From Salipiger thiooxidans (lineage in GTDB: Bacteria > Pseudomonadota > Alphaproteobacteria > Rhodobacterales > Rhodobacteraceae): DNA of 64,000 nt. The stretch covers positions 248,001 through 312,000 of the forward strand of contig NZ_FNAV01000004.1 of NCBI RefSeq assembly GCF_900102075.1, in the 5' to 3' direction. How positions within the stretch are numbered: the first letter of the stretch is position 1; each line of letters begins with the position of its first letter. Of this stretch, positions 1 through 64,000 are shown in pieces. The position numbers and the translations under genes were made by a program. The notes under the pieces were generated by a model. The model was not told the DNA's origin, made no database searches, and was given only the letters and a program-made list of their open reading frames with translations.

Positions 1-1
1 G

Positions 2-394
2 GCCCGCTGGCCGGGCGCGCAGAGCTACCGGCCGGGGGATTCGGCCGCGCTCAACGCCGAGATCCTCGCGCTGATGCGGTCGGGGCGGAAGCGGGCGAGC
101 TGCGAGGCCTGGGCGGCGTTCGACGAGGGCCACGAGGCGCTGCCGGTGGTGGGGCGCGTGGACATCGTGCTCGACTGGGACGGTGCGCCCGCGCTGGCGA
201 CACGGACGCTCGAAGTGCTGCGGGTGCCGTTCGCGGAGATGACCGGGGAGATGGCGGCGGAGCAGGGCGAGTTCACCGATCTCGCCCACTGGCGGCGTGG
301 CTACGAGGCGTATCTCACCCGCTCGGGGCGGTTCGCGCCGGACGTTGCGATGATGCTGGAGCGCTTCGAGGTGGTGGAGGATCTGGCGGGATGA
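2..394 (+). CDS. ASCH domain protein, 5' end cut off by the window
   Basis: The frame is open from the first bases of the window and ends at TGA 392-394, so the true start lies upstream; an internal ATG at 74 would remove conserved sequence. The visible part (about 130 residues) matches the ASCH fold: an early 'LMRSGRKRASC' segment, a 'PVVGRVDIVLDWDG' strand pair, then 'EFTDLAHWRRGYEAYL' near the end. ASCH proteins have a PUA-like fold and are thought to bind RNA or modified nucleosides; some cleave N4-acetylcytidine. The gene sits about 100 bases upstream of the carboxylase subunit on the same strand, so it is probably co-transcribed with the leucine operon, but nothing in it suggests a metabolic role. 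Confidence 0.75.
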   Translation, partial: ARWPGAQSYRPGDSAALNAEILALMRSGRKRASCEAWAAFDEGHEALPVVGRVDIVLDWDGAPALATRTLEVLRVPFAEMTGEMAAEQGEFTDLAHWRRGYEAYLTRSGRFAPDVAMMLERFEVVEDLAG

Positions 395-493
395 CGGATG
401 TTGCATGGGGGGCGCTGCCCCCCGCGCGCCAGGGCGCGCTCCCCCCGGAGTTTTCCGGGCAAGATGAAGAGACTGGGACCGGGGAGGTCGGAG

Positions 494-2452
494 ATGTTTG
501 ACACGGTGCTGATTGCCAACCGGGGCGAGATCGCCTGCCGGGTGATGGAGACGGCGCGGGCGATGGGGCTGCGCTGCGTCGCGGTCTATTCCGAGGCCGA
601 TGCGGGCGCGAAACACGTGGCGATGGCGGACGAGGCGGTCTGCATCGGCGGCGCGGCGCCCGCCGAGAGCTACCTGCGCGGCGAGCGCATCATCGAGGCT
701 GCGCGCGCCACCGGGGCGGGAGCTATTCACCCGGGCTACGGGTTCCTGTCGGAGAACCCCGATTTCGTTGACGCGGTCGAGGCGGCGGGGCTGATCTTCG
801 TCGGGCCCGGTGCGAAGGCGATCCGGGCGATGGGACTGAAGGACGCGGCCAAGCGGCTGATGCACGAGGCCGGCGTCCCGGTGGTGCCGGGCTACCACGG
901 CGAGGAGCAGGACGCGCGCTTCCTCGCGGGCGAGGCCGAGGCCATCGGCTACCCGGTGCTGATCAAGGCGGTCGCCGGGGGCGGCGGCAAGGGCATGCGG
1001 CTGGTGGAGCGGCCCGGGGAGTTTGCCGACGCGCTGAAGAGCGCGCAGGCCGAGGCCCGCGGCGCCTTCGGCAACGAGGCGGTGCTGATCGAGAAGTTCG
1101 TCTCGAAGCCGCGCCACATCGAGGTGCAGGTCTTCGGCGACGGCACCAACGCGGTGCATCTCTTCGAGCGCGACTGCTCGCTTCAGCGCCGCCACCAGAA
1201 GGTGATCGAGGAGGCCCCGGCGCCGGGCATGACCGCCGAGATGCGGCAGGCCATGGGCGCTGCGGCGGTGCGCGCGGCCGAGGCCATCGGCTACAAGGGC
1301 GCGGGCACCATCGAGTTCATCGTCGACGGCTCGCGCGGGCTGCGCGCGGACGGGTTCTGGTTCATGGAGATGAACACCCGCCTGCAGGTCGAGCACCCGG
1401 TGACCGAGCTGGTGACCGGCGTCGACCTGGTGGAGTGGCAACTGCGCGTGGCGGCGGGCGAGCCGCTGCCGAAGACGCAGGGTGAGCTCGGGCTCAACGG
1501 CCATGCCTTCGAGGCGCGGCTCTATGCCGAGGACGTGCCCGCGGGCTTCCTGCCGGCCACGGGGCGGCTGGCGCACCTGGCCTTCCCCGAAGACGTGCGT
1601 TCGGATAGCGGCGTTCGGTCGGGGGATGTGATCTCGCCGCATTACGACCCGATGATCGCCAAGCTGATCGTGCACGGGGCGACCCGCGAGATCGCCCTGC
1701 GCAAGCTGGCGCGCGGGCTCGCCGAGACGCAGGTGGCGGGCACGGTGACCAACCTCGCCTTCCTCGGCGCGCTGGCGCGGCACGCAGGCTTTGCCGCGGG
1801 CGAGGTCGACACCGGCCTCATCGGCCGCGATCTCGAGGCGCTGGTGGCGGTGCCCGAGCTGCCCTTGCCGGTGGTGGCGCAGGCGGCGCTGGTGGCGGCG
1901 GGGCTCTGGGAGGATGCCGGCTGGCAGGGCGGGTTCACGCTCTGGGGGCCGCTGTCCCGCACGGTGCTGCTGCAGCACGGCGATGACGAGATCACCGCGG
2001 TGCTGCGGGTTGCGGGGCCGGGCCGGGTCGAGGTCGGGCTGGGCGAGAGCGTCGTGCTGGCCGAGCGTGGCGATGGCGGCTGGCGGCTCGACGGGCGGCC
2101 TGCCGCGGCGCATTTCGCCGCTTCTGGCGAGATCACCGTCTTTGCCGCGGGCGGGCAGGTGTTCCACGTCGTCGATCCGCTGGCGCGCGCCGCGGGCGCG
2201 GGTGCCGCGGGCAACCTCATCGAGGCGCCGATGCCGGGCCGCGTCGTGTCGGTGCTGGCGGTCGCCGGGCAGGAGGTGCAGGCCGGTGACCGGCTGGCGG
2301 TGCTCGAGGCGATGAAGATGGAGCACACCCTGACCGCCGCGCGCGACGGCGTCGTGGCCGAGGTGCTGGTCTCGGAAGGCGCGCAGGTCGAGGCAGGCGC
2401 CGCGCTGATCCGGCTCGAGGACGAGGACAGCGACGGGGAGGCGGCGACATGA
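494..2452 (+). CDS. mccA: methylcrotonyl-CoA carboxylase, biotin-carrying alpha subunit
   Basis: ATP-dependent carboxylation of the subunit's own biotin, the first half-reaction in converting 3-methylcrotonyl-CoA to 3-methylglutaconyl-CoA in leucine breakdown. The 652-residue product begins 'MFDTVLIANRGEIACRV', has the glycine-rich ATP-grasp loop 'AGGGGKGM' near residue 165, and the biotinyl site 'EAMKM' with the lysine at about residue 608. The frame is open back to 398, but that extension is low-complexity and the family start is at 494. Acetyl- and propionyl-CoA carboxylase subunits have the same architecture. The assignment to leucine catabolism rests on HMG-CoA lyase and a methylglutaconyl hydratase downstream. 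The beta subunit is not in the window and is expected upstream. Confidence 0.88.
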   Translation: MFDTVLIANRGEIACRVMETARAMGLRCVAVYSEADAGAKHVAMADEAVCIGGAAPAESYLRGERIIEAARATGAGAIHPGYGFLSENPDFVDAVEAAGLIFVGPGAKAIRAMGLKDAAKRLMHEAGVPVVPGYHGEEQDARFLAGEAEAIGYPVLIKAVAGGGGKGMRLVERPGEFADALKSAQAEARGAFGNEAVLIEKFVSKPRHIEVQVFGDGTNAVHLFERDCSLQRRHQKVIEEAPAPGMTAEMRQAMGAAAVRAAEAIGYKGAGTIEFIVDGSRGLRADGFWFMEMNTRLQVEHPVTELVTGVDLVEWQLRVAAGEPLPKTQGELGLNGHAFEARLYAEDVPAGFLPATGRLAHLAFPEDVRSDSGVRSGDVISPHYDPMIAKLIVHGATREIALRKLARGLAETQVAGTVTNLAFLGALARHAGFAAGEVDTGLIGRDLEALVAVPELPLPVVAQAALVAAGLWEDAGWQGGFTLWGPLSRTVLLQHGDDEITAVLRVAGPGRVEVGLGESVVLAERGDGGWRLDGRPAAAHFAASGEITVFAAGGQVFHVVDPLARAAGAGAAGNLIEAPMPGRVVSVLAVAGQEVQAGDRLAVLEAMKMEHTLTAARDGVVAEVLVSEGAQVEAGAALIRLEDEDSDGEAAT

Positions 2453-3114
2453 TCCGCCTCCACCACGTGCCCGAGAGCCGCTCGATGCGGGTGCTCTGGC
2501 TGCTCTACGAACTGGGTGTCGATTTCGACGTGGTCGAGCGGCCCTTCGACAAGTCGCTGCGCGGGGCGGAGTACCTGTTGCTCTCGCCTGCGGGCCGGGT
2601 GCCGGCGCTGGAGATCGAGGGCGAGCGCATGTTCGAGAGCCTCGCCATGATGGAGTACCTCTGCGAACGCTTCCCCGAAGCGGGGCTCGGCCGCGCGCCG
2701 GGCTCGCCCGACCGCATGGGTTGGCTCAGCTGGCTGCACTTTGCCGAGACCGTCAGCCAGCACACGGCGAGCCTCACCCAGCAGCACATCATGCTGCGCG
2801 AGGACCACATGCGCTCGCCCATCGTCATGCAGCTCGAGGCGAAGCGAATCGAGAAATGCTACGGCGCCATCGAGGCGCGGCTGTCGACGCCCATCGAGAA
2901 TCGCGACCACCTGCTGACCTCGGGCTTCTCTGCCTGCGACATCGCCGTGGGGCAGGCGGTCTACATGGCGCGTCATTTCGCGGCCATCGAGGGCTTCCCG
3001 GAGCTTTCCGCCTGGTACGAACGGATCTGCGAGCGCGAGGCGTTCGCGAAGTCGCTGACGGACGAGGGCGGGCGGCTCTACGCGCAGGATTTCTACCCGG
3101 CGTGGCCGAGCTGA
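2449..3114 (+). CDS. glutathione S-transferase family protein
   Basis: A 221-residue cytosolic GST-type protein. The N-terminal thioredoxin-like half starts 'MIRLHHVPESRSMRVLWLLYEL' and contains 'GRVPALEIEG' near residue 50, where the cis-proline loop binds glutathione, followed by an 'ESLAMMEYLCERF' motif. The C-terminal half is helical. The start ATG overlaps the mccA stop (ATGA), so translation is probably coupled. A GST inside a leucine catabolic operon is not needed for the core pathway; a detoxifying or thiol-protecting role is inference. The substrate cannot be read from the sequence. Confidence 0.85.
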   Translation: MIRLHHVPESRSMRVLWLLYELGVDFDVVERPFDKSLRGAEYLLLSPAGRVPALEIEGERMFESLAMMEYLCERFPEAGLGRAPGSPDRMGWLSWLHFAETVSQHTASLTQQHIMLREDHMRSPIVMQLEAKRIEKCYGAIEARLSTPIENRDHLLTSGFSACDIAVGQAVYMARHFAAIEGFPELSAWYERICEREAFAKSLTDEGGRLYAQDFYPAWPS

Positions 3115-3158
3115 GCATCGCCGGGTGGGACATTTGGAATTGAACGAGAGGGCCTGAG

Positions 3159-4010
3159 ATGAGCGGTTATGTCGAGATCTTCGAGGTCGGGCCGCGCGAC
3201 GGCTTGCAGAACGAGGCGCGCCAGATCCCGGCGTCGGAGAAGATCGCGCTGGTCGACTGCCTGAGCCGGGCCGGCTTCCGGCGTATCGAATGCGCAAGCT
3301 TCGTAAGCCCGAAATGGGTGCCGCAGATGGCGAGTTCGGCCGAGGTGCTGGCCGGGATCACGCGCGCGCCGGGGGTGTCCTACGCGGCGCTCACGCCCAA
3401 CATGCGGGGCTTCGACGCGGCGATGGAGGCACGCGCCGACGAGGTGGCGATCTTCGGCTCCGCCTCCGAAGGCTTCAGCCGCGCCAACATCAACGCCTCG
3501 ATCGCCGAGAGCCTCGAGCGGTTCCGCCCGGTGGCCGAGGCGGCGCTGGCGCGCGGCGTGCCGGTGCGGGGCTATGTCTCCTGCGTGGTGGAATGCCCCT
3601 ACGACGGCGTCGTGGCGCCCGAGGCGGTGGCCCGGGTTGTGGCAGCGCTGCGCGACATGGGCTGCTACGAGGTCTCGCTCGGCGACACCATCGGTCGCGG
3701 CGCGCCGGAGGCGGTCGACGCCATGCTGGCGGCGGTGCTGGGCGAGATCGAAGCAGGCAAGCTTGCCGGGCATTTCCACGACACCGGCGGGCGGGCGCTC
3801 GACAATATCGAGGTGTCGCTGGGCCGCGGGCTGCGGGTCTTCGACGCCGCCGTGGGCGGGCTCGGGGGCTGCCCCTACGCGCCCGGCGCCGCGGGCAACG
3901 TTGCAACCGAGGCGGTGGCGGCGCGGCTCGAGGCGCTTGGCTACGACACCGAGCTGGACACGGGCGTGCTGGCCGAGGCCGCCGCACTGGCGCGGGCGAT
4001 GCGGGCCTGA
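3159..4010 (+). CDS. mvaB: hydroxymethylglutaryl-CoA lyase
   Basis: Cleaves 3-hydroxy-3-methylglutaryl-CoA into acetoacetate and acetyl-CoA, the last step of leucine catabolism. The 283-residue TIM-barrel protein has the N-terminal 'EVGPRDGLQNE' metal/substrate loop, 'FVSPKWVPQMA', the 'HFHDTGG' metal-binding histidines, and the family signature 'GGLGGCPYAPGAAGN' with the catalytic cysteine at about residue 238. It follows the GST by 44 bases and precedes the hydratase by 21 bases in the same operon. Sometimes named hmgL or liuE. The assignment is secure. Confidence 0.93.
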   Translation: MSGYVEIFEVGPRDGLQNEARQIPASEKIALVDCLSRAGFRRIECASFVSPKWVPQMASSAEVLAGITRAPGVSYAALTPNMRGFDAAMEARADEVAIFGSASEGFSRANINASIAESLERFRPVAEAALARGVPVRGYVSCVVECPYDGVVAPEAVARVVAALRDMGCYEVSLGDTIGRGAPEAVDAMLAAVLGEIEAGKLAGHFHDTGGRALDNIEVSLGRGLRVFDAAVGGLGGCPYAPGAAGNVATEAVAARLEALGYDTELDTGVLAEAAALARAMRA

Positions 4011-4031
4011 GCCCGCCAGAGGAGACAGGAC

Positions 4032-4811
4032 ATGGACACGATCAGGGTAGAGCGCGACGCGCGCGGGGTCGCCACGCTGTGGCTGGCGCGGGCCGAGAAG
4101 CACAACGCGCTGTCGGCGCAGATGATGACCGAGCTTGAGGCGGCGGCGGGCGAGCTGGCCCGCGACGCGACGGTGCGGGTGGTGGTGCTGGCGGCCGAGG
4201 GGCCGACCTTCTGCGCTGGCGGCGATCTGGCGTGGATGCGCGAGCAGTTCGGTATGGACGCGGAGACCCGCAAGCGCGAGTCGCGGCGCATCGCCGGCGC
4301 GATGGGCGCGCTGGCCGCGTTGCCGCAGCCGCTGATCGGGCGGATCCACGGCAATGCGTTCGGCGGCGGTGTCGGGCTCGCGGCGGTCTGTGATGTGTCG
4401 ATCGGCGCGAGCGGCATCCGCATGGGCTTTACCGAGGTGCGGCTGGGGCTGATTCCCGCCAACATCGGGCCCTTCGTCATCGCGCGGATGGGCGCGGTGC
4501 GGGCCCGCGAGGTCTTCATGAACGCGCGGATTTTCGACGCCGACGAGGCGATGCGGCTCGACCTGCTGAACCGCGTCGTGGCGCCCGAGGATCTGGACGC
4601 GGCGGTCGAGGCCGAGGTAGCGCCCTATCTTACCTGCGCGCCCTTCGCCGTGCGTGAGGCCAAGGCGCTGCTGAACGAGCTTGCCGGGCGCGTGACGCCG
4701 GAGCAGGTCGACCACGCCATCGAGGCGCTGGCGATCCGCTGGCAGAGCGACGAGGCGCAAGAGGGCATCTCGGCCTTCTTCGAGAAGCGAAAGGCGCCCT
4801 GGGCCGGGTGA
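4032..4811 (+). CDS. liuC: enoyl-CoA hydratase family protein, probably methylglutaconyl-CoA hydratase
   Basis: A 259-residue crotonase-fold protein. It shows 'FCAGGDLAWM' (first oxyanion-hole segment, near residue 60) and 'GNAFGGGVGLAAVCD' (second oxyanion-hole segment, about residues 108-122), then 'FTEVRLGLIPANIGPFV'. Between HMG-CoA lyase and a biotin carboxylase, the likely reaction is hydration of 3-methylglutaconyl-CoA to HMG-CoA. The crotonase fold is broad, so the exact substrate is inferred from context. A hairpin about 40 bases past the stop probably ends the operon. Confidence 0.85.
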   Translation: MDTIRVERDARGVATLWLARAEKHNALSAQMMTELEAAAGELARDATVRVVVLAAEGPTFCAGGDLAWMREQFGMDAETRKRESRRIAGAMGALAALPQPLIGRIHGNAFGGGVGLAAVCDVSIGASGIRMGFTEVRLGLIPANIGPFVIARMGAVRAREVFMNARIFDADEAMRLDLLNRVVAPEDLDAAVEAEVAPYLTCAPFAVREAKALLNELAGRVTPEQVDHAIEALAIRWQSDEAQEGISAFFEKRKAPWAG

Positions 4812-4850
4812 CCGCCCGCCGGGCGCGTCCGGGATAACCGTCCGGGGGAG

Positions 4851-4872
4851 GCGTGACACCGGGTCACGCTTT
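4851..4872 (+). terminator. probable terminator of the leucine catabolic operon
   Basis: A perfect 7-bp stem (GCGTGAC at 4851-4857, GTCACGC at 4863-4869) with a 5-base loop is followed by TTT. It lies 40 bases after the liuC stop. The U-tract is short, so termination efficiency is uncertain. Confidence 0.55.
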
Positions 4873-4954
4873 ACCCGCGCGCCGATCATTGCCAGCCTGC
4901 GGGGGCGCGGTGCCGTCCCCGGTGCCGCGACGCAAGCGGGCAGGAGGATGCGGG

Positions 4955-5362
4955 GTGACGGTCCAGATCGCGCATCTTCACGCAACGCTCTGTCTCGCGC
5001 TGGCGATTCTCCACATTGCACTGGCCTTCGGAGCGCCCTGGTCCTCTTGGGGGCCGGGGCTAGATGTCACGCAGGCCGCGCAGGGTGACGCGTGGGACGG
5101 GCCGGGCGCTCCGCTGTCGCCGGCCGGCAGGCTTGCCGCGGCGCTTACGGTGCCGGTGCTGCTTTATCTGGCACTCGCGATCATCTCGGCGGCGGGCTTC
5201 CCGGGACTCGGCTGGCCGCGCTGGACCGGATGGCTCGCGGTGGCGGTGCAGGGGGCGCTCGCGGCGCTGAGTCTCGCGGCGCGGCGCCCGGTCGAGCGCA
5301 GGCTCTGGGGACCGTGCCACGCGGTGCTGACGGCGATGGCGCTCGCGGTGATGACGGCATGA
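4955..5362 (+). CDS. small membrane protein of unknown function
   Basis: A 135-residue protein rich in Ala, Leu and Gly with three or four likely membrane helices (about residues 7-25, 47-65, 72-92 and 108-130). I do not recognise a family. The frame is open from 4853, but that start lies inside the operon terminator. A GTG at 4955 preceded by AGGAGG (4942-4947, 7-base spacing) is the better start. It stands alone between the leucine operon and the nuo promoter region on the same strand, so it is probably a single-gene unit. Confidence 0.6.
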   Translation: MTVQIAHLHATLCLALAILHIALAFGAPWSSWGPGLDVTQAAQGDAWDGPGAPLSPAGRLAAALTVPVLLYLALAIISAAGFPGLGWPRWTGWLAVAVQGALAALSLAARRPVERRLWGPCHAVLTAMALAVMTA

Positions 5363-5495
5363 GCAGGGGCGGGAGGGCCGATGTATGCAAATGTAGACGA
5401 TAAAAATGTCGCTTTGTCAGGCAGTCACCGGGATTTTCCGTCTATCCCGTTAGAAAATCAGCGATTTAACCCTTCCTGAATATTTGGCGTGCTTG

Positions 5496-5523
5496 TTGAC
5501 CCTGTCTTGCACCGGCGATAAGT
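5496..5523 (+). promoter_or_regulatory. candidate promoter of the nuo operon
   Basis: The 233-base gap 5363-5595 is visibly richer in A and T than its surroundings, as expected before a large operon. TTGACC at 5496-5501 resembles a -35 box and ATAAGT at 5518-5523 a weak -10 box, 16 bases apart. The gap also holds a dyad CGGGAT/ATCCCG (5429-5434/5444-5449) and AAATC/GATTT around 5455-5467, which could bind a regulator. No known regulator consensus was recognised. Confidence 0.35.
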
Positions 5524-5595
5524 CACGAATAGCAAGGCAACACCGCCATGGTTTCCGCGCCAACCTTCCGGCGCGCCTCGCAAAGGAGCCAGCAA

Positions 5596-5961
5596 GTGGA
5601 AGAGATGCTGCGGGAATATCTCCCGATCCTCGTTTTCCTAGCCGTCGCAATCGCCCTCGGTGCGATCCTCATCCTCGCCGCCGTCGTGCTGGCCGTGCGC
5701 CATCCTGACCCCGAGAAGGTCTCGGCGTACGAATGCGGGTTCAACGCCTTCGACGATGCGCGGATGAAATTCGACGTGCGGTTCTACCTCGTGTCGATCC
5801 TGTTCATCATCTTCGACCTCGAGATCGCCTTCCTGTTCCCCTGGGCCACCGCCTTCAAGGACGTGAGCATGGTCGGCTTCTGGTCGATGATGGTGTTCCT
5901 TGCGGTGCTGACCGCGGGCTTCGCCTACGAATGGAAGAAAGGGGCGCTCGAATGGGAGTGA
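5596..5961 (+). CDS. nuoA: NADH-quinone oxidoreductase subunit A
   Basis: Small membrane subunit of complex I near the quinone site. The 121-residue product has three membrane helices and the family signature '[20 protein letters not shown]', in which the loop cysteine lies at the quinone-channel entrance. Start choice: GTG at 5596 follows AAAGGAG (5582-5588) by 7 bases and gives the usual family length; an upstream ATG at 5548 would add 16 residues and ignore this ribosome site. First gene of the operon; its stop overlaps nuoB. Confidence 0.93.
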
Positions 5962-6485
5962 TGACCGGACCGACCACCGCCGGACCCGACCGCGAGGTGG
6001 CGACACAGGCGCTGAACCGCGAGCTTCAGGACAAGGGCTTCCTGCTGACCTCGGTCGACGACGTGATCAACTGGGCGCGTACCGGCTCGCTGCACTGGAT
6101 GACCTTCGGTCTCGCCTGCTGCGCCATCGAGATGATGCAGACCTCGATGCCGCGCTACGACCTTGAACGCTTTGGCACCGCCCCGCGCGCCAGCCCGCGC
6201 CAGTCGGACCTGATGATCGTCGCAGGCACGCTCACCAACAAGATGGCGCCGGCGCTCCGCAAGGTCTACGACCAGATGCCCGAGCCGCGCTACGTGATCT
6301 CGATGGGCTCCTGCGCCAACGGCGGCGGGTACTATCACTACAGTTATTCCGTGGTGCGCGGCTGCGACCGCATCGTGCCGGTGGACGTCTACGTTCCCGG
6401 CTGCCCGCCCACGGCCGAGGCGCTGCTCTACGGCATCATGGCGCTGCAGAAGAAGATCCGCCGCACCGGAACCATCGTGCGCTGA
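5952..6485 (+). CDS. nuoB: NADH-quinone oxidoreductase subunit B
   Basis: Carries the terminal iron-sulfur cluster N2, which passes electrons to quinone. The 177-residue protein keeps the four ligands: tandem C56-C57 in 'GLACCAIE', C121 in 'MGSCANGG' and C151 in 'VPGCPP'. The ATG at 5952 lies inside the end of nuoA; a second ATG at 5961 overlaps the nuoA stop (TGATG) and could also be used, shortening the protein by three residues. Soluble connecting arm of complex I. Confidence 0.95.
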
Positions 6486-6498
6486 GGGGAGGCGAGCA

Positions 6499-7107
6499 AT
6501 GACGCAGGCAATGAGCGAACTCGGCGGGCATCTCGAGCTCAAGCGCCCGGATTGCGTGCTGGGCTGGAACGTGTCGTTCGACGAGCTGAACGTCGACGTG
6601 GCCTCGTCCAACATCGCGGGATTCGTCGAGTTTCTGAAGACCGACCCGTCCTGCCGCTTTTCGACGCTGGTCGACATCACGGCGGTGGACTACCCCGAGC
6701 GGGCCAAGCGCTTCGACGTGGTCTACCACTTCCTGTCGATGTACCAGAACCACCGCATCCGCGTCCGCGTCGCCGTGCGCGAGGACGAGGTGGTGCCCTC
6801 GATCACGGGCGTGCACGTCAGTGCCAACTGGTTCGAGCGCGAGGTCTTCGACATGTTCGGGATCATCTTCTCGGGCCACCCGGACCTGCGCCGCCTCCTC
6901 ACCGACTACGGCTTCCGGGGCCACCCGCTGCGCAAGGACTTCCCGACCACGGGCTATGTCGAGGTGCGCTACGATGAAGAACTCAAGCGTGTCGTCTACG
7001 AGCCGGTAAGCCTCGTGCAGGAATACCGGCAGTTTGACTTCATGTCGCCTTGGGAGGGCGCCCAGTACGTGCTGCCCGGCGATGAAAAGGCGGAGGCATC
7101 GAAATGA
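6499..7107 (+). CDS. nuoC: NADH-quinone oxidoreductase subunit C
   Basis: A 202-residue peripheral-arm subunit (30-kDa type) with no cofactors that docks NuoD. The signature '[22 protein letters not shown]' followed by '[12 protein letters not shown]' is clear at about residues 112-152. It is separate from NuoD, unlike the NuoCD fusion of enterobacteria and as usual in alphaproteobacteria. The nuoD start overlaps its end by 4 bases. Confidence 0.95.
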
Positions 7108-8336
7108 TGGACGGCTCGAAATTCGACGACGGCAGCACCGACGCGCTGTCCGGCGAGCAGAAGATCCGCAACTTCAACATCAACTTCGGCCCGCAGCACC
7201 CCGCGGCCCATGGCGTGCTGCGTCTCGTGCTCGAGCTCGACGGCGAGATCGTCGAGCGCTGCGATCCTCACATCGGCCTGCTGCACCGCGGCACCGAGAA
7301 GCTGATGGAAAGCCGCACCTACCTGCAGAACCTGCCGTATTTCGACCGTCTCGACTACGTCGGCACGATGAACCAGGAACACGCCTGGTGCATCGCGATC
7401 GAACGTCTGACCGGGGTCGAGGTGCCGCGCCGGGCGCAGCTGATCCGCGTGCTCTACTGCGAGATCGGGCGCATCCTGAATCACCTGCTGAACGTGACCA
7501 CCCAGGCCATGGACGTGGGCGCTCTGACGCCGCCGCTCTGGGGCTTCGAGGAACGCGAGAAGCTCATGGTCTTCTACGAGCGGGCCTGCGGCGCGCGCCT
7601 GCACGCGGCCTATTTCCGGCCCGGCGGCGTGCACCAGGACCTGCCGCCCAAGCTGATCGACGACATCGACGCGTGGTGCGACCAGTTCCCGGCCCGCCTG
7701 CAGGACATCGACGACCTGCTGACCGAGAACCGCATCTTCAAGCAGCGCAACGCCGACATCGGCGTGATCACCGAGCAGGACATCCAGGAGCACGGTTATT
7801 CCGGCGTCATGGTGCGCGGCTCGGGCCTCGCCTGGGACCTGCGCCGTGCCCAGCCCTACGAATGCTACGACGAGTTCGAGTTCAAGATCCCGGTCGGCAA
7901 GAACGGCGACTGCTACGACCGCTACCTTTGCCGCATGGCCGAGATGCGCGAGAGCGTGAAGATCATGAAGCAGGCCGTCGAGAAGCTGCGCATGCCCGAA
8001 AATCAGGGCGACGTTCTGGCGCGGGGCAAGATCACCCCGCCGAAGCGGTCCGAGATGAAGACCTCGATGGAGGCGCTCATCCACCACTTCAAGCTCTACA
8101 CCGAGGGCTTCCACGTCCCCGCCGGCGAGGTCTACGCCGCCGTCGAGGCGCCCAAGGGCGAGTTCGGCGTCTATCTGGTGGCCGATGGCAGCAACAAGCC
8201 CTACCGCGCCAAGCTGCGCGCGCCGGGCTTCCTGCACCTGCAGTCGATGGACTACGTCTGCAAGGGGCACCAGCTGGCCGACGTGGCCGCGATCCTCGGG
8301 TCGCTCGACATCGTGTTCGGTGAGGTCGACCGCTGA
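7104..8336 (+). CDS. nuoD: NADH-quinone oxidoreductase subunit D
   Basis: The 49-kDa subunit, which with NuoB forms the quinone pocket; related to the large subunit of NiFe hydrogenases. The 410-residue product contains '[16 protein letters not shown]' near residue 30 (the His loop contacting quinone) and '[14 protein letters not shown]', and ends '[12 protein letters not shown]', the typical C-terminus near the quinone site. The ATG lies in the ATGATG at the end of nuoC. Confidence 0.95.
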
Positions 8337-8429
8337 GGCGGAGAGTTTAGCGGACCAGGGCGCGAGGCGCGCCGCGGTCCACCCGGCCCGTCGGAGGCCG
8401 TGACAGGAAAGAGGGACTTGAGGATCGTG

Positions 8430-8771
8430 ATGCTGAAGAATTGCCTGGCGGTGCTGCCGCTCGTTGCAACCGCAGGCTGCCTTGCGCTGCCGCCCAAAGG
8501 GGTCGAGGACCAGCAGATGCTGGCGTTCGACGACGCCGTGGACTCGATCGGCTGCGCGCTGGACTACGAAGCCGATTACCTTGCCGTCGAACTGCAGACC
8601 GGGCTGACCCGCGAGCAGATCCAGCAGGTCGCGAACTACCGCATCGCGGGCGGCAACGGCGAGCGCACCGAGACCGGCGGCTTCCGCCTGACCTCCGGCG
8701 CCTGCACCCCGGTCGCGGAACCGGCAGCCCCGGTCGCCGACGCGACCGGCGACATGGCCACCGCCGGCTGA
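8430..8771 (+). CDS. predicted lipoprotein of the nuo accessory set
   Basis: A 113-residue protein of unknown function between nuoD and nuoE. The N-terminus (MLKNCLAVLPLVATAGC) looks like a lipoprotein signal with the lipid-bearing cysteine at residue 17; the box is TAGC rather than the more usual LAGC. Two further cysteines, in 'SIGCALDYEADYL' and 'TSGACTP', could form a disulfide in the periplasm. The C-terminal tail is Ala/Pro-rich. The ATG at 8430 is chosen because GAGG (8420-8423) sits 6 bases upstream and it gives a clean signal sequence; the frame opens from GTG 8400. Cytoplasmic complex I subunits flank it, so a periplasmic role would have to be in assembly or an unrelated process. 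Confidence 0.7.
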   Translation: MLKNCLAVLPLVATAGCLALPPKGVEDQQMLAFDDAVDSIGCALDYEADYLAVELQTGLTREQIQQVANYRIAGGNGERTETGGFRLTSGACTPVAEPAAPVADATGDMATAG

Positions 8772-8866
8772 ACCGGGTGACGGGCTCCGACGCCATAACC
8801 CATGAGGGCCGCGAGGCCCGCGCGCGCCGCGCGCGCACCAGACCCTGAGAAAGAGGCCATCCGCCG

Positions 8867-10033
8867 ATGCTGCGCCGTCTCCATCCCGAACAGCCAGAAA
8901 GCTTCGCCTTCACCCCGGACAACCTCGCCTGGGCCGAGGGGCAGATCACGAAGTATCCCGAGGGCCGTCAGGCCAGCGCGGTCATCCCGCTTCTGTGGCG
9001 CGCCCAGGAGCAGGAAGGCTGGCTGACCCAGAAGGCGATCGAGACCGTGGCCGACATGCTCGGCATGGCCTACATCCGGGTGCTCGAGGTGGCGACCTTC
9101 TACTTCATGTTCCAGCTGCAGCCGGTGGGATCGGTGGCGCATGTGCAGGTCTGCGGCACCACAACCTGCATGATCTGCGGCGCCGAGGACCTGATCGGCG
9201 TCTGCAAGGAGAAGATCGCGCCCAAGGCCCACGTGGTCTCGCCCGACGGCAAGTTCTCGTGGGAAGAGGTGGAATGTCTCGGCTCCTGCGCCAACGCGCC
9301 CATGGCCCAGATCGGCAAGGACTATTACGAGGACCTGACCGCCGAGCGCCTCGGCGAGATCCTCGACGAACTCGCCGCCGGCAAGGTGCCGGTGCCGGGC
9401 CCGCAGAACGGCCGCTACGGCTCCGAGCCGCTCGGCGGCCCGGTGGTGCTGACCGCCCATGTCGACGGTCGCGCGCAGTACAATGCCTCGGTGGCGCTCG
9501 CCACCGACATCGGCGACACGGTCAAGCGCATCGACGGCAGCGAAGTGCCGCTGCGTACGCCGTGGCGCGACCGCTCGGACGAGGACGGCGACGCGGTGCC
9601 CGACACCCACGCGCCCAAGCTCTCGGACGGGGCCAGCGCCGACGACACCGGCATCGACAAGCGCGAGGCGCCGGTGACGCCCGCGGGCGAGCCCAAGCAG
9701 CCGGTCGAGGGCGGCTCCGAGCAGCCCGCCGAGACCGCCGGCACCCGCCCCGAGGCGCTCGACGCGCCGCGCGAGGGTGGGGCGGACGACCTCAAGAAGA
9801 TCAAGGGCGTGGGGCCGAAGCTCGAAGAGCTGTGCAACAGCCTCGGCTTCTATCACTACGACCAGATCGCCAACTGGACGCCGGACGAGGTCGCCTGGGT
9901 CGACGAGAACCTGCAGGGCTTCCGCGGCCGCGTGACCCGCGACGAATGGGTCGCACAGGCCAGGACGCTGGCAGCGGGGGGCGAGACCGAGTTCTCGCAG
10001 CGCTCCGGGAAAGGTGACGACGCGGACGAATAA
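8867..10033 (+). CDS. nuoE: NADH-quinone oxidoreductase subunit E with a C-terminal extension
   Basis: The 24-kDa subunit with the [2Fe-2S] cluster N1a beside FMN. Ligands are C96 and C101 in 'CGTTTC' and C137 and C141 in 'CLGSC'. The usual domain ends near residue 180; the 388-residue protein then continues through an acidic Pro/Ala-rich linker (about 200-290) into an 85-residue domain with '[26 protein letters not shown]', a helix-hairpin-helix-like fold. Long NuoE forms are usual in Rhodobacteraceae. The same domain is repeated in the next gene at about 74% identity. AAGAGG precedes the ATG. Confidence 0.93.
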
Positions 10034-10070
10034 GGGGGCCGCAAGGCTCGGGTGAGGAGGAGAACGGGGA

Positions 10071-10802
10071 ATGACGGACACGACGATGGAAGGGACCTGC
10101 CGACGCAAATGCTGGATCGCCGCCGCGGTGGTCGGTCTGTTCGTGGCGCTGTTCGCGCTTGGCGCGGATCGCGGCTTCGTCGCGGCGCTCGTCCTCGGTG
10201 TCCTCGCGATGGTGCTCCTGTCGCAGCTCTTCATCTGGGTGAGCTGCGCGCCTGTGCCGAAGCTGACCCCGGTCACGCCCAAGCCGGTGCCTGCCCCGAA
10301 GCCCGTGGCGTCTCCGGCCGAGGCCAGCGCCGCCCCGGCGCCGACCGCAACGCCGGCACCCGCAGCCGCGCCGCAACTGGCGTCCGCCGCCGAGAAGACC
10401 GCCGAGCCGCTGGTGAAGCCCAGCAAGGCACTCGCGGGCGAGGCGGAACTGGCGGGCCGCAAGGGCGCGTGGCGCTACGAAGGCGAGACGGCCGAGGCGG
10501 TCGCAGAGGACGCGGGCACCCGGCCCGAGGCACTGTCGGCTCCGCGCGATGGCGGGGCGGACAACCTGAAGGAAATCAAGGGGGTCGGCCCCAAGCTCGA
10601 GGAGCAGTTGAACGAGCTCGGGATCTACCACTTCGACCAGATCGCCGGTTGGACTGCCGCCGAAGTGGCTTGGATGGACGGCAACCTCAACGGGTTCCGC
10701 GGCCGCGTCTCGCGCGATGACTGGATCGGGCAGGCAAAGATCCTCGCCGCCGGGGGCGAGACCGCATTCTCGACGCGGGTGGACGAGGGCGAGGTCTACT
10801 GA
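10071..10802 (+). CDS. membrane-anchored protein sharing the NuoE C-terminal domain
   Basis: A 243-residue protein. Two membrane helices (about residues 14-34 and 38-58) are followed by a Pro/Ala/Lys-rich linker (about 65-125) and a C-terminal domain (about 148-236) with '[20 protein letters not shown]', 66 of 89 positions identical to the NuoE extension by my alignment. The linker presumably lets the domain reach from the membrane to a partner near the peripheral arm. Cysteines cluster in the N-terminal cytoplasmic segment (TCRRKC). I know of no function; a role in holding or assembling complex I is inference from the shared domain and the location. Confidence 0.8.
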   Translation: MTDTTMEGTCRRKCWIAAAVVGLFVALFALGADRGFVAALVLGVLAMVLLSQLFIWVSCAPVPKLTPVTPKPVPAPKPVASPAEASAAPAPTATPAPAAAPQLASAAEKTAEPLVKPSKALAGEAELAGRKGAWRYEGETAEAVAEDAGTRPEALSAPRDGGADNLKEIKGVGPKLEEQLNELGIYHFDQIAGWTAAEVAWMDGNLNGFRGRVSRDDWIGQAKILAAGGETAFSTRVDEGEVY

Positions 10803-10968
10803 GACCGCGCGACGGCACGACAAGGGCGCCTGGGTTCCGCAGGGACACGGTGCAGGATGAAACTGGCAGACGGGCAGGGGCCCGCGCGACCGGGGCCGGT
10901 GACAGACCGCTCTTCCGGCGCTGCGGGTTGCGACCGTCGGGGGCCGCGAAAGGGACCGGGGCCGGGGA

Positions 10969-11196
10969 ATGAACGACCGGGACAGCCACAGCCGGCAGGG
11001 GCGCATCATCGCGCTGGTGATCGCCGGAACCGGGCTTGCCTGGATGGCCGCAACGGCCGCGGGTGTCGCGCTGGACTGGAGCCAGCGCACGAGAGCCTTC
11101 TTCGACCTGGCGGCGATCGCCGGGTTCGGGACGGCGATATGGATGATCTACGGGCTCTGGCGTGCGCGCCGGAAGAACCGCTCGAACGAGGAGTGA
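10969..11196 (+). CDS. small two-helix membrane protein, DUF5337-like
   Basis: A 75-residue protein with two membrane helices (about residues 12-34 and 42-63) and a basic C-terminus ending '[11 protein letters not shown]'. It resembles the DUF5337 family that I associate with nuo clusters of Rhodobacteraceae; this is from memory. It lies directly upstream of nuoF with only 4 bases between stop and start, so it is translated as part of the operon. A longer overlapping frame (10857-11207) is a shadow. Confidence 0.7.
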
Positions 11197-11200
11197 TGCG

Positions 11201-12496
11201 ATGCTGAAGGACGAGGACCGCATTTTCACCAATCTCTACGGCATGCATGACCGCACGCTGGAGGGCGCGAAGAAGCGTGGCCACTGGGACGGAACCGCCG
11301 ACATCATCGGCAAGGGCCGCGACTGGATCATCGACGAGATGAAGGCCTCGGGGCTGCGCGGACGCGGCGGGGCAGGTTTCCCGACCGGGCTCAAGTGGTC
11401 CTTCATGCCCAAGGAGAGCGACGGCCGGCCGTCCTACCTGGTCATCAACGCCGACGAATCCGAGCCCGCGACCTGCAAGGATCGCGAGATCATGCGCCAC
11501 GATCCGCACACACTGATCGAGGGCGCGCTGATCGCCTCCTTCGCGATGGGAGCACATGCGGCCTACATCTACATCCGCGGCGAATACATCCGCGAGAAGG
11601 AAGCTCTGCAGGCGGCCATCGACGAGGCCTATGACAAGGGCATGATCGGCCGTAACGCCTGTGGCACCGGCTGGGATTTCGACCTCTACCTGCACCACGG
11701 TGCCGGCGCCTACATCTGCGGCGAGGAAACCGCGCTGATCGAGAGCCTTGAGGGCAAGAAGGGCATGCCGCGGATGAAGCCGCCATTCCCGGCCGGCTCC
11801 GGTCTCTACGGCTGCCCGACCACGGTGAACAACGTCGAGTCCATCGCCGTCGTGCCGACCATCCTGCGCCGCGGCGCCTCGTGGTTCTCGGGCTTCGGCC
11901 GCAAGAACAACTCGGGCACCAAGCTGATGGCGCTGACCGGTCACGTGAACACGCCCTGCGTCTTCGAGGAAGAGATGTCGCTCTCGGTGCGCGAGATCAT
12001 CGAGAAGCACGGCGGCGGCATTCGCGGCGGCTGGGACAACCTCAAGGCCATCATCCCGGGCGGGGCCTCGTGCCCGGTGCTGCCCAAGCACGCGCTCGAG
12101 GATGCGATCTTCGACTTCGACTGGATGCGCGAGAACCGCTCTTCCTTCGGCACCGGCTGCATGATCGTCATGGACAACTCGGTGGACGTGGTGAAGGCGG
12201 TGTGGCGCCTGTCGAAGTTCTTCAAGCACGAGAGCTGCGGCCAGTGCACGCCGTGCCGCGAAGGCACCGGCTGGATGATGCGCGTCATGGACCGCCTGGT
12301 GACCGGCGAGGCGGAGGTCGAGGAAATCGACATGCTGCTCGACGTCACCAAGCAGGTCGAGGGCCACACCATCTGCGCGCTCGGCGACGCGGCGGCCTGG
12401 CCGATTCAGGGTCTGATCCGGCACTTCCGGGACGAAATCGAGGACCGCATCAAGGCCAAGCGCACCGGTCGCAGCGGCGCGATGGCGGCGGAATGA
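11201..12496 (+). CDS. nuoF: NADH-quinone oxidoreductase subunit F
   Basis: The 51-kDa catalytic subunit that binds NADH and FMN and carries cluster N3. The 431-residue protein has the nucleotide loop '[10 protein letters not shown]' at residues 54-63 and [4Fe-4S] ligands C346, C349, C352 ('ESCGQCTPC') and C392 ('[11 protein letters not shown]'). The ATG at 11201 is preceded by GAGGAG; the frame opens 13 codons earlier inside the preceding gene. The stop overlaps the next start (ATGA). Confidence 0.95.
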
Positions 12497-12924
12497 CCGT
12501 GTCGCGTTTCGCATACCCGCTCGTCGCGCTTGCGGCGCTCGCCGGCTGCGCCGCAGGGCCTGCGCCCTTGGGCGGCACCGCAGCCCCGGGCGCGTCCAGC
12601 GGTCGCTGGGAAAGCCGCGTCGCCACGCTGACGCTGGCCGAGCGCATCGCCGATGTCTGCTATTCCGAGGGCATCTTCCTCGCGCCGTCGCCCTATGGCG
12701 GGGCGGTGCATCGCGCGACCGAGGAACTGGCGGCCGAGGGCGTCGATCGCGCCACGCTCGAGGCGGCCTACGCAAACCACGACTTCGACACGACCACAGC
12801 GGCGGTGAAGAGCTATCTCTCCGCCCGCGGCGCGTCCGAGGCGGCCCCGGCCAGCCTCTGCGCCGTCGGCGAGTCCGAGATCGCCCAGGGCTCCGAGCTC
12901 GGGCGCGTGCTGCAGAAATCGTGA
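12493..12924 (+). CDS. predicted lipoprotein, DUF5333-like paralogue
   Basis: A 143-residue protein with a textbook lipoprotein signal (LAALAGC, lipid cysteine at residue 19). The mature part shares a spaced pattern with the exported protein at 13412-13825: a cysteine near the start, an 'ARG' two-thirds along, then C-x-(V/I)-G-x2-E-I-x2-G-S-x-(L/I)-G-x2-L at the C-terminus. The two are probably diverged duplicates. Translation is coupled to nuoF by an ATGA overlap. Function unknown; by its signal it faces the periplasm, away from the NADH-oxidising arm encoded next to it. Confidence 0.75.
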
Positions 12925-12932
12925 GGGACGGC

Positions 12933-13283
12933 ATGACCACTTCTTCCACCCGCACCCGCCTCAGGGCCCTCGCGCTGCCCGGCCTCGTGCTGCTGGCGCT
13001 CGCCGGCTGCGGCGGCAACAACGCCTACCAGTACGGCGGCATGCGCTTCCCCGGCGATGCCAAGGGCATCAAGGACAACCGCAAGCAGTTCGTGGCCACG
13101 GCGGGCCCCGTCAGCGCCTCGATCGACGGCGCGCGCGCGGCGGCGAGTTACGAGGCGATCAAGTACTGCATCGACTATCTCGGCAGCTCGGACATCCGCT
13201 GGGCCATCGGCCCGGACACGCCGCCGTCGCAGCTGCCGATCGAGAAGGACAAGCTGACCTATCGGGGGGAATGCCTCGAGTGA
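12933..13283 (+). CDS. predicted lipoprotein, nuo accessory
   Basis: A 116-residue protein of unknown function. The signal ends in LALAGC with the lipid cysteine at residue 26; the mature part begins Gly/Asn-rich and contains 'YGGMRFPGDAKGIKDNRKQF' and a C-terminal 'YRGECLE'. One more cysteine is in 'IKYCIDYLG'. ATG 12933 is preferred because GAGG lies 6 bases upstream; a GTG at 12921 overlapping the previous stop is possible. Confidence 0.7.
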   Translation: MTTSSTRTRLRALALPGLVLLALAGCGGNNAYQYGGMRFPGDAKGIKDNRKQFVATAGPVSASIDGARAAASYEAIKYCIDYLGSSDIRWAIGPDTPPSQLPIEKDKLTYRGECLE

Positions 13284-13411
13284 CCGGAGCGGCTGTCATA
13301 ACGGGGGCGTGCGCGGCGTGCTATTGCATGACTGCACCCGGCGTTCCCACCTTCCGGGGGAGAGGAGGTCGCCACGCCGGCGGCCCCGCAACCCTGTTCG
13401 GGAGACATGAC

Positions 13412-13825
13412 ATGCGCAAGATCAAGACCCTGCTGGTCGCGGCCGTGATGGGCGCCGCCCTGCTGCCGCAGGCTGCTGCCGCCAGGCCCTCGCTGGGTAC
13501 GGTCAAGGAAATCCACGACGGGCTGCTGGCCGTGGGGCTCGCCGACGAGATCCGCAGCCGCTGCGGCAGCATCAGCGCCCGCATGTTCCGGGCCTACAGC
13601 TACCTGGGCGAACTCAAGTCGAGGGCCCGCGCGCTGGGGTACAGCGAGGACGAGATCGAGGATTACGTGACCTCGAAGGCCGAGAAGAAGAAATACCGCG
13701 CCGAGGGCGAGGCCTGGCTGAAGGCCCGCGGCGTGACACTGGGCGTCGAGGCGGACTACTGCCGCATCGGTCGTCAGGAAATCGAAAGGGGCTCGCAGAT
13801 CGGCGCGCTCCTGAGGGCATGGTGA
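13412..13825 (+). CDS. exported protein, DUF5333-like
   Basis: A 137-residue protein with a Sec signal peptide (cleavage probably after AAA near residue 24) and no lipobox. The mature part is charged and helical; two cysteines (in 'IRSRCGSIS' and 'ADYCRIG') fit one disulfide. I associate this pattern with DUF5333, found in Rhodobacteraceae nuo operons; the name is recalled, not checked. The C-terminal 'RIGRQEIERGSQIGALL' matches the lipoprotein at 12493. The frame opens at 13271, but GGGAG before ATG 13412 and the clean signal peptide fix the start. Confidence 0.75.
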   Translation: MRKIKTLLVAAVMGAALLPQAAAARPSLGTVKEIHDGLLAVGLADEIRSRCGSISARMFRAYSYLGELKSRARALGYSEDEIEDYVTSKAEKKKYRAEGEAWLKARGVTLGVEADYCRIGRQEIERGSQIGALLRAW

Positions 13826-13924
13826 TGTGGGGCACGCACGGCGGGGACACGCCGGCGCCAGCACGCCCGTGCCCGGGTCGGCAGAGGTGCCGGCCCCTGG
13901 GAAATTCTGTCTGGGAAGATGCCA

Positions 13925-15946
13925 ATGAGTGACCTGCGCAAGATCATCATCGACGGAAACGAGGTCGAAGTCGACGGTGCGATGACCATTCTCCAGGCCT
14001 GCGAGACGGCCGGGATCGAGGTGCCGCGCTTCTGCTACCACGAGCGCCTGTCGATCGCGGGAAACTGCCGCATGTGCCTTGTCGAGGTCGTCGGCGGCCC
14101 GCCCAAGCCCGCCGCCTCCTGCGCGATGCAGGTCCGCGACCTGCGGCCGGGGCCGGAAGGCCAGCCGCCGGTGGTCAAGACCAACTCGCCGATGGTCAAG
14201 AAGGCCCGCGAGGGGGTGATGGAGTTCCTGCTCATCAACCACCCGCTCGACTGCCCGATCTGCGACCAGGGCGGCGAATGCGACCTGCAGGACCAGGCGA
14301 TGGCCTACGGCGTCGACTTCTCGCGCTTCCGCGAGCCCAAGCGCGCTGTCACCGACCTCGACCTCGGCCCGCTGGTCGAGACCCACATGACGCGCTGCAT
14401 CTCCTGCACCCGCTGCGTGCGCTTCACCACCGAGGTGGCGGGCATCACCCAGATGGGCCAGACCGGCCGCGGCGAGGATGCCGAGATCACCAGCTACCTG
14501 AACCAGACGCTGGATTCGAACCTGCAGGGCAACATCATCGACCTCTGCCCGGTGGGGGCGCTGGTCTCCAAGCCCTATGCCTTCACCGCCCGCCCGTGGG
14601 AGCTGACCAAGACCGAGAGCATCGACGTCATGGACGCCATGGGCTCGAACATCCGCGTCGACACCAAGGGCCGCGAAGTGATGCGCTTCCTGCCGCGCAA
14701 CCACGACGGCATCAACGAGGAGTGGATCTCGGACAAGACCCGCTTCGTCTGGGACGGCCTGCGCCGCCAGCGTCTCGACCGTCCCTACATCCGCGTCGAC
14801 GGCAAGCTGAAGCCCGCCACCTGGCCCGAGGCGCTGACGAAGGTCGCGGCGGCGCTCAAGGGCGCGTCGAAGCCGGTGGGGCTGGTGGGCGATCTCGCTC
14901 CGGTCGAGGCCGCGTTCTCGCTCAAGACCATCATCGAGGGGCTGGGCGGCTCGGTCGAGTGCCGCACCGACGGTGCCAAGCTGCCCGCGGGCAACCGCGC
15001 GGGCTATGTCGGCAACGCCACCATCGAGGACATCGACACCGCGCAGTTCATCCAGCTGATCGGCGCCAATCCGCGTGACGAGGCGCCGGTGCTGAACGCC
15101 CGCATCCGCAAGGCCTGGCTGCATGGCGCCAAGGTCGGGCTGGTGGGCGAGGCGGTCGACCTCACCTACGACTACGCCCATGTGGGCGCCGACCGCGCCG
15201 CGCTGTCGTCGCTGCTCGACAAGGAGTACGACTCGGTGCTCGAGGCGCCGTCGGTGGTCATCGTCGGGCAGGGCGCGCTGCAGGAGGCCGATGGCGCCGC
15301 CGTGCTCGCCGCCGCGATGAAGCTGGCCGAGGACACCCGGAGCAAGTTCATGGTGCTGCACACCGCCGCCGCCCGCGTGGGCGCGATGGATGCGGGCGCC
15401 GTGACCGAGGGCGGGCTCGACGCGGCGATGAACGGAGCGGACGTGGTCTGGAACCTCGGCGCCGACGAGGTCGAGATCGCCGAGGGCCCCTTCGTCATCT
15501 ACCAGGGCAGCCACGGCGACCGCGGCGCACACCGCGCCGACGTGATTCTGCCGGGCGCCGCCTACACGGAAGAAAACGGTCTCTTCGTCAACACCGAGGG
15601 CCGTCCGCAGCTGGCCATGCGCGCCTGCTTCCCGCCGGGAGAGGCCAAGGAAAACTGGGCGATCATGCGGGCGCTCTCCGCCGAGATCGGTGCGACCCTG
15701 CCGTGGGACAGCCTCGCGCAGCTGCGTCAGAAGCTGGTGGCCGAGGTTCCGCACCTCGCCGAGATCGACGTGGTCCCGGGCAACGCCTGGTCGTCGCTTC
15801 CGCAGGCCAGCCTCGGCAGCGCCAGCTTCCGCTACGCGCTGCGCGACTTCTACCTGACCAATCCGGTTGCCCGCGCCTCGGTCCTGATGGCCGAGCTCTC
15901 GGCCAACGCCAAGGCCCGCAAGGACCAGCCGATCGCGGCGGAGTAG
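13925..15946 (+). CDS. nuoG: NADH-quinone oxidoreductase subunit G
   Basis: The 75-kDa subunit, carrying three iron-sulfur clusters in its N-terminal 210 residues: [2Fe-2S] ligands C37, C48, C51, C66; cluster N5 ligands H106, C110, C113, C119; cluster N4 ligands C158, C161, C164, C208. The rest is a degenerate molybdopterin-oxidoreductase-like domain without cofactor. GGGAAG (13913-13918) is 6 bases before ATG 13925 and touches the ATG at 13919, so 13925 is chosen. Length 673 residues, normal for the family. Confidence 0.95.
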
Positions 15947-15948
15947 GC

Positions 15949-16344
15949 ATGTGGTCGCGTCTCGCCATATCCAGTCTGGCGCTTGCGGCGCTGACCTCCT
16001 GCGGCGAGACCGAGCCGCGGGAGCCGGCCCCGTTCGAGCCGGTCTACGAGGGCGTCGAGACGGCGCTGCTGGACGGCGATCTGGTGAATTTCTTCGTCGC
16101 GATGCGCGGCGCGCGTGGCTCCTCGGACGTCGAGGACTACGCGGAATGCGCTGCGGCGCAGTATGCGCTGATCCGGGGCTACGGCTTCGCGCGGCATCTG
16201 CGCACGAATGTCGCGCAAGAGGGTGGCCTCTGGCGCGGAGATGCTGTTTACACGATCTCGGCGGCGCTGCCGCGAGGGCTCAAGACCATCGACGCGGAAG
16301 TCGTCGCGCTGGCCTGTGCCGAGAACGGAATACCGATGGTGTGA
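15949..16344 (+). CDS. predicted lipoprotein between nuoG and nuoH
   Basis: A 131-residue protein with a lipoprotein-like signal (LALAALTSC, lipid cysteine at residue 18). The mature part contains '[12 protein letters not shown]', '[21 protein letters not shown]' and an '[10 protein letters not shown]' end, so two further cysteines could pair. It starts 2 bases after the nuoG stop and ends 10 bases before nuoH, so it is clearly in the operon. No function recognised; I recall similar small proteins at this position in related genomes. Confidence 0.72.
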
Positions 16345-16354
16345 GGGACACTTG

Positions 16355-17895
<1,541 letters not shown>

Positions 17896-17911
17896 TCGGA
17901 CCGAGGAAGCC

Positions 17912-18004
17912 ATGATCGCCACCCGTACCGTTCCTGACCTGACCGCCTTCCGCCGCATCCCGCGGCGGGCGGGGGACGTGCGCGCAGAAGGAGAGACGGC
18001 ATGA
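17912..18004 (+). CDS. possible 30-residue peptide between nuoI and the CMD-like gene
   Basis: ATG 17912 is preceded by GAGGAA and opens a 30-codon frame (starts MIATRTVPDL, ends AEGETA) whose TGA overlaps the next ATG (ATGA). That arrangement matches the coupling seen throughout this operon, but the peptide is basic, short and matches nothing I know. It may only be leader sequence that couples translation. Confidence 0.25.
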   Translation: MIATRTVPDLTAFRRIPRRAGDVRAEGETA

Positions 18005-18408
18005 GCGACCCCAAGACCCCCTTCGAGCTGATGATGCAGCAGGCGCAGGAGATGGCGAAGGCCTTCAACCCGGCGCTGGAAAGCTTCGCCCCGCGCGAGT
18101 TCGAGAAGCTCTGGCCGACCATGCCCAAGGACTTCATGGAGTTCTGGTTCGGGCGCGGCATGTCGAAGGACGGGCTCGATGCCAAGACCCGGCTGCTGCT
18201 GACCCTGGCGGGGTTGACGATGCAGGGCGCGCAGGCCGATACGCCGATCAGAATGACCGTGCGCCACCTGATCGAGGCCGGCGCCACCAAGGACGAGATC
18301 GCCGAGACCATCGCCCACATGTCGATGTTCGCAGGCATTCCTGCCATGACCCGCGCCATGGAACTCGCGCGCGAGGTGATGGAAGACAACAAGGATGACG
18401 AAGCATGA
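18001..18408 (+). CDS. carboxymuconolactone decarboxylase (AhpD-like) family protein
   Basis: A 135-residue all-helical protein. '[24 protein letters not shown]' followed by '[27 protein letters not shown]' is the CMD/AhpD core. The CxxC redox pair of true AhpD is absent; the active-site region reads '[10 protein letters not shown]' with no cysteine, so peroxidase activity is unlikely. It is inserted between nuoI and nuoJ, with its stop overlapping the nuoJ start (ATGA). The role is unknown. Confidence 0.8.
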
Positions 18409-19007
18409 CCGTGTTCGCCTTCTACCTCTTTTCGCTCTGCACCATCTTGGGCGGGCTGTTCACTGTCATCAGCCGCAACCCGGTCCACTCGGTGCTTTGG
18501 CTGATCCTTGCCTTCCTCAGTTCGGCGGGGCTCTTCGTTCTGCTGGGCGCCGAGTTCGTGGCGATGCTGCTGGTGATCGTCTACGTGGGCGCAGTGGCGG
18601 TGCTCTTCCTCTTCGTGGTGATGATGCTCGACGTGGACTTCGCCGAGCTGCGCGCGGGGATGGCGAAATACATGCCGCTGGCGCTGCTGATCGGGGTGGT
18701 CATCCTGATGCAGCTCGGCATGGCCTTCGGCGCGTGGGAAACCTCGGACCTGGCCGCGGGCCAGCTCTCGGCCCCGACGCCCGGCGACATGCAGAACACC
18801 GCCGCCCTAGGCGTGCTGATCTACGACCGCTACTTCCTCGCCTTCCAGCTTGCGGGGCTGATCCTGCTGGTCGCGATGATCGGGGCCATCGTGCTGACCC
18901 TGCGTCACCGCCAGGACGTCAAGCGCCAGAACGTGCTCGCACAGATGTGGCGCGACCCGGCCAAGGCGATGGAGCTGAAGGACGTGAAACCGGGGCAGGG
19001 CCTTTGA
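18405..19007 (+). CDS. nuoJ: NADH-quinone oxidoreductase subunit J
   Basis: Membrane-arm subunit (ND6 type) with five predicted helices; helix 3 with '[19 protein letters not shown]' is the family hallmark, forming the pi-bulge that moves during turnover. Length 200 residues, with a C-terminal soluble tail typical of alphaproteobacteria. Translation is coupled to the CMD-like gene by an ATGA overlap. Confidence 0.94.
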
Positions 19008-19038
19008 GGCGGTTCCCGGACCTGCGGAGCGCGCGGGG

Positions 19039-19167
19039 ATGAACGGCCTCCTGCATTTCCTCCAGACACCCTGGGGGATCGCGGCCTCGGGGGGGCTCTG
19101 GGTGGTCAAGGCGGGCGTGGGCTACGTGCTCCTGCGCGCCTGGCGGGCGCGCCGGCCCAGGGGCTGA
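19039..19167 (+). CDS. possible 42-residue single-helix membrane protein in the nuo operon
   Basis: ATG 19039 opens a 42-codon frame: a short N-terminal segment ([13 protein letters not shown]), one hydrophobic helix (about residues 13-33) and a basic tail ([10 protein letters not shown]). GGAG lies 9 bases upstream. Hydrophobic core plus positively charged cytoplasmic tail is plausible for a small inner-membrane protein, and it sits between two membrane subunits. No family recognised. Confidence 0.45.
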
Positions 19168-19207
19168 CAGGCGGCGGACACGCGCCGGAGGGCGCGGCAC
19201 GGAACAC

Positions 19208-19226
19208 CCGGGGCAGCGAGCCCCGG
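19208..19226 (+). other. intercistronic hairpin between nuoJ and nuoK
   Basis: A perfect 7-bp stem (CCGGGGC, GCCCCGG) with a 5-base loop and no T-run afterwards. Without a U-tract, and inside an operon, it more likely protects or marks the mRNA for processing than ends transcription. Confidence 0.5.
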
Positions 19227-19271
19227 AGAGACGAATGCAAAGACGAGACGGGTTATGCCCGGAGGGACAAC

Positions 19272-19577
19272 ATGATCGGACTTGAACATTACCTGACGGT
19301 GGCGGCGGTGCTGTTCGTCACGGGGATCTTCGGGATCTTCCTGAACCGCAAGAACGTGATCATCCTGCTCATGAGCATCGAGCTCATCCTGCTGTCGGTG
19401 AACATCAACTTCGTCGCCTTCTCGTCCTACCTGGGCGATCTCGCGGGGCAGGTCTTCACGCTCTTCGTCCTGACGGTGGCGGCGGCCGAGGCGGCCATCG
19501 GGCTCGCGATCCTCGTCTGCTTCTTCCGCAACCGCGGCTCCATCGCCGTGGAAGACGTCAACGTGATGAAAGGCTGA
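19272..19577 (+). CDS. nuoK: NADH-quinone oxidoreductase subunit K
   Basis: The ND4L-type membrane subunit: 101 residues, three helices. Helices 2 and 3 carry the two conserved membrane glutamates in '[17 protein letters not shown]' and '[14 protein letters not shown]' that relay protons. It is followed by nuoL after 5 bases. Confidence 0.95.
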
Positions 19578-19582
19578 GCCCG

Positions 19583-21871
19583 ATGGTGACGATCATTCTC
19601 TTCGCCCCGCTCGTGGGCGCCATCCTCGGCGGCTTCGGCTGGAAGTTCATGGGCGAGAAGGGGGCCATGTGGCTCACCACCGGCCTGCTGTTCCTCGCCG
19701 CGCTGCTGAGCTGGATCGTGTTCCTGACGCTGGGCGAGTCGCACACGGTCACGCTCTTCCGCTTCATCGAGAGCGGCACGCTCTCGACCGACTGGGCGAT
19801 CCGCATCGACCGGCTGACCGCGATCATGCTGATCGTGGTGACCACGGTCTCGGCGCTCGTGCACCTCTACAGCTTCGGCTACATGGCGCATGACCCGCAG
19901 TTCGAAAACACGCCCTACCGCGCACGTTTCTTCGCCTACCTGTCGCTCTTTACCTTCGCGATGCTCGCGCTGGTGACCTCGGACAACCTCGTGCAGATGT
20001 TCTTCGGCTGGGAAGGCGTGGGCCTCGCGTCCTACCTGCTCATCGGCTTCTACTACAAGAAGCCCTCGGCGGGCGCCGCGGCGATCAAGGCCTTCGTGGT
20101 CAACCGGGTCGGCGACTTCGGCTTCGCGCTGGGGATCTTCGCGCTTTATTACCTGACCGACAGCATCCAGTTCGATCAGATCTTCGCCGAGATCCCGCGT
20201 CTGGCGGAAACCCAGCTGCACTTCCTCTGGACCGAGTGGAACGCCGCCAACCTGATCGCCTTCCTGCTGTTCGTCGGGGCCATGGGCAAGTCGGCGCAGC
20301 TTTTCCTGCACACCTGGCTGCCGGACGCGATGGAAGGCCCGACGCCGGTGTCGGCGCTGATCCACGCGGCAACCATGGTGACCGCGGGCGTCTTCCTCGT
20401 CTGTCGCATGTCGCCGCTGATGGAATACGCGCCGCAGGCCACCGCCTTCATCACCTTCCTCGGCGCCACCACCGCCTTCGTGGCGGCGACCATCGGCCTC
20501 GTGCAGAACGACATCAAGCGGGTCATCGCCTACTCTACCATGTCGCAGCTCGGCTACATGTTCGTGGCCGCGGGCGTGGGCGTCTACTCGGTCGCCATGT
20601 TCCACCTGCTGACCCACGCCTTCTTCAAGGCGATGCTGTTCCTCGGCGCGGGCTCGGTCATCCACGCGATGCACCATGAGCAGGACATGCGGAACTACGG
20701 CGCGCTGCGCACCAAGATCCCGATGACCTTCTGGGCGATGATGATCGGTACGCTCGCCATCACCGGCGTGGGCATCCCGCTCACCGGCTGGCTCGGCTTC
20801 GCGGGCTTCGTCTCCAAGGACGCGATCATTGAGAGCGCATGGGCCGGCACGCAGGGGGGCTACGCCTTCTGGATGCTGGTCATCGCGGCGCTCTTCACCA
20901 GCTTCTACAGCTGGCGCCTGATGTTCATGACCTTCTACGGCAAGGCGCGGGGCGACAAGCACACGCATGAGCACGCGCACGAGAGCCCCAGGGTCATGCT
21001 GATCCCGCTCGGCGTGCTCGCCGTCGGTGCGGTGTTCTCGGGCATGGTGTTCTACGCGACCTTCTTCGGGAACCACGACAAGGTGCTGAGCTTCTTCGGA
21101 ATGCCCGCGCACCATGCCGAGGCCAGCGAGGGCCATGGCGAGGAAGCCGCGGCCGAGGGCCACGGTGATGCCGCCGCCACCGAAGAGCACGGCACCGAGA
21201 CCGCCGCCGCCGACACGGCCGAAGGGGAGGTGCCTGCCGCGACCGACGAGGCCGCCGGCGCGGACACCGCTGCCGCCGACACCGCCGGGGGCGAGGCGCC
21301 CGCCGCATCCGAAGTGGGTGCAGAAGAGACCGCCGTCGCCGATGAGGCGCATGGCGAGGCTCCGGCCGCCGACGCCCATGGCGAAGAAGGTGCCGGGGCA
21401 CATGCCGCGGCCGGGCTCGAGTACGGCGCGATCTACATGTCGCCCGACAACAATGTCATGGAAGAGGCGCACCACGCGCCGGTCTGGGTGAAGATCTCGC
21501 CCTTCATCGCCATGATCATCGGCTTCGTGGTCGCCTACTGGTTCTACATCGTGAACCCGACGCTGCCCCGCAAGCTGGCCGAGAACCAGCGGCCGCTGTA
21601 CCTCTTCCTGCTCAACAAGTGGTACTTCGACGAGGCCTATGACTTCCTCTTCGTCCGTCCCGCCCGTGCGGTGGGCCGGATCTTCTGGAAGCGCGGCGAC
21701 GGCAACATCATCGATGGCACCATCAACGGCATCGCCATGGGGATCATCCCCTTCTTCACCAAGCTCGCGGGACGCGCTCAGTCCGGCTACATCTTCACCT
21801 ACGCCTTCGCCATGGTGATCGGGATCGCTGTTCTCGTCACCTGGATGTCGATCCTCGGAGGGGCTCACTAA
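19583..21871 (+). CDS. nuoL: NADH-quinone oxidoreductase subunit L with a long low-complexity insert
   Basis: Antiporter-like distal proton-pump subunit with about 16 helices and the long lateral helix near the C-terminus. The '[10 protein letters not shown]', '[24 protein letters not shown]' and '[22 protein letters not shown]' segments are diagnostic. The 762-residue protein is longer than usual because of about 100 residues (roughly 509-612) rich in Ala, Glu, Asp, His and Gly, between two late helices, after an earlier His-rich loop ([10 protein letters not shown], near 457). The insert reads in frame and the family resumes cleanly with '[16 protein letters not shown]'. The stop overlaps nuoM (TAATG). 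Confidence 0.95.
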
Positions 21872-23421
21872 TGGATAACCTGCTGTCCATCGTCACCTTC
21901 CTGCCCGCGCTCGCGGCGCTGATCCTCGCGCTGTTCCTGCGCGGGGGCGATGCCGCGGCGGATCGGAACGCCAAGTGGCTGGCGATGATCGCGAGCTCGG
22001 CGACCTTCGTGATCTCGCTCTTCATCCTGTTCCAGTTCGACCCCTCCAACACCGACTTCCAGATGGTGGAAGAGGGCAGCTGGATCATGGGCCTGAACTA
22101 CAAGATGGGCGTCGACGGCATCTCGGTGCTGTTCGTGATGCTGACCACCTTCATCATGCCGCTCACCATCCTCTCGAGCTGGGGCGTGAAGACCCGCGTC
22201 AAGGAATACATGATCGCGTTTCTGATGCTCGAGACGCTGATGCTCGGCGTGTTCATGGCGCTCGACCTGGTGCTCTTCTATATGTTCTTCGAGGCAGGCC
22301 TGATCCCGATGTTCCTGATCATCGGCATCTGGGGCGGCCAGAACCGCATCTACGCGTCGTTCAAGTTCTTCCTCTACACCTTCCTCGGCTCGGTGCTGAT
22401 GCTGGTCGCCATGGTCGCCATGTACGTAGACGCGGGCACCACCGACATCCCGACGCTGCTGCGCCACGAGTTCGCCTTCGCCGACTTCTCGGTGCTTGGC
22501 ATCCACGTGGTCGGCGGCATGCAGACGATGCTCTGGCTGGCCTTCTTCGCGAGCTTCGCGGTCAAGATGCCGATGTGGCCGGTGCACACCTGGCTGCCGG
22601 ACGCGCACGTGCAGGCCCCCACGGCCGGTTCGGTGGTGCTGGCGGCGATTCTGCTGAAGATGGGCGGCTACGGCTTCCTGCGCTTCAGCCTGCCGATGTT
22701 CCCGGTGGGGTCCGAGGTCATGGCGCCGCTGGTGTTCTGGATGTCGGCCATCGCCATCGTCTACACTTCGCTGGTGGCGCTGGTGCAGGAAGACATGAAG
22801 AAGCTCATCGCCTATTCGTCGGTGGCCCACATGGGCTACGTGACCATGGGCATCTTCGCTGCCAACCAGCAGGGCGTGGACGGGGCCATCTTCCAGATGC
22901 TCAGCCACGGCTTCGTTTCGGGCGCGCTCTTCCTCTGCGTCGGCGTGATCTACGACCGGATGCACACCCGCGAGATCGATGCCTATGGCGGTCTCGTGAA
23001 CCGGATGCCCGCCTACGCGCTGATCTTCATGCTCTTCACCATGGCCAACGTCGGTCTGCCGGGCACCTCCGGGTTCGTCGGCGAATTCCTGACGCTCATG
23101 GGGATCTTCCAGGTCAACACCTGGGTGGCGTTCGTGGCGGCCTCGGGTGTGATCTTCTCGGCGGCCTACGCGCTCTGGCTCTACCGCCGCGTGGTCTTCG
23201 GCGACCTGATCAAGGAAAGCCTCAAGACCATCCAGGACATGACCTCGCGCGAGAAGTGGATCTTCGCGCCGCTCGTGGTCATGACGCTCTGGCTCGGGGT
23301 CTACCCGGCCGCGGCGCTGGACATCATCGGCCCGTCGGTCGAGGCGCTTGTCGACAATTATGATACGGCCGTGGCGGCCGCCGATCTCGGCGGTGCCACC
23401 GTGGCCGAAGCGAACCACTAG
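21871..23421 (+). CDS. nuoM: NADH-quinone oxidoreductase subunit M
   Basis: Antiporter-like proton-pumping subunit (ND4 type), 516 residues and about 14 helices. The key segments '[21 protein letters not shown]' (glutamate in helix 5), '[17 protein letters not shown]' and '[10 protein letters not shown]' are present. The start shares its A with the nuoL stop, so the two are translationally coupled. Confidence 0.95.
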
Positions 23422-23432
23422 GGGGGCGGGAC

Positions 23433-24875
23433 ATGATCTCGGCTGATCTCAACATCATCCTTCCGGAGATCGTGCTCGCGGTCTTCGCCATGCTGGCGCT
23501 GGTCGGCGCGGTCTACACCGGCAAGGACAAGGTCGCCCCGCTGCTGGTCTGGGCCAGCGCGGCACTGATGCTGCTCATGGCGATCTGGATCGGGACGACC
23601 GGCGCGGATACCCGCATCGCCTTCTCGGGCATGTTCATCGACGACGCCTTCTCGCGCTTCGCCAAGGTGGTGATCCTGGTCTCGGCGGCGGCGGTGCTGC
23701 TGATGTCCGAGGGCTACATGGCGCGCCACAAGCTGCTGCGCTTCGAGTACCCGGTGCTGGTGCTGCTCTCGGTCGTGGGCATGATGGTCATGGTCTCGGC
23801 CGGTGACCTGATTTCGCTCTACATGGGGCTCGAGCTTCATTCGCTGGCGCTCTACGTGGTCGCGGCCCTTCGGCGCGACAGCGAGCGCTCGACCGAAGCG
23901 GGCCTCAAGTACTTCGTGCTGGGCGCGCTGTCGTCGGGTCTGCTGCTCTACGGCGCCTCGCTCACCTACGGCTACGCCGGCACCACGCTGTTCTCGGGCG
24001 TGATCGCCGCCGCGACCGAGGGGCATCTCTCGATCGGCCTGCTGATCGGCCTCGTGCTGATGATGTCGGGCCTTGCCTTCAAGGTCTCGGCAGTGCCGTT
24101 CCACATGTGGACGCCCGACGTCTACGAGGGCTCGCCGACCCCGGTCACCGCCTTCTTCGCGACCGCCCCCAAGGTCGCGGCAATGGGGCTTTTCGCGCGG
24201 CTGCTCTTCGATGCCTTCGGCGGCGCCGTGGCGGACTGGAGCCAGGTCGTGGCGCTGCTGTCGTTGCTGTCGATGTTCCTCGGCTCGGTCGCGGCCATCG
24301 GCCAGCGGAATATCAAGCGCCTGATGGCCTATTCCTCGATCACCCACATGGGCTACGCGCTCATGGGGCTTGCCTCGGGCACCGAGTTCGGCGTGCAGGC
24401 GATGCTGGTCTACATGGCGATCTACGTCACCATGAACGTCGGCACCTTCGCCTTCATCCTGTCGATGTCGCGCGACGGCCAGCCGGTGACCGACATCGGC
24501 GCGCTCGGCATGTATTCGAAGAAGGAGCCGGCCCGTGCGCTGGCGATGCTGGTGCTGCTGTTCTCGCTCGCGGGCGTGCCGCCGCTGGTGGGTTTCTTCG
24601 GCAAGCTCTACGTGCTGCAGGCCGCCTACGCGGCGGGGCTGGCGTGGCTGGCCGTGGCCGGCGTGATCGCCTCGGTGATCGGCGCCTTCTACTACCTGCG
24701 CATCGTCTTCTACATGTACTTCGGCGACGACCGGAGCGACGATCTCGACGCCGGCGGTTCGCCGGTGCTCTGGGGCTTCCTCGTGCTCTCGGCCGTGCTC
24801 ATGGTTGCGGGCGTCGTGAACCTCTTCGGGGTCGAGGGCGCGGCAGCGGCAGCGGCAGCGACGCTTGTCAACTGA
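23433..24875 (+). CDS. nuoN: NADH-quinone oxidoreductase subunit N
   Basis: The ND2-type antiporter-like subunit, 480 residues and about 14 helices. Diagnostic segments include '[19 protein letters not shown]' (pump glutamate), '[21 protein letters not shown]' and '[13 protein letters not shown]'. The C-terminus ends in an alanine-rich stretch. It is the last nuo gene; the terminator stem begins 25 bases after its stop. Confidence 0.95.
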
Positions 24876-24900
24876 GCCACACGGCGGGATCCCTGCCTAT

Positions 24901-24930
24901 GGTGACGCGCCCCAAGCGCGTCGCCTTTTT
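24901..24930 (+). terminator. rho-independent terminator of the nuo operon
   Basis: A 9-bp stem (24901-24909 with 24917-24925, one G-U pair) with a 7-base loop is followed directly by TTTTT (24926-24930). It stands between nuoN and birA, so birA probably needs its own promoter or read-through. Confidence 0.85.
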
Positions 24931-24998
24931 CGTTCTGGCGGCCGCAGCGGTGCGGCCCCCGGCGGGAGACGATACCGAAAGATGAAGGACGGGGTGCT

Positions 24999-25745
24999 TT
25001 GAGCTGGCCAGCGGGATACGGAAGACGGGTTCTGGCAGAGGTGGACAGCACCAATGCCGAGGCGGCACGGCTGGCGGGAACGCTGGCGGGACCGGAATGG
25101 ATCCTGGCGCTGCGCCAGACCGCGGCGCGCGGGCGCCGGGGAAGGCCCTGGGTCAACCCCAAGGGCAACTTCGCGGGCACGCTTCTGATGATGCCGCGCG
25201 AGACGCCGGACGTGGTGGCGCTGCGCAGCTTCGTGGCCTCGCTGGCGCTTTACGACGCCTTCGCCGCGGCCACCGGCCGGGTCGAGGGGCTGGCACTGAA
25301 ATGGCCCAATGACGTGCTGCTGAACGGCGGCAAGGTGGCGGGCATCCTGCTCGAGAGCCTCGGCCAGCGGCGCGGCGTCGCGCATCTGGCCATCGGCATC
25401 GGCGTGAACCTCGCCGAGGCGCCCGATGCGGGCGAGGTCGAGCCCGGCGCGCTGCGCCCGGTGTCGCTGCTCTCCGAGTCCGGCGTGCTGATCGATCCCG
25501 AGAGCTTCCTCGACCTGCTGGCCACGAGCTACGCCGAGCACGAGGCGCGCTTTGCCACCTATGGCTTCGGCCCGCTGCGCGAGGCGTGGCTGGCGCGGGC
25601 CGCACGGCTCGGCGAGGTGATCACCGCGCGCAGCGGCACCGCCGAGACCGTCGGCACCTTCGAGACGGTCGACGAGCGTGGCAACCTGATCCTGACCACC
25701 CGCGGCGGCCGGCAGGCCATTGCCGCGGCAGACGTGTTCTTCTGA
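24999..25745 (+). CDS. birA: biotin--[acetyl-CoA-carboxylase] ligase
   Basis: Makes biotinyl-AMP and transfers biotin to carboxylase carrier domains, such as the AMKM site of the carboxylase at the left end of the window. The 248-residue protein has 'EVDSTNAEA' (start of the catalytic domain), the adenylate loop 'TAARGRRGRPWVNPKGN', 'LKWPNDVLLNGGKVAGILLE' and 'IGIGVNL'. There is no N-terminal helix-turn-helix, so it should not act as a repressor. The start is TTG 24999 with AAGGA 9 bases upstream; no in-frame ATG gives the family N-terminus. Confidence 0.9.
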   Translation: MSWPAGYGRRVLAEVDSTNAEAARLAGTLAGPEWILALRQTAARGRRGRPWVNPKGNFAGTLLMMPRETPDVVALRSFVASLALYDAFAAATGRVEGLALKWPNDVLLNGGKVAGILLESLGQRRGVAHLAIGIGVNLAEAPDAGEVEPGALRPVSLLSESGVLIDPESFLDLLATSYAEHEARFATYGFGPLREAWLARAARLGEVITARSGTAETVGTFETVDERGNLILTTRGGRQAIAAADVFF

Positions 25746-25758
25746 GGGAGAGAGCGAC

Positions 25759-26538
25759 ATGCTTCTGGCGATCGACTGCGGCAATACCAACACGGTCTTC
25801 TCGATCTGGGACGGCGAGAAGTTCCTCGCCACGTGGCGCACCTCGACCGAGCACCAGCGCACGGCCGACCAGTACTACGTCTGGCTCTCGACGCTGATAG
25901 CCTTCCAGAAGATCGAGGCCGACATCACCGACGTGATCATCTCGTCGACGGTGCCGCGCGTGGTCTTCAACCTCCGCGTCCTCGCCGACCGCTATTTCAA
26001 CACGCGCCCCTACGTGGTGGGCAAGCCCGATTGCCTGCTGCCGGTGGACGCGCGCGTCGATGTCGGCACGAATGTCGGCCCCGACCGCCTTGTAAACACG
26101 GTGGCGGGGTACGATCTATACGGCGGCGACCTGATCGTGGTCGACTTCGGCACCGCCACCACCTTCGACGTGGTGGCCAGTGACGGCGCCTATATCGGCG
26201 GGGTCATCGCGCCCGGCGTGAACCTCAGCCTCGAGGCGCTGCACCTTGCCGCCGCCGCCCTGCCGCACGTTGACATCTCCAAACCGCAGCGGGTGGTGGG
26301 CACCAACACCGTCGCCTGCATGCAGTCCGGCGTCTTCTGGGGCTACATCGGCCTCGTCCGTGAAATCTGCGACCGCATCAAGGCCGAACGCGACCGGCCG
26401 ATGAAGGTCATCTCGACAGGTGGGCTGGCACCGCTTTTCCAGCAATCCGAAGACCTTTTCGACGAGTGGGTGGATGCGCTCACGATGCATGGTCTGACCG
26501 TCATCCACGACTACAACAAGAGGCAGGAGTCCTCATGA
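25759..26538 (+). CDS. coaX: type III pantothenate kinase
   Basis: Phosphorylates pantothenate, the first step of coenzyme A synthesis, using the ASKHA fold rather than the PanK-I fold. The 259-residue protein has 'AIDCGNTNTVFSIWDG' (phosphate loop), 'NVGPDRLVNTVAG' and 'VDFGTATTFDVV' with the catalytic aspartate, and ends in a short basic tail. The ATG at 25759 gives the expected N-terminus; the frame opens 13 codons earlier. It lies 13 bases after birA and overlaps rnj (ATGA). Confidence 0.93.
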   Translation: MLLAIDCGNTNTVFSIWDGEKFLATWRTSTEHQRTADQYYVWLSTLIAFQKIEADITDVIISSTVPRVVFNLRVLADRYFNTRPYVVGKPDCLLPVDARVDVGTNVGPDRLVNTVAGYDLYGGDLIVVDFGTATTFDVVASDGAYIGGVIAPGVNLSLEALHLAAAALPHVDISKPQRVVGTNTVACMQSGVFWGYIGLVREICDRIKAERDRPMKVISTGGLAPLFQQSEDLFDEWVDALTMHGLTVIHDYNKRQESS

Positions 26539-28202
26539 CCACCCAACGTATCATCTATCTGCCCCTCGGCGGGGCGGGCGAAATCGGCATGAACTGCTAT
26601 GTCTACGGCTACGGCGAACCCGGGGCCGAGCGGCTCATCGTCGTCGACCTCGGCGTGGCGTTCCCCGACATGGACACCACCCCCGGCGTCAACATCATTT
26701 TCGCCGACATCGCCTGGCTCGAGCAGAACCGCGAGCGCATCGAGGCGGTGTTCATCACCCACGCGCACGAGGACCACATCGGCGCCGTCGGCCACTGCTT
26801 CGAGCGGCTTGGCGTGCGCATCTACGCCCGTGCCTTCACCGCCAACCTCGCGCGGCAGAAGCTGGCGGAATACGGCTACTCGGAAGAGACCGTGAAAACC
26901 TGCTCGAAATGGCCCGAGACCACCAACGTGGGCCCGTTCGAGGTGGGCTTCCTGCCGATCTCGCACTCGATCCCGGAGAGCTCGGCGCTGGTCATCGACA
27001 CGCCCGGCGGCCGGGTGATCCACTCGGGCGACTTCAAGCTCGACCCGAGCCCCGTGGTGGGCGAGGCCTTCGATCCCGAGCTCTGGGCCGAGGTCTCGGC
27101 GGGCGGCGTCAAGGCGCTCGTCTGCGATTCCACCAACGTGTTCTCGCCCAACCCCGGCCGCTCGGAATCCGAGGTCGGCCCCAACATCGAGGAGCTGGTC
27201 TCGGCCGCGCCGCAGATGGTCGTCGCCACCACCTTTGCCTCGAACGTGGCGCGGGTGAAGACGCTGGCCGAGGCGGGCTCCAAGGCGGGCCGCTCGATCT
27301 GCCTGCTGGGCCGCGCCATGCGCCGGATGATCGAGGCCGCCATCGAGACCGGCGTGCTGACCGGCTTCCCCAAGGTGGTCAGCCCCGAGGAAGCGGCGGA
27401 TATCCCGCGCGACAACCTGATGCTGATCGTCACCGGCAGCCAGGGCGAACGCCGCGCCGCCTCGGCGCAGCTGTCGCGGGGCAAGTACAACGGCATCGAG
27501 CTGAAGGAAGGCGACCTGTTCCTGTTCTCGTCCAAGACCATTCCGGGCAACGAGAAGGACGTCATCCGCATCATGAACAACTTCTCCGAGCGCGGGGTAG
27601 ACGTGGTCGATGACTCGGGCGGCAAGTACCACGTCTCGGGCCACGCCAACGGTCCGGACCTCGTGCGCCTGCACGACATCGTGTCGCCGCAGATCGTCAT
27701 CCCCATGCACGGCGAGCACCGCCACCTGCGCGAGCACGTGAAGCTTGCCAAGGCGCGGGGCCGGGCCGGGGTGCTGGCGGTCAACGGCATGATGATCGAC
27801 CTCTCCGGCAACGAGCCCACGGTGGCCGAATGGATCGACGCGGGCCGCACCTATCTCGACGGGTCGGTGCAGATCGGCGCGCTCGACGGCATCGTGCGCG
27901 ACCGCATCCGGATGGCGCTCAACGGCCATGTCATCGTGACCGTGATCCTCGACGAGGACGACGAGCCGCTCGGCGAGCCGTGGTGCGAGGTCATGGGCCT
28001 GCCCGAGATCGGCCGCAGCAACGCGCCGCTGGTCGACGTGCTGGAAGAGGATCTGAGTCAGTACCTTGGCCGGGCGGGCGACAAGGCGCTTCGTGACGAC
28101 GACAAGCTCGAAGAGGACATGCGCCGCATCGTCCGCAACTCTTCGCAGAACGAGATCGGCAAGAAGCCCGAGGTCACCGTCATCGTCAGCCGCCTGAACT
28201 GA
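26535..28202 (+). CDS. rnj: ribonuclease J
   Basis: Metallo-beta-lactamase/beta-CASP nuclease with endo- and 5'-3' exoribonuclease activity in RNA maturation and decay. The 555-residue protein has the zinc motif H76-A-H78-E-D80-H81, 'HSGDFKLDP' and 'HVSGHA', and a C-terminal domain. This is the alphaproteobacterial form, coexisting with RNase E. Its ATG overlaps the coaX stop, so the two are translated in sequence. Sometimes annotated rnjA. Confidence 0.92.
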   Translation: MTTQRIIYLPLGGAGEIGMNCYVYGYGEPGAERLIVVDLGVAFPDMDTTPGVNIIFADIAWLEQNRERIEAVFITHAHEDHIGAVGHCFERLGVRIYARAFTANLARQKLAEYGYSEETVKTCSKWPETTNVGPFEVGFLPISHSIPESSALVIDTPGGRVIHSGDFKLDPSPVVGEAFDPELWAEVSAGGVKALVCDSTNVFSPNPGRSESEVGPNIEELVSAAPQMVVATTFASNVARVKTLAEAGSKAGRSICLLGRAMRRMIEAAIETGVLTGFPKVVSPEEAADIPRDNLMLIVTGSQGERRAASAQLSRGKYNGIELKEGDLFLFSSKTIPGNEKDVIRIMNNFSERGVDVVDDSGGKYHVSGHANGPDLVRLHDIVSPQIVIPMHGEHRHLREHVKLAKARGRAGVLAVNGMMIDLSGNEPTVAEWIDAGRTYLDGSVQIGALDGIVRDRIRMALNGHVIVTVILDEDDEPLGEPWCEVMGLPEIGRSNAPLVDVLEEDLSQYLGRAGDKALRDDDKLEEDMRRIVRNSSQNEIGKKPEVTVIVSRLN

Positions 28203-28229
28203 GCGTTGACGGCGGCCTCCGGGTCGGTC

Positions 28230-28811
28230 ATGCCATCCGTCATGACGGATCATGATGCAGACGCGGTGCTCGGCCGCATTCCCGGACGGCTGAAGGACGC
28301 GCGGCAGGCCAAGGGCCTGTCGCTCGACGCCGTGGCGAAGCTGTCGGGCGTGAGCCGCTCGATGGTGAGCCAGATCGAGCGCGGCGAATCCAACCCCACC
28401 GTGGCGACGCTCTGGAACCTCACCCGCGCGTTGCAGGTGGATTTCGCCGGGCTTCTCGACCTCGGGGCGCCGGCCCGCGCAATCGAGGTCATCCGCGCCG
28501 ATCAGGCGCCGGTGATCACCGGCCACGGGCTGGGCTGCCACATCACCATCCTGTCCGAGCCCGGCAAGGTCGGCAGCTACGAGGTCTACGACATCCGTTT
28601 CGACGCCGGTGGCGCGCTGGAGAGCGAGCCGCACGGGCAGGGCGCGCGCGAGCACCTGACGGTGATCGAGGGCGCGCTGACCATCCGCTCGGGCGAGGCC
28701 GAGGACACGCTGCGCGCGGGCGACACCGCGCGCTATGCGGCGGACGTGGCGCATGCCATCCGTGATTGCGGAGAGGGCGCGCGCTGCTTCCTCATCGTCG
28801 AGACGCCATAA
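28230..28811 (+). CDS. XRE-family regulator with a cupin sensor domain
   Basis: A 193-residue transcription factor. An N-terminal helix-turn-helix (about residues 15-68: 'LKDARQAKGLSLDAVAKLSGVSRSMVSQIERGESNPT') is joined to a C-terminal cupin barrel (about 110-190: 'HGQGAREHLTVIEGALTIRSGE...LRAGDTARYAADVAHAIRD'). Such proteins often sense amino acids or related small molecules. It directly precedes kbl-tdh on the same strand and is a natural candidate to control them. The start is uncertain: TTG 28206, ATG 28230 or ATG 28242, none with a strong ribosome site. Confidence 0.85.
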   Translation: MPSVMTDHDADAVLGRIPGRLKDARQAKGLSLDAVAKLSGVSRSMVSQIERGESNPTVATLWNLTRALQVDFAGLLDLGAPARAIEVIRADQAPVITGHGLGCHITILSEPGKVGSYEVYDIRFDAGGALESEPHGQGAREHLTVIEGALTIRSGEAEDTLRAGDTARYAADVAHAIRDCGEGARCFLIVETP

Positions 28812-28826
28812 CGGACAGAGTTCCGT

Positions 28827-28856
28827 GATAGCGTATCTTTTATATTGACCGATAAT
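28827..28856 (+). promoter_or_regulatory. candidate operator/promoter of kbl-tdh
   Basis: The 91-base gap before kbl is AT-rich in the middle. It contains a small dyad GATA-GCG-TATC (28827-28837), TTGACC at 28845 and GATAAT at 28851. The arrangement does not give a clean -35/-10 pair with 17-base spacing, so this is a location where the XRE-cupin protein may bind, not a mapped promoter. Confidence 0.25.
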
Positions 28857-28902
28857 CCGCGATGGCGGAAAAGAGACGCACACCACGACGGGAGTGCGAC
28901 TC

Positions 28903-30090
28903 ATGGCCCAAGCTTTTCTGACCCACCTGCGCGACACCCTCGCCGAGGTCGAGGCCGAGGGGCTGATGAAGACCGAGCGGCTCATCACCTCGCCGCAGGG
29001 CACCCGCGTCGGCGTCGACGGGCGCGAGCTCATCAATCTCTGCGCCAACAACTACCTCGGGCTGGCCGACCATCCGGCGCTGATCGAGGCGGCCGGGCGG
29101 GCGATGCACGACCACGGCTACGGCATGGCCTCGGTGCGCTTCATCTGTGGCACGCAGGATCTGCACCGCGCGCTCGAGCAGCGGCTGGCGGCCTTTCTCG
29201 GCACCGACGACAGCATCCTCTTCGCCGCCTGCTTCGACGCCAACGGGGCGCTCTTCGAGCCGCTGCTGGGGCCCGAGGACGCGGTGATCTCGGACGCGCT
29301 GAACCATGCCTCGATCATCGACGGCATCCGGCTCTGCAAGGCGAAGCGCTATCGCTACGCCAATTCCGACATGGACGACCTCGAGGCGCAGCTGATGGCC
29401 GCCCGCGCCGATGGGGCGCGGCACATCATGATCGCTACCGACGGCGTGTTCTCGATGGACGGCTATCTCGCGAAGCTGCCCGAAATCCGGGCGCTGGCCG
29501 ACCGCTACGACGCACTCCTGATGGTCGACGACTGCCACGCCACCGGGTTCATGGGGCCGAAGGGGCAGGGGACGCCGTCGCATTTCGGGGTGCGGGCGGA
29601 TATCCTGACCGGCACGCTGGGCAAGGCGCTTGGCGGCGCGCTTGGCGGATACATCGCCGGCCCGCAGGAAGTGGTGGACCTGCTGCGCCAGCGGGCGCGG
29701 CCCTACCTTTTCTCCAACGCGCTGCCGCCTGCTGTGGTGGCTGCCGGGCTCGCCGCGCTGGATCTGGTCGAGCAGGGCGACGACCTGCGCGCGCAGCTCT
29801 TCGAGAACGCCCGCTACTGGCGCGAGGGGCTCACAACGGCGGGGTTCGACCTGCTTCAGGGTGAGCACCCGATCATTCCGGTCATGCTCTATGACGCCCG
29901 CAAGGCGCAGGCCATGGCGCAGCGGCTCTACGAGCTCGGCGTCTACGTTTCGGGCTTCTTCTTCCCCGTGGTGCCCAAGGGCCGGGCCCGCATTCGCACC
30001 CAGATGAACGCGGCGCTCACCCGCGCCGACCTCGACGACGCCCTTGCCGCCTTCGCGCAGGCGGGCCGCGACACCGGAGTCCTGACATGA
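28903..30090 (+). CDS. kbl: glycine C-acetyltransferase (2-amino-3-ketobutyrate CoA ligase)
   Basis: PLP enzyme that splits 2-amino-3-ketobutyrate with CoA into glycine and acetyl-CoA, completing threonine breakdown after Tdh. The 395-residue protein has '[12 protein letters not shown]' near residue 47, '[12 protein letters not shown]', '[10 protein letters not shown]' (PLP aspartate region) and '[10 protein letters not shown]' with the Schiff-base lysine at 241. GGGAG lies 8 bases before ATG 28903. Its stop overlaps tdh (ATGA). Confidence 0.94.
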
Positions 30091-31124
30091 CCAACCAGAT
30101 GCTTGCCCTCGAGAAGTCGAAGCCCGAGACCGGCCTGTGGATGGTCGAGGCGCCGGTGCCCGAGATCGGGCCCGAGGATGTTCTCATCCGGATCAACAAG
30201 ACCGGCATCTGCGGCACCGACATTCACATCTGGAACTGGGACGCCTGGGCGCAGCGCACGGTGCCGGTGCCGCTCATCACCGGCCACGAGTTCGCGGGCG
30301 AAATCGTCGAGCTGGGCCGCGACGTGCGCGGGCTCGAGATCGGCCAGCGCTGTTCGGGCGAGGGACACCTGATCGGCCGCCAGAGCCGCCAGAGCCGCTC
30401 CGGGCGCTTCCATCTCGACCCCGAGACGCGAGGCATCGGGGTGAACGAGCAGGGGGCCTTTGCCGAGTACCTGCGCCTGCCGGCCTTCAACGTGGTGCCG
30501 CTGCCCGAGGCGGTGGACGACGAGATCGGCGCCATCCTCGACCCGCTGGGCAACGCGGTGCACACGGCGCTGAGCTACGACCTCGTGGGCGAGGACGTGC
30601 TGATCACCGGCGCGGGGCCCATCGGCATCATGGCGGCCGCCGTGGCGCGCCACGTGGGGGCCCGGCACGTGGTCATCACCGACGTGAACCCGGCGCGGCT
30701 CGAGCTTGCCGCCAAGGTCGCCGACGTGGTGCCGGTGAACGTGGCCGAGGAGGACCTGCGCGACGTCATCGCCCGGCTGAAGATGAAGGAGGGCTTCGAC
30801 GTCGGCCTCGAGATGTCCGGCAACCAGACGGCGCTCGACCAGATGGTCGAAAGCCTGGTGATGGGCGGGCGCATCGCGCTTCTGGGCATTCCGCCGGGCA
30901 AGAGCCCGGTCGACTGGTCGCGCATCGTGTTTAAGGCGATCACCCTCAAGGGCATCTACGGCCGTGAGATCTTCGAGACCTGGTACAAGATGATCGCGAT
31001 GCTCGAGAACGGGCTCGACGTGCGCCGCGTGATCACCCACCGCTTCAGCGCCCGCGACTTCCGCGAGGGCTTCGAGACCATGCGCAGCGGGGTCTCGGGC
31101 AAGGTCGTCCTCGACTGGCGCTGA
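30087..31124 (+). CDS. tdh: L-threonine 3-dehydrogenase lacking structural-zinc cysteines
   Basis: NAD-dependent oxidation of threonine to 2-amino-3-ketobutyrate, the substrate of the adjacent Kbl. The 345-residue MDR-fold protein keeps the catalytic zinc ligands C42 (GICGTD), H67 and E68 (GHEF) and the Rossmann loop '[10 protein letters not shown]'. At the positions of the four structural-zinc cysteines of E. coli Tdh (93, 96, 99, 107) it has G97, S100, S103 and D111. The rest aligns without gaps to the E. coli sequence as I recall it, so this is substitution, not truncation. Confidence 0.92.
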
Positions 31125-31226
31125 GGCGCCCGCCCGCCGCCCGCGGCTGGTCGCCGGAACACACCCGGCGGCATGCTGCGGCGCGGCCACTTTCCCCGCA
31201 CTGCCCATCGCTCTAGATTGAGCCGC

Positions 31227-31871
31227 ATGACAGCCGAATCCCCGGCCGAGCTGCCCGCGCCCGAGGCGCTTATGGCCTGCCCCTCCTGCGATGCACTTTA
31301 CGTCGAACGCCCTGTGGCGCCCGGCGAGACGGCGCGTTGCCTGCGCTGTCACGAGGTGCTCGAGGCACCTCGCCAGACCGCGATGACCCGCATCATCATG
31401 CTGGCGGTGTCTGCGATGATCCTGATGATCGCCGCGATCTTCTTCCCGTTCCTCGAGCTCGAGGCGGCGGGGCGGATGCACCGCTCGTCGCTGCTCGATA
31501 CGGTGCTGGCCTTCTCGAGCGGGCTCACCGCGCCGCTGACCATCGCCATGGCCTCGCTGATCGTCGTGGTGCCGATGATCCGCATCGGGGCGCTGATCTA
31601 CGTGATGGCGCCGATGGCCTTCGGGCACGCGCCCGCGCGCCACGCCGAGGTGGTGTTCCGCGTGGCCGAGAGCCTGCGGCCCTGGGCCATGGCCGAGATC
31701 TTCGTGGTCGGCGTCGCCGTGGCGCTCGTCAAGGTGGCGGGCATGGCGCATATCTTCATCGGGCCTGCCTTCTGGGCCTTCGTGGCGCTGGTCATCGTGA
31801 CCGTGCTGAAAGACAACTTCATGAGCAGGGTGACCCTATGGAAGACGCTGGAGCACCGGCGCCCATCCTGA
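31227..31871 (+). CDS. pqiA: paraquat-inducible protein A, first single-domain unit
   Basis: A 214-residue inner-membrane protein: an N-terminal zinc-ribbon-like segment with two Cys pairs (CPSCDALY and CLRCHEV, about residues 18-45) and four membrane helices. E. coli PqiA joins two such units in one chain; here they are separate genes overlapping by 34 bases. PqiA works with PqiB and PqiC in moving lipids between inner and outer membranes. ATG 31227 is chosen over upstream in-frame starts because the domain begins shortly after. Confidence 0.88.
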   Translation: MTAESPAELPAPEALMACPSCDALYVERPVAPGETARCLRCHEVLEAPRQTAMTRIIMLAVSAMILMIAAIFFPFLELEAAGRMHRSSLLDTVLAFSSGLTAPLTIAMASLIVVVPMIRIGALIYVMAPMAFGHAPARHAEVVFRVAESLRPWAMAEIFVVGVAVALVKVAGMAHIFIGPAFWAFVALVIVTVLKDNFMSRVTLWKTLEHRRPS

Positions 31872-32464
31872 CCGCGAAGGCGGCGGGGCTGGTGGGCTGC
31901 ACCCAATGCGGGCGCGTTCATCGCCCCGGCGTCGCCCGCTGCACCCGCTGCGGTGCCCGCCTGCAGAGCCGTGACGTCACGAGCCTGCAGCGGGTCTGGG
32001 CGTGGCTCTTCGCCGGGCTGGTGGTCTACATCCCCGCCAACATCTACCCCATGCTGCTCACGACGATCCTTGGCAAGACCTCGGAGAGCACCATCTTCGG
32101 CGGGGTGGTGGAGCTCATGCACCACGGATCCTACGGGGTGGCGGCCATCGTCTTCGGGGCGTCGATCGTCATCCCGATCTCGAAGTTCATCGCCATCGCC
32201 TACCTCGCGCTGAGCGTGCAGCACCAGGTGGCGATGTCGGCACACCGGCGGCACCAACTCTACGAGGCGGTGGAATTCATCGGGCGCTGGTCGATGATCG
32301 ATGTTTTCGTGGTTGCGATCCTGTCGTCTCTGGTGCAGCTCGATTTCGCGGCTTCCATCAATCCGGGGATCGCGGCGGTCAGCTTTGCGCTTTCCGTGGC
32401 CTTTACAATGATCTCGGCCCAGAGCTTCGACTCGCGGCTTATCTGGGACGTAGACGGGGAGTAG
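31838..32464 (+). CDS. pqiA: paraquat-inducible protein A, second single-domain unit
   Basis: A 208-residue homologue of the preceding protein: two Cys pairs (CTQCG and CTRCG, about residues 21-40), then four helices including 'VVYIPANIYPMLLTTILGKTSESTIFGGV', the most conserved PqiA stretch. The start lies 34 bases inside the previous gene in another frame, so the two domains are separate polypeptides that probably pair. The pqiB start follows 6 bases after its stop. Confidence 0.88.
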   Translation: MEDAGAPAPILTAKAAGLVGCTQCGRVHRPGVARCTRCGARLQSRDVTSLQRVWAWLFAGLVVYIPANIYPMLLTTILGKTSESTIFGGVVELMHHGSYGVAAIVFGASIVIPISKFIAIAYLALSVQHQVAMSAHRRHQLYEAVEFIGRWSMIDVFVVAILSSLVQLDFAASINPGIAAVSFALSVAFTMISAQSFDSRLIWDVDGE

Positions 32465-32470
32465 CGAGCG

Positions 32471-34576
32471 ATGACTGAACCGCGCCCGGCGGAAATGCAG
32501 ATCGAGGGGCCCAAGCGGTCCATCTGGCGGAACCTGTCGCTGACGTGGCTGGTGCCGATCCTGGCGCTCGCGGTAACGCTCGGCATCGCCTGGAAGAGCT
32601 TCTCCGAGCGCGGCTCGCGCATCGAGATCACCTTCGAGAACGCCGCCGGCATCGTCGCCGGCGAGACCTCGATCCGCTACCGCGACGTCGACATCGGCGT
32701 GGTCGAGGACGTCGCGTTCTCGTCCGACCTGACCTCGGTGCTGGTGAAGGCGCGGGTCGACAACAACGTGGCCTCGTCGCTGCCCGACGACGCGCAGTTC
32801 TGGGTCGTCCGGCCCGAGGTCAGCGCCTCGGGCATCACGGGGCTGAACACGGTGCTCTCGGGCGTCTATCTCGAGGCGGCGTTCGAGCCGCAGGCGGGGG
32901 CCGAGGCCACCCGTTTCACCGGGCTCGATTCCGCGCCGCTGGTGAAGCCGGGGATGGAGGGCACGCGCATCGTGCTGCGCGCCGCCAACGGCAGCATGCT
33001 CTCGGCCGGGGCGCCGATCCTGCACCAGGGCGTCGAGGTCGGCCGCATCGAGACGCCGAGGCTGCTCGATTCCGGCAAGGGGGTCATCGCCGACGCCTTC
33101 ATCGAGGCTCCCCATGACAAGCGCATCACCACCGCGACGCGGTTCTGGAACACCTCGGGTTTCAACGTGAACTTCGGACCGGGCGGGCTCGACCTGTCGG
33201 TGGGCTCGCTGTCCTCGCTGCTGCGTGGCGGCGTCGCCTTCGACACGGTGTTCTCCGGCGGCAGCCCGGTTGGCTCGCGCTACGTCTTCGACCTCTTCGA
33301 CGACGAAGGCGCGGCCCGCGACAGCGTGTTCAGCGAGACGCTCGACAACGCCGTGGACCTGGTCGTCGAGTTCGACGAGAGCGTGCGCGGTCTCGAGGCG
33401 GGCTCCTCGGTCACCTATCGCGGCCTCAAGGTCGGCTCGGTCACCGGCATCGGTGCCTTCATCGACGACACCAGCGGCCGTCAGCAGGTCAAGCTGCGCG
33501 CGTCGATCCAGATCGACCCGCGTTCGCTCGGGCTCGACGCCGACGCGCCGCAGGCCGAGACCATCCGCTTCCTCTCCGAGGCGGTGCAGGGCGGTCTGCG
33601 CGCGCGGCTGGCCTCGCAGGGGCTGTTCAGCAGCAACCTGATGATCGAGCTGGCCGAAATCCCCGACGCCGCGCCCGCCGCTCTTGGCATCTTCGACACC
33701 GAGGCGCCGGTGCTGCCCTCGGTGGCCTCGGACCTGCCGGATGTCGCTGCCACCGCCGAGGGGCTGTTCAAGCGCGTCGACAACCTGCCGGTCGAGGAAC
33801 TGATGGAGCAGGCGGTCGCCACCCTGCGCGCCATCGAGAGCTTTGCCAGCGACGAGAACCTGCGCAGCGTGCCGGGTGCGGTCACCGGCCTGCTCGACGA
33901 CGCCCGCGGTGTGATCGGCAGCGACGAGGTCCAGGCCCTGCCGGGCGAGCTCAACGCCACAGTCTTGGAACTGCGCGGCATCATCGAGGACCTGCGCACC
34001 GCCGACCTGGTGGGCAAGCTCGCCGAGACGCTGGAAAGCGCCACTGCCGCCGCCGACACGGTGACCGGCGTGGCGGACGACCTCTCGGGCGCCACCTCCG
34101 ATGTGCCGGCGCTGGTCGAGGATTTCCGCCAACTGGTCGAGAAGGCCAACTCGCTGGATCTCGAAGGCTTCGTGTCCGAGGCCTCGGCCCTGCTCGACAG
34201 CGCCGACCGTCTGATCGACAGCGACGACGCCCGCGCCCTGCCGGGCAGCATCGGCGACGCGCTGGACGAGATCCGCGCCGTGCTTGCCGAACTGCGCGAG
34301 GGCGGGGTGGTCGAGAACGCCAACGCCACGCTGGCCTCGGCCAGCGACGCCGCCGCGGCCATCGAGGAGGCGGCGCAGAGCCTGCCCAGCCTCTCGGCCC
34401 GGATCGAGAGCCTCGTCAGCGAGGCCGAGGTGGCGGTCCGGGGCTACGGCGAGAACTCGAGCTTCAACCGCGAGACCGTGGCGGCACTGCGCGAAGTGCG
34501 CGAGGCCGCCGAGGCGCTCACCAAGCTCGCCCGCCAGATCGAGCGCAACCCCAACTCCCTGCTATTTGGACGGTAA
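32471..34576 (+). CDS. pqiB: MCE-family lipid transport protein, PqiB type
   Basis: A 701-residue protein with one N-terminal membrane helix (about residues 22-42), three MCE domains (starting near 50, 163 and 296; e.g. 'RDVDIGVVEDV', 'HQGVEVGRIE', 'RGLKVGSVTGIG') and a long helical C-terminus (about 430-690). In E. coli, PqiB hexamers stack the MCE rings and the helices form a tunnel to the outer membrane. The C-terminal part is longer here than in E. coli PqiB and carries repeated 'ALPGxxxxxxxEIRxxLxxLR'-like stretches, consistent with an extended coiled-coil needle. Confidence 0.9.
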   Translation: MTEPRPAEMQIEGPKRSIWRNLSLTWLVPILALAVTLGIAWKSFSERGSRIEITFENAAGIVAGETSIRYRDVDIGVVEDVAFSSDLTSVLVKARVDNNVASSLPDDAQFWVVRPEVSASGITGLNTVLSGVYLEAAFEPQAGAEATRFTGLDSAPLVKPGMEGTRIVLRAANGSMLSAGAPILHQGVEVGRIETPRLLDSGKGVIADAFIEAPHDKRITTATRFWNTSGFNVNFGPGGLDLSVGSLSSLLRGGVAFDTVFSGGSPVGSRYVFDLFDDEGAARDSVFSETLDNAVDLVVEFDESVRGLEAGSSVTYRGLKVGSVTGIGAFIDDTSGRQQVKLRASIQIDPRSLGLDADAPQAETIRFLSEAVQGGLRARLASQGLFSSNLMIELAEIPDAAPAALGIFDTEAPVLPSVASDLPDVAATAEGLFKRVDNLPVEELMEQAVATLRAIESFASDENLRSVPGAVTGLLDDARGVIGSDEVQALPGELNATVLELRGIIEDLRTADLVGKLAETLESATAAADTVTGVADDLSGATSDVPALVEDFRQLVEKANSLDLEGFVSEASALLDSADRLIDSDDARALPGSIGDALDEIRAVLAELREGGVVENANATLASASDAAAAIEEAAQSLPSLSARIESLVSEAEVAVRGYGENSSFNRETVAALREVREAAEALTKLARQIERNPNSLLFGR

Positions 34577-34579
34577 CCC

Positions 34580-35140
34580 ATGAGCTTCAAGTTTCATCGC
34601 ATCCTGCCCTTCGCCCTGATCCTTGCCGCCTGCGGGGCCGAGCCGCGCTACCTCATCGACCCGCCGGTGCAGTCCGGCACCAGCCGCCTGCAGGTCTCCA
34701 CCCTCGAGGTGATGGACGTGTCGCTGCCGGCCTATGCCGAGGCGTCCGAGATCCTGCTCGAGGGCGAGGACGGGGCGCTGACGCAGGTCGACAACGCGCT
34801 CTGGGCCGACGATTCCCGCCGCGCGGTGACGCTGGCCATCGCCGAGCAGATCGGCCGGGCGTCCTCGGCCGCGGTCGCGCCGGAGCCCTGGCCGCTCGAG
34901 GAGGACGCGCAGGCGCAGGTGCACGTGTCGGTGTCGCGGATGGTGGCGCGGGCCAACGGCACGCTGTCGCTCGACGGGCAGTTCGCGGTGTCGTCCTACG
35001 ACCGCGTGGTGCGCGAGCGCATCCAGCGTTTCGCGATCACCGTGCCGATGGCAAGCGCCGATCCCGCGGGCATCGCGCAGGCCACCGGAGCCGCCATCGC
35101 CGAGCTCTCGTCGCAGATCACCGCAAGCCTCTCGCGCTGA
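34580..35140 (+). CDS. pqiC: PqiC-type outer-membrane lipoprotein
   Basis: A 186-residue lipoprotein (LILAAC, lipid cysteine at residue 18) of the ABC-type auxiliary lipoprotein family (DUF330 type): 'YLIDPP' directly after the anchor, 'ALWADD' near residue 73, and alternating strands and helices. It is the expected outer-membrane partner for the PqiB tunnel. It starts 3 bases after pqiB and is the last gene of the operon. Confidence 0.82.
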   Translation: MSFKFHRILPFALILAACGAEPRYLIDPPVQSGTSRLQVSTLEVMDVSLPAYAEASEILLEGEDGALTQVDNALWADDSRRAVTLAIAEQIGRASSAAVAPEPWPLEEDAQAQVHVSVSRMVARANGTLSLDGQFAVSSYDRVVRERIQRFAITVPMASADPAGIAQATGAAIAELSSQITASLSR

Positions 35141-35151
35141 GCGAGGGGCCG

Positions 35152-35175
35152 GGGCGCCCGCGGGGCGCGCCTTTT
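35152..35175 (+). terminator. terminator of the pqi operon
   Basis: A GC-rich hairpin (GCGCCC at 35154-35159 with GGGCGC at 35163-35168, extended by two pairs around one bulged base) is followed by TTTT (35172-35175). It separates the pqi operon from the convergent bpt gene. Confidence 0.7.
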
Positions 35176-35220
35176 GGTCAGGCCTTGATGTCAGGATGGC
35201 TCGCGAAAGGCGCGTCGCGC

Positions 35221-36033
35221 TCAGCCGCGCGAGTCCGGCAGCGAGATGTTGGCGACCTGCTCGGCGATCGGATCGGTCGAGAGCGGGTGGCACTCTTCCG
35301 CGTAATCCGCCGTGTCCATCATCCGCTCCCAGCGGCCGCGCCGGTAGACCTCGAGCGCGCCGAACTGGGCCTTGTAACCCATCTTGGGCGAGCCCGGCAC
35401 CCAGTAGCCGAGGTAGACATACGGCAGCCCCGCCTCGCGGGCGATCTCGACATGGTCGAGGATCATCCACGTGCCAAGGCTCTTTCGCTGCAGCTCGGGC
35501 TCGTAGAACGAGTAGACCATCGACACGCCGTCATCGAGCACGTCGGTCAGGCATACCGCCTTGAGCGCGCCGCTCTCGCGGTCGGTGTATTCCACCACAC
35601 GCGACCGGATCGGCGTTTCTTCGACCATCGCGGCGAACTCGAAGATATCCATGTCGGCCATGCCGCCATCGGCGTGGCGGGCGTCGAGATAGCGGCGGAA
35701 CAGCGAGAACTGGTCCTCGGTGGCCCAGGGGCTCGAGGCCCGGCGCGCGAGGTTGTCGTTGCGGCGGAGCGTGCGGCGCTGGCTCTTGGTGGGCTCGAAC
35801 CGGCGCACGTCGATGCGGGCCGAGAGACAGGCGGCGCAATCCGAACAGGACGGCCGGTAGAGCACGTTCTGCGAACGACGGAATCCCTGCTTCGAGAGGC
35901 TGTCGTTCAGCTTCTCGGCGTTGTCGCCCTGAAGGGCGGTGAAGAGCTTGCGCTCCATGCGTCCCGGCAGGTACGGGCAGGCCTGCGGGGCCGTCACATA
36001 GAATTGCGGCGCAAGCGGCAGCGAATGGCGCAT
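35221..36033 (-). CDS. bpt: aspartate/glutamate leucyltransferase (Bpt-type arginyltransferase family)
   Basis: Transfers leucine from tRNA to proteins with N-terminal Asp or Glu, making them substrates of the ClpS/ClpAP N-degron pathway. The 270-residue protein has '[15 protein letters not shown]' and '[15 protein letters not shown]' (cysteines 19, 62, 65, 68), '[19 protein letters not shown]' and '[20 protein letters not shown]', all family hallmarks. The ATG at 36033 gives the known N-terminus ([12 protein letters not shown]); the upstream extension is not conserved. Also annotated ate. Convergent with pqiC. Confidence 0.92.
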
Positions 36034-36183
36034 ATCGATCCTGTCGGCTGTTCCGGAGAAAAACGTAGCAACGAATCGAAGACCCGCCAACCCCCCCGAA
36101 AATAGGGAGCCGGCGGGCCAATTCAAATCACGCGGAGGTGCGTCGGGCGGAGGCAGCTGGCGGCGCCCAGGCGCCGCCCCGGA

Positions 36184-36633
36184 TCATGCCCGCTTGTTGA
36201 GCGCCGTGGTGCCCAGCAGCAGGTCCGACAGGCCCTGGCCGCGCTCGGTGGCGAACATGCAGACGATCGAGACGATCTGCAGCGGGGCGACCGACACGGC
36301 GACGGTGTAGCCCAGCGTGTGCATGAAGGCCTGCCCGAAATCGAGCTTCTCGCCGCGCCAGTCGCGGAACTCGATGGCCATGAGGCGCATGCCCCAGGTG
36401 GCCGAGCCGTTGGCGATGGTCACCACGCGGTAGGCGAAGCTGATCACCATCCAGAATGCGAGGAAGAAGAAGGCGCCGAGGAAGGCGGTGAAGGCCAGTG
36501 CGATGAAGACCAGGATCGCGACGATGATCGAGTCCACGATCCACGCGAGACCGCGCTTGAGGGTCACGCTGTCGTAGAAGGCGCTCTGGCGCACGGGGTC
36601 GGGAAGTTGCGAATAGGATCCGTCGGTGAACAT
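36184..36633 (-). CDS. RDD family membrane protein
   Basis: A 149-residue inner-membrane protein with four likely helices. 'LKRGLAWIVDSIIVAIL' starts the RDD domain (here RGL...D), 'GSATWGMRLMAIEFRD' is the central motif, and it ends 'RGQGLSDLLLGTTALNKRA'. RDD proteins are mostly uncharacterised; some affect ion homeostasis. ATG 36633 removes a 17-residue upstream stretch unlike the family. Same strand and order as bpt downstream, 150 bases apart. Confidence 0.85.
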   Translation of the reverse strand: MFTDGSYSQLPDPVRQSAFYDSVTLKRGLAWIVDSIIVAILVFIALAFTAFLGAFFFLAFWMVISFAYRVVTIANGSATWGMRLMAIEFRDWRGEKLDFGQAFMHTLGYTVAVSVAPLQIVSIVCMFATERGQGLSDLLLGTTALNKRA

Positions 36634-36680
36634 CCGGGCTCTCGTCTGGGGGGCGGGGATAAGGTTACGTGGAGTGTAGC

Positions 36681-36705
36681 CCATGGCCCCGGGGTGGGGC
36701 CATGG
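36681..36705. other. perfect hairpin between the DUF2852 and RDD genes
   Basis: A 10-bp perfect stem (CCATGGCCCC, GGGGCCATGG) with a 5-base loop, 13 bases past the DUF2852 stop on the minus strand. No T-run follows on either strand, so it may be a U-less terminator or a processing site. Confidence 0.5.
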
Positions 36706-36717
36706 GGGGGGACGCGC

Positions 36718-37155
36718 TCAGGCGTCCTCTTTCTCGTCTTCCTTCACGTCGCGGGCGTTGCGGGCGCGATCGTCCATGAACTGGTCGAACTCTGCCTTGT
36801 CGCGGGCCTCGCGCAGACGCTGGAGGAAGTCCTCGAAGCTCTTCTGCTCGTCCTCGAGCCGGCGCAGCGTATCGAGCTTGTAGGCGTCGAAGGCGGCGTT
36901 GCCCGAGGGCCGCATCGCGTTGAAGCCGTGACGATAGGCGTGACGGTCAGGACGGTGGCGGCAGGATTTTCCGAACATGCGTTTGCTCCAGATCATGTAT
37001 GCGAGAAGGCCAAGTCCGATCGGCCAGAAGAAAATGAAGCCAAGTACCATGGCCACGATCCAGGCGGGTCTGCCGCGCTCGTCGAGCCATGCCTCGGCGC
37101 GCTTGAGCCACCCGGGATTGGCGGGGCGGTCTTCATAGTGCACAGCGGCGGTCAT
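36718..37155 (-). CDS. DUF2852-type membrane protein
   Basis: A 145-residue protein with one membrane helix ('WIVAMVLGFIFFWPIGLGLLAYMIW', about residues 31-55) and a charged, helical cytoplasmic tail ('ALDKL'-like stretch 'AYKLDTLRRLEDEQKSFEDFLQRLREARDKAEFDQFMDDR'). This matches DUF2852, an alphaproteobacterial family of unknown function; the name is recalled. AAGGA lies 8 bases before the ATG at 37155. Its upstream region carries two matching inverted repeats, so it is probably tightly regulated. Confidence 0.85.
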   Translation of the reverse strand: MTAAVHYEDRPANPGWLKRAEAWLDERGRPAWIVAMVLGFIFFWPIGLGLLAYMIWSKRMFGKSCRHRPDRHAYRHGFNAMRPSGNAAFDAYKLDTLRRLEDEQKSFEDFLQRLREARDKAEFDQFMDDRARNARDVKEDEKEDA

Positions 37156-37182
37156 TGCGGTGTCCTTTGTCTCTCGTTGTTC

Positions 37183-37262
37183 AATGTGAATGTCTTTCAC
37201 ATTATGCTAGATCGGAACCCGGACGGTGCTTATCAAGGGTCGATGTGAAGGTTTTTTACATT
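37183..37262 (-). promoter_or_regulatory. two operator-like inverted repeats upstream of the DUF2852 gene
   Basis: Site 1 is a perfect 8-bp inverted repeat, AATGTGAA-N5-TTCACATT (37183-37203), centred 38 bases before the start codon. Site 2 is ATGTGAA-N5-TTTACAT (37243-37261), with one mismatch and the same 5-base spacer, centred 59 bases further upstream. The shared arm sequence and spacing indicate one dimeric regulator. The core TGTGA-N7-TCACA resembles CRP-type sites but with 7 instead of 6 spacer bases. Confidence 0.65.
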
Positions 37263-37311
37263 CACCTGAAGAGAGGTTAATTTTCAGCGCCTTAAAGGCA
37301 TATCTGCACGA

Positions 37312-37773
37312 TCACATCGGGATCGGACGCTGTTCCTCGATCGCCTCCATGGCGAAATACGAGGTCACGGTCTCGAGCTCGATCTCCTCGATCAGGCGCT
37401 TGTAGACCTCGTCATAGCTGTTCATGTCGCGGGTGATGATCTTCAGCAGGTAGTCGTATTCGCCGCCGATCCGGAAGAAGTCGATGACATCCGGGATCGC
37501 CGAGACATGGGTGCGGAAGCGCTTCAGCCAGGCGGCGGAGTGGTGCCGCGTCTTGATCATCACGAAGACCACCAGCCCTGCGCCCAGCTGGTTGCGGTCC
37601 AGCACCACCGTGTGGTTGCGGATGACGCCGGCGGCGTCCAGCGCCTTGAGCCTCCGCCAGCAGGCGTTCTGCGACAGGCCGACACGCTCGCTCAGTGCGC
37701 GCTGCGAGAGCGAGGCGTCGCGTTGCAGTTCGGCGAGGATGCGGTGGTCAATGTGATCGAGTTTTAGAGACAT
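37312..37773 (-). CDS. Lrp/AsnC family transcriptional regulator
   Basis: A 153-residue protein. The N-terminal winged helix-turn-helix is clear ('LDHIDHRILAELQRDASLSQRALSERVGLSQNACWRRLKALDAAGVIRNH', residues 4-52) and the C-terminal RAM/effector domain contains 'FFRIGGEYDYLLKIITRDMNSYDEVYKRL'. The start at 37773 gives the usual N-terminus. It is divergent from the class V PLP enzyme, so it most likely controls that gene in response to an amino acid. Confidence 0.92.
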   Translation of the reverse strand: MSLKLDHIDHRILAELQRDASLSQRALSERVGLSQNACWRRLKALDAAGVIRNHTVVLDRNQLGAGLVVFVMIKTRHHSAAWLKRFRTHVSAIPDVIDFFRIGGEYDYLLKIITRDMNSYDEVYKRLIEEIELETVTSYFAMEAIEEQRPIPM

Positions 37774-37883
37774 TATTGGATCATATGATAGAAAATTGTG
37801 GCTTGGAAGGTGAAAATATGTGAAGTCTTCTCGATTTCGCGGTGACATATTGGTTGCCAGACCTTCCCCGAAACGAGATGCTA
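37774..37883. promoter_or_regulatory. divergent regulatory region between the lrp-like and class V PLP genes
   Basis: A 110-base AT-rich gap. It contains a perfect 10-bp palindrome ATCATATGAT (37780-37789) close to the regulator start, a plausible Lrp-type autoregulatory site, and a single ATGTGAA half-site (37818-37824) identical to the arm of the inverted repeats before the DUF2852 gene. Confidence 0.4.
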
Positions 37884-39344
37884 ATGGCCCCCCTCGACGA
37901 CTTCGCCCTTTCGCTCAAGCGCCCGGATCTGCCGCAGTGGTTGCGCGCCGGGCTGATCGGGGAGAACGCGACCATCGACGGGCCATTCGGGCCGAAGCCG
38001 CTGGTCTACGCCGATTACGTGGCCTCGGGGCGGGCGCTGGCCCAGGTCGAGGATTTCGTGCGCGACCGGGTGCTGCCCTATTACGCCAACAGCCACACGC
38101 AGGCGTCGTTCTGCGGCGCCTATGCCACCCGCCTGCGCGAGGCGGCGCGGGCCGAGATCGCGCGCATGACCGGTGCGGGCGAGGGCATGAGCGTGGTCTT
38201 CACCGGCTCCGGCAGCACCGCGGGCATCAACCGCATCGTCGGCCTGCTCGACATTCCCGCGACGCTCGCGGCGGGTGGCCGGGTCGTGGTGCTGGTCGGG
38301 CCCTATGAGCACCATTCCAACCTGCTGCCGTGGCGCGAGACCGGCGCCGAGGTCGTGGAGATTCCCGAGGCGGGCGAGGGCGGTCCGGACATGGCGGCGC
38401 TCGAGCGTGCGCTCGTGGCTGCGCAGGGCGCGGCCCTGGTGGTGGGCAGCTTCTCGGCCGCCTCCAACGTCACCGGCATCGTCACCGACACCGACGCGGT
38501 GACGCGGCTGCTGAAGCGGCACGGCGCGCTCGCGGTCTGGGATTTCGCCGGCGGCGCGCCCTACGTGCGGATGCGCATGGAGCAGAGCACCGATGCCGAG
38601 AAGGACGCCATCGTCTTCTCGCCGCACAAGTTTCCCGGCGGCCCCGCCGCGTCGGGCGTCATGGTGCTGCGCGACGCCATCGCCCGCCGCCGCACGCCGA
38701 CCCTGCCGGGCGGCGGCACCGTGAGTTTCGTCTCGCCGTGGGGGCATCGCTATTCGGAGAGCCTCTCCCATCGCGAGGAGGGCGGCACGCCCAACGTCAT
38801 CGGCGATATTCGCGTGGCGCTGGTCATGCTTGTGAAGGAAGCGCTGGGGCAGGACTGGCTCGACGCCCGGCAGACGGCGCTCCGGGCCCGGGCCGAGGCG
38901 GTCTGGCGCCACAATCCGCGGATCGAGATGCTGGGGCTGCAGCGCCCCGATGCGCTGCCGATCTTCTCGTTCCGGGTGCGCGACGGTGAGGGCGGGCTGG
39001 TGCACCACCAGTTCTTCACCCGGCTGCTGTCGGACCTGCACGGCATTCAGGCCCGCGGCGGCTGCGCCTGCGCGGGTTCCTACGCGCACCGGTTGCTGGG
39101 GCTCGACGAGGCGGCCTCGGACGCGATGTTCGCCGCGCTCGAGCGGGGCGAGGAAATGTCCAAGCCCGGCTGGGTACGGCTCAATCTTTCGGCCCTGATG
39201 ACCGACGAAAAGGCCGATATGATCATCCGGGCGGTGGACAATCTGGCCCGCGAGGCCCCAGACTACCGGTCACGTTACGAGTGTGACCCGTCAACCGCCC
39301 GTTTTGCGCCTGCCCCGACCGAAGCCGCGAGCCTGGTCTCCTGA
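37884..39344 (+). CDS. class V aminotransferase-fold PLP enzyme, cysteine desulfurase-like
   Basis: A 486-residue PLP enzyme related to SufS/CsdA cysteine desulfurases. It shows 'YADYVASGRALAQVEDF', 'SHTQASFCG', 'VGPYEHHSNLLPWRE', 'WDFAGGAPY' (PLP aspartate at 220) and 'FSPHKFPGG' (Schiff-base lysine at 249). Late in the chain 'ARGGCACAGSYAHRLLG' places cysteines where desulfurases have the persulfide residue. No SufE/SufU partner or suf genes are nearby; with the divergent Lrp regulator, an amino-acid lyase role is as likely as Fe-S assembly. ATG 37884 is chosen; GTG 37842 and ATG 37878 are alternatives. Confidence 0.82.
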   Translation: MAPLDDFALSLKRPDLPQWLRAGLIGENATIDGPFGPKPLVYADYVASGRALAQVEDFVRDRVLPYYANSHTQASFCGAYATRLREAARAEIARMTGAGEGMSVVFTGSGSTAGINRIVGLLDIPATLAAGGRVVVLVGPYEHHSNLLPWRETGAEVVEIPEAGEGGPDMAALERALVAAQGAALVVGSFSAASNVTGIVTDTDAVTRLLKRHGALAVWDFAGGAPYVRMRMEQSTDAEKDAIVFSPHKFPGGPAASGVMVLRDAIARRRTPTLPGGGTVSFVSPWGHRYSESLSHREEGGTPNVIGDIRVALVMLVKEALGQDWLDARQTALRARAEAVWRHNPRIEMLGLQRPDALPIFSFRVRDGEGGLVHHQFFTRLLSDLHGIQARGGCACAGSYAHRLLGLDEAASDAMFAALERGEEMSKPGWVRLNLSALMTDEKADMIIRAVDNLAREAPDYRSRYECDPSTARFAPAPTEAASLVS

Positions 39345-39570
39345 TGCGGGCCAGCCGTGACTGCCGCCTGTGCCGTGCGCGGGCGACGCAGCGCAAATCG
39401 CGGGCGGTGCCGGGATGCCCCGGGGCGGACGCCGGGGGCGGGGTGGCGCGGGCATCGACATGCCGGCGCCCATCCCCTAGACCTTGCGCATCGGTTTCCG
39501 GGCGGAACACCCAGCTTGATGCTGAAACGAAACATGATTTTCTCGTAGGATGTCTCTGAGGATGATTCGT

Positions 39571-41049
39571 ATGCAAACGAACGACGCATCAACGTACGGC
39601 GCATCGCCGATCGACGGTCAGGGCCTGGACGTGCTCGAAGCGCGGCTGCGCGAGGACCTCGAGTTCCTGTGCTACCCCGGCAAGGACTGGGTGCCCGCGC
39701 GCGAGGGTGTGACGGACGTGGTGATCATCGGCGGCGGCATGTGCGGCATGGTGGCGTGGATGGGCCTGACCTCCGGCGGCGTCCGCAACATCCGCGTGCT
39801 CGACCGCAGCCCCGAGGGCTTCGAGGGGCCGTGGCTGAATTACGCCCGCATGGAGACGCTGCGCTCGCCCAAGGTGCTGACCGGCCCGGCCTTCGGCCAC
39901 GGCGCGCTGACCTTCCAGGCGTGGTTCCGGGCGCAGTTCGGCACCGAAGCGTGGGAGACGCTCGACAAGATCCCGCGGCCGCAATGGATGGAGTACCTGC
40001 GCTGGTACCGCAAGGCGGCCGGCGTGCCGGTCGAGAACGGCGTCTCGGTCGACAAGGTCGAGCCCGAGGGCGACCTGCTCCGGCTCACCGTCTCCGGCGC
40101 CGAGGAGGGCACGATCCTCTGCCGCAAGCTGGTCTTCGCCACCGGCCGCGACGGCACCGGCGGGCCCAACATCCCGGGTTTCGTGCAGGGGCTGGACCGG
40201 CGGTTCTGGGCGCACAGCGCCGATGACATCGATTTCGACACGCTGCGCGGCAAGCGCGTGGCGGTGATCGGGGTGGGGGCTTCGGCCGTGGACAACGCCG
40301 CCGAGGCGCTCGAGCATGGCGCCGCCGAGGTCCGCCACCTGATCCGCCGCAAGGAGATGCCGACCGTCAACAAGATGATGGGCATCGGCTCCTATGGGTT
40401 CACCGCCGGGTTCGCGGGGCTGCCCGACGAATGGCGCTGGCGCTTCATGCAGTACAGTTTCTCCACGCAGACGCCGTCGCCGCATGGCTCGACCCTGCGG
40501 GTCAGCCGCCATCCCAACGCCTATTTCCACTTCGGCAAGGCCACGAAGACCATCGAGCAGCACGGCGACGAGATCGAGATCCGCTTCGCCGACGGCACCA
40601 GCCACCGCTGCGATTTCGTCATCCTCGGCACCGGTTTCATCATCGACCCGATGGCGCGCACCGAATTCGGAGAGGTTGCAGGCCGCATCCAGCTCTGGCA
40701 GGACGTCTACACCCCGCCCGAGGGTGAGGAGCAGGCCGATCTTGGCCGCTTCCCCTATCTCAACGAGGATTTCACCTTCCGCGAGAAAGTCGCGGGCGAG
40801 GTGCCATGGCTGAAGAACGTCTATTGCTTCAACTACGGCGCATCGGCGAGCCTCGGGAAGGTCTCGGGTGACATCCCGGGTGTCTCGGAAGGCGCAGCGT
40901 GGCTCGCCAGGGCGATGGCGGCGACGCTCTACGCCGAGGATCTGGAAACACACTGGCAGGCAATGCTGGATTACGACACGCCGGAGCTCGACGGGACGGA
41001 ATGGACCGAGACCGAGCTGGCTTCGGCCAAAGAAGGGCAGGTTGCATGA
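39571..41049 (+). CDS. FAD/NAD(P)-dependent oxidoreductase, flavin monooxygenase-like
   Basis: A 492-residue flavoprotein. It has an FAD-binding 'VVIIGGGMCGMVAW' near residue 49 and an NAD(P)H-binding 'VAVIGVGASAVDNAAEAL' near residue 230, the two-nucleotide layout of class B flavin monooxygenases; the fingerprint between them is not exact. 'FVILGTGFIIDP' is the second conserved FAD segment. First gene of the cluster running to 47335. ATG 39571 is preferred because GAGG is 9 bases upstream; ATG 39550 and 39562 are also in frame. The next gene overlaps its stop (ATGA). Likely substrate: an amine or ketone imported by the adjoining transporter. Confidence 0.78.
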   Translation: MQTNDASTYGASPIDGQGLDVLEARLREDLEFLCYPGKDWVPAREGVTDVVIIGGGMCGMVAWMGLTSGGVRNIRVLDRSPEGFEGPWLNYARMETLRSPKVLTGPAFGHGALTFQAWFRAQFGTEAWETLDKIPRPQWMEYLRWYRKAAGVPVENGVSVDKVEPEGDLLRLTVSGAEEGTILCRKLVFATGRDGTGGPNIPGFVQGLDRRFWAHSADDIDFDTLRGKRVAVIGVGASAVDNAAEALEHGAAEVRHLIRRKEMPTVNKMMGIGSYGFTAGFAGLPDEWRWRFMQYSFSTQTPSPHGSTLRVSRHPNAYFHFGKATKTIEQHGDEIEIRFADGTSHRCDFVILGTGFIIDPMARTEFGEVAGRIQLWQDVYTPPEGEEQADLGRFPYLNEDFTFREKVAGEVPWLKNVYCFNYGASASLGKVSGDIPGVSEGAAWLARAMAATLYAEDLETHWQAMLDYDTPELDGTEWTETELASAKEGQVA

Positions 41050-41528
41050 GCATCTTCGACACCACCACTCTGAGCGCAGCGGGCGTCACCCCGGGCAGCG
41101 CCACGGCCGCCGCCACCGAGACCCGCGCCAACATCATTGAGGCCACGCAGGCCGCCGAGGACGCGGTGCTGACCCCCAAGGACCCCGGCGCCTTCCCGCA
41201 CCCGCTGCGTGCGGCGCTGGCCGCCCGCGTCGCCGCGCTTGGCGGTGAACCGGCGCTGGCTGAGCGCTACGCCGCCCGCGCGGGCGGCAGCGCCGCTCTC
41301 GCCGATCCGGCGCAGGACGGCACCGACCAGGGGCTGTCTCACCTGATGGCCTTCGTCGACAAGGTCGCCAACGACACCCGCAACATCGACGCTCAGGACA
41401 TCGCCGGGCTGCAGACCGCGGGCGTGTCGGACGCCGACATCGTGCGCCTCTGCGAGCTCGTCGCCTTCCTTGCCTACCAACTGCGCGTGGTCGCCGGACT
41501 GCGTCTGATGACCGGAGCCGCCGCATGA
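41046..41528 (+). CDS. CMD domain protein, Avi_7170-like
   Basis: A 160-residue mostly helical protein. The CMD-like core 'HPLRAALAARVAALGG...LAERY' and 'ICELVAFLAYQLRVVAGLRLM'-type ending (here LCELVAFLAYQ) fit the TIGRFAM group described as 'CMD domain protein, Avi_7170 family', recalled from memory. It lacks a CxxC pair. It overlaps both neighbours by ATGA. This family is typically encoded next to the Avi_7169-type protein, as here. Confidence 0.75.
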   Translation: MSIFDTTTLSAAGVTPGSATAAATETRANIIEATQAAEDAVLTPKDPGAFPHPLRAALAARVAALGGEPALAERYAARAGGSAALADPAQDGTDQGLSHLMAFVDKVANDTRNIDAQDIAGLQTAGVSDADIVRLCELVAFLAYQLRVVAGLRLMTGAAA

Positions 41529-42112
41529 GCCGCATCGTCCACAAGTTCACACGCACCGTCCCGCAATGGCAGCCGCGCGTCACGCCGGTGAAGCTCGACG
41601 AGGCCACGCCCGAACAGCTCGACGCGCTGAGCGTGACGCCCTCGAACACCAAGGTCTCGGCCTACGTTCTGACGCTGGCGCATGACGTCGAGAGCCTCAA
41701 GGTGCGCTCGCCGCTGTTCAACGCCATCATGTACGACGCCGGCGGCATGTCCCGCGCCGAGCGCGAGGTGGGGGCGCTGGCGGCCTCGATGGTCAACCGC
41801 TGCATCTACTGCGCGGCGGTCCACGCCGACCGCCACGCCAAGCTCGAGAAGGACACCAGCGTCACCGACGAGCTCTTCGCCAAGGGCGAGAACGCCGACC
41901 TGAGCCCGCGCAACCGGGTGATCTTCGACTTTGCCCGCAAGCTTTCGGAAGCGCCGGTAGGCGCCACGGCCGAGGACATGGCGGCGCTGCGCGAGGCGGG
42001 GCTCTCCGAGGAAGAGATCCTCGATCTCATCCTGTCGTCGTCGCTCTTCGGCTGGGCCAACCGGCTGATGCACGTGCTGGGCGATCCCGTGCGCGAGGAG
42101 GTCTCTGCATGA
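41525..42112 (+). CDS. alkylhydroperoxidase domain protein, Avi_7169-like
   Basis: A 195-residue AhpD-fold protein that keeps the redox motif 'NRCIYCAAVHADRH' (CxxC plus histidine, about residues 97-107), so thiol-dependent peroxidase or disulfide chemistry is possible. 'LSPRNRVIFDFARKLSEAP' and 'ILDLILSSSLFGWANRLMHVLG' match the Avi_7169-type family as I recall it. Overlaps by ATGA on both sides suggest fixed stoichiometry with its neighbours. It may remove peroxide formed by the flavoprotein upstream; that is inference. Confidence 0.78.
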   Translation: MSRIVHKFTRTVPQWQPRVTPVKLDEATPEQLDALSVTPSNTKVSAYVLTLAHDVESLKVRSPLFNAIMYDAGGMSRAEREVGALAASMVNRCIYCAAVHADRHAKLEKDTSVTDELFAKGENADLSPRNRVIFDFARKLSEAPVGATAEDMAALREAGLSEEEILDLILSSSLFGWANRLMHVLGDPVREEVSA

Positions 42113-43227
42113 CCGAGGCGCAGGGCAGCCCCTGCCGGATCGGTATCGCAGGCGCCGGCTCCATCGCCTTCGGTTCGGCGGCGCTTCTGCACGTAAACGG
42201 TCACCACCCGATGCTGTGGTCGCCCTCGGGGGCGTCCACCGCGGCGCTGGCCGGGGCCCCGCTGACCGCCACCGGCAGCGTCGAGACCTCTTTCATCCCG
42301 CGGGTGGCAGGCTCGGCCGAGCAGCTCGTGGCCGAGAACGACGCGATCCTGATCGCGCTGCCGGGCTACGGTCACAAGCCGGTCTTCGACGCGCTGGCAC
42401 CGCATCTGCGCGACGGCCAGCACGTCATCATCAGCTCGCACGCCTCGTTCGGGGCGGTCTACCTGATGCAGCTCTGCGCCGCGCGCGGCGTGACGCCGAC
42501 GATCACCGCATGGGGCACCACCGCGGTCACCGGCCGCCGGGGCGAGGGCGCCTCGGTCAAGGTCAACACGGTGCGCAAGAAGGTCGATCTCTGCACCGTG
42601 CCCGAGACCCGCAGCGACTGCGCCCGCGCGGTCTGCACCCGGCTCTTCGGCGATGTCTTCGTGCCGCGCGACGGGCTGCTGGCGATCACGCTCTCGAACC
42701 TCAACCCGCAGAACCACCTCGGCATCGCGCTTGGCAACATCACCCGGATGGAGCGCGGCGAGACCTGGTCGCAGGGCCAGAACGTCACCCCCAAGGTGGG
42801 GTCGCTGCTCGAGGCGCTCGACGCCGAGCGCCTGGCCATCGTGGCGGCGCTGGGGCTGAAGACCAAGACCATCTTCGAACACTTCTCGCAGAGCTTCCAC
42901 GTTCCCGAGGCCAGCGTCTCGGAGATGAACCAGCAGATGCACGCGCAGGGCAACGGCGGCACCGGACCCGCGACCGCGGACAGCCGCTACGTGACCGAGG
43001 ACGTGCCCTACGGCCTGCAGCCCACTGCGGTTCTGGGCCGGCTCGCCGGCGCCCCGGCCGAGCTGCACGAGGCGGGGATCAGGATCTTCTCGGCGATGTA
43101 TGGCCGCGATTTCACCGCTGAGAATGATATACTGAATGCGCTGGAGCTCGACCGCTTCAGCCTGGACGATCTGCGCGAGGCCGCCCGTACCGGTCTTCTG
43201 CAGAAGGCGCCCGCTGCGGCGACCTGA
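42109..43227 (+). CDS. opine (octopine/nopaline) dehydrogenase family protein
   Basis: A 372-residue NAD(P)-dependent enzyme. The Rossmann loop is 'IGIAGAGSIAFGSAALL' (residues 11-27) and the helical C-terminal domain holds 'LNPQNHLGIALGN', with H203 at the position of the catalytic histidine of octopine dehydrogenase. The family reductively joins, or oxidatively splits, an amino acid and a 2-oxoacid. Next to an importer, the splitting direction is more likely. The substrate is unknown. ATGA overlap with the previous gene; the binding-protein gene follows after 45 bases. Confidence 0.82.
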   Translation: MTEAQGSPCRIGIAGAGSIAFGSAALLHVNGHHPMLWSPSGASTAALAGAPLTATGSVETSFIPRVAGSAEQLVAENDAILIALPGYGHKPVFDALAPHLRDGQHVIISSHASFGAVYLMQLCAARGVTPTITAWGTTAVTGRRGEGASVKVNTVRKKVDLCTVPETRSDCARAVCTRLFGDVFVPRDGLLAITLSNLNPQNHLGIALGNITRMERGETWSQGQNVTPKVGSLLEALDAERLAIVAALGLKTKTIFEHFSQSFHVPEASVSEMNQQMHAQGNGGTGPATADSRYVTEDVPYGLQPTAVLGRLAGAPAELHEAGIRIFSAMYGRDFTAENDILNALELDRFSLDDLREAARTGLLQKAPAAAT

Positions 43228-43272
43228 ACAAAAAACGATACGGATACCCAACCCACAGGGAGACGCGAACAC

Positions 43273-44379
43273 ATGACCAAGCTCATCCTCAACCGACGCA
43301 AGTTCCTGAACACCGCAGCCGCCTCCGGCGCGGTGCTTGCGAGCCCCGCCTACCTGCGCCGCGCCTACGCCCAGGGCGGCGAGGTCAACATCTGGACCTA
43401 CAACGACTTCGTGCCCGAGGCCTTCAAGGAGCAGTTCGAGTCCGAGACCGGCATCAAGGTCAACGTCCGCCTCGTCGACGACCAGGGCAAGCAGTTCAAC
43501 CTGCTGGCAGCCGAGCAGCCGAACCCGACGGTCGACATCATGACCGTCGCCGGCCACCGCTTCCTGCAGTTCATCGACAGCGACCTGCTGGCGCCGCTCG
43601 ACACCGACCGGCTGAGCAACTGGGGCAAGATCAACCCGACCTTCTCGGAATCCGACTGGGCCACGATCAACGGCGAGAAGTGGGGCGCGCCGATCCTGTC
43701 GGGCATGGAGGTGCTGGCCTACAACTCCGAGATCGTCTCGCCCGAGGAAGCCCAGACCTGGGACACGCTGTTCAGCGAAACCTACAAGGGCCAGACCGCC
43801 TACGTGATTCAGGACATGATGTCGATCGTCATGCTGATGATGGGTTACGACGGCAACATGGTCGCCTATCTCGACGACCCCGCCAAGGCCGCGGAGATTG
43901 TCGAGGAGGCCAAGGCCTTCCTCATCGAGAAGAAGCCGCTGGTGCGCAAGTACTACGACGGCGGCGCCGAGGTGCAGCAGATGTTCGTCAACCAGGACAT
44001 CGTGCTCGGCCACTCGTGGAACGGCCCGGCGGCGGCGCTGATCAACGACGGCTTCCCGCTCGGCATGGCGATCCCGAAAGAGGGCTCCTACGGCTTCGTC
44101 TACACCTACAACATCGCCAAGAACTGCCCGAATCCGGACAACGCCTACACCTTCCTCGACGCCATCCTCTCGAGCCCCGAGATCGGTGCGGCGATGACCA
44201 AGGCCTCGGGATTCATTTCGACGTACAAAGATGCGTCGAACCACCTTTCCGACCTCGAAAAGAAATCTACGTCCTTCCCGGACGAGGAGCTGGCGAACCT
44301 TCAGTTCTTCCGCGCCGAGGCGAACGAGATGAAATACGGTCTCGTCGATCCCGCCGTGGAAGCGATCAAGGCCGCGTAA
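43273..44379 (+). CDS. polyamine-type ABC transporter substrate-binding protein, Tat-exported
   Basis: A 368-residue periplasmic binding protein related to PotD/PotF. The N-terminus 'LNRRKFLNTAAASGAVL' is a twin-arginine signal ending at AYA near residue 32. The mature protein starts 'GGEVNIWTYNDFVPEAFKEQFESETGIKVN', the usual spermidine/putrescine-binding family opening. Polyamine binders use aromatic and acidic residues; I could not confirm the full set, so the ligand may be another cationic or amine compound. Highest-expressed gene of the transporter judging by the hairpin after it. Confidence 0.85.
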   Translation: MTKLILNRRKFLNTAAASGAVLASPAYLRRAYAQGGEVNIWTYNDFVPEAFKEQFESETGIKVNVRLVDDQGKQFNLLAAEQPNPTVDIMTVAGHRFLQFIDSDLLAPLDTDRLSNWGKINPTFSESDWATINGEKWGAPILSGMEVLAYNSEIVSPEEAQTWDTLFSETYKGQTAYVIQDMMSIVMLMMGYDGNMVAYLDDPAKAAEIVEEAKAFLIEKKPLVRKYYDGGAEVQQMFVNQDIVLGHSWNGPAAALINDGFPLGMAIPKEGSYGFVYTYNIAKNCPNPDNAYTFLDAILSSPEIGAAMTKASGFISTYKDASNHLSDLEKKSTSFPDEELANLQFFRAEANEMKYGLVDPAVEAIKAA

Positions 44380-44404
44380 ACACACTCACGGAGCCTTTCG
44401 CCCG

Positions 44405-44434
44405 CCGCCCGCCGGATATCGATCCGGCGGGCGG
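44405..44434 (+). other. 13-bp hairpin after the binding-protein gene
   Basis: A perfect 13-bp stem (44405-44417 with 44422-44434) closed by the 4-base loop ATCG, between the binding-protein stop and the first permease. No T-run follows. Hairpins here commonly protect the upstream mRNA from 3' decay, giving more binding protein than permease. Confidence 0.75.
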
Positions 44435-44480
44435 TAGACCCCACAGATCCGTCGTCATTCCTGTCGAAAAGGAAGACCCC

Positions 44481-45467
44481 ATGTCCTATGACGCATCCGC
44501 GCGGCAGGAACGCGGGACCGTCGCTGCGCATGCCTCCGACCGCACCTTCTGGGGTCGGCTGGCAAGCTGGGCGCCATACCGGGCGCTCGTGCAGGTGGCC
44601 ACCGCCTCGCCGCGCCGCCAGTTCGTCATCCTCGCCGTCTTCCCGATCCTCTGGGTGCTGACCCAGCACCTCGGGCCGATGCTGCAGATGCTGCGCGTCT
44701 CGCTGACCGATGCCTACCCGGTCGCCGCCAACGTCGAGCAGCATTTCACCTTCGACAACTACGTCCGCTTCTTCGGCGACAGCATCTTCTGGATGCCGTT
44801 CTTCCGGACCCTGATCTTCGCGGCGGCCTTCACCTTCTGCACGCTGGTCCTGACCTACCCGGTGGCCTATTTTCTCGCCCGTCACGTCAGCCCCAAGAAC
44901 CGGATGCTGCTGCTTCTGCTGCTGCTGATCCCGTTCTGGGTGGGCGAGATCGTGCGGACCTACGCCATCATGATCCTGCTCGGCAACACCGGGGCGGTGA
45001 ACATGGTGCTGCGCTGGTTCGGGCTCATCGACCGGCCGATCCCCTTCATGTACACGAGCTTTTCCATGGGCGTGGGCATCGTCTACCTGACCGCGCTCTA
45101 CATGCTGCTGCCGCTCTACTCGGCGCTCGAGAAGCTGCCGAAATCGCTGAACGAGGCCGCGGCCGACCTCGGCGCGGGGGCCTGGACGCGGTTCCGCAGG
45201 GTGACGCTGCCGCTGACGCTCGAGGGCATTTCCTCGGGCTGCACGCTGGTGTTCCTGATCTCGACCGGCTTCTACGCCACGCCGGTCCTGCTGGGCGGGC
45301 CCTCGACCACGGTCTTCGCCGAGACCATCGCCGGCTTCTTCCACGTGGCGGGCGACGAGTGGCCCACGGGCGCGGCCTTTGCTGTGATCATGTTCCTCGC
45401 GGCGCTGGCGATCACTGCCGGGTTCCAGCGGCTGATGAGCGCGCTGCGGAAGGGAGACACGAAATGA
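44481..45467 (+). CDS. ABC transporter permease, PotB type
   Basis: A 328-residue inner-membrane protein with six or seven helices. The coupling loop 'EKLPKSLNEAAADLGAGAWTRFRRVTLPLTLEG' is the EAA motif that contacts the ATPase. The N-terminal 45 residues are an extra cytoplasmic segment before the first helix. AAGGA sits before ATG 44481. It overlaps the second permease by ATGA. Confidence 0.9.
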   Translation: MSYDASARQERGTVAAHASDRTFWGRLASWAPYRALVQVATASPRRQFVILAVFPILWVLTQHLGPMLQMLRVSLTDAYPVAANVEQHFTFDNYVRFFGDSIFWMPFFRTLIFAAAFTFCTLVLTYPVAYFLARHVSPKNRMLLLLLLLIPFWVGEIVRTYAIMILLGNTGAVNMVLRWFGLIDRPIPFMYTSFSMGVGIVYLTALYMLLPLYSALEKLPKSLNEAAADLGAGAWTRFRRVTLPLTLEGISSGCTLVFLISTGFYATPVLLGGPSTTVFAETIAGFFHVAGDEWPTGAAFAVIMFLAALAITAGFQRLMSALRKGDTK

Positions 45468-46249
45468 CCCGTCACAACCGCATCCTGCTGTCCTGCTTCT
45501 ACTGGGGCTTCGTCGCCTATGTCTTCGTGCCGCTGATCCTCATGGTCACCATGGGTTTCAAGGACAGCAAGTTCATCGGCTTTCCGATCAAGTCCTGGAC
45601 GCTGGACTGGTACGCGAGCGTCTTCGCGGACTCCGAGACCATATCGGCCTTCGGCTACTCGGTCGCCATCGCGGTGCTCTCGACCCTGATCTCAGTCGTG
45701 GTCGGCACCTGGATCGCGGTGCTGCTCGAGGGCCGCAAGTTCTGGGGCAGGGCGGCGATCTTCGGGATGACCGTGCTGCCGGCGCTGATCCCCGGCATCA
45801 TCTCGGCCATCGCCTTCCGCATCTACGCCCGCTACCTCGGCATCGAGCCGGGCATGGGCGCCATCGTCTGGAGCCACGCGGTGCACAACGTCCCCTTCGT
45901 GGTGCTGGTGGTCATGGCGCGGCTCTCGACCCTGCCTAAAAGCCAGATCGAGGCGGCGCGCGACCTTGGCGCCGACCCGCTGATCGCCTTCCTGCGCATC
46001 ACCTTCCCCTATCTCGTGCCCGCGATCATGGGGGCGAGCATCTTCTGCCTTCTCCTCAGCTTCGACGACTTCGTGCGCTCGTTCTTCCTGGGCGGCTACG
46101 AGCCGACCCTGCCGGTGCTGATCTTCGCCAAGCTGAAATCGGGCATGTCGCCCGAGATCAACGCCATCGCGACCGTGGCGCTCATCCTCACCGCCGTGAT
46201 CGGCGTCTGGGCCGAGCGTTTCACCCGCCGCATGAACAAGGATAGCTGA
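45464..46249 (+). CDS. ABC transporter permease, PotC type
   Basis: A 261-residue permease with six helices and the EAA loop 'LPKSQIEAARDLGADPLIAFLRITFPYLVPA'. It pairs with the PotB-type protein encoded just before. 'LLLSFDDFVRSFF' before the fifth helix is usual in PotC/PotI. The ATPase gene starts 3 bases after its stop. Confidence 0.9.
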   Translation: MTRHNRILLSCFYWGFVAYVFVPLILMVTMGFKDSKFIGFPIKSWTLDWYASVFADSETISAFGYSVAIAVLSTLISVVVGTWIAVLLEGRKFWGRAAIFGMTVLPALIPGIISAIAFRIYARYLGIEPGMGAIVWSHAVHNVPFVVLVVMARLSTLPKSQIEAARDLGADPLIAFLRITFPYLVPAIMGASIFCLLLSFDDFVRSFFLGGYEPTLPVLIFAKLKSGMSPEINAIATVALILTAVIGVWAERFTRRMNKDS

Positions 46250-46252
46250 GCC

Positions 46253-47335
46253 ATGGCCAATGATCCTCTCGTCCGCCTCGAAGGCGTGACCAAGCGCTTC
46301 GGCGAAACCACCGCGCTCGACAACCTGACGCTCGACATCGCGCAGGGCGAGTTCGTGACCTTCCTCGGGCCGTCGGGCTGCGGCAAGTCCACGACGCTGC
46401 GCATCCTCGGCGGCTTCGAGCAGCCGACCGCGGGCCGGGTGCTGCTGCGCGGCGAGGACGTCACCAGGCGTCCGCCGGAGAAGCGCAACGTCAACATGGT
46501 GTTCCAGGACTACGCGCTGTTCCCGCATATGACGGTGAAGCAGAACATCGCCTTCGGGCTCGAGCTCAAGGGCATGGGCAAGGCCGAGATCGCGCGGCGG
46601 CAGGACGAGATCATGTCCTTCCTCGAGCTCACCGCCTATGGCGACCGCTACCCGGCGCAGCTCTCGGGCGGGCAGCGGCAACGGGTGGCGCTGGCGCGCG
46701 CGCTGGCACCCGATCCGGCGCTCTTGCTGCTCGACGAGCCGCTGGGCGCGCTCGACGCCAAGCTGCGCGGGCAGGTGCAGCAGGAGCTGAAGTCGATCCA
46801 GCGCCGCACCAACAAGACCTTCTTCTTCGTGACCCACGACCAGGAAGAGGCGCTCACGATGTCCGACCGCATCGTGGTGATGAACAAGGGCCGGGTCGAG
46901 CAGGACGGCACGCCGGAAGAGCTCTATTTCCACCCGGCCTCGCGTTTCGTGGCCGAGTTCATCGGCGAGACCAACCTGCTGACCGGCGAACTGCGCGGCA
47001 CCGAGGGCGACGCGGTGGTGATGGACTGGTTCGGCACGACGCTGCGCGGCCACGCGCCGGGCGGGGTACCGCGCGCCGGTGCGCCGATCACCGCCTCGGT
47101 GCGGCTCGAGCGGCTGGGCTTCCACGCCGAGCGCCCGGCCACCGCCAACGCGGTGCAGGGCAGGGTGACCGGCAAGACCTTCCTCGGCTCGCGCATGGCG
47201 CTCGATCTGACGGTCGAGGAGGCGCAGGGCGCCAGGCTGCGCGCCTACGTGGACGCAGACACCGGCCAGTCGGTCGGCGACGCGCCGGTGTGGATCGGCT
47301 GGGACCAGAGCAGCATGGCGGTGTTGCGGGACTGA
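46253..47335 (+). CDS. ABC transporter ATP-binding protein, PotA type
   Basis: A 360-residue ATPase: Walker A 'GPSGCGKST' (about residues 38-46), signature 'LSGGQRQRVALARAL', Walker B 'LLLLDEPLGALD', switch histidine in 'FVTHDQEEAL', and a C-terminal TOBE regulatory domain (about 285-355). It completes a four-part importer. A strong hairpin with T-rich tail follows 50 bases after its stop. Confidence 0.93.
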   Translation: MANDPLVRLEGVTKRFGETTALDNLTLDIAQGEFVTFLGPSGCGKSTTLRILGGFEQPTAGRVLLRGEDVTRRPPEKRNVNMVFQDYALFPHMTVKQNIAFGLELKGMGKAEIARRQDEIMSFLELTAYGDRYPAQLSGGQRQRVALARALAPDPALLLLDEPLGALDAKLRGQVQQELKSIQRRTNKTFFFVTHDQEEALTMSDRIVVMNKGRVEQDGTPEELYFHPASRFVAEFIGETNLLTGELRGTEGDAVVMDWFGTTLRGHAPGGVPRAGAPITASVRLERLGFHAERPATANAVQGRVTGKTFLGSRMALDLTVEEAQGARLRAYVDADTGQSVGDAPVWIGWDQSSMAVLRD

Positions 47336-47387
47336 CGGGCCCGGCGAGAGATCGCCCGGGAGAGCGCTCGGTCATGATATGTGCGAG

Positions 47388-47413
47388 GGGCGGGCCGCCG
47401 GGTCCGCCCTTTC
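47388..47413 (+). terminator. terminator of the ABC transporter operon
   Basis: A GC-rich hairpin (GGGCGGG at 47388-47394 with TCCGCCC at 47403-47409, extended inward by two pairs) is followed by a T-rich stretch (TTTCTGCTTTT from 47410). It ends the cluster that starts at 39571. Confidence 0.7.
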
Positions 47414-47862
47414 TGCTTTTGCAGGCTACCCTTGCGGAGAGATCCGTGCTTCGGGAGCGCTCTACGCTCTACGCTCTACGCTCTACGCTCTACGCTCTAC
47501 GCTCTGAGCGTATGGAAATGCGCTCTCCGTGGGCCAAGCCAGTGCGGTTGTCGGATCTATGTGCAGTTGGAGAGCAGGTCACCACCACAATGCAGTCTGC
47601 CCAAGGCCGCTGCGCTTTGGTGGCGGAGAAGTTCGTCTCTCCTTGCTCCGGGCTCAGTGTCTATGGGGAAAAACTGGGCGTGTTGGGCACAGCCCGGGCA
47701 GCGGTATCTGGGATCGGCGCTGGCGACGGATACGGTCGCGGGTCCCGACGCTGGTTTGGAGGTGGTTCCGGGGTCGGCGCCTGAATTCCTCATGCGCCGG
47801 CCCTGGGGCCAATTCCTTGAAGAGCCGTTACAGAAAAACGGCCCTTTCGTGGCAGGCTTTCG
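47414..47862. other. gene-poor region between the transporter operon and the helicase
   Basis: About 450 bases (527 from stop to stop) without a convincing gene. Open frames exist, but their translations are low-complexity or unlike proteins and none has a good ribosome site. It holds the heptamer repeat (47459-47505) and a GCCGTT/AACGGC dyad (47824-47829/47837-47842) shortly after the helicase stop on the minus strand. Confidence 0.6.
47459..47505. repeat. 7-bp tandem repeat GCTCTAC, 6.7 copies
   Basis: Six exact head-to-tail copies of GCTCTAC (47459-47500) and a partial seventh (GCTCT). The unit is not a multiple of three, so a copy change would shift any frame read through it. It lies 45 bases beyond the transporter terminator, outside recognised genes. 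Such tracts vary by slipped-strand replication. Confidence 0.95.
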
Positions 47863-49275
47863 TCAGCTTGCGCGGCGCTCGTCGAAGCTCAGCGCGATGA
47901 ACTCGGGCATGTGATCGCCCATGCCCACGACGCCTTTATCCGAGCGGTCGTTGCGGTCGCTACGGTCGTTGCGGCGCGGCGCCGACGGCTTCTCGGCACG
48001 CGCAGGCTTGCTCTCTTCCCGCTCGGGCTTCTTCGAGCGCGACCGCACGCGGGTGCTCTTCTTCTCGCCCTGATCCTCCGAGGCGGTGTCCTCGGGCTCG
48101 GGCGTGGGGACGGCGGCGGGGGCCGACATGTTCGGCAGTTCGACGCGCGGGATTTCCTTCTGGAGAAGCTTCTCGACATCCTCGAAGTTCTTCTCGTCGC
48201 GCGGCGAGACGATGGTGAAGGCCTTGCCCTCGCGCCCGGCACGGCCGGTGCGGCCGATGCGGTGCACGTAATCCTCGGCGTGGCCCGGGACGTCGAAGTT
48301 GAACACGTGGCTCACGCTCGGCACGTCGAGCCCGCGGGCCGCCACGTCGGACGCGATCAGCAGACGGATCGAGCCGTCGCGGAACCCGTCCAGCGTGCGC
48401 GTACGCTGCGACTGGTCGAGATCGCCGTGGATCGGCTCGGCGTTGTAGCCGTGCTTCTTGAGCGACTTGGCCACGATGTCCACGTCGACCTTGCGGTTGC
48501 AGAAGACGATGGCGTTGGTGCACTTTTCGCCTTCACGGTCGATGATCTGGCGCAGCACGTCACGCTTCTCGGTCGCCTCGCGGTCGCGGCGCGATCCCTT
48601 GAAGAACACCGCGCCCTGCTCGATGGTCTCGGACGCGGTGGCCTGACGGGCGACCTCGACGCGCTCGGGGTTCGACAGGAAGGTGTTGGTGATGCGCTCG
48701 ATCTCCGGGGCCATGGTGGCCGAGAAGAACAGCGTCTGGCGGGTGAAGGGCGTGAGCGAGAAGATCCGCTCGATGTCGGGGATGAAGCCCATGTCGAGCA
48801 TCCGGTCGGCCTCGTCCACCACCATGACCTTGACGTCGGTCAGGATCAGCTTGCCGCGCTCGAAATGGTCGAGCAGGCGGCCGGGGGTGGCGATCAGCAC
48901 GTCGACGCCCTTGTCGATGAGCTGTTCCTGTTCCTTGAAGCTCACGCCGCCGATCAGCAGCGCCTTGGTAAGCTTCACGTACTTGGCGTAGGTGTCGAAG
49001 TTCTCGGCGACCTGCGCGGCCAGCTCGCGGGTGGGGCAGAGCACGAGGCTGCGCGGCATCCGGGCGCGGGCGCGGCCACGGGCGAGCGCGGTGATCATCG
49101 GCAGCGTGAAGCTGGCGGTCTTGCCGGTGCCGGTCTGGGCGATGCCCAGAACGTCCTTGCCGGCCAGCGCATGGGGGATGGCACCCGCCTGGATCGGCGT
49201 GGGGGTCTCGTAGCCCGCTTCTTCGATGGCCTTGAGAACCTTGGGGTTCAGGTTGAGATCAGAAAATTTGGTCAT
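47863..49275 (-). CDS. DEAD-box ATP-dependent RNA helicase, RhlE type
   Basis: A 470-residue helicase. Q motif with 'YETPTPIQAGAIP', motif I 'AQTGTGKT', Ia 'PTRELA', II 'DEAD', III 'SAT', V 'ASDVAARGLDVPSV' and VI 'HRIGRTGRAGREG' are all present. The C-terminal tail (about 390-470) is charged, with Arg/Asp repeats (RNDRSDRNDRSD), and probably binds RNA. It unwinds structured RNA in ribosome assembly or decay. ATG 49275 gives the family start; it lies 2 bases from a hairpin and lacks a clear ribosome site. Confidence 0.93.
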   Translation of the reverse strand: MTKFSDLNLNPKVLKAIEEAGYETPTPIQAGAIPHALAGKDVLGIAQTGTGKTASFTLPMITALARGRARARMPRSLVLCPTRELAAQVAENFDTYAKYVKLTKALLIGGVSFKEQEQLIDKGVDVLIATPGRLLDHFERGKLILTDVKVMVVDEADRMLDMGFIPDIERIFSLTPFTRQTLFFSATMAPEIERITNTFLSNPERVEVARQATASETIEQGAVFFKGSRRDREATEKRDVLRQIIDREGEKCTNAIVFCNRKVDVDIVAKSLKKHGYNAEPIHGDLDQSQRTRTLDGFRDGSIRLLIASDVAARGLDVPSVSHVFNFDVPGHAEDYVHRIGRTGRAGREGKAFTIVSPRDEKNFEDVEKLLQKEIPRVELPNMSAPAAVPTPEPEDTASEDQGEKKSTRVRSRSKKPEREESKPARAEKPSAPRRNDRSDRNDRSDKGVVGMGDHMPEFIALSFDERRAS

Positions 49276-49277
49276 GT

Positions 49278-49300
49278 GTGTCCGATTTGGGTGCGGACAC
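49278..49300 (-). promoter_or_regulatory. hairpin directly upstream of the helicase start codon
   Basis: A perfect 7-bp inverted repeat (GTGTCCG/CGGACAC, 9-base loop) ends 2 bases before the helicase ATG. No Shine-Dalgarno sequence is visible there, so the hairpin occupies the ribosome landing site. This could make translation temperature- or helicase-dependent, or it may be a protein operator. Confidence 0.5.
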
Positions 49301-49583
49301 TCATCTTGGCCCGCGCATCTGAGGATGGGATCGCGCCCTCTGGGCCCAAGCGTGACTTGGCATGTGCGATCCCGATGGCGCGGCTTGTACCGGAAACAAG
49401 GGGGAAAGGTCAATCAGAACGGTCGTTTGATGGGTAATTCGTGGGTTCCGGGGGACAGTCGCCGCATGGTTGTGTGCGGTTTCGGAGCATTCTTCCGCGA
49501 TTGCCGCGGACAGGGTAATGCCTGACCGGCGCCCGCGGCGGTTGCGACGGCGGGAATTGCGCTCATGGAATCAGGGGATTGCA
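49301..49583. other. non-coding gap between the helicase and the glycosyltransferase pair
   Basis: About 280 bases without a supported gene. It should contain the helicase promoter (minus strand), but no box pair stood out. A 6-bp dyad TCCGCG/CGCGGA with a 5-base loop (49494-49510) may end the glycosyltransferase transcript; no T-run follows. Confidence 0.5.
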
Positions 49584-50546
49584 TCAAATGCCGGGAAAAT
49601 GCCGTGCGCGCAGCACGGCGAAATCCATGCGCCGCTCGCGCAGCAGCCCGTTCCGGGCCAGCGCCCCGATCAGGCGCGGCGTCGCGGTGCAGACCTCGTC
49701 GTGGAACCGTTTCAGCGCCGCCTCGCCGCCGCTGTCCTCGATGGTGGCGAAGAGATCGTGGAGGCTGAGCGCCCCCGGCTGGCGCACCTGCGGCTTCAGC
49801 TCGGCCCGGTAAGAGCCCTGCGCCAGCCGGAAGCGGTAGAGTCGCAGGAAGTGCTCCCAGTCGGCAGCATGGAAGTGCCCGAACTCGGTGTCGGGCAGGG
49901 GCTGCTGGCCGGGGTTCTCGGTGCCGTCGAGCGTGATGTTGTGGATGCGGATCTGCAGCCCCTTCGTGCCGGCGCGGAAGAAAAGCTTGCCCGCGACGTG
50001 GCTGAGGAACCCGCCCGACAGGTGCCGGCCCCAGGTCGGGAAACAGTCCTCGGCGGCGGTCCTTCGCGCGGACGGGTCGAGGTGGAAGGCCTTGAAGCGC
50101 GTCACCGGGCCCGGACCGGCGAGCGCCTCGACCGGGCGGACCCGGGCGCAGAGGCAGCTTTCCGGCAGCGCGGCCAGCTGCTCGGCCAGCGACCGGGCGG
50201 GCAAAAGGAACTCGTCGGTGTCGATATGGGCGAGCCAGTCGACCTCCGGGCGGCGGTTGTTGGCATGGCGGGCGTTGGCGGCCTGCCGCACCTGGTGCTT
50301 GTCGGGGCGCCGCCCGCGTTTCTCCCACCAGGCCGCATCGGTGCGGAAGACGCGTAGCTTGGGGTGCGCTTCGAGTACCGCCTGCGCCTCGGGCATGTGC
50401 TCGTCGAGGTAGAGATAGACACGGTGCGCGCCGAGCTCGAGATGCCAGGCGGCGAAGTCGAGGATTTCGGGCAGGGGCGCGTTGGTGGTGGTGACGGTGC
50501 CCCAGCGCGGCAGGGGCCGGGTGTCGGCGGGCATGGTGCCGGTCAC
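49584..50546 (-). CDS. glycosyltransferase family 2-like protein (short paralogue)
   Basis: A 320-residue protein. 'WGTVTTTNAPLPEILDFAAWHLELGAHRVYLYLDE' opens the fold, and 'VDWLAHIDTDEFLL' carries the DxD-type metal/nucleotide-sugar motif, matching the Glyco_tranf_2_4-like group of proteins that often act on surface polysaccharides. A later 'GGFLSHVAGKLFFRAG' and 'HFHAADWEHFLRLYRFRLAQGSY' are shared with its neighbour. GTG 50546 overlaps the upstream stop (GTGA); ATG 50534 is the alternative start. Confidence 0.78.
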   Translation of the reverse strand: MTGTMPADTRPLPRWGTVTTTNAPLPEILDFAAWHLELGAHRVYLYLDEHMPEAQAVLEAHPKLRVFRTDAAWWEKRGRRPDKHQVRQAANARHANNRRPEVDWLAHIDTDEFLLPARSLAEQLAALPESCLCARVRPVEALAGPGPVTRFKAFHLDPSARRTAAEDCFPTWGRHLSGGFLSHVAGKLFFRAGTKGLQIRIHNITLDGTENPGQQPLPDTEFGHFHAADWEHFLRLYRFRLAQGSYRAELKPQVRQPGALSLHDLFATIEDSGGEAALKRFHDEVCTATPRLIGALARNGLLRERRMDFAVLRARHFPGI

Positions 50547-52486
50547 GGCAGGGTCCCGAAAAGACGCCGGACTTCGGCGTCGGGGTCGAAGTCCGCCGTG
50601 AGCAGCATGTCGTGGGCGGCGAGCCGTGCGCGCAGCCCGGGGGTGTCGGCGCAGACCTCGTCGAAGAGCAGGCGCAGCCCGGCCTCGCCCTCTTCCTCGA
50701 GCAGGAAGGCGATGAGGTTGGCCTGTCCCATCTCGACCCGCTCCGAGCGCGGCCGGTAGGAGCCCTTCTCCTGCCGGAAGGCGAGGTGGTCGCGGAAATG
50801 CTGCCACGACGGCGCGTGCAGGTGGGCAAGGCGCAGCGTGTCGAGCCGGGCGCGGTTTGTGGCCTCGAGCCCGTTGTATTTCAGCGTGTGGATGCCGAGG
50901 CGGGTGTCGGGGATGCCGGTGCGGGCGAAGATCTTGCCCGAGGTGTGGCTGAGGAAGCCGCCATAGAGATGGGTGCCGAAGGTCGGGTAGATGTCCTGCA
51001 GCACCGCCTTGGGCTGGCGGGCGTGGTGATGCGTCAGCTTGAAATGCGAGGGCCAGCCGGTCTCGGGGGCGAGCGCCTCGGCGGGGGCGATGCGGGCGAC
51101 GGCGTGGCGGGGAGCGACCTCGGCAAGGATGGCGGCGACGGGGCGCTGGGGGAGCAGGAATTCGTCCACGTCGACATGGGCGAGCCAGTCGAGCGTTTCC
51201 GTGGTCTCGCGCAGGCAGCGGGTGGCGTTCATCGCCTGCCGCAGCTGGTGGGCCTCGGGGCGGGGCTTGCCGGTGGCCTGCCAGTAGGCGGCGTCGCAGG
51301 CGGTGACGTGGAGCTTCGGATGGCGCCGGAGGAAGGTTTGCGTGCCGGGTTCGGGCGCGTCGAGATAGATGTGCAGCGCCTCGGCCCCCAGCGCGAGATG
51401 GTGCGCAGCGAAACGCGCGATCTCGGGCAGCGGCGCGCGGATGGTGGCGACGAGCCCCCAGCGCAGCCGGTCGGCGGGGATCTGGCGGCGGTCGACGGGC
51501 ACGGGGGCGGGGTTGTCGGGCCTGGCCTTGGTCCTGTCGCGGGGCTCTGGCGGAGCGCCCGCGCCGTCGTTCATGCGGGCGGTCCCGGTCCCGGTCTCGG
51601 CTGCGGGCCGGGCGGTCTCGGCGCCGCCGCTTCCCTGCATGTTCTCGGCATCGCGTGTCCGCGGCCCGCTCTCGGCGTCATGTGCCATCTGCGCGGCGTT
51701 TCCCTCATCGCCTGTTCGCCCGCCCTCAGCCTTTCTGGCCTTTCGGGCGCGCATGGTCATGAGGCGGCGGAAGAGCGTGCGGTCGTCGTGGATCAGCAGG
51801 TCGAGCAGGTGATGGGCGAGGGGGCGGATCAGCGGGTCGGCCTCGGCCTCGGTCCAGAGCCTGCCGATCATGTTCACGTCGAGCCCTCCGGAGGCGATGG
51901 AATAGGCATCCATCTCCATCGGCAGGGGCGTGTTCGACCGCCGGTCGGCCGGGAAGGGGCGGTCGGGGGGCAGGCCCGAGAACAGCCGCTCGCTCTCGTA
52001 GAGCTTCATGGTTCCGAAGAGCACCGTCAGCGCCAGCCCGACGGAGCGCTGCGTGGGCGTTTCGCCATGGTCGCCGAAGGTGGTGACGGAGGAGACCAGC
52101 CAGCGCGGGTCGAGACGCGTCAGCAGGTGACAGCCCTGTTCGCGCCAGAGCCGCAGGAAGAGCGCGGGGAGGTGGTCGGGGAAGGTGCGCTTGCGCAGAT
52201 GCGCGATGAGCAGCGCGTTGAGGAAGACGAGCTCGCTCTGCCCGGTCATCTCGCGGCGCAGGGCGTGGCGTTTGCGGTGATGGCTGGACCGGAAGGGCGG
52301 CGCCTCGGCGGGGTCGTCGTCGGGATCGGCGACGATCTGCGCAGCGAGCGGCGCGAGGTCGAGATCCGCGGGGGGCGGCGCCTCGCCCGGGGCGTAGTCG
52401 ATGGGCGCGCGCCGGCCTTCCATCTGGGTGAGCAGGGCGGCGATGCCGCCGGGCCATGTGGGACGCCTGTCGTTGCTGGTGCTCAC
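50543..52486 (-). CDS. glycosyltransferase family 2-like protein with N-terminal helical domain
   Basis: A 647-residue protein. Residues about 50-245 are an unrecognised, mainly helical domain ('TGQSELVFLNALLIAHLRKRTFPDHLP', 'TFGDHGETPTQRSVGLALTVLFG'). A low-complexity charged linker (about 245-320) leads to a glycosyltransferase-like domain (about 330-640) with 'WGLVATIRAPLPEIARFAAHHLALGAEALHIYLD' and 'LDWLAHVDVDEFLL', paralogous to the next gene downstream. The start is a GTG at 52486; the frame is open far upstream, but over the tgt region it is a shadow. Acceptor and sugar are unknown. Confidence 0.75.
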   Translation of the reverse strand: MSTSNDRRPTWPGGIAALLTQMEGRRAPIDYAPGEAPPPADLDLAPLAAQIVADPDDDPAEAPPFRSSHHRKRHALRREMTGQSELVFLNALLIAHLRKRTFPDHLPALFLRLWREQGCHLLTRLDPRWLVSSVTTFGDHGETPTQRSVGLALTVLFGTMKLYESERLFSGLPPDRPFPADRRSNTPLPMEMDAYSIASGGLDVNMIGRLWTEAEADPLIRPLAHHLLDLLIHDDRTLFRRLMTMRARKARKAEGGRTGDEGNAAQMAHDAESGPRTRDAENMQGSGGAETARPAAETGTGTARMNDGAGAPPEPRDRTKARPDNPAPVPVDRRQIPADRLRWGLVATIRAPLPEIARFAAHHLALGAEALHIYLDAPEPGTQTFLRRHPKLHVTACDAAYWQATGKPRPEAHQLRQAMNATRCLRETTETLDWLAHVDVDEFLLPQRPVAAILAEVAPRHAVARIAPAEALAPETGWPSHFKLTHHHARQPKAVLQDIYPTFGTHLYGGFLSHTSGKIFARTGIPDTRLGIHTLKYNGLEATNRARLDTLRLAHLHAPSWQHFRDHLAFRQEKGSYRPRSERVEMGQANLIAFLLEEEGEAGLRLLFDEVCADTPGLRARLAAHDMLLTADFDPDAEVRRLFGTLP

Positions 52487-52600
52487 GTGCTGCTCATCGG
52501 GCCTTGCTCCTCCTGGCGGTGAGAGTGGCCCGGCGTGGCGCACACTGCAATCCGGGCCGTCGGGCCGGGGCCGGGTTTTCGTGCCGGTGGTGCAGCGGCG

Positions 52601-52706
52601 CCGCGGCCGTGGAGACCTGCGCAAGGGGCCGGGCCGTTCGCTCGCGGGGCGCGCCGGTGGCGCGCGCAGGGGGCGTCGCCCGCGAAGGCGCGGGCTCCAC
52701 GGCCGT
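52601..52706. repeat. nested inverted repeat, about 106 bases
   Basis: Outer arms 52601-52614 and 52693-52706 pair over 14 bp (one G-T). After a single bulge, 52616-52622 and 52686-52692 pair over 7 bp (one G-T). Inside, TCGCGGG (52642-52648) pairs with CCCGCGA (52677-52683), and GCGCGCC (52649-52655) with GGCGCGC (52659-52665) around a 3-base loop. The RNA from either strand would fold into one long structured hairpin. Confidence 0.6.
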
Positions 52707-52791
52707 GGCTCGGGTGACGCGTTGGGTCGGACGGGGGAGCGGGTGAAGAGGGGCAGAGCCGCTCGTGGTCGCCCGGCATCGTGGGGCAGCG

Positions 52792-53048
52792 CTAGTGCGC
52801 GTCGGGCAGGCCGCAGGCGTTGCCGTTGCGGATGATGTGCCGCGTCGGCGTGTAGCCCGGGGCCTGAGCGCGCGCAGGAGCAGCCGTCCGAGGGGCACGT
52901 AGACCCGCCCGCCGTGGTCCGCGCACCGAGCGGGGGTCTCCGCGGCGGCACGCAGCGGGTCATGGAACGTGCCGAAGGTCGCATTGTCGGCTTGGGCGGG
53001 GGTGGCAGGGATGCTTGCGGCGAGGTCCAGCGCGAGGATGCGGACCAT
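52792..53048 (-). pseudogene. small secreted-protein gene with an apparent frameshift
   Basis: ATG 53048 opens a signal-peptide-like N-terminus ([20 protein letters not shown]) followed by '[34 protein letters not shown]'. In that frame the sequence then turns into arginine-rich shadow translation without a nearby stop. Shifting the frame by one base gives '[23 protein letters not shown]' and a TAG at 52792-52794. The two halves together resemble a small periplasmic protein of about 85 residues with paired cysteines. A frameshift mutation or a sequencing error near 52860-52890 would explain it. Confidence 0.4.
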
Positions 53049-53252
53049 TGGGGGCGGTCTCCGTTGGGGGCGATGGGCGGAAGGGGCGGCGAGAGAGGTG
53101 AACCGGGCCTGAGAATATCGACCGCGCTGGATTTTCCGGCAGTCCCGCCATGCCCGCCCTGTGACGCCCGTCCGCCCGCGCTGGCTGCCCTGCGTCGCCT
53201 CGCCCCGCTGCTCGGGCTTGGCAAGCGCCGCGGTTTGCGGCAGAGCAGGAGC

Positions 53253-54380
53253 ATGACCCGCACCTCGTTCACCCTCACCGCCACCGACGGCGCTGCCCGC
53301 ACCGGCGTGATCTCGACCCCCCGTGGCGAGATCCGGACCCCTGCCTTCATGCCCGTCGGCACCGCCGCCACCGTCAAGGCGATGATGCCCGAGAACGTGC
53401 GCGCGACCGGCGCCGACATCCTGCTCGGCAACACCTACCACCTGATGCTGCGCCCGACCGCCGAGCGCATCGCGCGGCTGGGCGGGCTGCACAAGTTCAT
53501 GAACTGGGAGCGGCCGATCCTCACCGACTCGGGCGGGTTCCAGGTGATGAGCCTTGCCGCCCTGCGCAAGCTCACCGAGGAGGGCGTCAGCTTCCGCAGC
53601 CACATCGACGGCTCCAGGCACATGCTGACCCCGGAGCGCTCGATGGAGATCCAGAGGCTGCTGGGCTCGGACATCGTCATGGCCTTCGACGAATGCCCGG
53701 CGCTGCCCGCTGACCGCACGCGAATCGAGGAGAGCATGCGGCTCTCGATGCGTTGGGCGCAGCGTTCGCGCGATGCCTTCGGCGACCGCCCCGGCCACAT
53801 GCTCTTCGGCATCCAGCAGGGCGGGCTGGAGCCCGACCTGCGCGAGGAGAGCGCCGCGGCGCTGAAGGCCATCGGCTTCGACGGCTACGCCGTGGGCGGG
53901 CTCGCGGTGGGCGAGGGGCAGGAGGCGATGTTCGGCTGCCTCGATCATGCGCCGGGCTTTCTGCCCGAGGACAAGCCGCGCTACCTGATGGGCGTGGGCA
54001 AGCCCGACGACATCGTGGGCGCGGTGAAGCGCGGCATCGACATGATGGACTGCGTGCTGCCGACCCGCTCGGGGCGCACCGGGCAGGCCTGGACCCGGCA
54101 CGGCGTGGTGAACATCAAGAACGCCCGCCATTCCGACGACCCGCGGCCGCTGGACGAGCAGTGCAGCTGCCCCGCCTGCACCGGCTATTCCCGCGCCTAC
54201 CTGCACCACGTCTACCGCGCCGGCGAGATGATCTCGGGGATGCTGCTGTCCTGGCACAACCTGCAGTATTTCCAGGAGATCATGCAGGGCATGCGCGACG
54301 CCATCGCCGAGGGACGCTTCGCCGCGTGGGAGGCCGAGTTCGACGCCGGCCGGGCCGAGGGCGACATCGGGCCGCTCTGA
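53253..54380 (+). CDS. tgt: queuine tRNA-ribosyltransferase
   Basis: Exchanges guanine-34 for preQ1 in tRNAs with GUN anticodons. The 375-residue TIM-barrel enzyme has '[12 protein letters not shown]' (general-base aspartate), 'FDECPA', '[12 protein letters not shown]', '[16 protein letters not shown]' (tRNA hook and nucleophile region) and the zinc site '[16 protein letters not shown]...SWHN'. AGGAGC precedes ATG 53253; the frame is open for 113 codons upstream but that part is not conserved. Confidence 0.95.
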
Positions 54381-54444
54381 TCATTTCGCAGGCAGTCTTT
54401 GCCCGGTGCTTGAGCGCAGGGCAGCTTGTGCGCGCACGCAGGGG

Positions 54445-54473
54445 CCTCTGCCGTTGCCGCCACGCGGCAGAGG
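54445..54473 (+). other. hairpin after tgt
   Basis: A perfect 9-bp stem (CCTCTGCCG, CGGCAGAGG) with an 11-base loop, 64 bases past the tgt stop, followed by ATTATCTCG and no T-run. It may be a weak or U-less terminator. A second dyad GCGGTCC/GGACCGC (54497-54503/54520-54526) lies just before the next gene and could be an operator. Confidence 0.45.
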
Positions 54474-54545
54474 ATTATCTCGGATCGACAAGTCTTGCGG
54501 TCCTTCCCCTCTCCCCACCGGACCGCACCACGGAAGGAGACTCTC

Positions 54546-55640
54546 TTGACCGAAAAACTCTTCACCCCGTTCACCGCAGGCGCCATCGAGCTGTCGAACC
54601 GCATCGTCATGGCCCCGCTGACCCGCAACCGCGCCGATGACGACACCGGCGAGGTCGGCGACCTGCATGTCGAGTACTACCGCCAGCGCGCCGGTGCCGG
54701 GCTCATCATCACCGAGGCCACGCAGATCTCGCCGATGGGCAAGGGCTACATCCAGACCCCCGGCATCCACACCGAGGCGCAGGTCGCCGCCTGGAAGCGC
54801 GTGACCGATGCGGTGCACGAGGCCGGCGGCAAGATCGTCGTGCAGCTCTGGCACGTGGGCCGGATCTCGCACACCTCGCTGCTGCCCGGCGGGCAGGCGC
54901 CCGTGGCGCCCTCGGCCATCGGTGCCGGCGCCAAGACCTTCACCAAGGCGGGCTTCGAGGAGACCTCGGTGCCGCGCGCGCTGACCGTCGACGAGATCTC
55001 GGCCACGGTCGAGGACTACCGCAAGGCCGCGGCGCTGGCGATCGAGGCGGGCTTCGACGGGGTCGAGGTGCACGGCGCCAACGGCTACCTGATCGACCAG
55101 TTCCTCAAGACCGGCGCCAACAAGCGCGAGGACGCCTACGGCGGCTCGATCGAGAACCGCGCGCGCATCCTGTTCGAGGTGCTCGACGCGGTGACTGCCG
55201 AGATCGGTGCCGACCGCACCGGCCTGAGACTGTCGCCTTTCGCACCCGCCAACGGCATCAGCGATGACGAGCCGCAGGCGATGAACGAATACGTGGTGAA
55301 GAAGCTGAACCCCTACGGGCTCGCCTATCTCCACCTCGTGGAAGGCGCCACCGGCGGCTCGCGCGAGCTTAAGGAGGGCGAGAGCCTCGATGCGCTGCGC
55401 GCGCTCTTCGAGGGGCCCTACATGGGCAACAACGGCTATGACCGCGATCTCGCCATCGAGGCGGTGGAGTCCGGCAAGGTGGATCTGGTGGCCTTCGGAC
55501 GCCCGTTCATCTCGAACCCGGATCTCGTCGACCGGCTGAAGCGCGGTGCCGCGCTCAACAGCGGCGACCAGAGCACCTTCTACGGCGGCGGCTCCGAGGG
55601 CTACACCGACTACCCGACGCTGGAAGACGCGGCGGCCTGA
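54546..55640 (+). CDS. alkene reductase, Old Yellow Enzyme family
   Basis: FMN- and NAD(P)H-dependent reductase of activated C=C bonds, often protecting against electrophiles or reducing nitro compounds. The 364-residue barrel shows 'NRIVMAPLTRNRA', 'IVVQLWHVGRISH', 'GFDGVEVHGANGYLIDQFLK' with the substrate-binding His-x-x-Asn, 'YGGSIENRARIL' and 'VAFGRPFISNPDLV'. The start is TTG 54546, set by AAGGAG (54534-54539) 6 bases upstream and the conserved 'KLFTPF' beginning; the upstream open frame is not protein-like. NemA-type; the substrate is unknown. Confidence 0.9.
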   Translation: MTEKLFTPFTAGAIELSNRIVMAPLTRNRADDDTGEVGDLHVEYYRQRAGAGLIITEATQISPMGKGYIQTPGIHTEAQVAAWKRVTDAVHEAGGKIVVQLWHVGRISHTSLLPGGQAPVAPSAIGAGAKTFTKAGFEETSVPRALTVDEISATVEDYRKAAALAIEAGFDGVEVHGANGYLIDQFLKTGANKREDAYGGSIENRARILFEVLDAVTAEIGADRTGLRLSPFAPANGISDDEPQAMNEYVVKKLNPYGLAYLHLVEGATGGSRELKEGESLDALRALFEGPYMGNNGYDRDLAIEAVESGKVDLVAFGRPFISNPDLVDRLKRGAALNSGDQSTFYGGGSEGYTDYPTLEDAAA

Positions 55641-55685
55641 TCATCAGGCCCGAACGGGCTGCGTGATCCGGGAACCACGAAGGCC

Positions 55686-55710
55686 GGCCCTCTTCCGTGC
55701 GAAGGGGGCC
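55686..55710 (+). other. hairpin between the OYE gene and the 57-aa gene
   Basis: A 10-bp stem (one G-T) with a 5-base loop, 45 bases after the OYE stop, without T-run. Similar GC-rich hairpins follow several genes in this window. Confidence 0.45.
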
Positions 55711-55798
55711 GTGCCGTTCAGGGCGTACGCTCCGGGCTTGTGCGGGTGTGGTCCTTGGCGGTAAAGCAGGGTCCGCACAGTCGGCAAGGAGCCGGATC

Positions 55799-55972
55799 AT
55801 GGATTACTCGAAGATGGGTGGGGGGCGCTCCGGTGCCAACGCACCGCGTTACGACCGCCACAAGGAAGCGCCTCAGGGCAAGGGCACTGGCAAGGGCAAG
55901 GGGGCCAAGGCTTCCAAGTCCGAACTGCTGGAGCGCATGAAGGCCGCGCAGGACAAGCGCAAGGACGGCTGA
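55799..55972 (+). CDS. small basic protein, 57 residues
   Basis: The product begins 'MDYSKMGGGRSGANAPRYDRH', has a Gly/Lys-rich middle (GKGTGKGKGAKASKS) and ends in a charged helix 'ELLERMKAAQDKRKDG'. AAGGAG sits 7 bases before the ATG, a strong ribosome site. I recall similar short proteins in other roseobacters, but no function. The composition suggests nucleic-acid binding or a disordered chaperone-like role; this is inference. Confidence 0.75.
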   Translation: MDYSKMGGGRSGANAPRYDRHKEAPQGKGTGKGKGAKASKSELLERMKAAQDKRKDG

Positions 55973-56001
55973 GCAATCCCTGCTCGGTCTCTCGCCGCCG
56001 A

Positions 56002-56030
56002 CCGGCCCCGCGTGCATCACCCGGGGCCGG
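56002..56030 (+). other. hairpin after the 57-aa gene
   Basis: A perfect 9-bp stem (CCGGCCCCG, CGGGGCCGG) with an 11-base loop, 30 bases past the stop. No T-run; a U-less terminator is possible. Confidence 0.5.
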
Positions 56031-56380
56031 CGTCGCGCGCGGGCGCGGTCGCCTGATCACGCGCGCCGAAGATCCCCCACGAACATCCGCCCGACCAACG
56101 CACGGTCTGGGTCCGGCCCGATGGACGCAAACCCGTCAGACGCAAACCCGTCAGACAAGGTGCGCGCGGCGCAAAACTTGTCGCGAGCTGCGCTGGACAT
56201 GCGGGTTTCGTGCAAATGTCACCTTGCGCGCAATGACGCGCTTCGCCACACTGATCCGACCGGAGAAGGGCGTGGTTGATTTCGACAGGACCCGACCCCA
56301 CCTTTGACTCCGACAAAGGGGACGGCGGGGGTTGCCGGAAGACCGGGACCGGTCCGTCCTGCCAAGACGAAGGAATGCTT
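56031..56380 (+). promoter_or_regulatory. regulatory region upstream of lon
   Basis: The 408-base gap 55973-56380 has no gene. After the hairpin it holds a 15-bp tandem duplication (56124-56153) and a less GC-rich stretch around 56170-56290 where a promoter is likely. CTTGTC near 56177 could be a heat-shock-type -35, but no convincing -10 follows. Just before lon are a 6-bp hairpin CCTTTG/CAAAGG (56301-56319) and the palindrome GGACCGGTCC near 56347. Confidence 0.35.
56124..56153. repeat. 15-bp direct tandem duplication before lon
   Basis: GACGCAAACCCGTCA occurs twice without gap (56124-56138 and 56139-56153), followed by GACA. It could be a recent duplication or a doubled binding site. Confidence 0.9.
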
Positions 56381-58786
56381 ATGCAACAGCCCCTCAATTC
56401 CTCCTATCCGGTGCTTCCGCTGCGTGACATCGTGGTGTTCCCGCACATGATCGTGCCGCTGTTCGTCGGGCGCGAGAAGTCGGTGAAGGCACTGGAGGAG
56501 GTGATGGCGGACGACAAGCAGATCCTGCTTGCCGCCCAGATCGACCCCGCGGTCGATGATCCCGAGAGCGACGGCATCTACCGTGCCGGCGTGCTCGCCA
56601 ACGTGCTGCAGCTGCTCAAGCTGCCCGACGGCACCGTGAAGGTGCTGGTCGAGGGCCAGAGCCGCGTGCGCATCACCGAATACATCGAGAACGAGGCCTT
56701 CTTCGAGGCGCGTTGCGAGTACATCACCGAGATGCCCGGCGATCCCGCCGCCATCCAGGCGCTGGTGCGCACCGTCGGCGAAGAGTTCGAGCGCTACGCC
56801 AAGGTTAAGAAGAACATCCCCGAAGAGGCGCTGTCGGCGGTCTCCGAGACCACCGAGCCCGCCAAGCTTGCCGATCTCGTGGCCGGTCACCTCGGCATCG
56901 AGGTCGAGCAGAAGCAGGAGCTTCTGGAGACCCTCGCAATCAGCGAGCGGCTCGAGAAGGTCTACGGGCTGATGCAGGGCGAGCTTTCGGTCCTGCAGGT
57001 CGAGAAGAAGATCAAGACCCGCGTCAAGTCGCAGATGGAGAAGACCCAGCGCGAGTATTATCTGAATGAGCAGATGAAGGCCATTCAGAAGGAACTCGGT
57101 GACGGCGAGGACGGCCAGAACGAGGTCGCCGAGCTCGAGGCGCGCATTGCCGAGACCAAGCTCTCGAAAGAGGCTAAGGAAAAGGCCGAGGGCGAGCTCA
57201 AGAAGCTGCGGAACATGTCGCCCATGTCCGCCGAGGCCACGGTCGTGCGCAACTATCTCGACTGGATGCTGTCGATCCCGTGGGGCACCCGCTCGCGCGT
57301 CAAGAAGGACCTGAACAAGGCCCAGGAGATCCTCGATCACGACCACTACAGCCTCGAGAAGGTCAAGGAGCGGATCGTCGAGTATCTCGCCGTGCAGGCG
57401 CGCAGCCAGAAGCTGAAGGGCCCGATCCTCTGCCTCGTCGGCCCGCCGGGCGTCGGCAAGACCTCTCTCGGCAAGTCGATGGCGAAAGCCACCGGGCGCG
57501 AGTTCATCCGCATCTCGCTGGGTGGCGTGCGTGACGAGTCTGAGATCCGCGGCCACCGCCGGACCTACATCGGCTCGATGCCGGGCAAGATCATCCAGGC
57601 GCTGAAGAAGGCCAAGACCACGAACCCGCTCATCCTTCTCGACGAGATCGACAAGATGGGTCAGGACTTCCGTGGCGACCCGGCTTCGGCCATGCTCGAG
57701 GTGCTGGACCCCGAACAGAACTCGACCTTCGTGGACCACTATCTCGAAGTGGAATACGACCTGTCGAACGTGATGTTCGTGACCACGTCCAACAGCTACA
57801 ACATGCCCGGCCCGCTGCTTGACCGGATGGAGATCATCCCGCTCTCGGGCTACACCGAGGACGAGAAGCTCGAGATCGCCAAGCGTCACCTGCTCGACAA
57901 GGAGGTGAAGGCGCACGGTCTCAAGAAGGGCGAGTTCTCGGTCAGCGACGGCGCGATCACCGACATCATCCGCTACTACACCCGCGAGGCGGGGGTGCGG
58001 AACCTCGAGCGCGAGATCGCGCGGCTGGCACGGAAGTCGGTCACCAAGATCGTCAAGAAGGAGGCCGACCACGTTGACGTGACCTCCGAGAACCTCGACG
58101 ACTTCCTTGGGGTCCGCAAGTTCCGCTACGGCCTGGCCGAGGAAGAAAGCCAGATCGGTGTCGTCACCGGGCTCGCCTACACCTCGGTGGGCGGTGACCT
58201 GCTGCAGATCGAGGCGCTGCGCCTGCCGGGCAAGGGTCGGATGAAGACCACCGGCAAGCTCGGCGACGTGATGAAGGAGAGCATCGAGGCCGCGTCCTCC
58301 TACGTGCGCTCCATCGCGCCGCAGATCGGGGTCAAGCCGCCGCGCTTCGACAAGTGGGACATCCACGTGCACGTGCCGGATGGCGCGACGCCCAAGGACG
58401 GCCCCTCGGCGGGTCTGGCCATGGTGACGGCGATCGTCTCGGTGCTGACCGGGCTGCCGGTGCGCAAGGACATCGCCATGACCGGCGAGGTCACCCTGCG
58501 CGGCAACGCCTCCGCCATCGGCGGGCTGAAGGAGAAGCTGCTCGCGGCGCTGCGTGGCGGGATCAAGACCGTTCTCATTCCCGAAGAGAACGAGAAGGAT
58601 CTGGCCGAGCTGCCCGACAACGTGAAGGAGGGGCTCGAGATCATCCCCGTCAAGCACGTGTCGGAAGTGCTGAAGATCGCGCTGATCGGCGAGCCCCAGG
58701 CCGTCGAGTGGGACGAGGAGGCCGAAGAGGCCGCCGCGGCCCTCGCCAAGACCGAGGGCAATGCGACAGGCGCCACGGCGCACTGA
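56381..58786 (+). CDS. lon: endopeptidase La (Lon protease)
   Basis: ATP-dependent serine protease for misfolded and regulatory proteins. The 801-residue protein has the N-terminal substrate domain ('[23 protein letters not shown]'), a coiled-coil region near 190-260, the AAA+ module (Walker A 'GPPGVGKT', Walker B '[10 protein letters not shown]') and the protease domain with 'PKDGPSAG' (catalytic Ser) and '[14 protein letters not shown]' (catalytic Lys). AAGGA (56370-56374) touches the ATG at 56375 and is 6 bases before ATG 56381, so 56381 is chosen. An Ala/Glu-rich tail ends the chain. Confidence 0.96.
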
Positions 58787-58818
58787 TCGCAGCCGCCTGA
58801 CAGCGAAGCACAAGGAAA

Positions 58819-58849
58819 GGGCGCCGTGGATCTCCGCGGCGCCCTTTTT
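58819..58849 (+). terminator. terminator of lon
   Basis: An 8-bp GC stem (GGGCGCCG, CGGCGCCC), extendable inward, is followed by TTTTT (58845-58849), 32 bases after the lon stop and just before the convergent GGT-family gene. Confidence 0.88.
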
Positions 58850-58879
58850 CTGTGTCCCTTCGGGAAGGTCGGGGCGGGG

Positions 58880-60469
58880 TCAGAACCCCAGCGCCATGCC
58901 GTCCTTGCGGGTGTCGCTGCCACCCGCCAGCAGGCCGCGCTCGTGGTCGATCATGATCGCCTGGCTGCCGCCGATGGGGCTGGTCTGCACCGAGAGCTTG
59001 TGCCCGCGCGCCTCGAGATCGGCACGAGCGGTGGCCGACACCGCCGGTTCGATCTGCAGCACGCCGCCGGTGGCGAAGCTGCGCGGCGCATCCATCGCCG
59101 CCTGCAGGTCGAGGCCGAGGTCGAAGACGCCGGACAGGAACTGGCCGTGTCCCGCCGCCTGGTACTGCCCGCCCATGACGCCGTAGGGCATGACCGGCAC
59201 GCCGTCCTTGCAGACCATGCCGGGGATGATCGTGTGCATCGGGCGTTTCTTCGGTGCGATGGCGTTGGGGTGGCCTTCGATCAGCCGGAACGAGGCCCCG
59301 CGCGAGTGGAAGAGCACGCCGGTCTGCGGGTCGAGCCGGGTCGAGCCGAAGCCGTGGAAGATCGAGTTGATGAAGGACAGCGCGTTGCCGTCACGGTCGA
59401 CGACGCTGAGATAGATCGTGTCCTTGTGCTCGGGCTCGTCCCAGAGCGAGGGCGGCAGGGCCCGGGTGAGATCGATGCGCGCGGCGAGCGTGTCGACCAC
59501 CTCGTCCGAGAGCAGCGTCTCGGTTACGCCGGGACAGGAGGCGGGATCGCCGATCAGCGCATCGCGGTGGTAGTAGGCCAGCTTGGTGGCCTCGGCGTGG
59601 ATGTGGATGCGGTCGGCCTCCGACAGGCCCTCGCCCATGTCGAACTTCGACAGGATGCGCAGGATCAGCAGTGCGGCAAGTCCCTGGCCGTTGGGCGGGC
59701 ATTGCAGGACGTCGTAGCCCGCGTATTGCGACGAGATCGGCTCGACCCAGTGGGCGGCGTCGCGGGCGTCGTGGAAATCTTCCTCGGTCTGCAGACCGCC
59801 GAGCGACTTCAGGTGCGCGGCCATCTTCGCGGCGGTCTCGCCCTCGTAGAAGCCCGCGGCGCCCTTGGCCGCGATCTCGCGCAGGCGCGCGCCGATCAGC
59901 GGCTGCGCGTGCATCTGCCCGACCTTGGGGGCGGCCCCGCCCGGCAGGAAGATCTTGGCGGCGTGCTCGTCCCTGGCCACCAGCGATGCGGTCGCCGCCC
60001 AGTCCATCGCCACGCGCGGGGTCACCGGGTAGCCGTTCTCGGCGTAGTGGATGGCGCGGGCGAAGAGCCGGTCGAGCGGCATGGTGCCGTGATCGCCATG
60101 CAGCAGGCACCATGCCGAGATCGCGCCGGGAATGGTCACCGAATGCGGGCTGGTCTGCGGGATCTCGTCGGTGAGCCCGCTGGCCTTCAGCGCCTCGACC
60201 GTGGCGGCGGCGGCGGCGCGGCCCGAGCCGTTCAGGGCTTTCACCTTGCCGCCCTTCGGCGCGTAGAGCGCGAAACAGTCGCCGCCGATGCCGGTCATCA
60301 GCGGGTCGACCACGCATTGCACCGCCACTGCGGCGATGGCCGCGTCCACAGCGTTGCCACCGCTCGAGAGGATGTCGAGACCCGCCGCCGTGGACAGCGG
60401 ATGCGACGTCGCGATCATCGCTTGCGAGGCGAGGGTGCTGGGACGCCGGGCGGAGAAAAAGTCGAACAT
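58880..60469 (-). CDS. gamma-glutamyltransferase family protein
   Basis: N-terminal-nucleophile hydrolase that cleaves or transfers gamma-glutamyl or related acyl groups; made as a precursor that cuts itself before the nucleophile threonine. The 529-residue protein has 'SGGNAVDAAIAAVAVQCVVDPLMTGIGGDCF' near residue 36 and the cleavage site 'HKDTIYLSVVDRDGNALSFINS' with T351 as nucleophile. It has DTIY rather than the TTH of classical Ggt, as in the YwrD-like subgroup. No signal peptide is visible, so it should act in the cytoplasm. It follows the peptide transporter genes on the same strand. Confidence 0.87.
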   Translation of the reverse strand: MFDFFSARRPSTLASQAMIATSHPLSTAAGLDILSSGGNAVDAAIAAVAVQCVVDPLMTGIGGDCFALYAPKGGKVKALNGSGRAAAAATVEALKASGLTDEIPQTSPHSVTIPGAISAWCLLHGDHGTMPLDRLFARAIHYAENGYPVTPRVAMDWAATASLVARDEHAAKIFLPGGAAPKVGQMHAQPLIGARLREIAAKGAAGFYEGETAAKMAAHLKSLGGLQTEEDFHDARDAAHWVEPISSQYAGYDVLQCPPNGQGLAALLILRILSKFDMGEGLSEADRIHIHAEATKLAYYHRDALIGDPASCPGVTETLLSDEVVDTLAARIDLTRALPPSLWDEPEHKDTIYLSVVDRDGNALSFINSIFHGFGSTRLDPQTGVLFHSRGASFRLIEGHPNAIAPKKRPMHTIIPGMVCKDGVPVMPYGVMGGQYQAAGHGQFLSGVFDLGLDLQAAMDAPRSFATGGVLQIEPAVSATARADLEARGHKLSVQTSPIGGSQAIMIDHERGLLAGGSDTRKDGMALGF

Positions 60470-60520
60470 TGTATTCTGTCCTGGTTGTTGGCTTCGGGTT
60501 CCGTGAGTGATGTATGACCC

Positions 60521-61567
60521 TTAGCGGATTTCAGGGGTCTGTGCCCCCTTTGATGTGAGCGGGTGAAGGCAGGCGACGGCCCGACCGGCATCGAGGGCGC
60601 CGAGCTGTGGGTCGCGCAGCCGGCAGTCGTCCCGCGCCGCCGGGCAGCGCGAGGAAAACCGGCATCCCTTCGGCAGGTCGAGCGGGCTCGGGATCTCGCC
60701 CGGAAGCGGCTCGGGGATCGGCTCGAAGAACTGCGGTGCGGCGGCGCGCAGGGCCGCCGAGTAGGGGTGCGCGGGCGCCTCCAGCACGGCGTCGGTGGGG
60801 CCGGTCTCGACGATGCGGCCGAGGTACATGATCGCGATCTCCTCGCAGAGATAGCTTGCGACGCCGAGGTCGTGGGTGATGAAGACCAGCGTCAGCCCCA
60901 TGTCGCGCTGCAGCCCCTGCAGCAGCGTCAGAAGCTGCGCCTGGGTCGAGACGTCGAGCCCCGAGACTGCCTCGTCCGCCACCAGCACCGAGGGCTCGGA
61001 CGCAAGCGCGCGGGCGATGGCCACGCGCCGGACCTGGCCGCCGGAGAGCCCCGAGGGGTAGCGGTTGGCGGCATCCCTGGGCAGGCCCACCCGGTCGATG
61101 AGCTCCGCCACACGTGCGGCTTCCCCGGATTTCGGCACGATGCCGAAATGGCGCAGCGGCTCGGCGATGAGCTGGCCCACGGTCATGCGCGGATCGAGCG
61201 AGCCGCGCGCATCCTGATAGACCATCGCCACGTCGCGGGCGAAGGCGGTGCCATGGGCGCGGGCCTCGCGGATCGGCTTGCCGCGGTAAAGCGCCCGGCC
61301 GCCGCTGGGCGCGTCGAGCCCCAGCAGCACGCGCAGCAGCGTCGACTTGCCCGAGCCGGACTCGCCCACCAGCGCGATGGAGGCGCCCTGCCGCACGGTG
61401 AGCCGCACGCCGTCGAGGGCGCGCAGCCCCACGGTGTCGCGGCTGAGCAGCCCGCGGCCGGGTTTCGGCACGGCGAAGACCTGCTCGACCTCGATCAGTT
61501 CGAATACCGCCGGGGCGGGCGCGTGCCGGGTCTCGGTCGGGGCGCTTTGGATCTGGGCCATGGTCAT
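60521..61567 (-). CDS. peptide-type ABC transporter ATP-binding protein (DppF-like)
   Basis: A 348-residue ATPase of the oligopeptide/nickel family: Walker A 'GESGSGKST', signature 'LSGGQVRRVAIARAL', Walker B 'VLVADEAVSGLD' (Ala in place of Pro), switch 'FITHDLGVA', and the C-terminal oligopeptide region with 'GCRFSSRCPAARDDC', where cysteines can hold a cluster. The ATG at 61567 overlaps the upstream stop. The signature glutamine-valine 'GGQVRR' is slightly unusual (commonly GGQRQR). Confidence 0.9.
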   Translation of the reverse strand: MTMAQIQSAPTETRHAPAPAVFELIEVEQVFAVPKPGRGLLSRDTVGLRALDGVRLTVRQGASIALVGESGSGKSTLLRVLLGLDAPSGGRALYRGKPIREARAHGTAFARDVAMVYQDARGSLDPRMTVGQLIAEPLRHFGIVPKSGEAARVAELIDRVGLPRDAANRYPSGLSGGQVRRVAIARALASEPSVLVADEAVSGLDVSTQAQLLTLLQGLQRDMGLTLVFITHDLGVASYLCEEIAIMYLGRIVETGPTDAVLEAPAHPYSAALRAAAPQFFEPIPEPLPGEIPSPLDLPKGCRFSSRCPAARDDCRLRDPQLGALDAGRAVACLHPLTSKGAQTPEIR

Positions 61568-62565
61568 TCCGGATTCCAGCAGGCGAATTGGTGGTCGAGC
61601 GGGCCCGTCGCATCGTCGCGCGCGGGCACCAGCGGCGGCGCCTCACCGGCGCAACGGGGCAGGGCGCGCGGGCAGCGGGTGGCAAAGCGGCAGCCCACGG
61701 GCATCTCGCTGTGCGGCGGCACCGTGCCCTCGGGGGCGGTGAGGTCCTTGCTGCCGATCTCGAGCACGCAGGACTTGAGCTGGCGCGTGTAGGGGTGACG
61801 GCTGCGTTCGAGCACCTCGCGCGAGGGGCCGCTTTCCACCACCTGACCGGCATAGAGCACGACGATCCGGTCGCAGGACTGGCTGGCGAGCGCGAGGTCG
61901 TGCAGCACGAAGATGCAGCTCGCGCCCCGGGCCCGGGTCTGGGCCAGGATCAGCCGCACGATCTGCGCCTGGATCGTCACGTCGAGCGCCGAGGTGGGCT
62001 CGTCGGCGAGCAACAGGTCGGGGTTTCCGGCCAGCGCAATCGCCACCATCACCCGCTGCTGCATGCCGCCCGAGAGCTGGTGCGGGAAGGCGCTCATGCG
62101 GCCGTCGGGGTCGTTGATGCCGACCGAGGTGAAGAGCTCGACCGCCTTGGCGCGCGCCTCGGCCCGCGACAGGCCCAGCGTGCGGCGCAGCGTCGTGGTG
62201 AGCTGGCGCCCCACGGTGTAGGACGGGTTCAGCGCGGAACCCGCGTCCTGGAAGATCATCGACAGCCGCGAGCCGCGCAGCCGCACCATGCGGCGCTCGG
62301 GCAGGGCAAGCAGGTCACCCGCGCCGTCAAGCTCGGCCCGGCCCTCGACCCTTGCGCCGTCGAGAAGGCGCATCAGTGCGGTCGCGATGGTCGACTTGCC
62401 GGCGCCGCTTTCGCCCACCAGCGCCAGCGTCTCGCCGCGCCCGAGCGAGAGGCTCACCCGGTCGAGGATCTTGGCGGCGCCGCGATGTACGGTCAGCCCC
62501 TCGAGCCGCAGGATCGGCTCGGCCGCGTCCTGCGTGGTGACGGGGTGGGAGGTCATGTCGTTCAT
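61564..62565 (-). CDS. peptide-type ABC transporter ATP-binding protein (DppD-like)
   Basis: A 333-residue ATPase: Walker A 'GESGAGKST', 'MIFQDAGSALNPSYTVGRQL', signature 'LSGGMQQRVMVAIAL', Walker B 'LLLADEPTSALD', switch 'FVLHDLALA', and a C-terminal 'GCRFATRCPRALPRC' motif. It forms a heterodimer with the DppF-like protein. ATG 62565 overlaps the permease stop (ATGA); ATG 62556 is an alternative. Confidence 0.91.
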   Translation of the reverse strand: MNDMTSHPVTTQDAAEPILRLEGLTVHRGAAKILDRVSLSLGRGETLALVGESGAGKSTIATALMRLLDGARVEGRAELDGAGDLLALPERRMVRLRGSRLSMIFQDAGSALNPSYTVGRQLTTTLRRTLGLSRAEARAKAVELFTSVGINDPDGRMSAFPHQLSGGMQQRVMVAIALAGNPDLLLADEPTSALDVTIQAQIVRLILAQTRARGASCIFVLHDLALASQSCDRIVVLYAGQVVESGPSREVLERSRHPYTRQLKSCVLEIGSKDLTAPEGTVPPHSEMPVGCRFATRCPRALPRCAGEAPPLVPARDDATGPLDHQFACWNPE

Positions 62566-63452
62566 GCGCCCCTCCGCAGCTTGGGGTCGAATTCCTCGCG
62601 GATGCCGTCGCCGACGATCGACAGCGCGATCAGCAGCAGCGCAAGCGCGAAGCCGGGCATCGCCGACATCCACGGCGCGAAGCTCACGAAGTCGCGGCCC
62701 TCGGCGATCATCAGGCCCCAGTCGGGGGTGGGGGGCGTCACGCCGATGCCGAGGAAGGAAAGCGACGAGGACACGAGGATGGCCTCGGAGACGCGGATGG
62801 TGACCTGCACCGCCAGCGGGAAGATCACGTTGGGCAGCACGTGGCGCCAGACCACCCGCAGGTAGGGGATGGACATGAGCTGCGCCGCCTCGATGAAGAG
62901 CTGCACGCGCACCTGCATCACGTCGGCGCGCACGGTCCGGGCGAAGGGCCCGATCATCGACAGGCCCACGGCGACGACCACCTTGTCGACGCCCTGTCCG
63001 AGGATGGCGATGAAGGCCACCGCAAGGATCAGCGAGGGCAGCGCAAGGATCGAGTCGATGAGCCGCATCAGGGCCCATTCCAGCCAGCCGCCCGAGAGCC
63101 CGGCGGCCAGCCCGATCACGAGGCCTCCGGCGGCACCGATGAGCACCGAGAAGATGCCGATGATCAGCGCGTAGCGGGCGCCGTAGATGACGCGCGAGAG
63201 GATGTCCTGTCCGTAGCTGTCGGTGCCCAGCGGATGTACGAGCGACGGCCCCTGCATCATCGCCATGAAGTCCTGCTTCACCGGGTCAAAGGGCGCCACG
63301 TGCGGCGCGAAGGTGGCGGCCAGCACGTAGGCGGCGGCGACGATCAGCGCGACGGTGAAGAACGGACGGCGCAGGAACATCGAGCGGCGCCCACGCGGCG
63401 CCTTGGCGCGCGGCAGGGGGGGGATTGCGGCGTCGGAGGAGGGAAGGCTCAT
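62562..63452 (-). CDS. peptide-type ABC transporter permease (DppC-like)
   Basis: A 296-residue permease with a basic cytoplasmic N-terminus, six helices, 'HPLGTDSYGQDILSRVIYGARYAL' (hallmark of DppC/OppC after helix 1) and the EAA loop 'EAAQLMSIPYLRVVWRHVLPN'. Overlaps by ATGA with genes on both sides, so the transporter is one translationally coupled unit. Confidence 0.92.
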   Translation of the reverse strand: MSLPSSDAAIPPLPRAKAPRGRRSMFLRRPFFTVALIVAAAYVLAATFAPHVAPFDPVKQDFMAMMQGPSLVHPLGTDSYGQDILSRVIYGARYALIIGIFSVLIGAAGGLVIGLAAGLSGGWLEWALMRLIDSILALPSLILAVAFIAILGQGVDKVVVAVGLSMIGPFARTVRADVMQVRVQLFIEAAQLMSIPYLRVVWRHVLPNVIFPLAVQVTIRVSEAILVSSSLSFLGIGVTPPTPDWGLMIAEGRDFVSFAPWMSAMPGFALALLLIALSIVGDGIREEFDPKLRRGA

Positions 63453-64000
63453 TTGCGGGCCCTCAGACGGGGATCGAGGAAGGGATAGGAGAGATCGACC
63501 AACAGGTTCACCCCGATGAAGAGCGTGGCTGTCATCATAACGCCGGCCTGCACCACCATGTACTCGCGCCCCAGCACCGCCGAGGTCAGCATCTGGCCGA
63601 TGCCGGGCAGGTTGAAGACGGTCTCGGTCAGCACCGTGCCCTGCAAGAGCGTGCCGAGTTGCAGCCCGAGGATGGTGACCAGCGGCATGGCGATGTTGCG
63701 CACGCCGTGGACCCAGATCACCCGCCACGACGGCTCGCCCCTTGCGCGGGCGGCGGCGATGTAGGGCTGCTCCATCACCTCGATGAGCGTGGCGCGGGTG
63801 AGGCGCGTGATCATCGCGATGAAATAGGTCGAGAGCGTCAGCCCCGGCAGGATCATGTGGTAGATGCCGCCCCAGAAATCCTGCCACGGCGAGATGTAGC
63901 CCATCACCGGGAAGAGCTGCAGCTTCACCGCGAAGAACCAGATCAGCAGGATGCCGAGCAGGAAGGAGGGGAAGGCGGTGCCGGTCAGCGCCAGCACCGC
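63449..64000 (-). CDS. peptide-type ABC transporter permease (DppB-like), 5' part missing
   Basis: The C-terminal 183 residues of a DppB/OppB permease; the frame runs off the window edge at 64000. Visible are 'MILPGLTLSTYFIAMITRLTRATLIEVMEQPYIAAARARG' (EAA-type loop), 'GTVLTETVFNLPGIGQML' and 'LLVDLSYPFLDPRLRARK', the standard ending of this family. The binding-protein gene is expected further upstream on this strand, outside the window. Confidence 0.92.
   Translation of the reverse strand, partial: AVLALTGTAFPSFLLGILLIWFFAVKLQLFPVMGYISPWQDFWGGIYHMILPGLTLSTYFIAMITRLTRATLIEVMEQPYIAAARARGEPSWRVIWVHGVRNIAMPLVTILGLQLGTLLQGTVLTETVFNLPGIGQMLTSAVLGREYMVVQAGVMMTATLFIGVNLLVDLSYPFLDPRLRARK

Follow-up and report, generated by a model that had tools for sequence, protein, structure and literature searches.

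Eight genes on the plus strand of the window (the whole 64,000-nucleotide stretch of Salipiger thiooxidans DNA analysed here), at positions 39571-47335, form a conserved cluster that probably gives many marine and soil bacteria the means to take up and break down an amino-acid-like nitrogen compound. We tentatively regard it as a catabolic unit for a zwitterionic, probably N-substituted, opine-type amino compound, combining import with oxygen-dependent breakdown, a reading that is plausible while falling somewhat short of probable. The linkage of the eight genes is more than chance. A genome scan with six peptides of the opine-dehydrogenase-like protein (ODH) of the window as query, from which the best 80 of 81 confirmed stretches were kept, provided 79 loci, and all eight genes were found in 72 of these, which are close relatives and not independent samples; four more loci run into contig ends. 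The preliminary description had made its pathway depend on co-occurrence outside the Salipiger genome, and this is what we found. The hosts belong to the Rhodobacterales, Rhizobiales, Geminicoccaceae and Granulosicoccaceae, and the gene order varies among them, with several arrangements present. Gene calls in the fetched loci are mechanical ORFs, and several of the names given to neighboring genes come from a reading of the first residues wherever no Pfam match is cited. In one genome (G015) the genes for the flavoprotein, the CMD protein and the AhpD-like protein are on a different contig from a group containing the ODH, Pot and MFS genes, both being present. Among the 79 loci, two (L094 and L095) have the ODH and the importer without that trio and one (L112) has the ODH alone. 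The trio was also not linked in three of the five genomes with a close ODH (G358, G231 and G178) among the 385 genomes of the class that were scanned. The Agrobacterium fabrum copy was examined for a location in the att region, and nothing confirming it was found there; a DsbA-fold gene was seen in this organism.

In the window the cluster starts with the flavoprotein gene (39571-41049), followed by those for a CMD protein (41046-41528), an AhpD-like protein (41525-42112) and the ODH (42109-43227). The four remaining genes code for a Pot-type importer, i.e., a periplasmic substrate-binding protein (SBP, 43273-44379), a permease of the PotB/PotH type (44481-45467, searched from 44610), a permease of the PotC/PotI type (45464-46249, searched from 45443) and an ATPase of the PotA/PhnT type (46253-47335). 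Overlaps of the ATGA type are located at 41046-41049, 41525-41528, 42109-42112 and 45464-45467. The open reading frames, the sequence and the comparison of ten window proteins with Pfam and NCBIfam profiles all agree in this respect with the preliminary description, which had reported eight genes on one strand, the overlaps and the importer. The 101-nt spacer between the SBP and the first permease gene folds into a strong hairpin with a 14-bp stem (44404-44435, plus strand; MFE -45.6, z -4.99), and none of 200 shuffled sequences was equally stable.

Directly upstream there are two genes that had been overlooked before. One is a divergent gene for an Lrp/AsnC-family regulator (37312-37773, minus strand), whose listed ORF starts at 37848 and matches the Pfam domain AsnC_trans_reg and an HTH from its residue 29 onward; we chose 37773 as the gene start, just before the matched domain. 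The other codes for a class-V PLP enzyme similar to cysteine desulfurases (37884-39344, plus strand; Pfam Aminotran_5), in which Lys263, Cys410 and His157 (numbering of the 500-aa ORF) are kept in the alignment with cysteine desulfurase chains. Its start corresponds to Met15 of the ORF, a methionine in 45 of 49 aligned rows. The scores for SufS (115 bits, cut-off 475.1) and CsdA (82.7 bits, cut-off 607) place it outside both NCBIfam families. The pair of genes accompanies the cluster in 48 of the 79 loci, and the PLP gene is absent near the cluster in the other 31. It was also found without a close ODH or flavoprotein gene in G331, G022 and G057, with a homologue of the Lrp gene adjoining in two contexts (L215 and L219), and a place for both genes in the core of the cluster was rejected. 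A third neighbor is a gene for an MFS exporter of ca. 445 aa, present in 51 of the 79 loci and in 44 of the 48 relatives that bear the PLP gene, typically between this gene and that of the flavoprotein. Its tail is rich in histidine, with 8-12 His within the last 60 residues in 49 of the 51 proteins. In the window the equivalent site is a gap (39345-39570) with neither the gene nor any visible relic of it, and the only homologues elsewhere in the Salipiger genome are one at 46% identity and a weak one. Counting MFS and MATE genes together, an exporter gene is found in 62 of the 79 loci and is lacking in the window and in 17 loci, a number of which are truncated where their contig stops. The Lrp/PLP pair and the His-tailed MFS exporter are thus optional neighbors.

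The flavoprotein does have the two nucleotide loops attributed to it before, the Rossmann-type motifs GGGMCG and GVGASA. It matches Pfam Pyr_redox_3, with Lys_Orn_oxgnase also above its cut-off, and in a Foldseek search with the AlphaFold model (pLDDT 81.5) the best matches were putrescine and ornithine N-hydroxylases; the fold and the FAD and NADPH loops are those of N-hydroxylating monooxygenases. Homologues with 41-42% identity are located beside genes for OHCU decarboxylase, HIUase and a PuuE-like deacetylase (L184 by Pfam, L188 by sequence) or for AMP nucleosidase and adenine deaminase (L185 by Pfam, L189 by sequence), and a further homologue (L194) beside an amidohydrolase, an Asp/Glu/hydantoin racemase and a CN-hydrolase. 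In the tree the urate-linked proteins are on a separate branch with full support, and no HIUase or OHCU gene was detected by Pfam among the ten window proteins, which places the cluster outside the HpyO type. From model and sequence, the protein looks like an N-hydroxylating or urate-hydroxylating monooxygenase and not like an oxidase, so the amine oxidase of the preliminary description was not borne out.

The motif CIYC plus His reported for the AhpD-like protein was confirmed as CIYCAAVH, and CxxCxxxH is present in all 77 aligned rows. The CMD protein of the window has no CxxC, which is present in only one of 77 rows. This leaves the AhpD-like protein, for which such a step had been suggested before, as the only one of the two capable of thiol or peroxide chemistry. 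The AhpD-like protein belongs to the peroxidase-related family TIGR01926 (197.8 bits, cut-off 81.8). The CMD protein reached 80.4 bits against TIGR04029 (CMD_Avi_7170, cut-off 100.75), with 101.9, 103.6 and 81.4 bits for its relatives in L230, L226 and L151, and the AhpD-like protein 149.4 bits against TIGR04030 (perox_Avi_7169, cut-off 233.15), for which the best matches in the class fall into bands of 277-309 (five genomes) and 148-155 (four genomes), followed by values of 79 or less. Since both window proteins are below the cut-offs, the Avi names given to them earlier denote related types and not membership. A search for the same flavoprotein next to Avi homologues had been proposed; the true pairs adjoin a luciferase-type monooxygenase in all five loci found (one confirmed by Pfam). 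A full-text search of the open literature gave no paper on Avi_7170, Avi_7169 or the CMD domain protein.

The ODH belongs to the octopine/nopaline dehydrogenase family PF02317 (122.5 bits, cut-off 30) and matches the CENDH structure 1BG6 (E 2.4e-29). Its H203, already pointed out as the catalytic histidine, and D298 occupy the positions of the catalytic His-Asp pair of 1BG6 in the alignment. In the tree it branches with two Ti-plasmid ODHs, with 100/100 support against 13 distant homologues from the class. The gene of the first is flanked by those for arginase and ornithine cyclodeaminase, and nocT/Q/M and FAD/2Fe-2S proteins belong to the same region; that of the second adjoins an ABC system and FAD/2Fe-2S proteins. 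The opine-type link proposed before is supported by this shared branch with an ODH found among nopaline-catabolism genes. No arginase or ornithine cyclodeaminase was found among the ten window proteins, and the lack of DAO or Fer2 matches by Pfam in the same set sets the cluster apart from noc/occ. Judging by titles and the beginnings of abstracts, we found no paper in the open literature on an octopine or opine dehydrogenase cluster of this kind.

The SBP has a PotD/MotA-like fold. The solved proteins with known ligands nearest to it are PotD and PotF, and MotA, an opine-binding protein, is also among the Foldseek matches. Of the three acidic residues with which PotD binds the amine (Asp168, Glu171 and Asp257), only Glu171 has an acidic counterpart, Asp181, while Asp257 aligns with Tyr277 and Asp168 with a gap. 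PotD Tyr85 corresponds to His95, which is followed by Arg96. Asp181, Tyr277, His95 and Arg96 are invariant in all 79 aligned rows (filtered at 45% identity). One acid aligned to the three of PotD, together with the invariant His-Arg, makes a zwitterion a likelier ligand than a polyamine, on an alignment at ca. 20% identity, and this agrees with the earlier suggestion that the ligand is no ordinary polyamine. The importer is also below the NCBIfam cut-offs for PotA (364.6 of 482), PotB (187.9 of 348), PotC (163.2 of 326) and PotD (65.9 of 582), and below that of the potA subfamily (351.7 of 355.6).

The cluster is also carried by pSymB of Sinorhizobium meliloti. PMC3596328 describes SMb20278-20285 as a co-regulated nitrogen-stress set that responds as a whole to GlnD/PII nitrogen signalling and as putative polyamine uptake genes, and the gene order in our locus L229 agrees with this set. 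SMb20280 codes for the flavoprotein, and the SBP gene is one of SMb20281-20284. Linked expression, as predicted previously, therefore holds for the importer, the flavoprotein, the CMD and the AhpD proteins; the description of the co-regulated genes makes no mention of the ODH.

Gene linkage, protein families, conservation of the catalytic residues and the fold are direct findings, and from these we infer the following sequence of events, including the class of substrate, the order of the steps, the parts played by CMD and AhpD, and the catabolic direction. The Pot-type system would bring in the zwitterionic opine-type compound, and the FAD/NAD(P)H monooxygenase, with its N-hydroxylase fold, would oxygenate it at or beside the nitrogen. 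The CMD/AhpD pair, with its redox CxxC in AhpD only, may dispose of peroxide or of the reactive product of this oxygenation. Cleavage at the N-carboxyalkyl bond, in either the substrate or the product, would fall to the NAD(P)-dependent ODH, and the resulting amino acid and 2-oxo acid would supply nitrogen and carbon. The cluster may have passed between bacteria as a catabolic unit. Compared with the pathway first sketched (import, splitting by the dehydrogenase, oxidation by the flavoprotein), the conserved unit, the opine link and the non-polyamine ligand gained support and the oxidase role was lost. Several observations count against this reading. In known opine catabolism the dehydrogenases are the flavin enzymes Oox/Nox, absent from the ten window proteins, and PMC4575208 mostly presents enzymes of the NAD(P) type as synthases. 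An exporter in 62 of the 79 loci would suit export or detoxification as well. Finally, the ODH goes unnamed in the S. meliloti set, and lacks a linked trio in some genomes and loci.

Catabolism of a heterocycle seems unlikely to us. The flavoprotein would act as a C-hydroxylase on a ring like that of urate or hydantoin, which is probably also what its relatives in the urate gene sets do, and the other enzymes would open and clear the product. The neighbors in L194 and an Asp/Glu racemase-family gene in the Rhizobium-type locus L100 and its close relatives point in this direction. However, the urate-linked flavoproteins are on their own branch, the ten window proteins searched include no ring-opening hydrolase, and the ODH would have no obvious role. 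The exporter genes, the His-rich tails and the N-hydroxylase fold could also reflect biosynthesis, with the flavoprotein and the ODH making an N-hydroxylated or opine-type, metallophore-like product that leaves the cell through MFS or MATE proteins and returns through the ABC system. Opine metallophores are products of opine dehydrogenases in bacteria. We nevertheless hold this to be improbable, given that the exporter is missing from the window and 17 loci (in part through contig ends), that we came across no TonB receptor, no synthetase and no nicotianamine-synthase-like gene when reading through the contexts, and that the ODH branch, in a tree of Ti-plasmid ODHs and homologues from the class, includes ODHs of Ti catabolic regions.

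Ordinary polyamine catabolism through a PotABCD-type importer has in its favor the nearest solved SBPs and the description of the S. meliloti genes. The loss of two of the PotD acidic ligands with one kept, the invariant His-Arg, the Pot scores below every equivalog cut-off and the need of the ODH for a reaction partner that is an amino acid or a 2-oxo acid make it quite improbable. It is most improbable of all that the cluster serves a sulfur compound, with the upstream PLP enzyme freeing the sulfur after S-oxygenation by the flavoprotein: the catalytic Lys and Cys are kept and 48 loci have the PLP and Lrp genes in front of the cluster, but the PLP gene also occurs without its supposed partners and is missing near the cluster in 31 loci.

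A more specific version of the opine-type catabolic reading strikes us as doubtful, though worth stating: a second, O2-dependent route for opines (N-carboxyalkyl amino acids), made up of a class-B N-hydroxylating flavin monooxygenase, a CMD/AhpD hetero-complex, a catabolic NAD opine dehydrogenase and a zwitterion-adapted Pot-type importer, and transferred among marine and plant-associated Pseudomonadota. If true, it would mean that an opine-like nutrient is widespread in nature beyond crown galls. For the cluster in general, four proteins without a known role, two of them related to Avi_7169/7170, families that NCBI curation lists only as 'hypothetical equivalog', become one testable pathway, present in the genetically tractable S. 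meliloti 1021, whose copies of the genes have so far been interpreted as serving polyamine uptake. Its substrate would be a nitrogen compound on which many rhizobia and marine Rhodobacterales draw.

Among known systems, the Ti-plasmid noc/occ regions have a same-branch ODH among opine-catabolism genes and the same logic of importer, flavoenzyme and ODH, but they use the flavin opine dehydrogenases NoxAB/OoxAB and a noc-type transporter in place of the monooxygenase, CMD/AhpD pair and Pot-type importer of the window. HpyO urate hydroxylase probably belongs to the same wider flavoprotein family, judging from the urate-gene neighbors of the homologues and from PMC4562309; the cluster flavoprotein, compared in the tree with these homologues, is on a different branch from them, and the cluster has no urate genes. 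SidA, PvdA and putrescine N-hydroxylase share the fold, the two loops and the Lys_Orn_oxgnase match, although their identity to the flavoprotein is only 13-18% in the listed fold alignments, and the ten window proteins searched include no siderophore genes. The Avi_7170/Avi_7169 pair is similar in having a CMD protein without CxxC beside an AhpD protein with CIYC, an adjoining flavin monooxygenase and ABC genes nearby, and differs in the type of monooxygenase, luciferase-like there and N-hydroxylase-like here. In SMb20278-SMb20285, for which the open literature yielded expression data only, seven of the eight gene types of the window (AhpD, CMD, flavoprotein and the four ABC genes) are co-regulated, together with a LysR gene, and a divergent ODH gene adjoins them; the differences are that LysR replaces the upstream Lrp/PLP pair, that the gene order is another and that the proteins are 37-60% identical to those of the window.

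Eight genes on the forward strand (39571-47335), with the ATGA overlaps of the preliminary description, were borne out by the open reading frames in the sequence. The flavoprotein matches Pfam Pyr_redox_3, with Lys_Orn_oxgnase also above its cut-off. The next two products had been assigned to the Avi_7170 and Avi_7169 families, an assignment that does not hold, both being below the NCBIfam cut-offs. The CMD-like protein, with no Pfam match, reaches 80.4 bits for TIGR04029 (CMD_Avi_7170, cut-off 100.75), and the AhpD-like protein 149.4 for TIGR04030 (perox_Avi_7169, cut-off 233.15) and 197.8 for TIGR01926, a peroxidase-related enzyme (cut-off 81.8). They are followed by an opine-dehydrogenase-like protein (ODH; Pfam PF02317, 122.5 bits) and by a Pot-type substrate-binding protein (SBP), two permeases and an ATPase, recognized by Pfam and NCBIfam and all below the Pot equivalog cut-offs. 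The 101-nt spacer from the SBP gene to the first permease gene (MFE -45.6, z -4.99) contains a G+C-rich hairpin with a 14-bp stem (44404-44435), which is what higher SBP expression might lead one to expect. A perfect tandem repeat of the 7-mer CGCTCTA (6.9 copies, 47458-47505) lies about 120 bp downstream of the last gene. The cluster is directly preceded by a divergent Lrp/AsnC gene and by a class-V PLP gene; the PLP product aligns with cysteine desulfurases and keeps their Lys and Cys.

The cluster is a real, recurrent metabolic unit found beyond the genome of the window. Fetched loci (L numbers) were recruited with the ODH, 79 of them from the best 80 of 81 confirmed stretches, mostly in Rhodobacterales, plus Rhizobiales, Geminicoccaceae and Granulosicoccaceae. 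All eight genes were present in 72 of these 79, which, as the loci are ODH-selected and include near-copies, is not a tally of independent events. At fixed thresholds the flavoprotein was found in 74 loci, the SBP in 77, and CMD, AhpD, each permease and the ATPase in 76. Four of the seven loci without the full set lie at contig ends (L066, L077, L079 and L107); L094 and L095 have the importer and the ODH and lack flavoprotein, CMD and AhpD, and L112 has the ODH with no other cluster genes. Gene order varies by group; for instance, 41 loci are arranged lrp/PLP/MFS/flavoprotein/CMD/AhpD/ODH/SBP/ATPase, nine are reversed and split with a MATE gene, and several Rhizobiales have SBP-first orders. 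In one genome of the class (G015) the flavoprotein/CMD/AhpD and ODH/Pot/MFS sets are both present, on separate contigs. The flavoprotein of Oceaniovalibus (L092, Roseobacteraceae) clusters in the tree with that of Shinella (L089; support 100/99), which suggests transfer, and the cluster seems to move between lineages. One record under the title Enemella evansiae (L082), an actinobacterial name, shows the arrangement typical of Rhodobacterales; its ODH is 76% identical to that of the window, and the record is possibly mislabelled or contaminated.

The genes at the upstream edge behave differently. The PLP gene was found in 48 of the 79 loci, every time with the Lrp gene; PLP homologues also occur in genomes without a close ODH or flavoprotein (G331, G022 and G057), and in two of these contexts without the cluster (L215 and L219) it adjoins a divergent Lrp homologue. 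We have treated the Lrp/PLP pair as a separate neighbour and no part of the core. An MFS gene (Pfam MFS_1) is present in 51 loci, of which 44 are among the 48 PLP-carrying ones and seven have no PLP gene; a MATE gene is present in 12, and neither exporter gene in 17. The window has no MFS gene, inspection of the 226-bp gap before the flavoprotein gene found no convincing MFS relic, and four other PLP-carrying loci also lack it; elsewhere the window genome has one 46% MFS homologue and one weak one. The last 60 residues of the MFS proteins contain 8-12 His in 49 of 51, 19 in one and two in another, and this His-rich C-terminal tail (L037:6092-7423 and relatives) suggests metal binding or regulation.

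The ODH retains the His and Asp of CENDH in the alignment. In its tree, cluster ODHs and two from Ti plasmids are separated from 13 distant homologues of the class with support of 100/100, long branches being flagged among the distant rows. The first Ti ODH (L227:11938-13020) is flanked by arginase and ornithine cyclodeaminase in a nopaline-catabolism region, with nocT/Q/M and FAD/2Fe-2S proteins close by, and the second adjoins an ABC system and FAD/2Fe-2S proteins. In a search of plasmids, ODH matches at 1e-60 came from 228 records, chiefly of Agrobacterium (117) and Sinorhizobium (66). Five of 385 class genomes have an ODH of at least 300 bits, and only two of these (G000 and G015) have alongside it a flavoprotein of at least 600 bits and an AhpD of 148-155 bits. 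In the remaining three (G358, G231 and G178) the ODH is in other contexts, next to a DAO-family flavoenzyme (L155, Pfam), an apparent peptide transporter (L156) or an M81/MlrC protein (L157, Pfam), and therefore it is not exclusive to the cluster pathway.

The SBP model (pLDDT 86.8) had PotD as its best structural match, and also matched MotA, for which mannopine and related opines are listed. In an alignment with the PotD and PotF proteins of E. coli, it has Asp181 at PotD Glu171, Tyr277 at Asp257, a gap at Asp168, and His95, followed by Arg96, at Tyr85, the four PotD positions being ligand residues. Asp181, Tyr277, His95 and Arg96 are present in all 79 aligned rows. One ammonium site together with a new positive site suggests a zwitterion as ligand, as judged at about 20% sequence identity.

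The flavoprotein model (AlphaFold, 29 sequences, pLDDT 81.5, pTM 0.80) has ornithine and putrescine N-hydroxylases as best structural matches. The wider family appears in 28 of the 385 class genomes at E 1e-40, and four homologues with 41-42% identity are within urate or purine gene sets. Two (L184 by Pfam, L188 by sequence likeness) neighbour OHCU decarboxylase, HIUase and a PuuE-like deacetylase, and two (L185 by Pfam, L189 by sequence likeness) AMP nucleosidase and adenine deaminase. HpyO is reported to be a flavoprotein urate oxidase that belongs to a distinct family of hydroxylases (PMC4562309). The four homologues are probably HpyO-type urate hydroxylases. They are on the opposite side of a 100/100 branch from the 19 cluster rows; the G015 row, one of 16 in neither group, falls inside the cluster side. 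With this N-hydroxylase-like fold and the urate-linked homologues on a separate branch, the window flavoprotein is best called a predicted monooxygenase, which would carry out either N- or C-hydroxylation.

On pSymB of Sinorhizobium meliloti 1021, AhpD, CMD, flavoprotein, ATPase, permeases, SBP and LysR genes are in a row, with the ODH divergent. In this record, which carries no annotation, we equated the locus by gene order and type with SMb20278-SMb20285, an eight-gene group reported to be co-located and to be co-regulated in glnD and glnB/glnK mutants, and described as a LysR regulator, a polyamine-like ABC system, a pyridine nucleotide-disulphide oxidoreductase, a hypothetical protein and a carboxymuconolactone decarboxylase; the ODH is outside the published group (PMC3596328). 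Genes of the BKACE and class-III aminotransferase families (Pfam) adjoin the AhpD end (L229:2480-5656), as does a regulator that is RpiR-like by sequence; these genes could belong to the cluster pathway.

The preliminary description had an opine-like or N-substituted amine imported, split by the ODH and oxidized by the flavoprotein. The unit is recurrent, and the opine-like reading is the best of several candidate readings; the amine-oxidation step should be replaced by a monooxygenase step.

The AhpD-like protein has CxxCxxxH in 77 of 77 aligned rows, and CMD has CxxC in one of 77. In A. fabrum a DsbA-fold protein (L230:4222-4812), annotated as HCCA (2-hydroxychromene-2-carboxylate) isomerase, is encoded between CMD and the flavoprotein, and a similar one (L182:8527-9135) adjoins a flavoprotein homologue. 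Genes above the TIGR04030 cut-off were found in five of the 385 class genomes (L146-L150), each with a CMD partner without CxxC and with ABC genes nearby; in all five, this partner is adjoined by a homologue of the L149 luciferase-type monooxygenase (Pfam Bac_luciferase). The window-type pair is present in G195 and G080; the luciferase-family genes near these two (L151 and L152) are unrelated or only weakly related to the L149 enzyme, and none was found in L153. We infer that the flavin monooxygenases served by CMD/AhpD pairs are of two unrelated kinds: the true Avi_7169/Avi_7170 pairs have a luciferase-type monooxygenase adjoining CMD, whereas the pair of the window goes with an N-hydroxylase-like flavoprotein.
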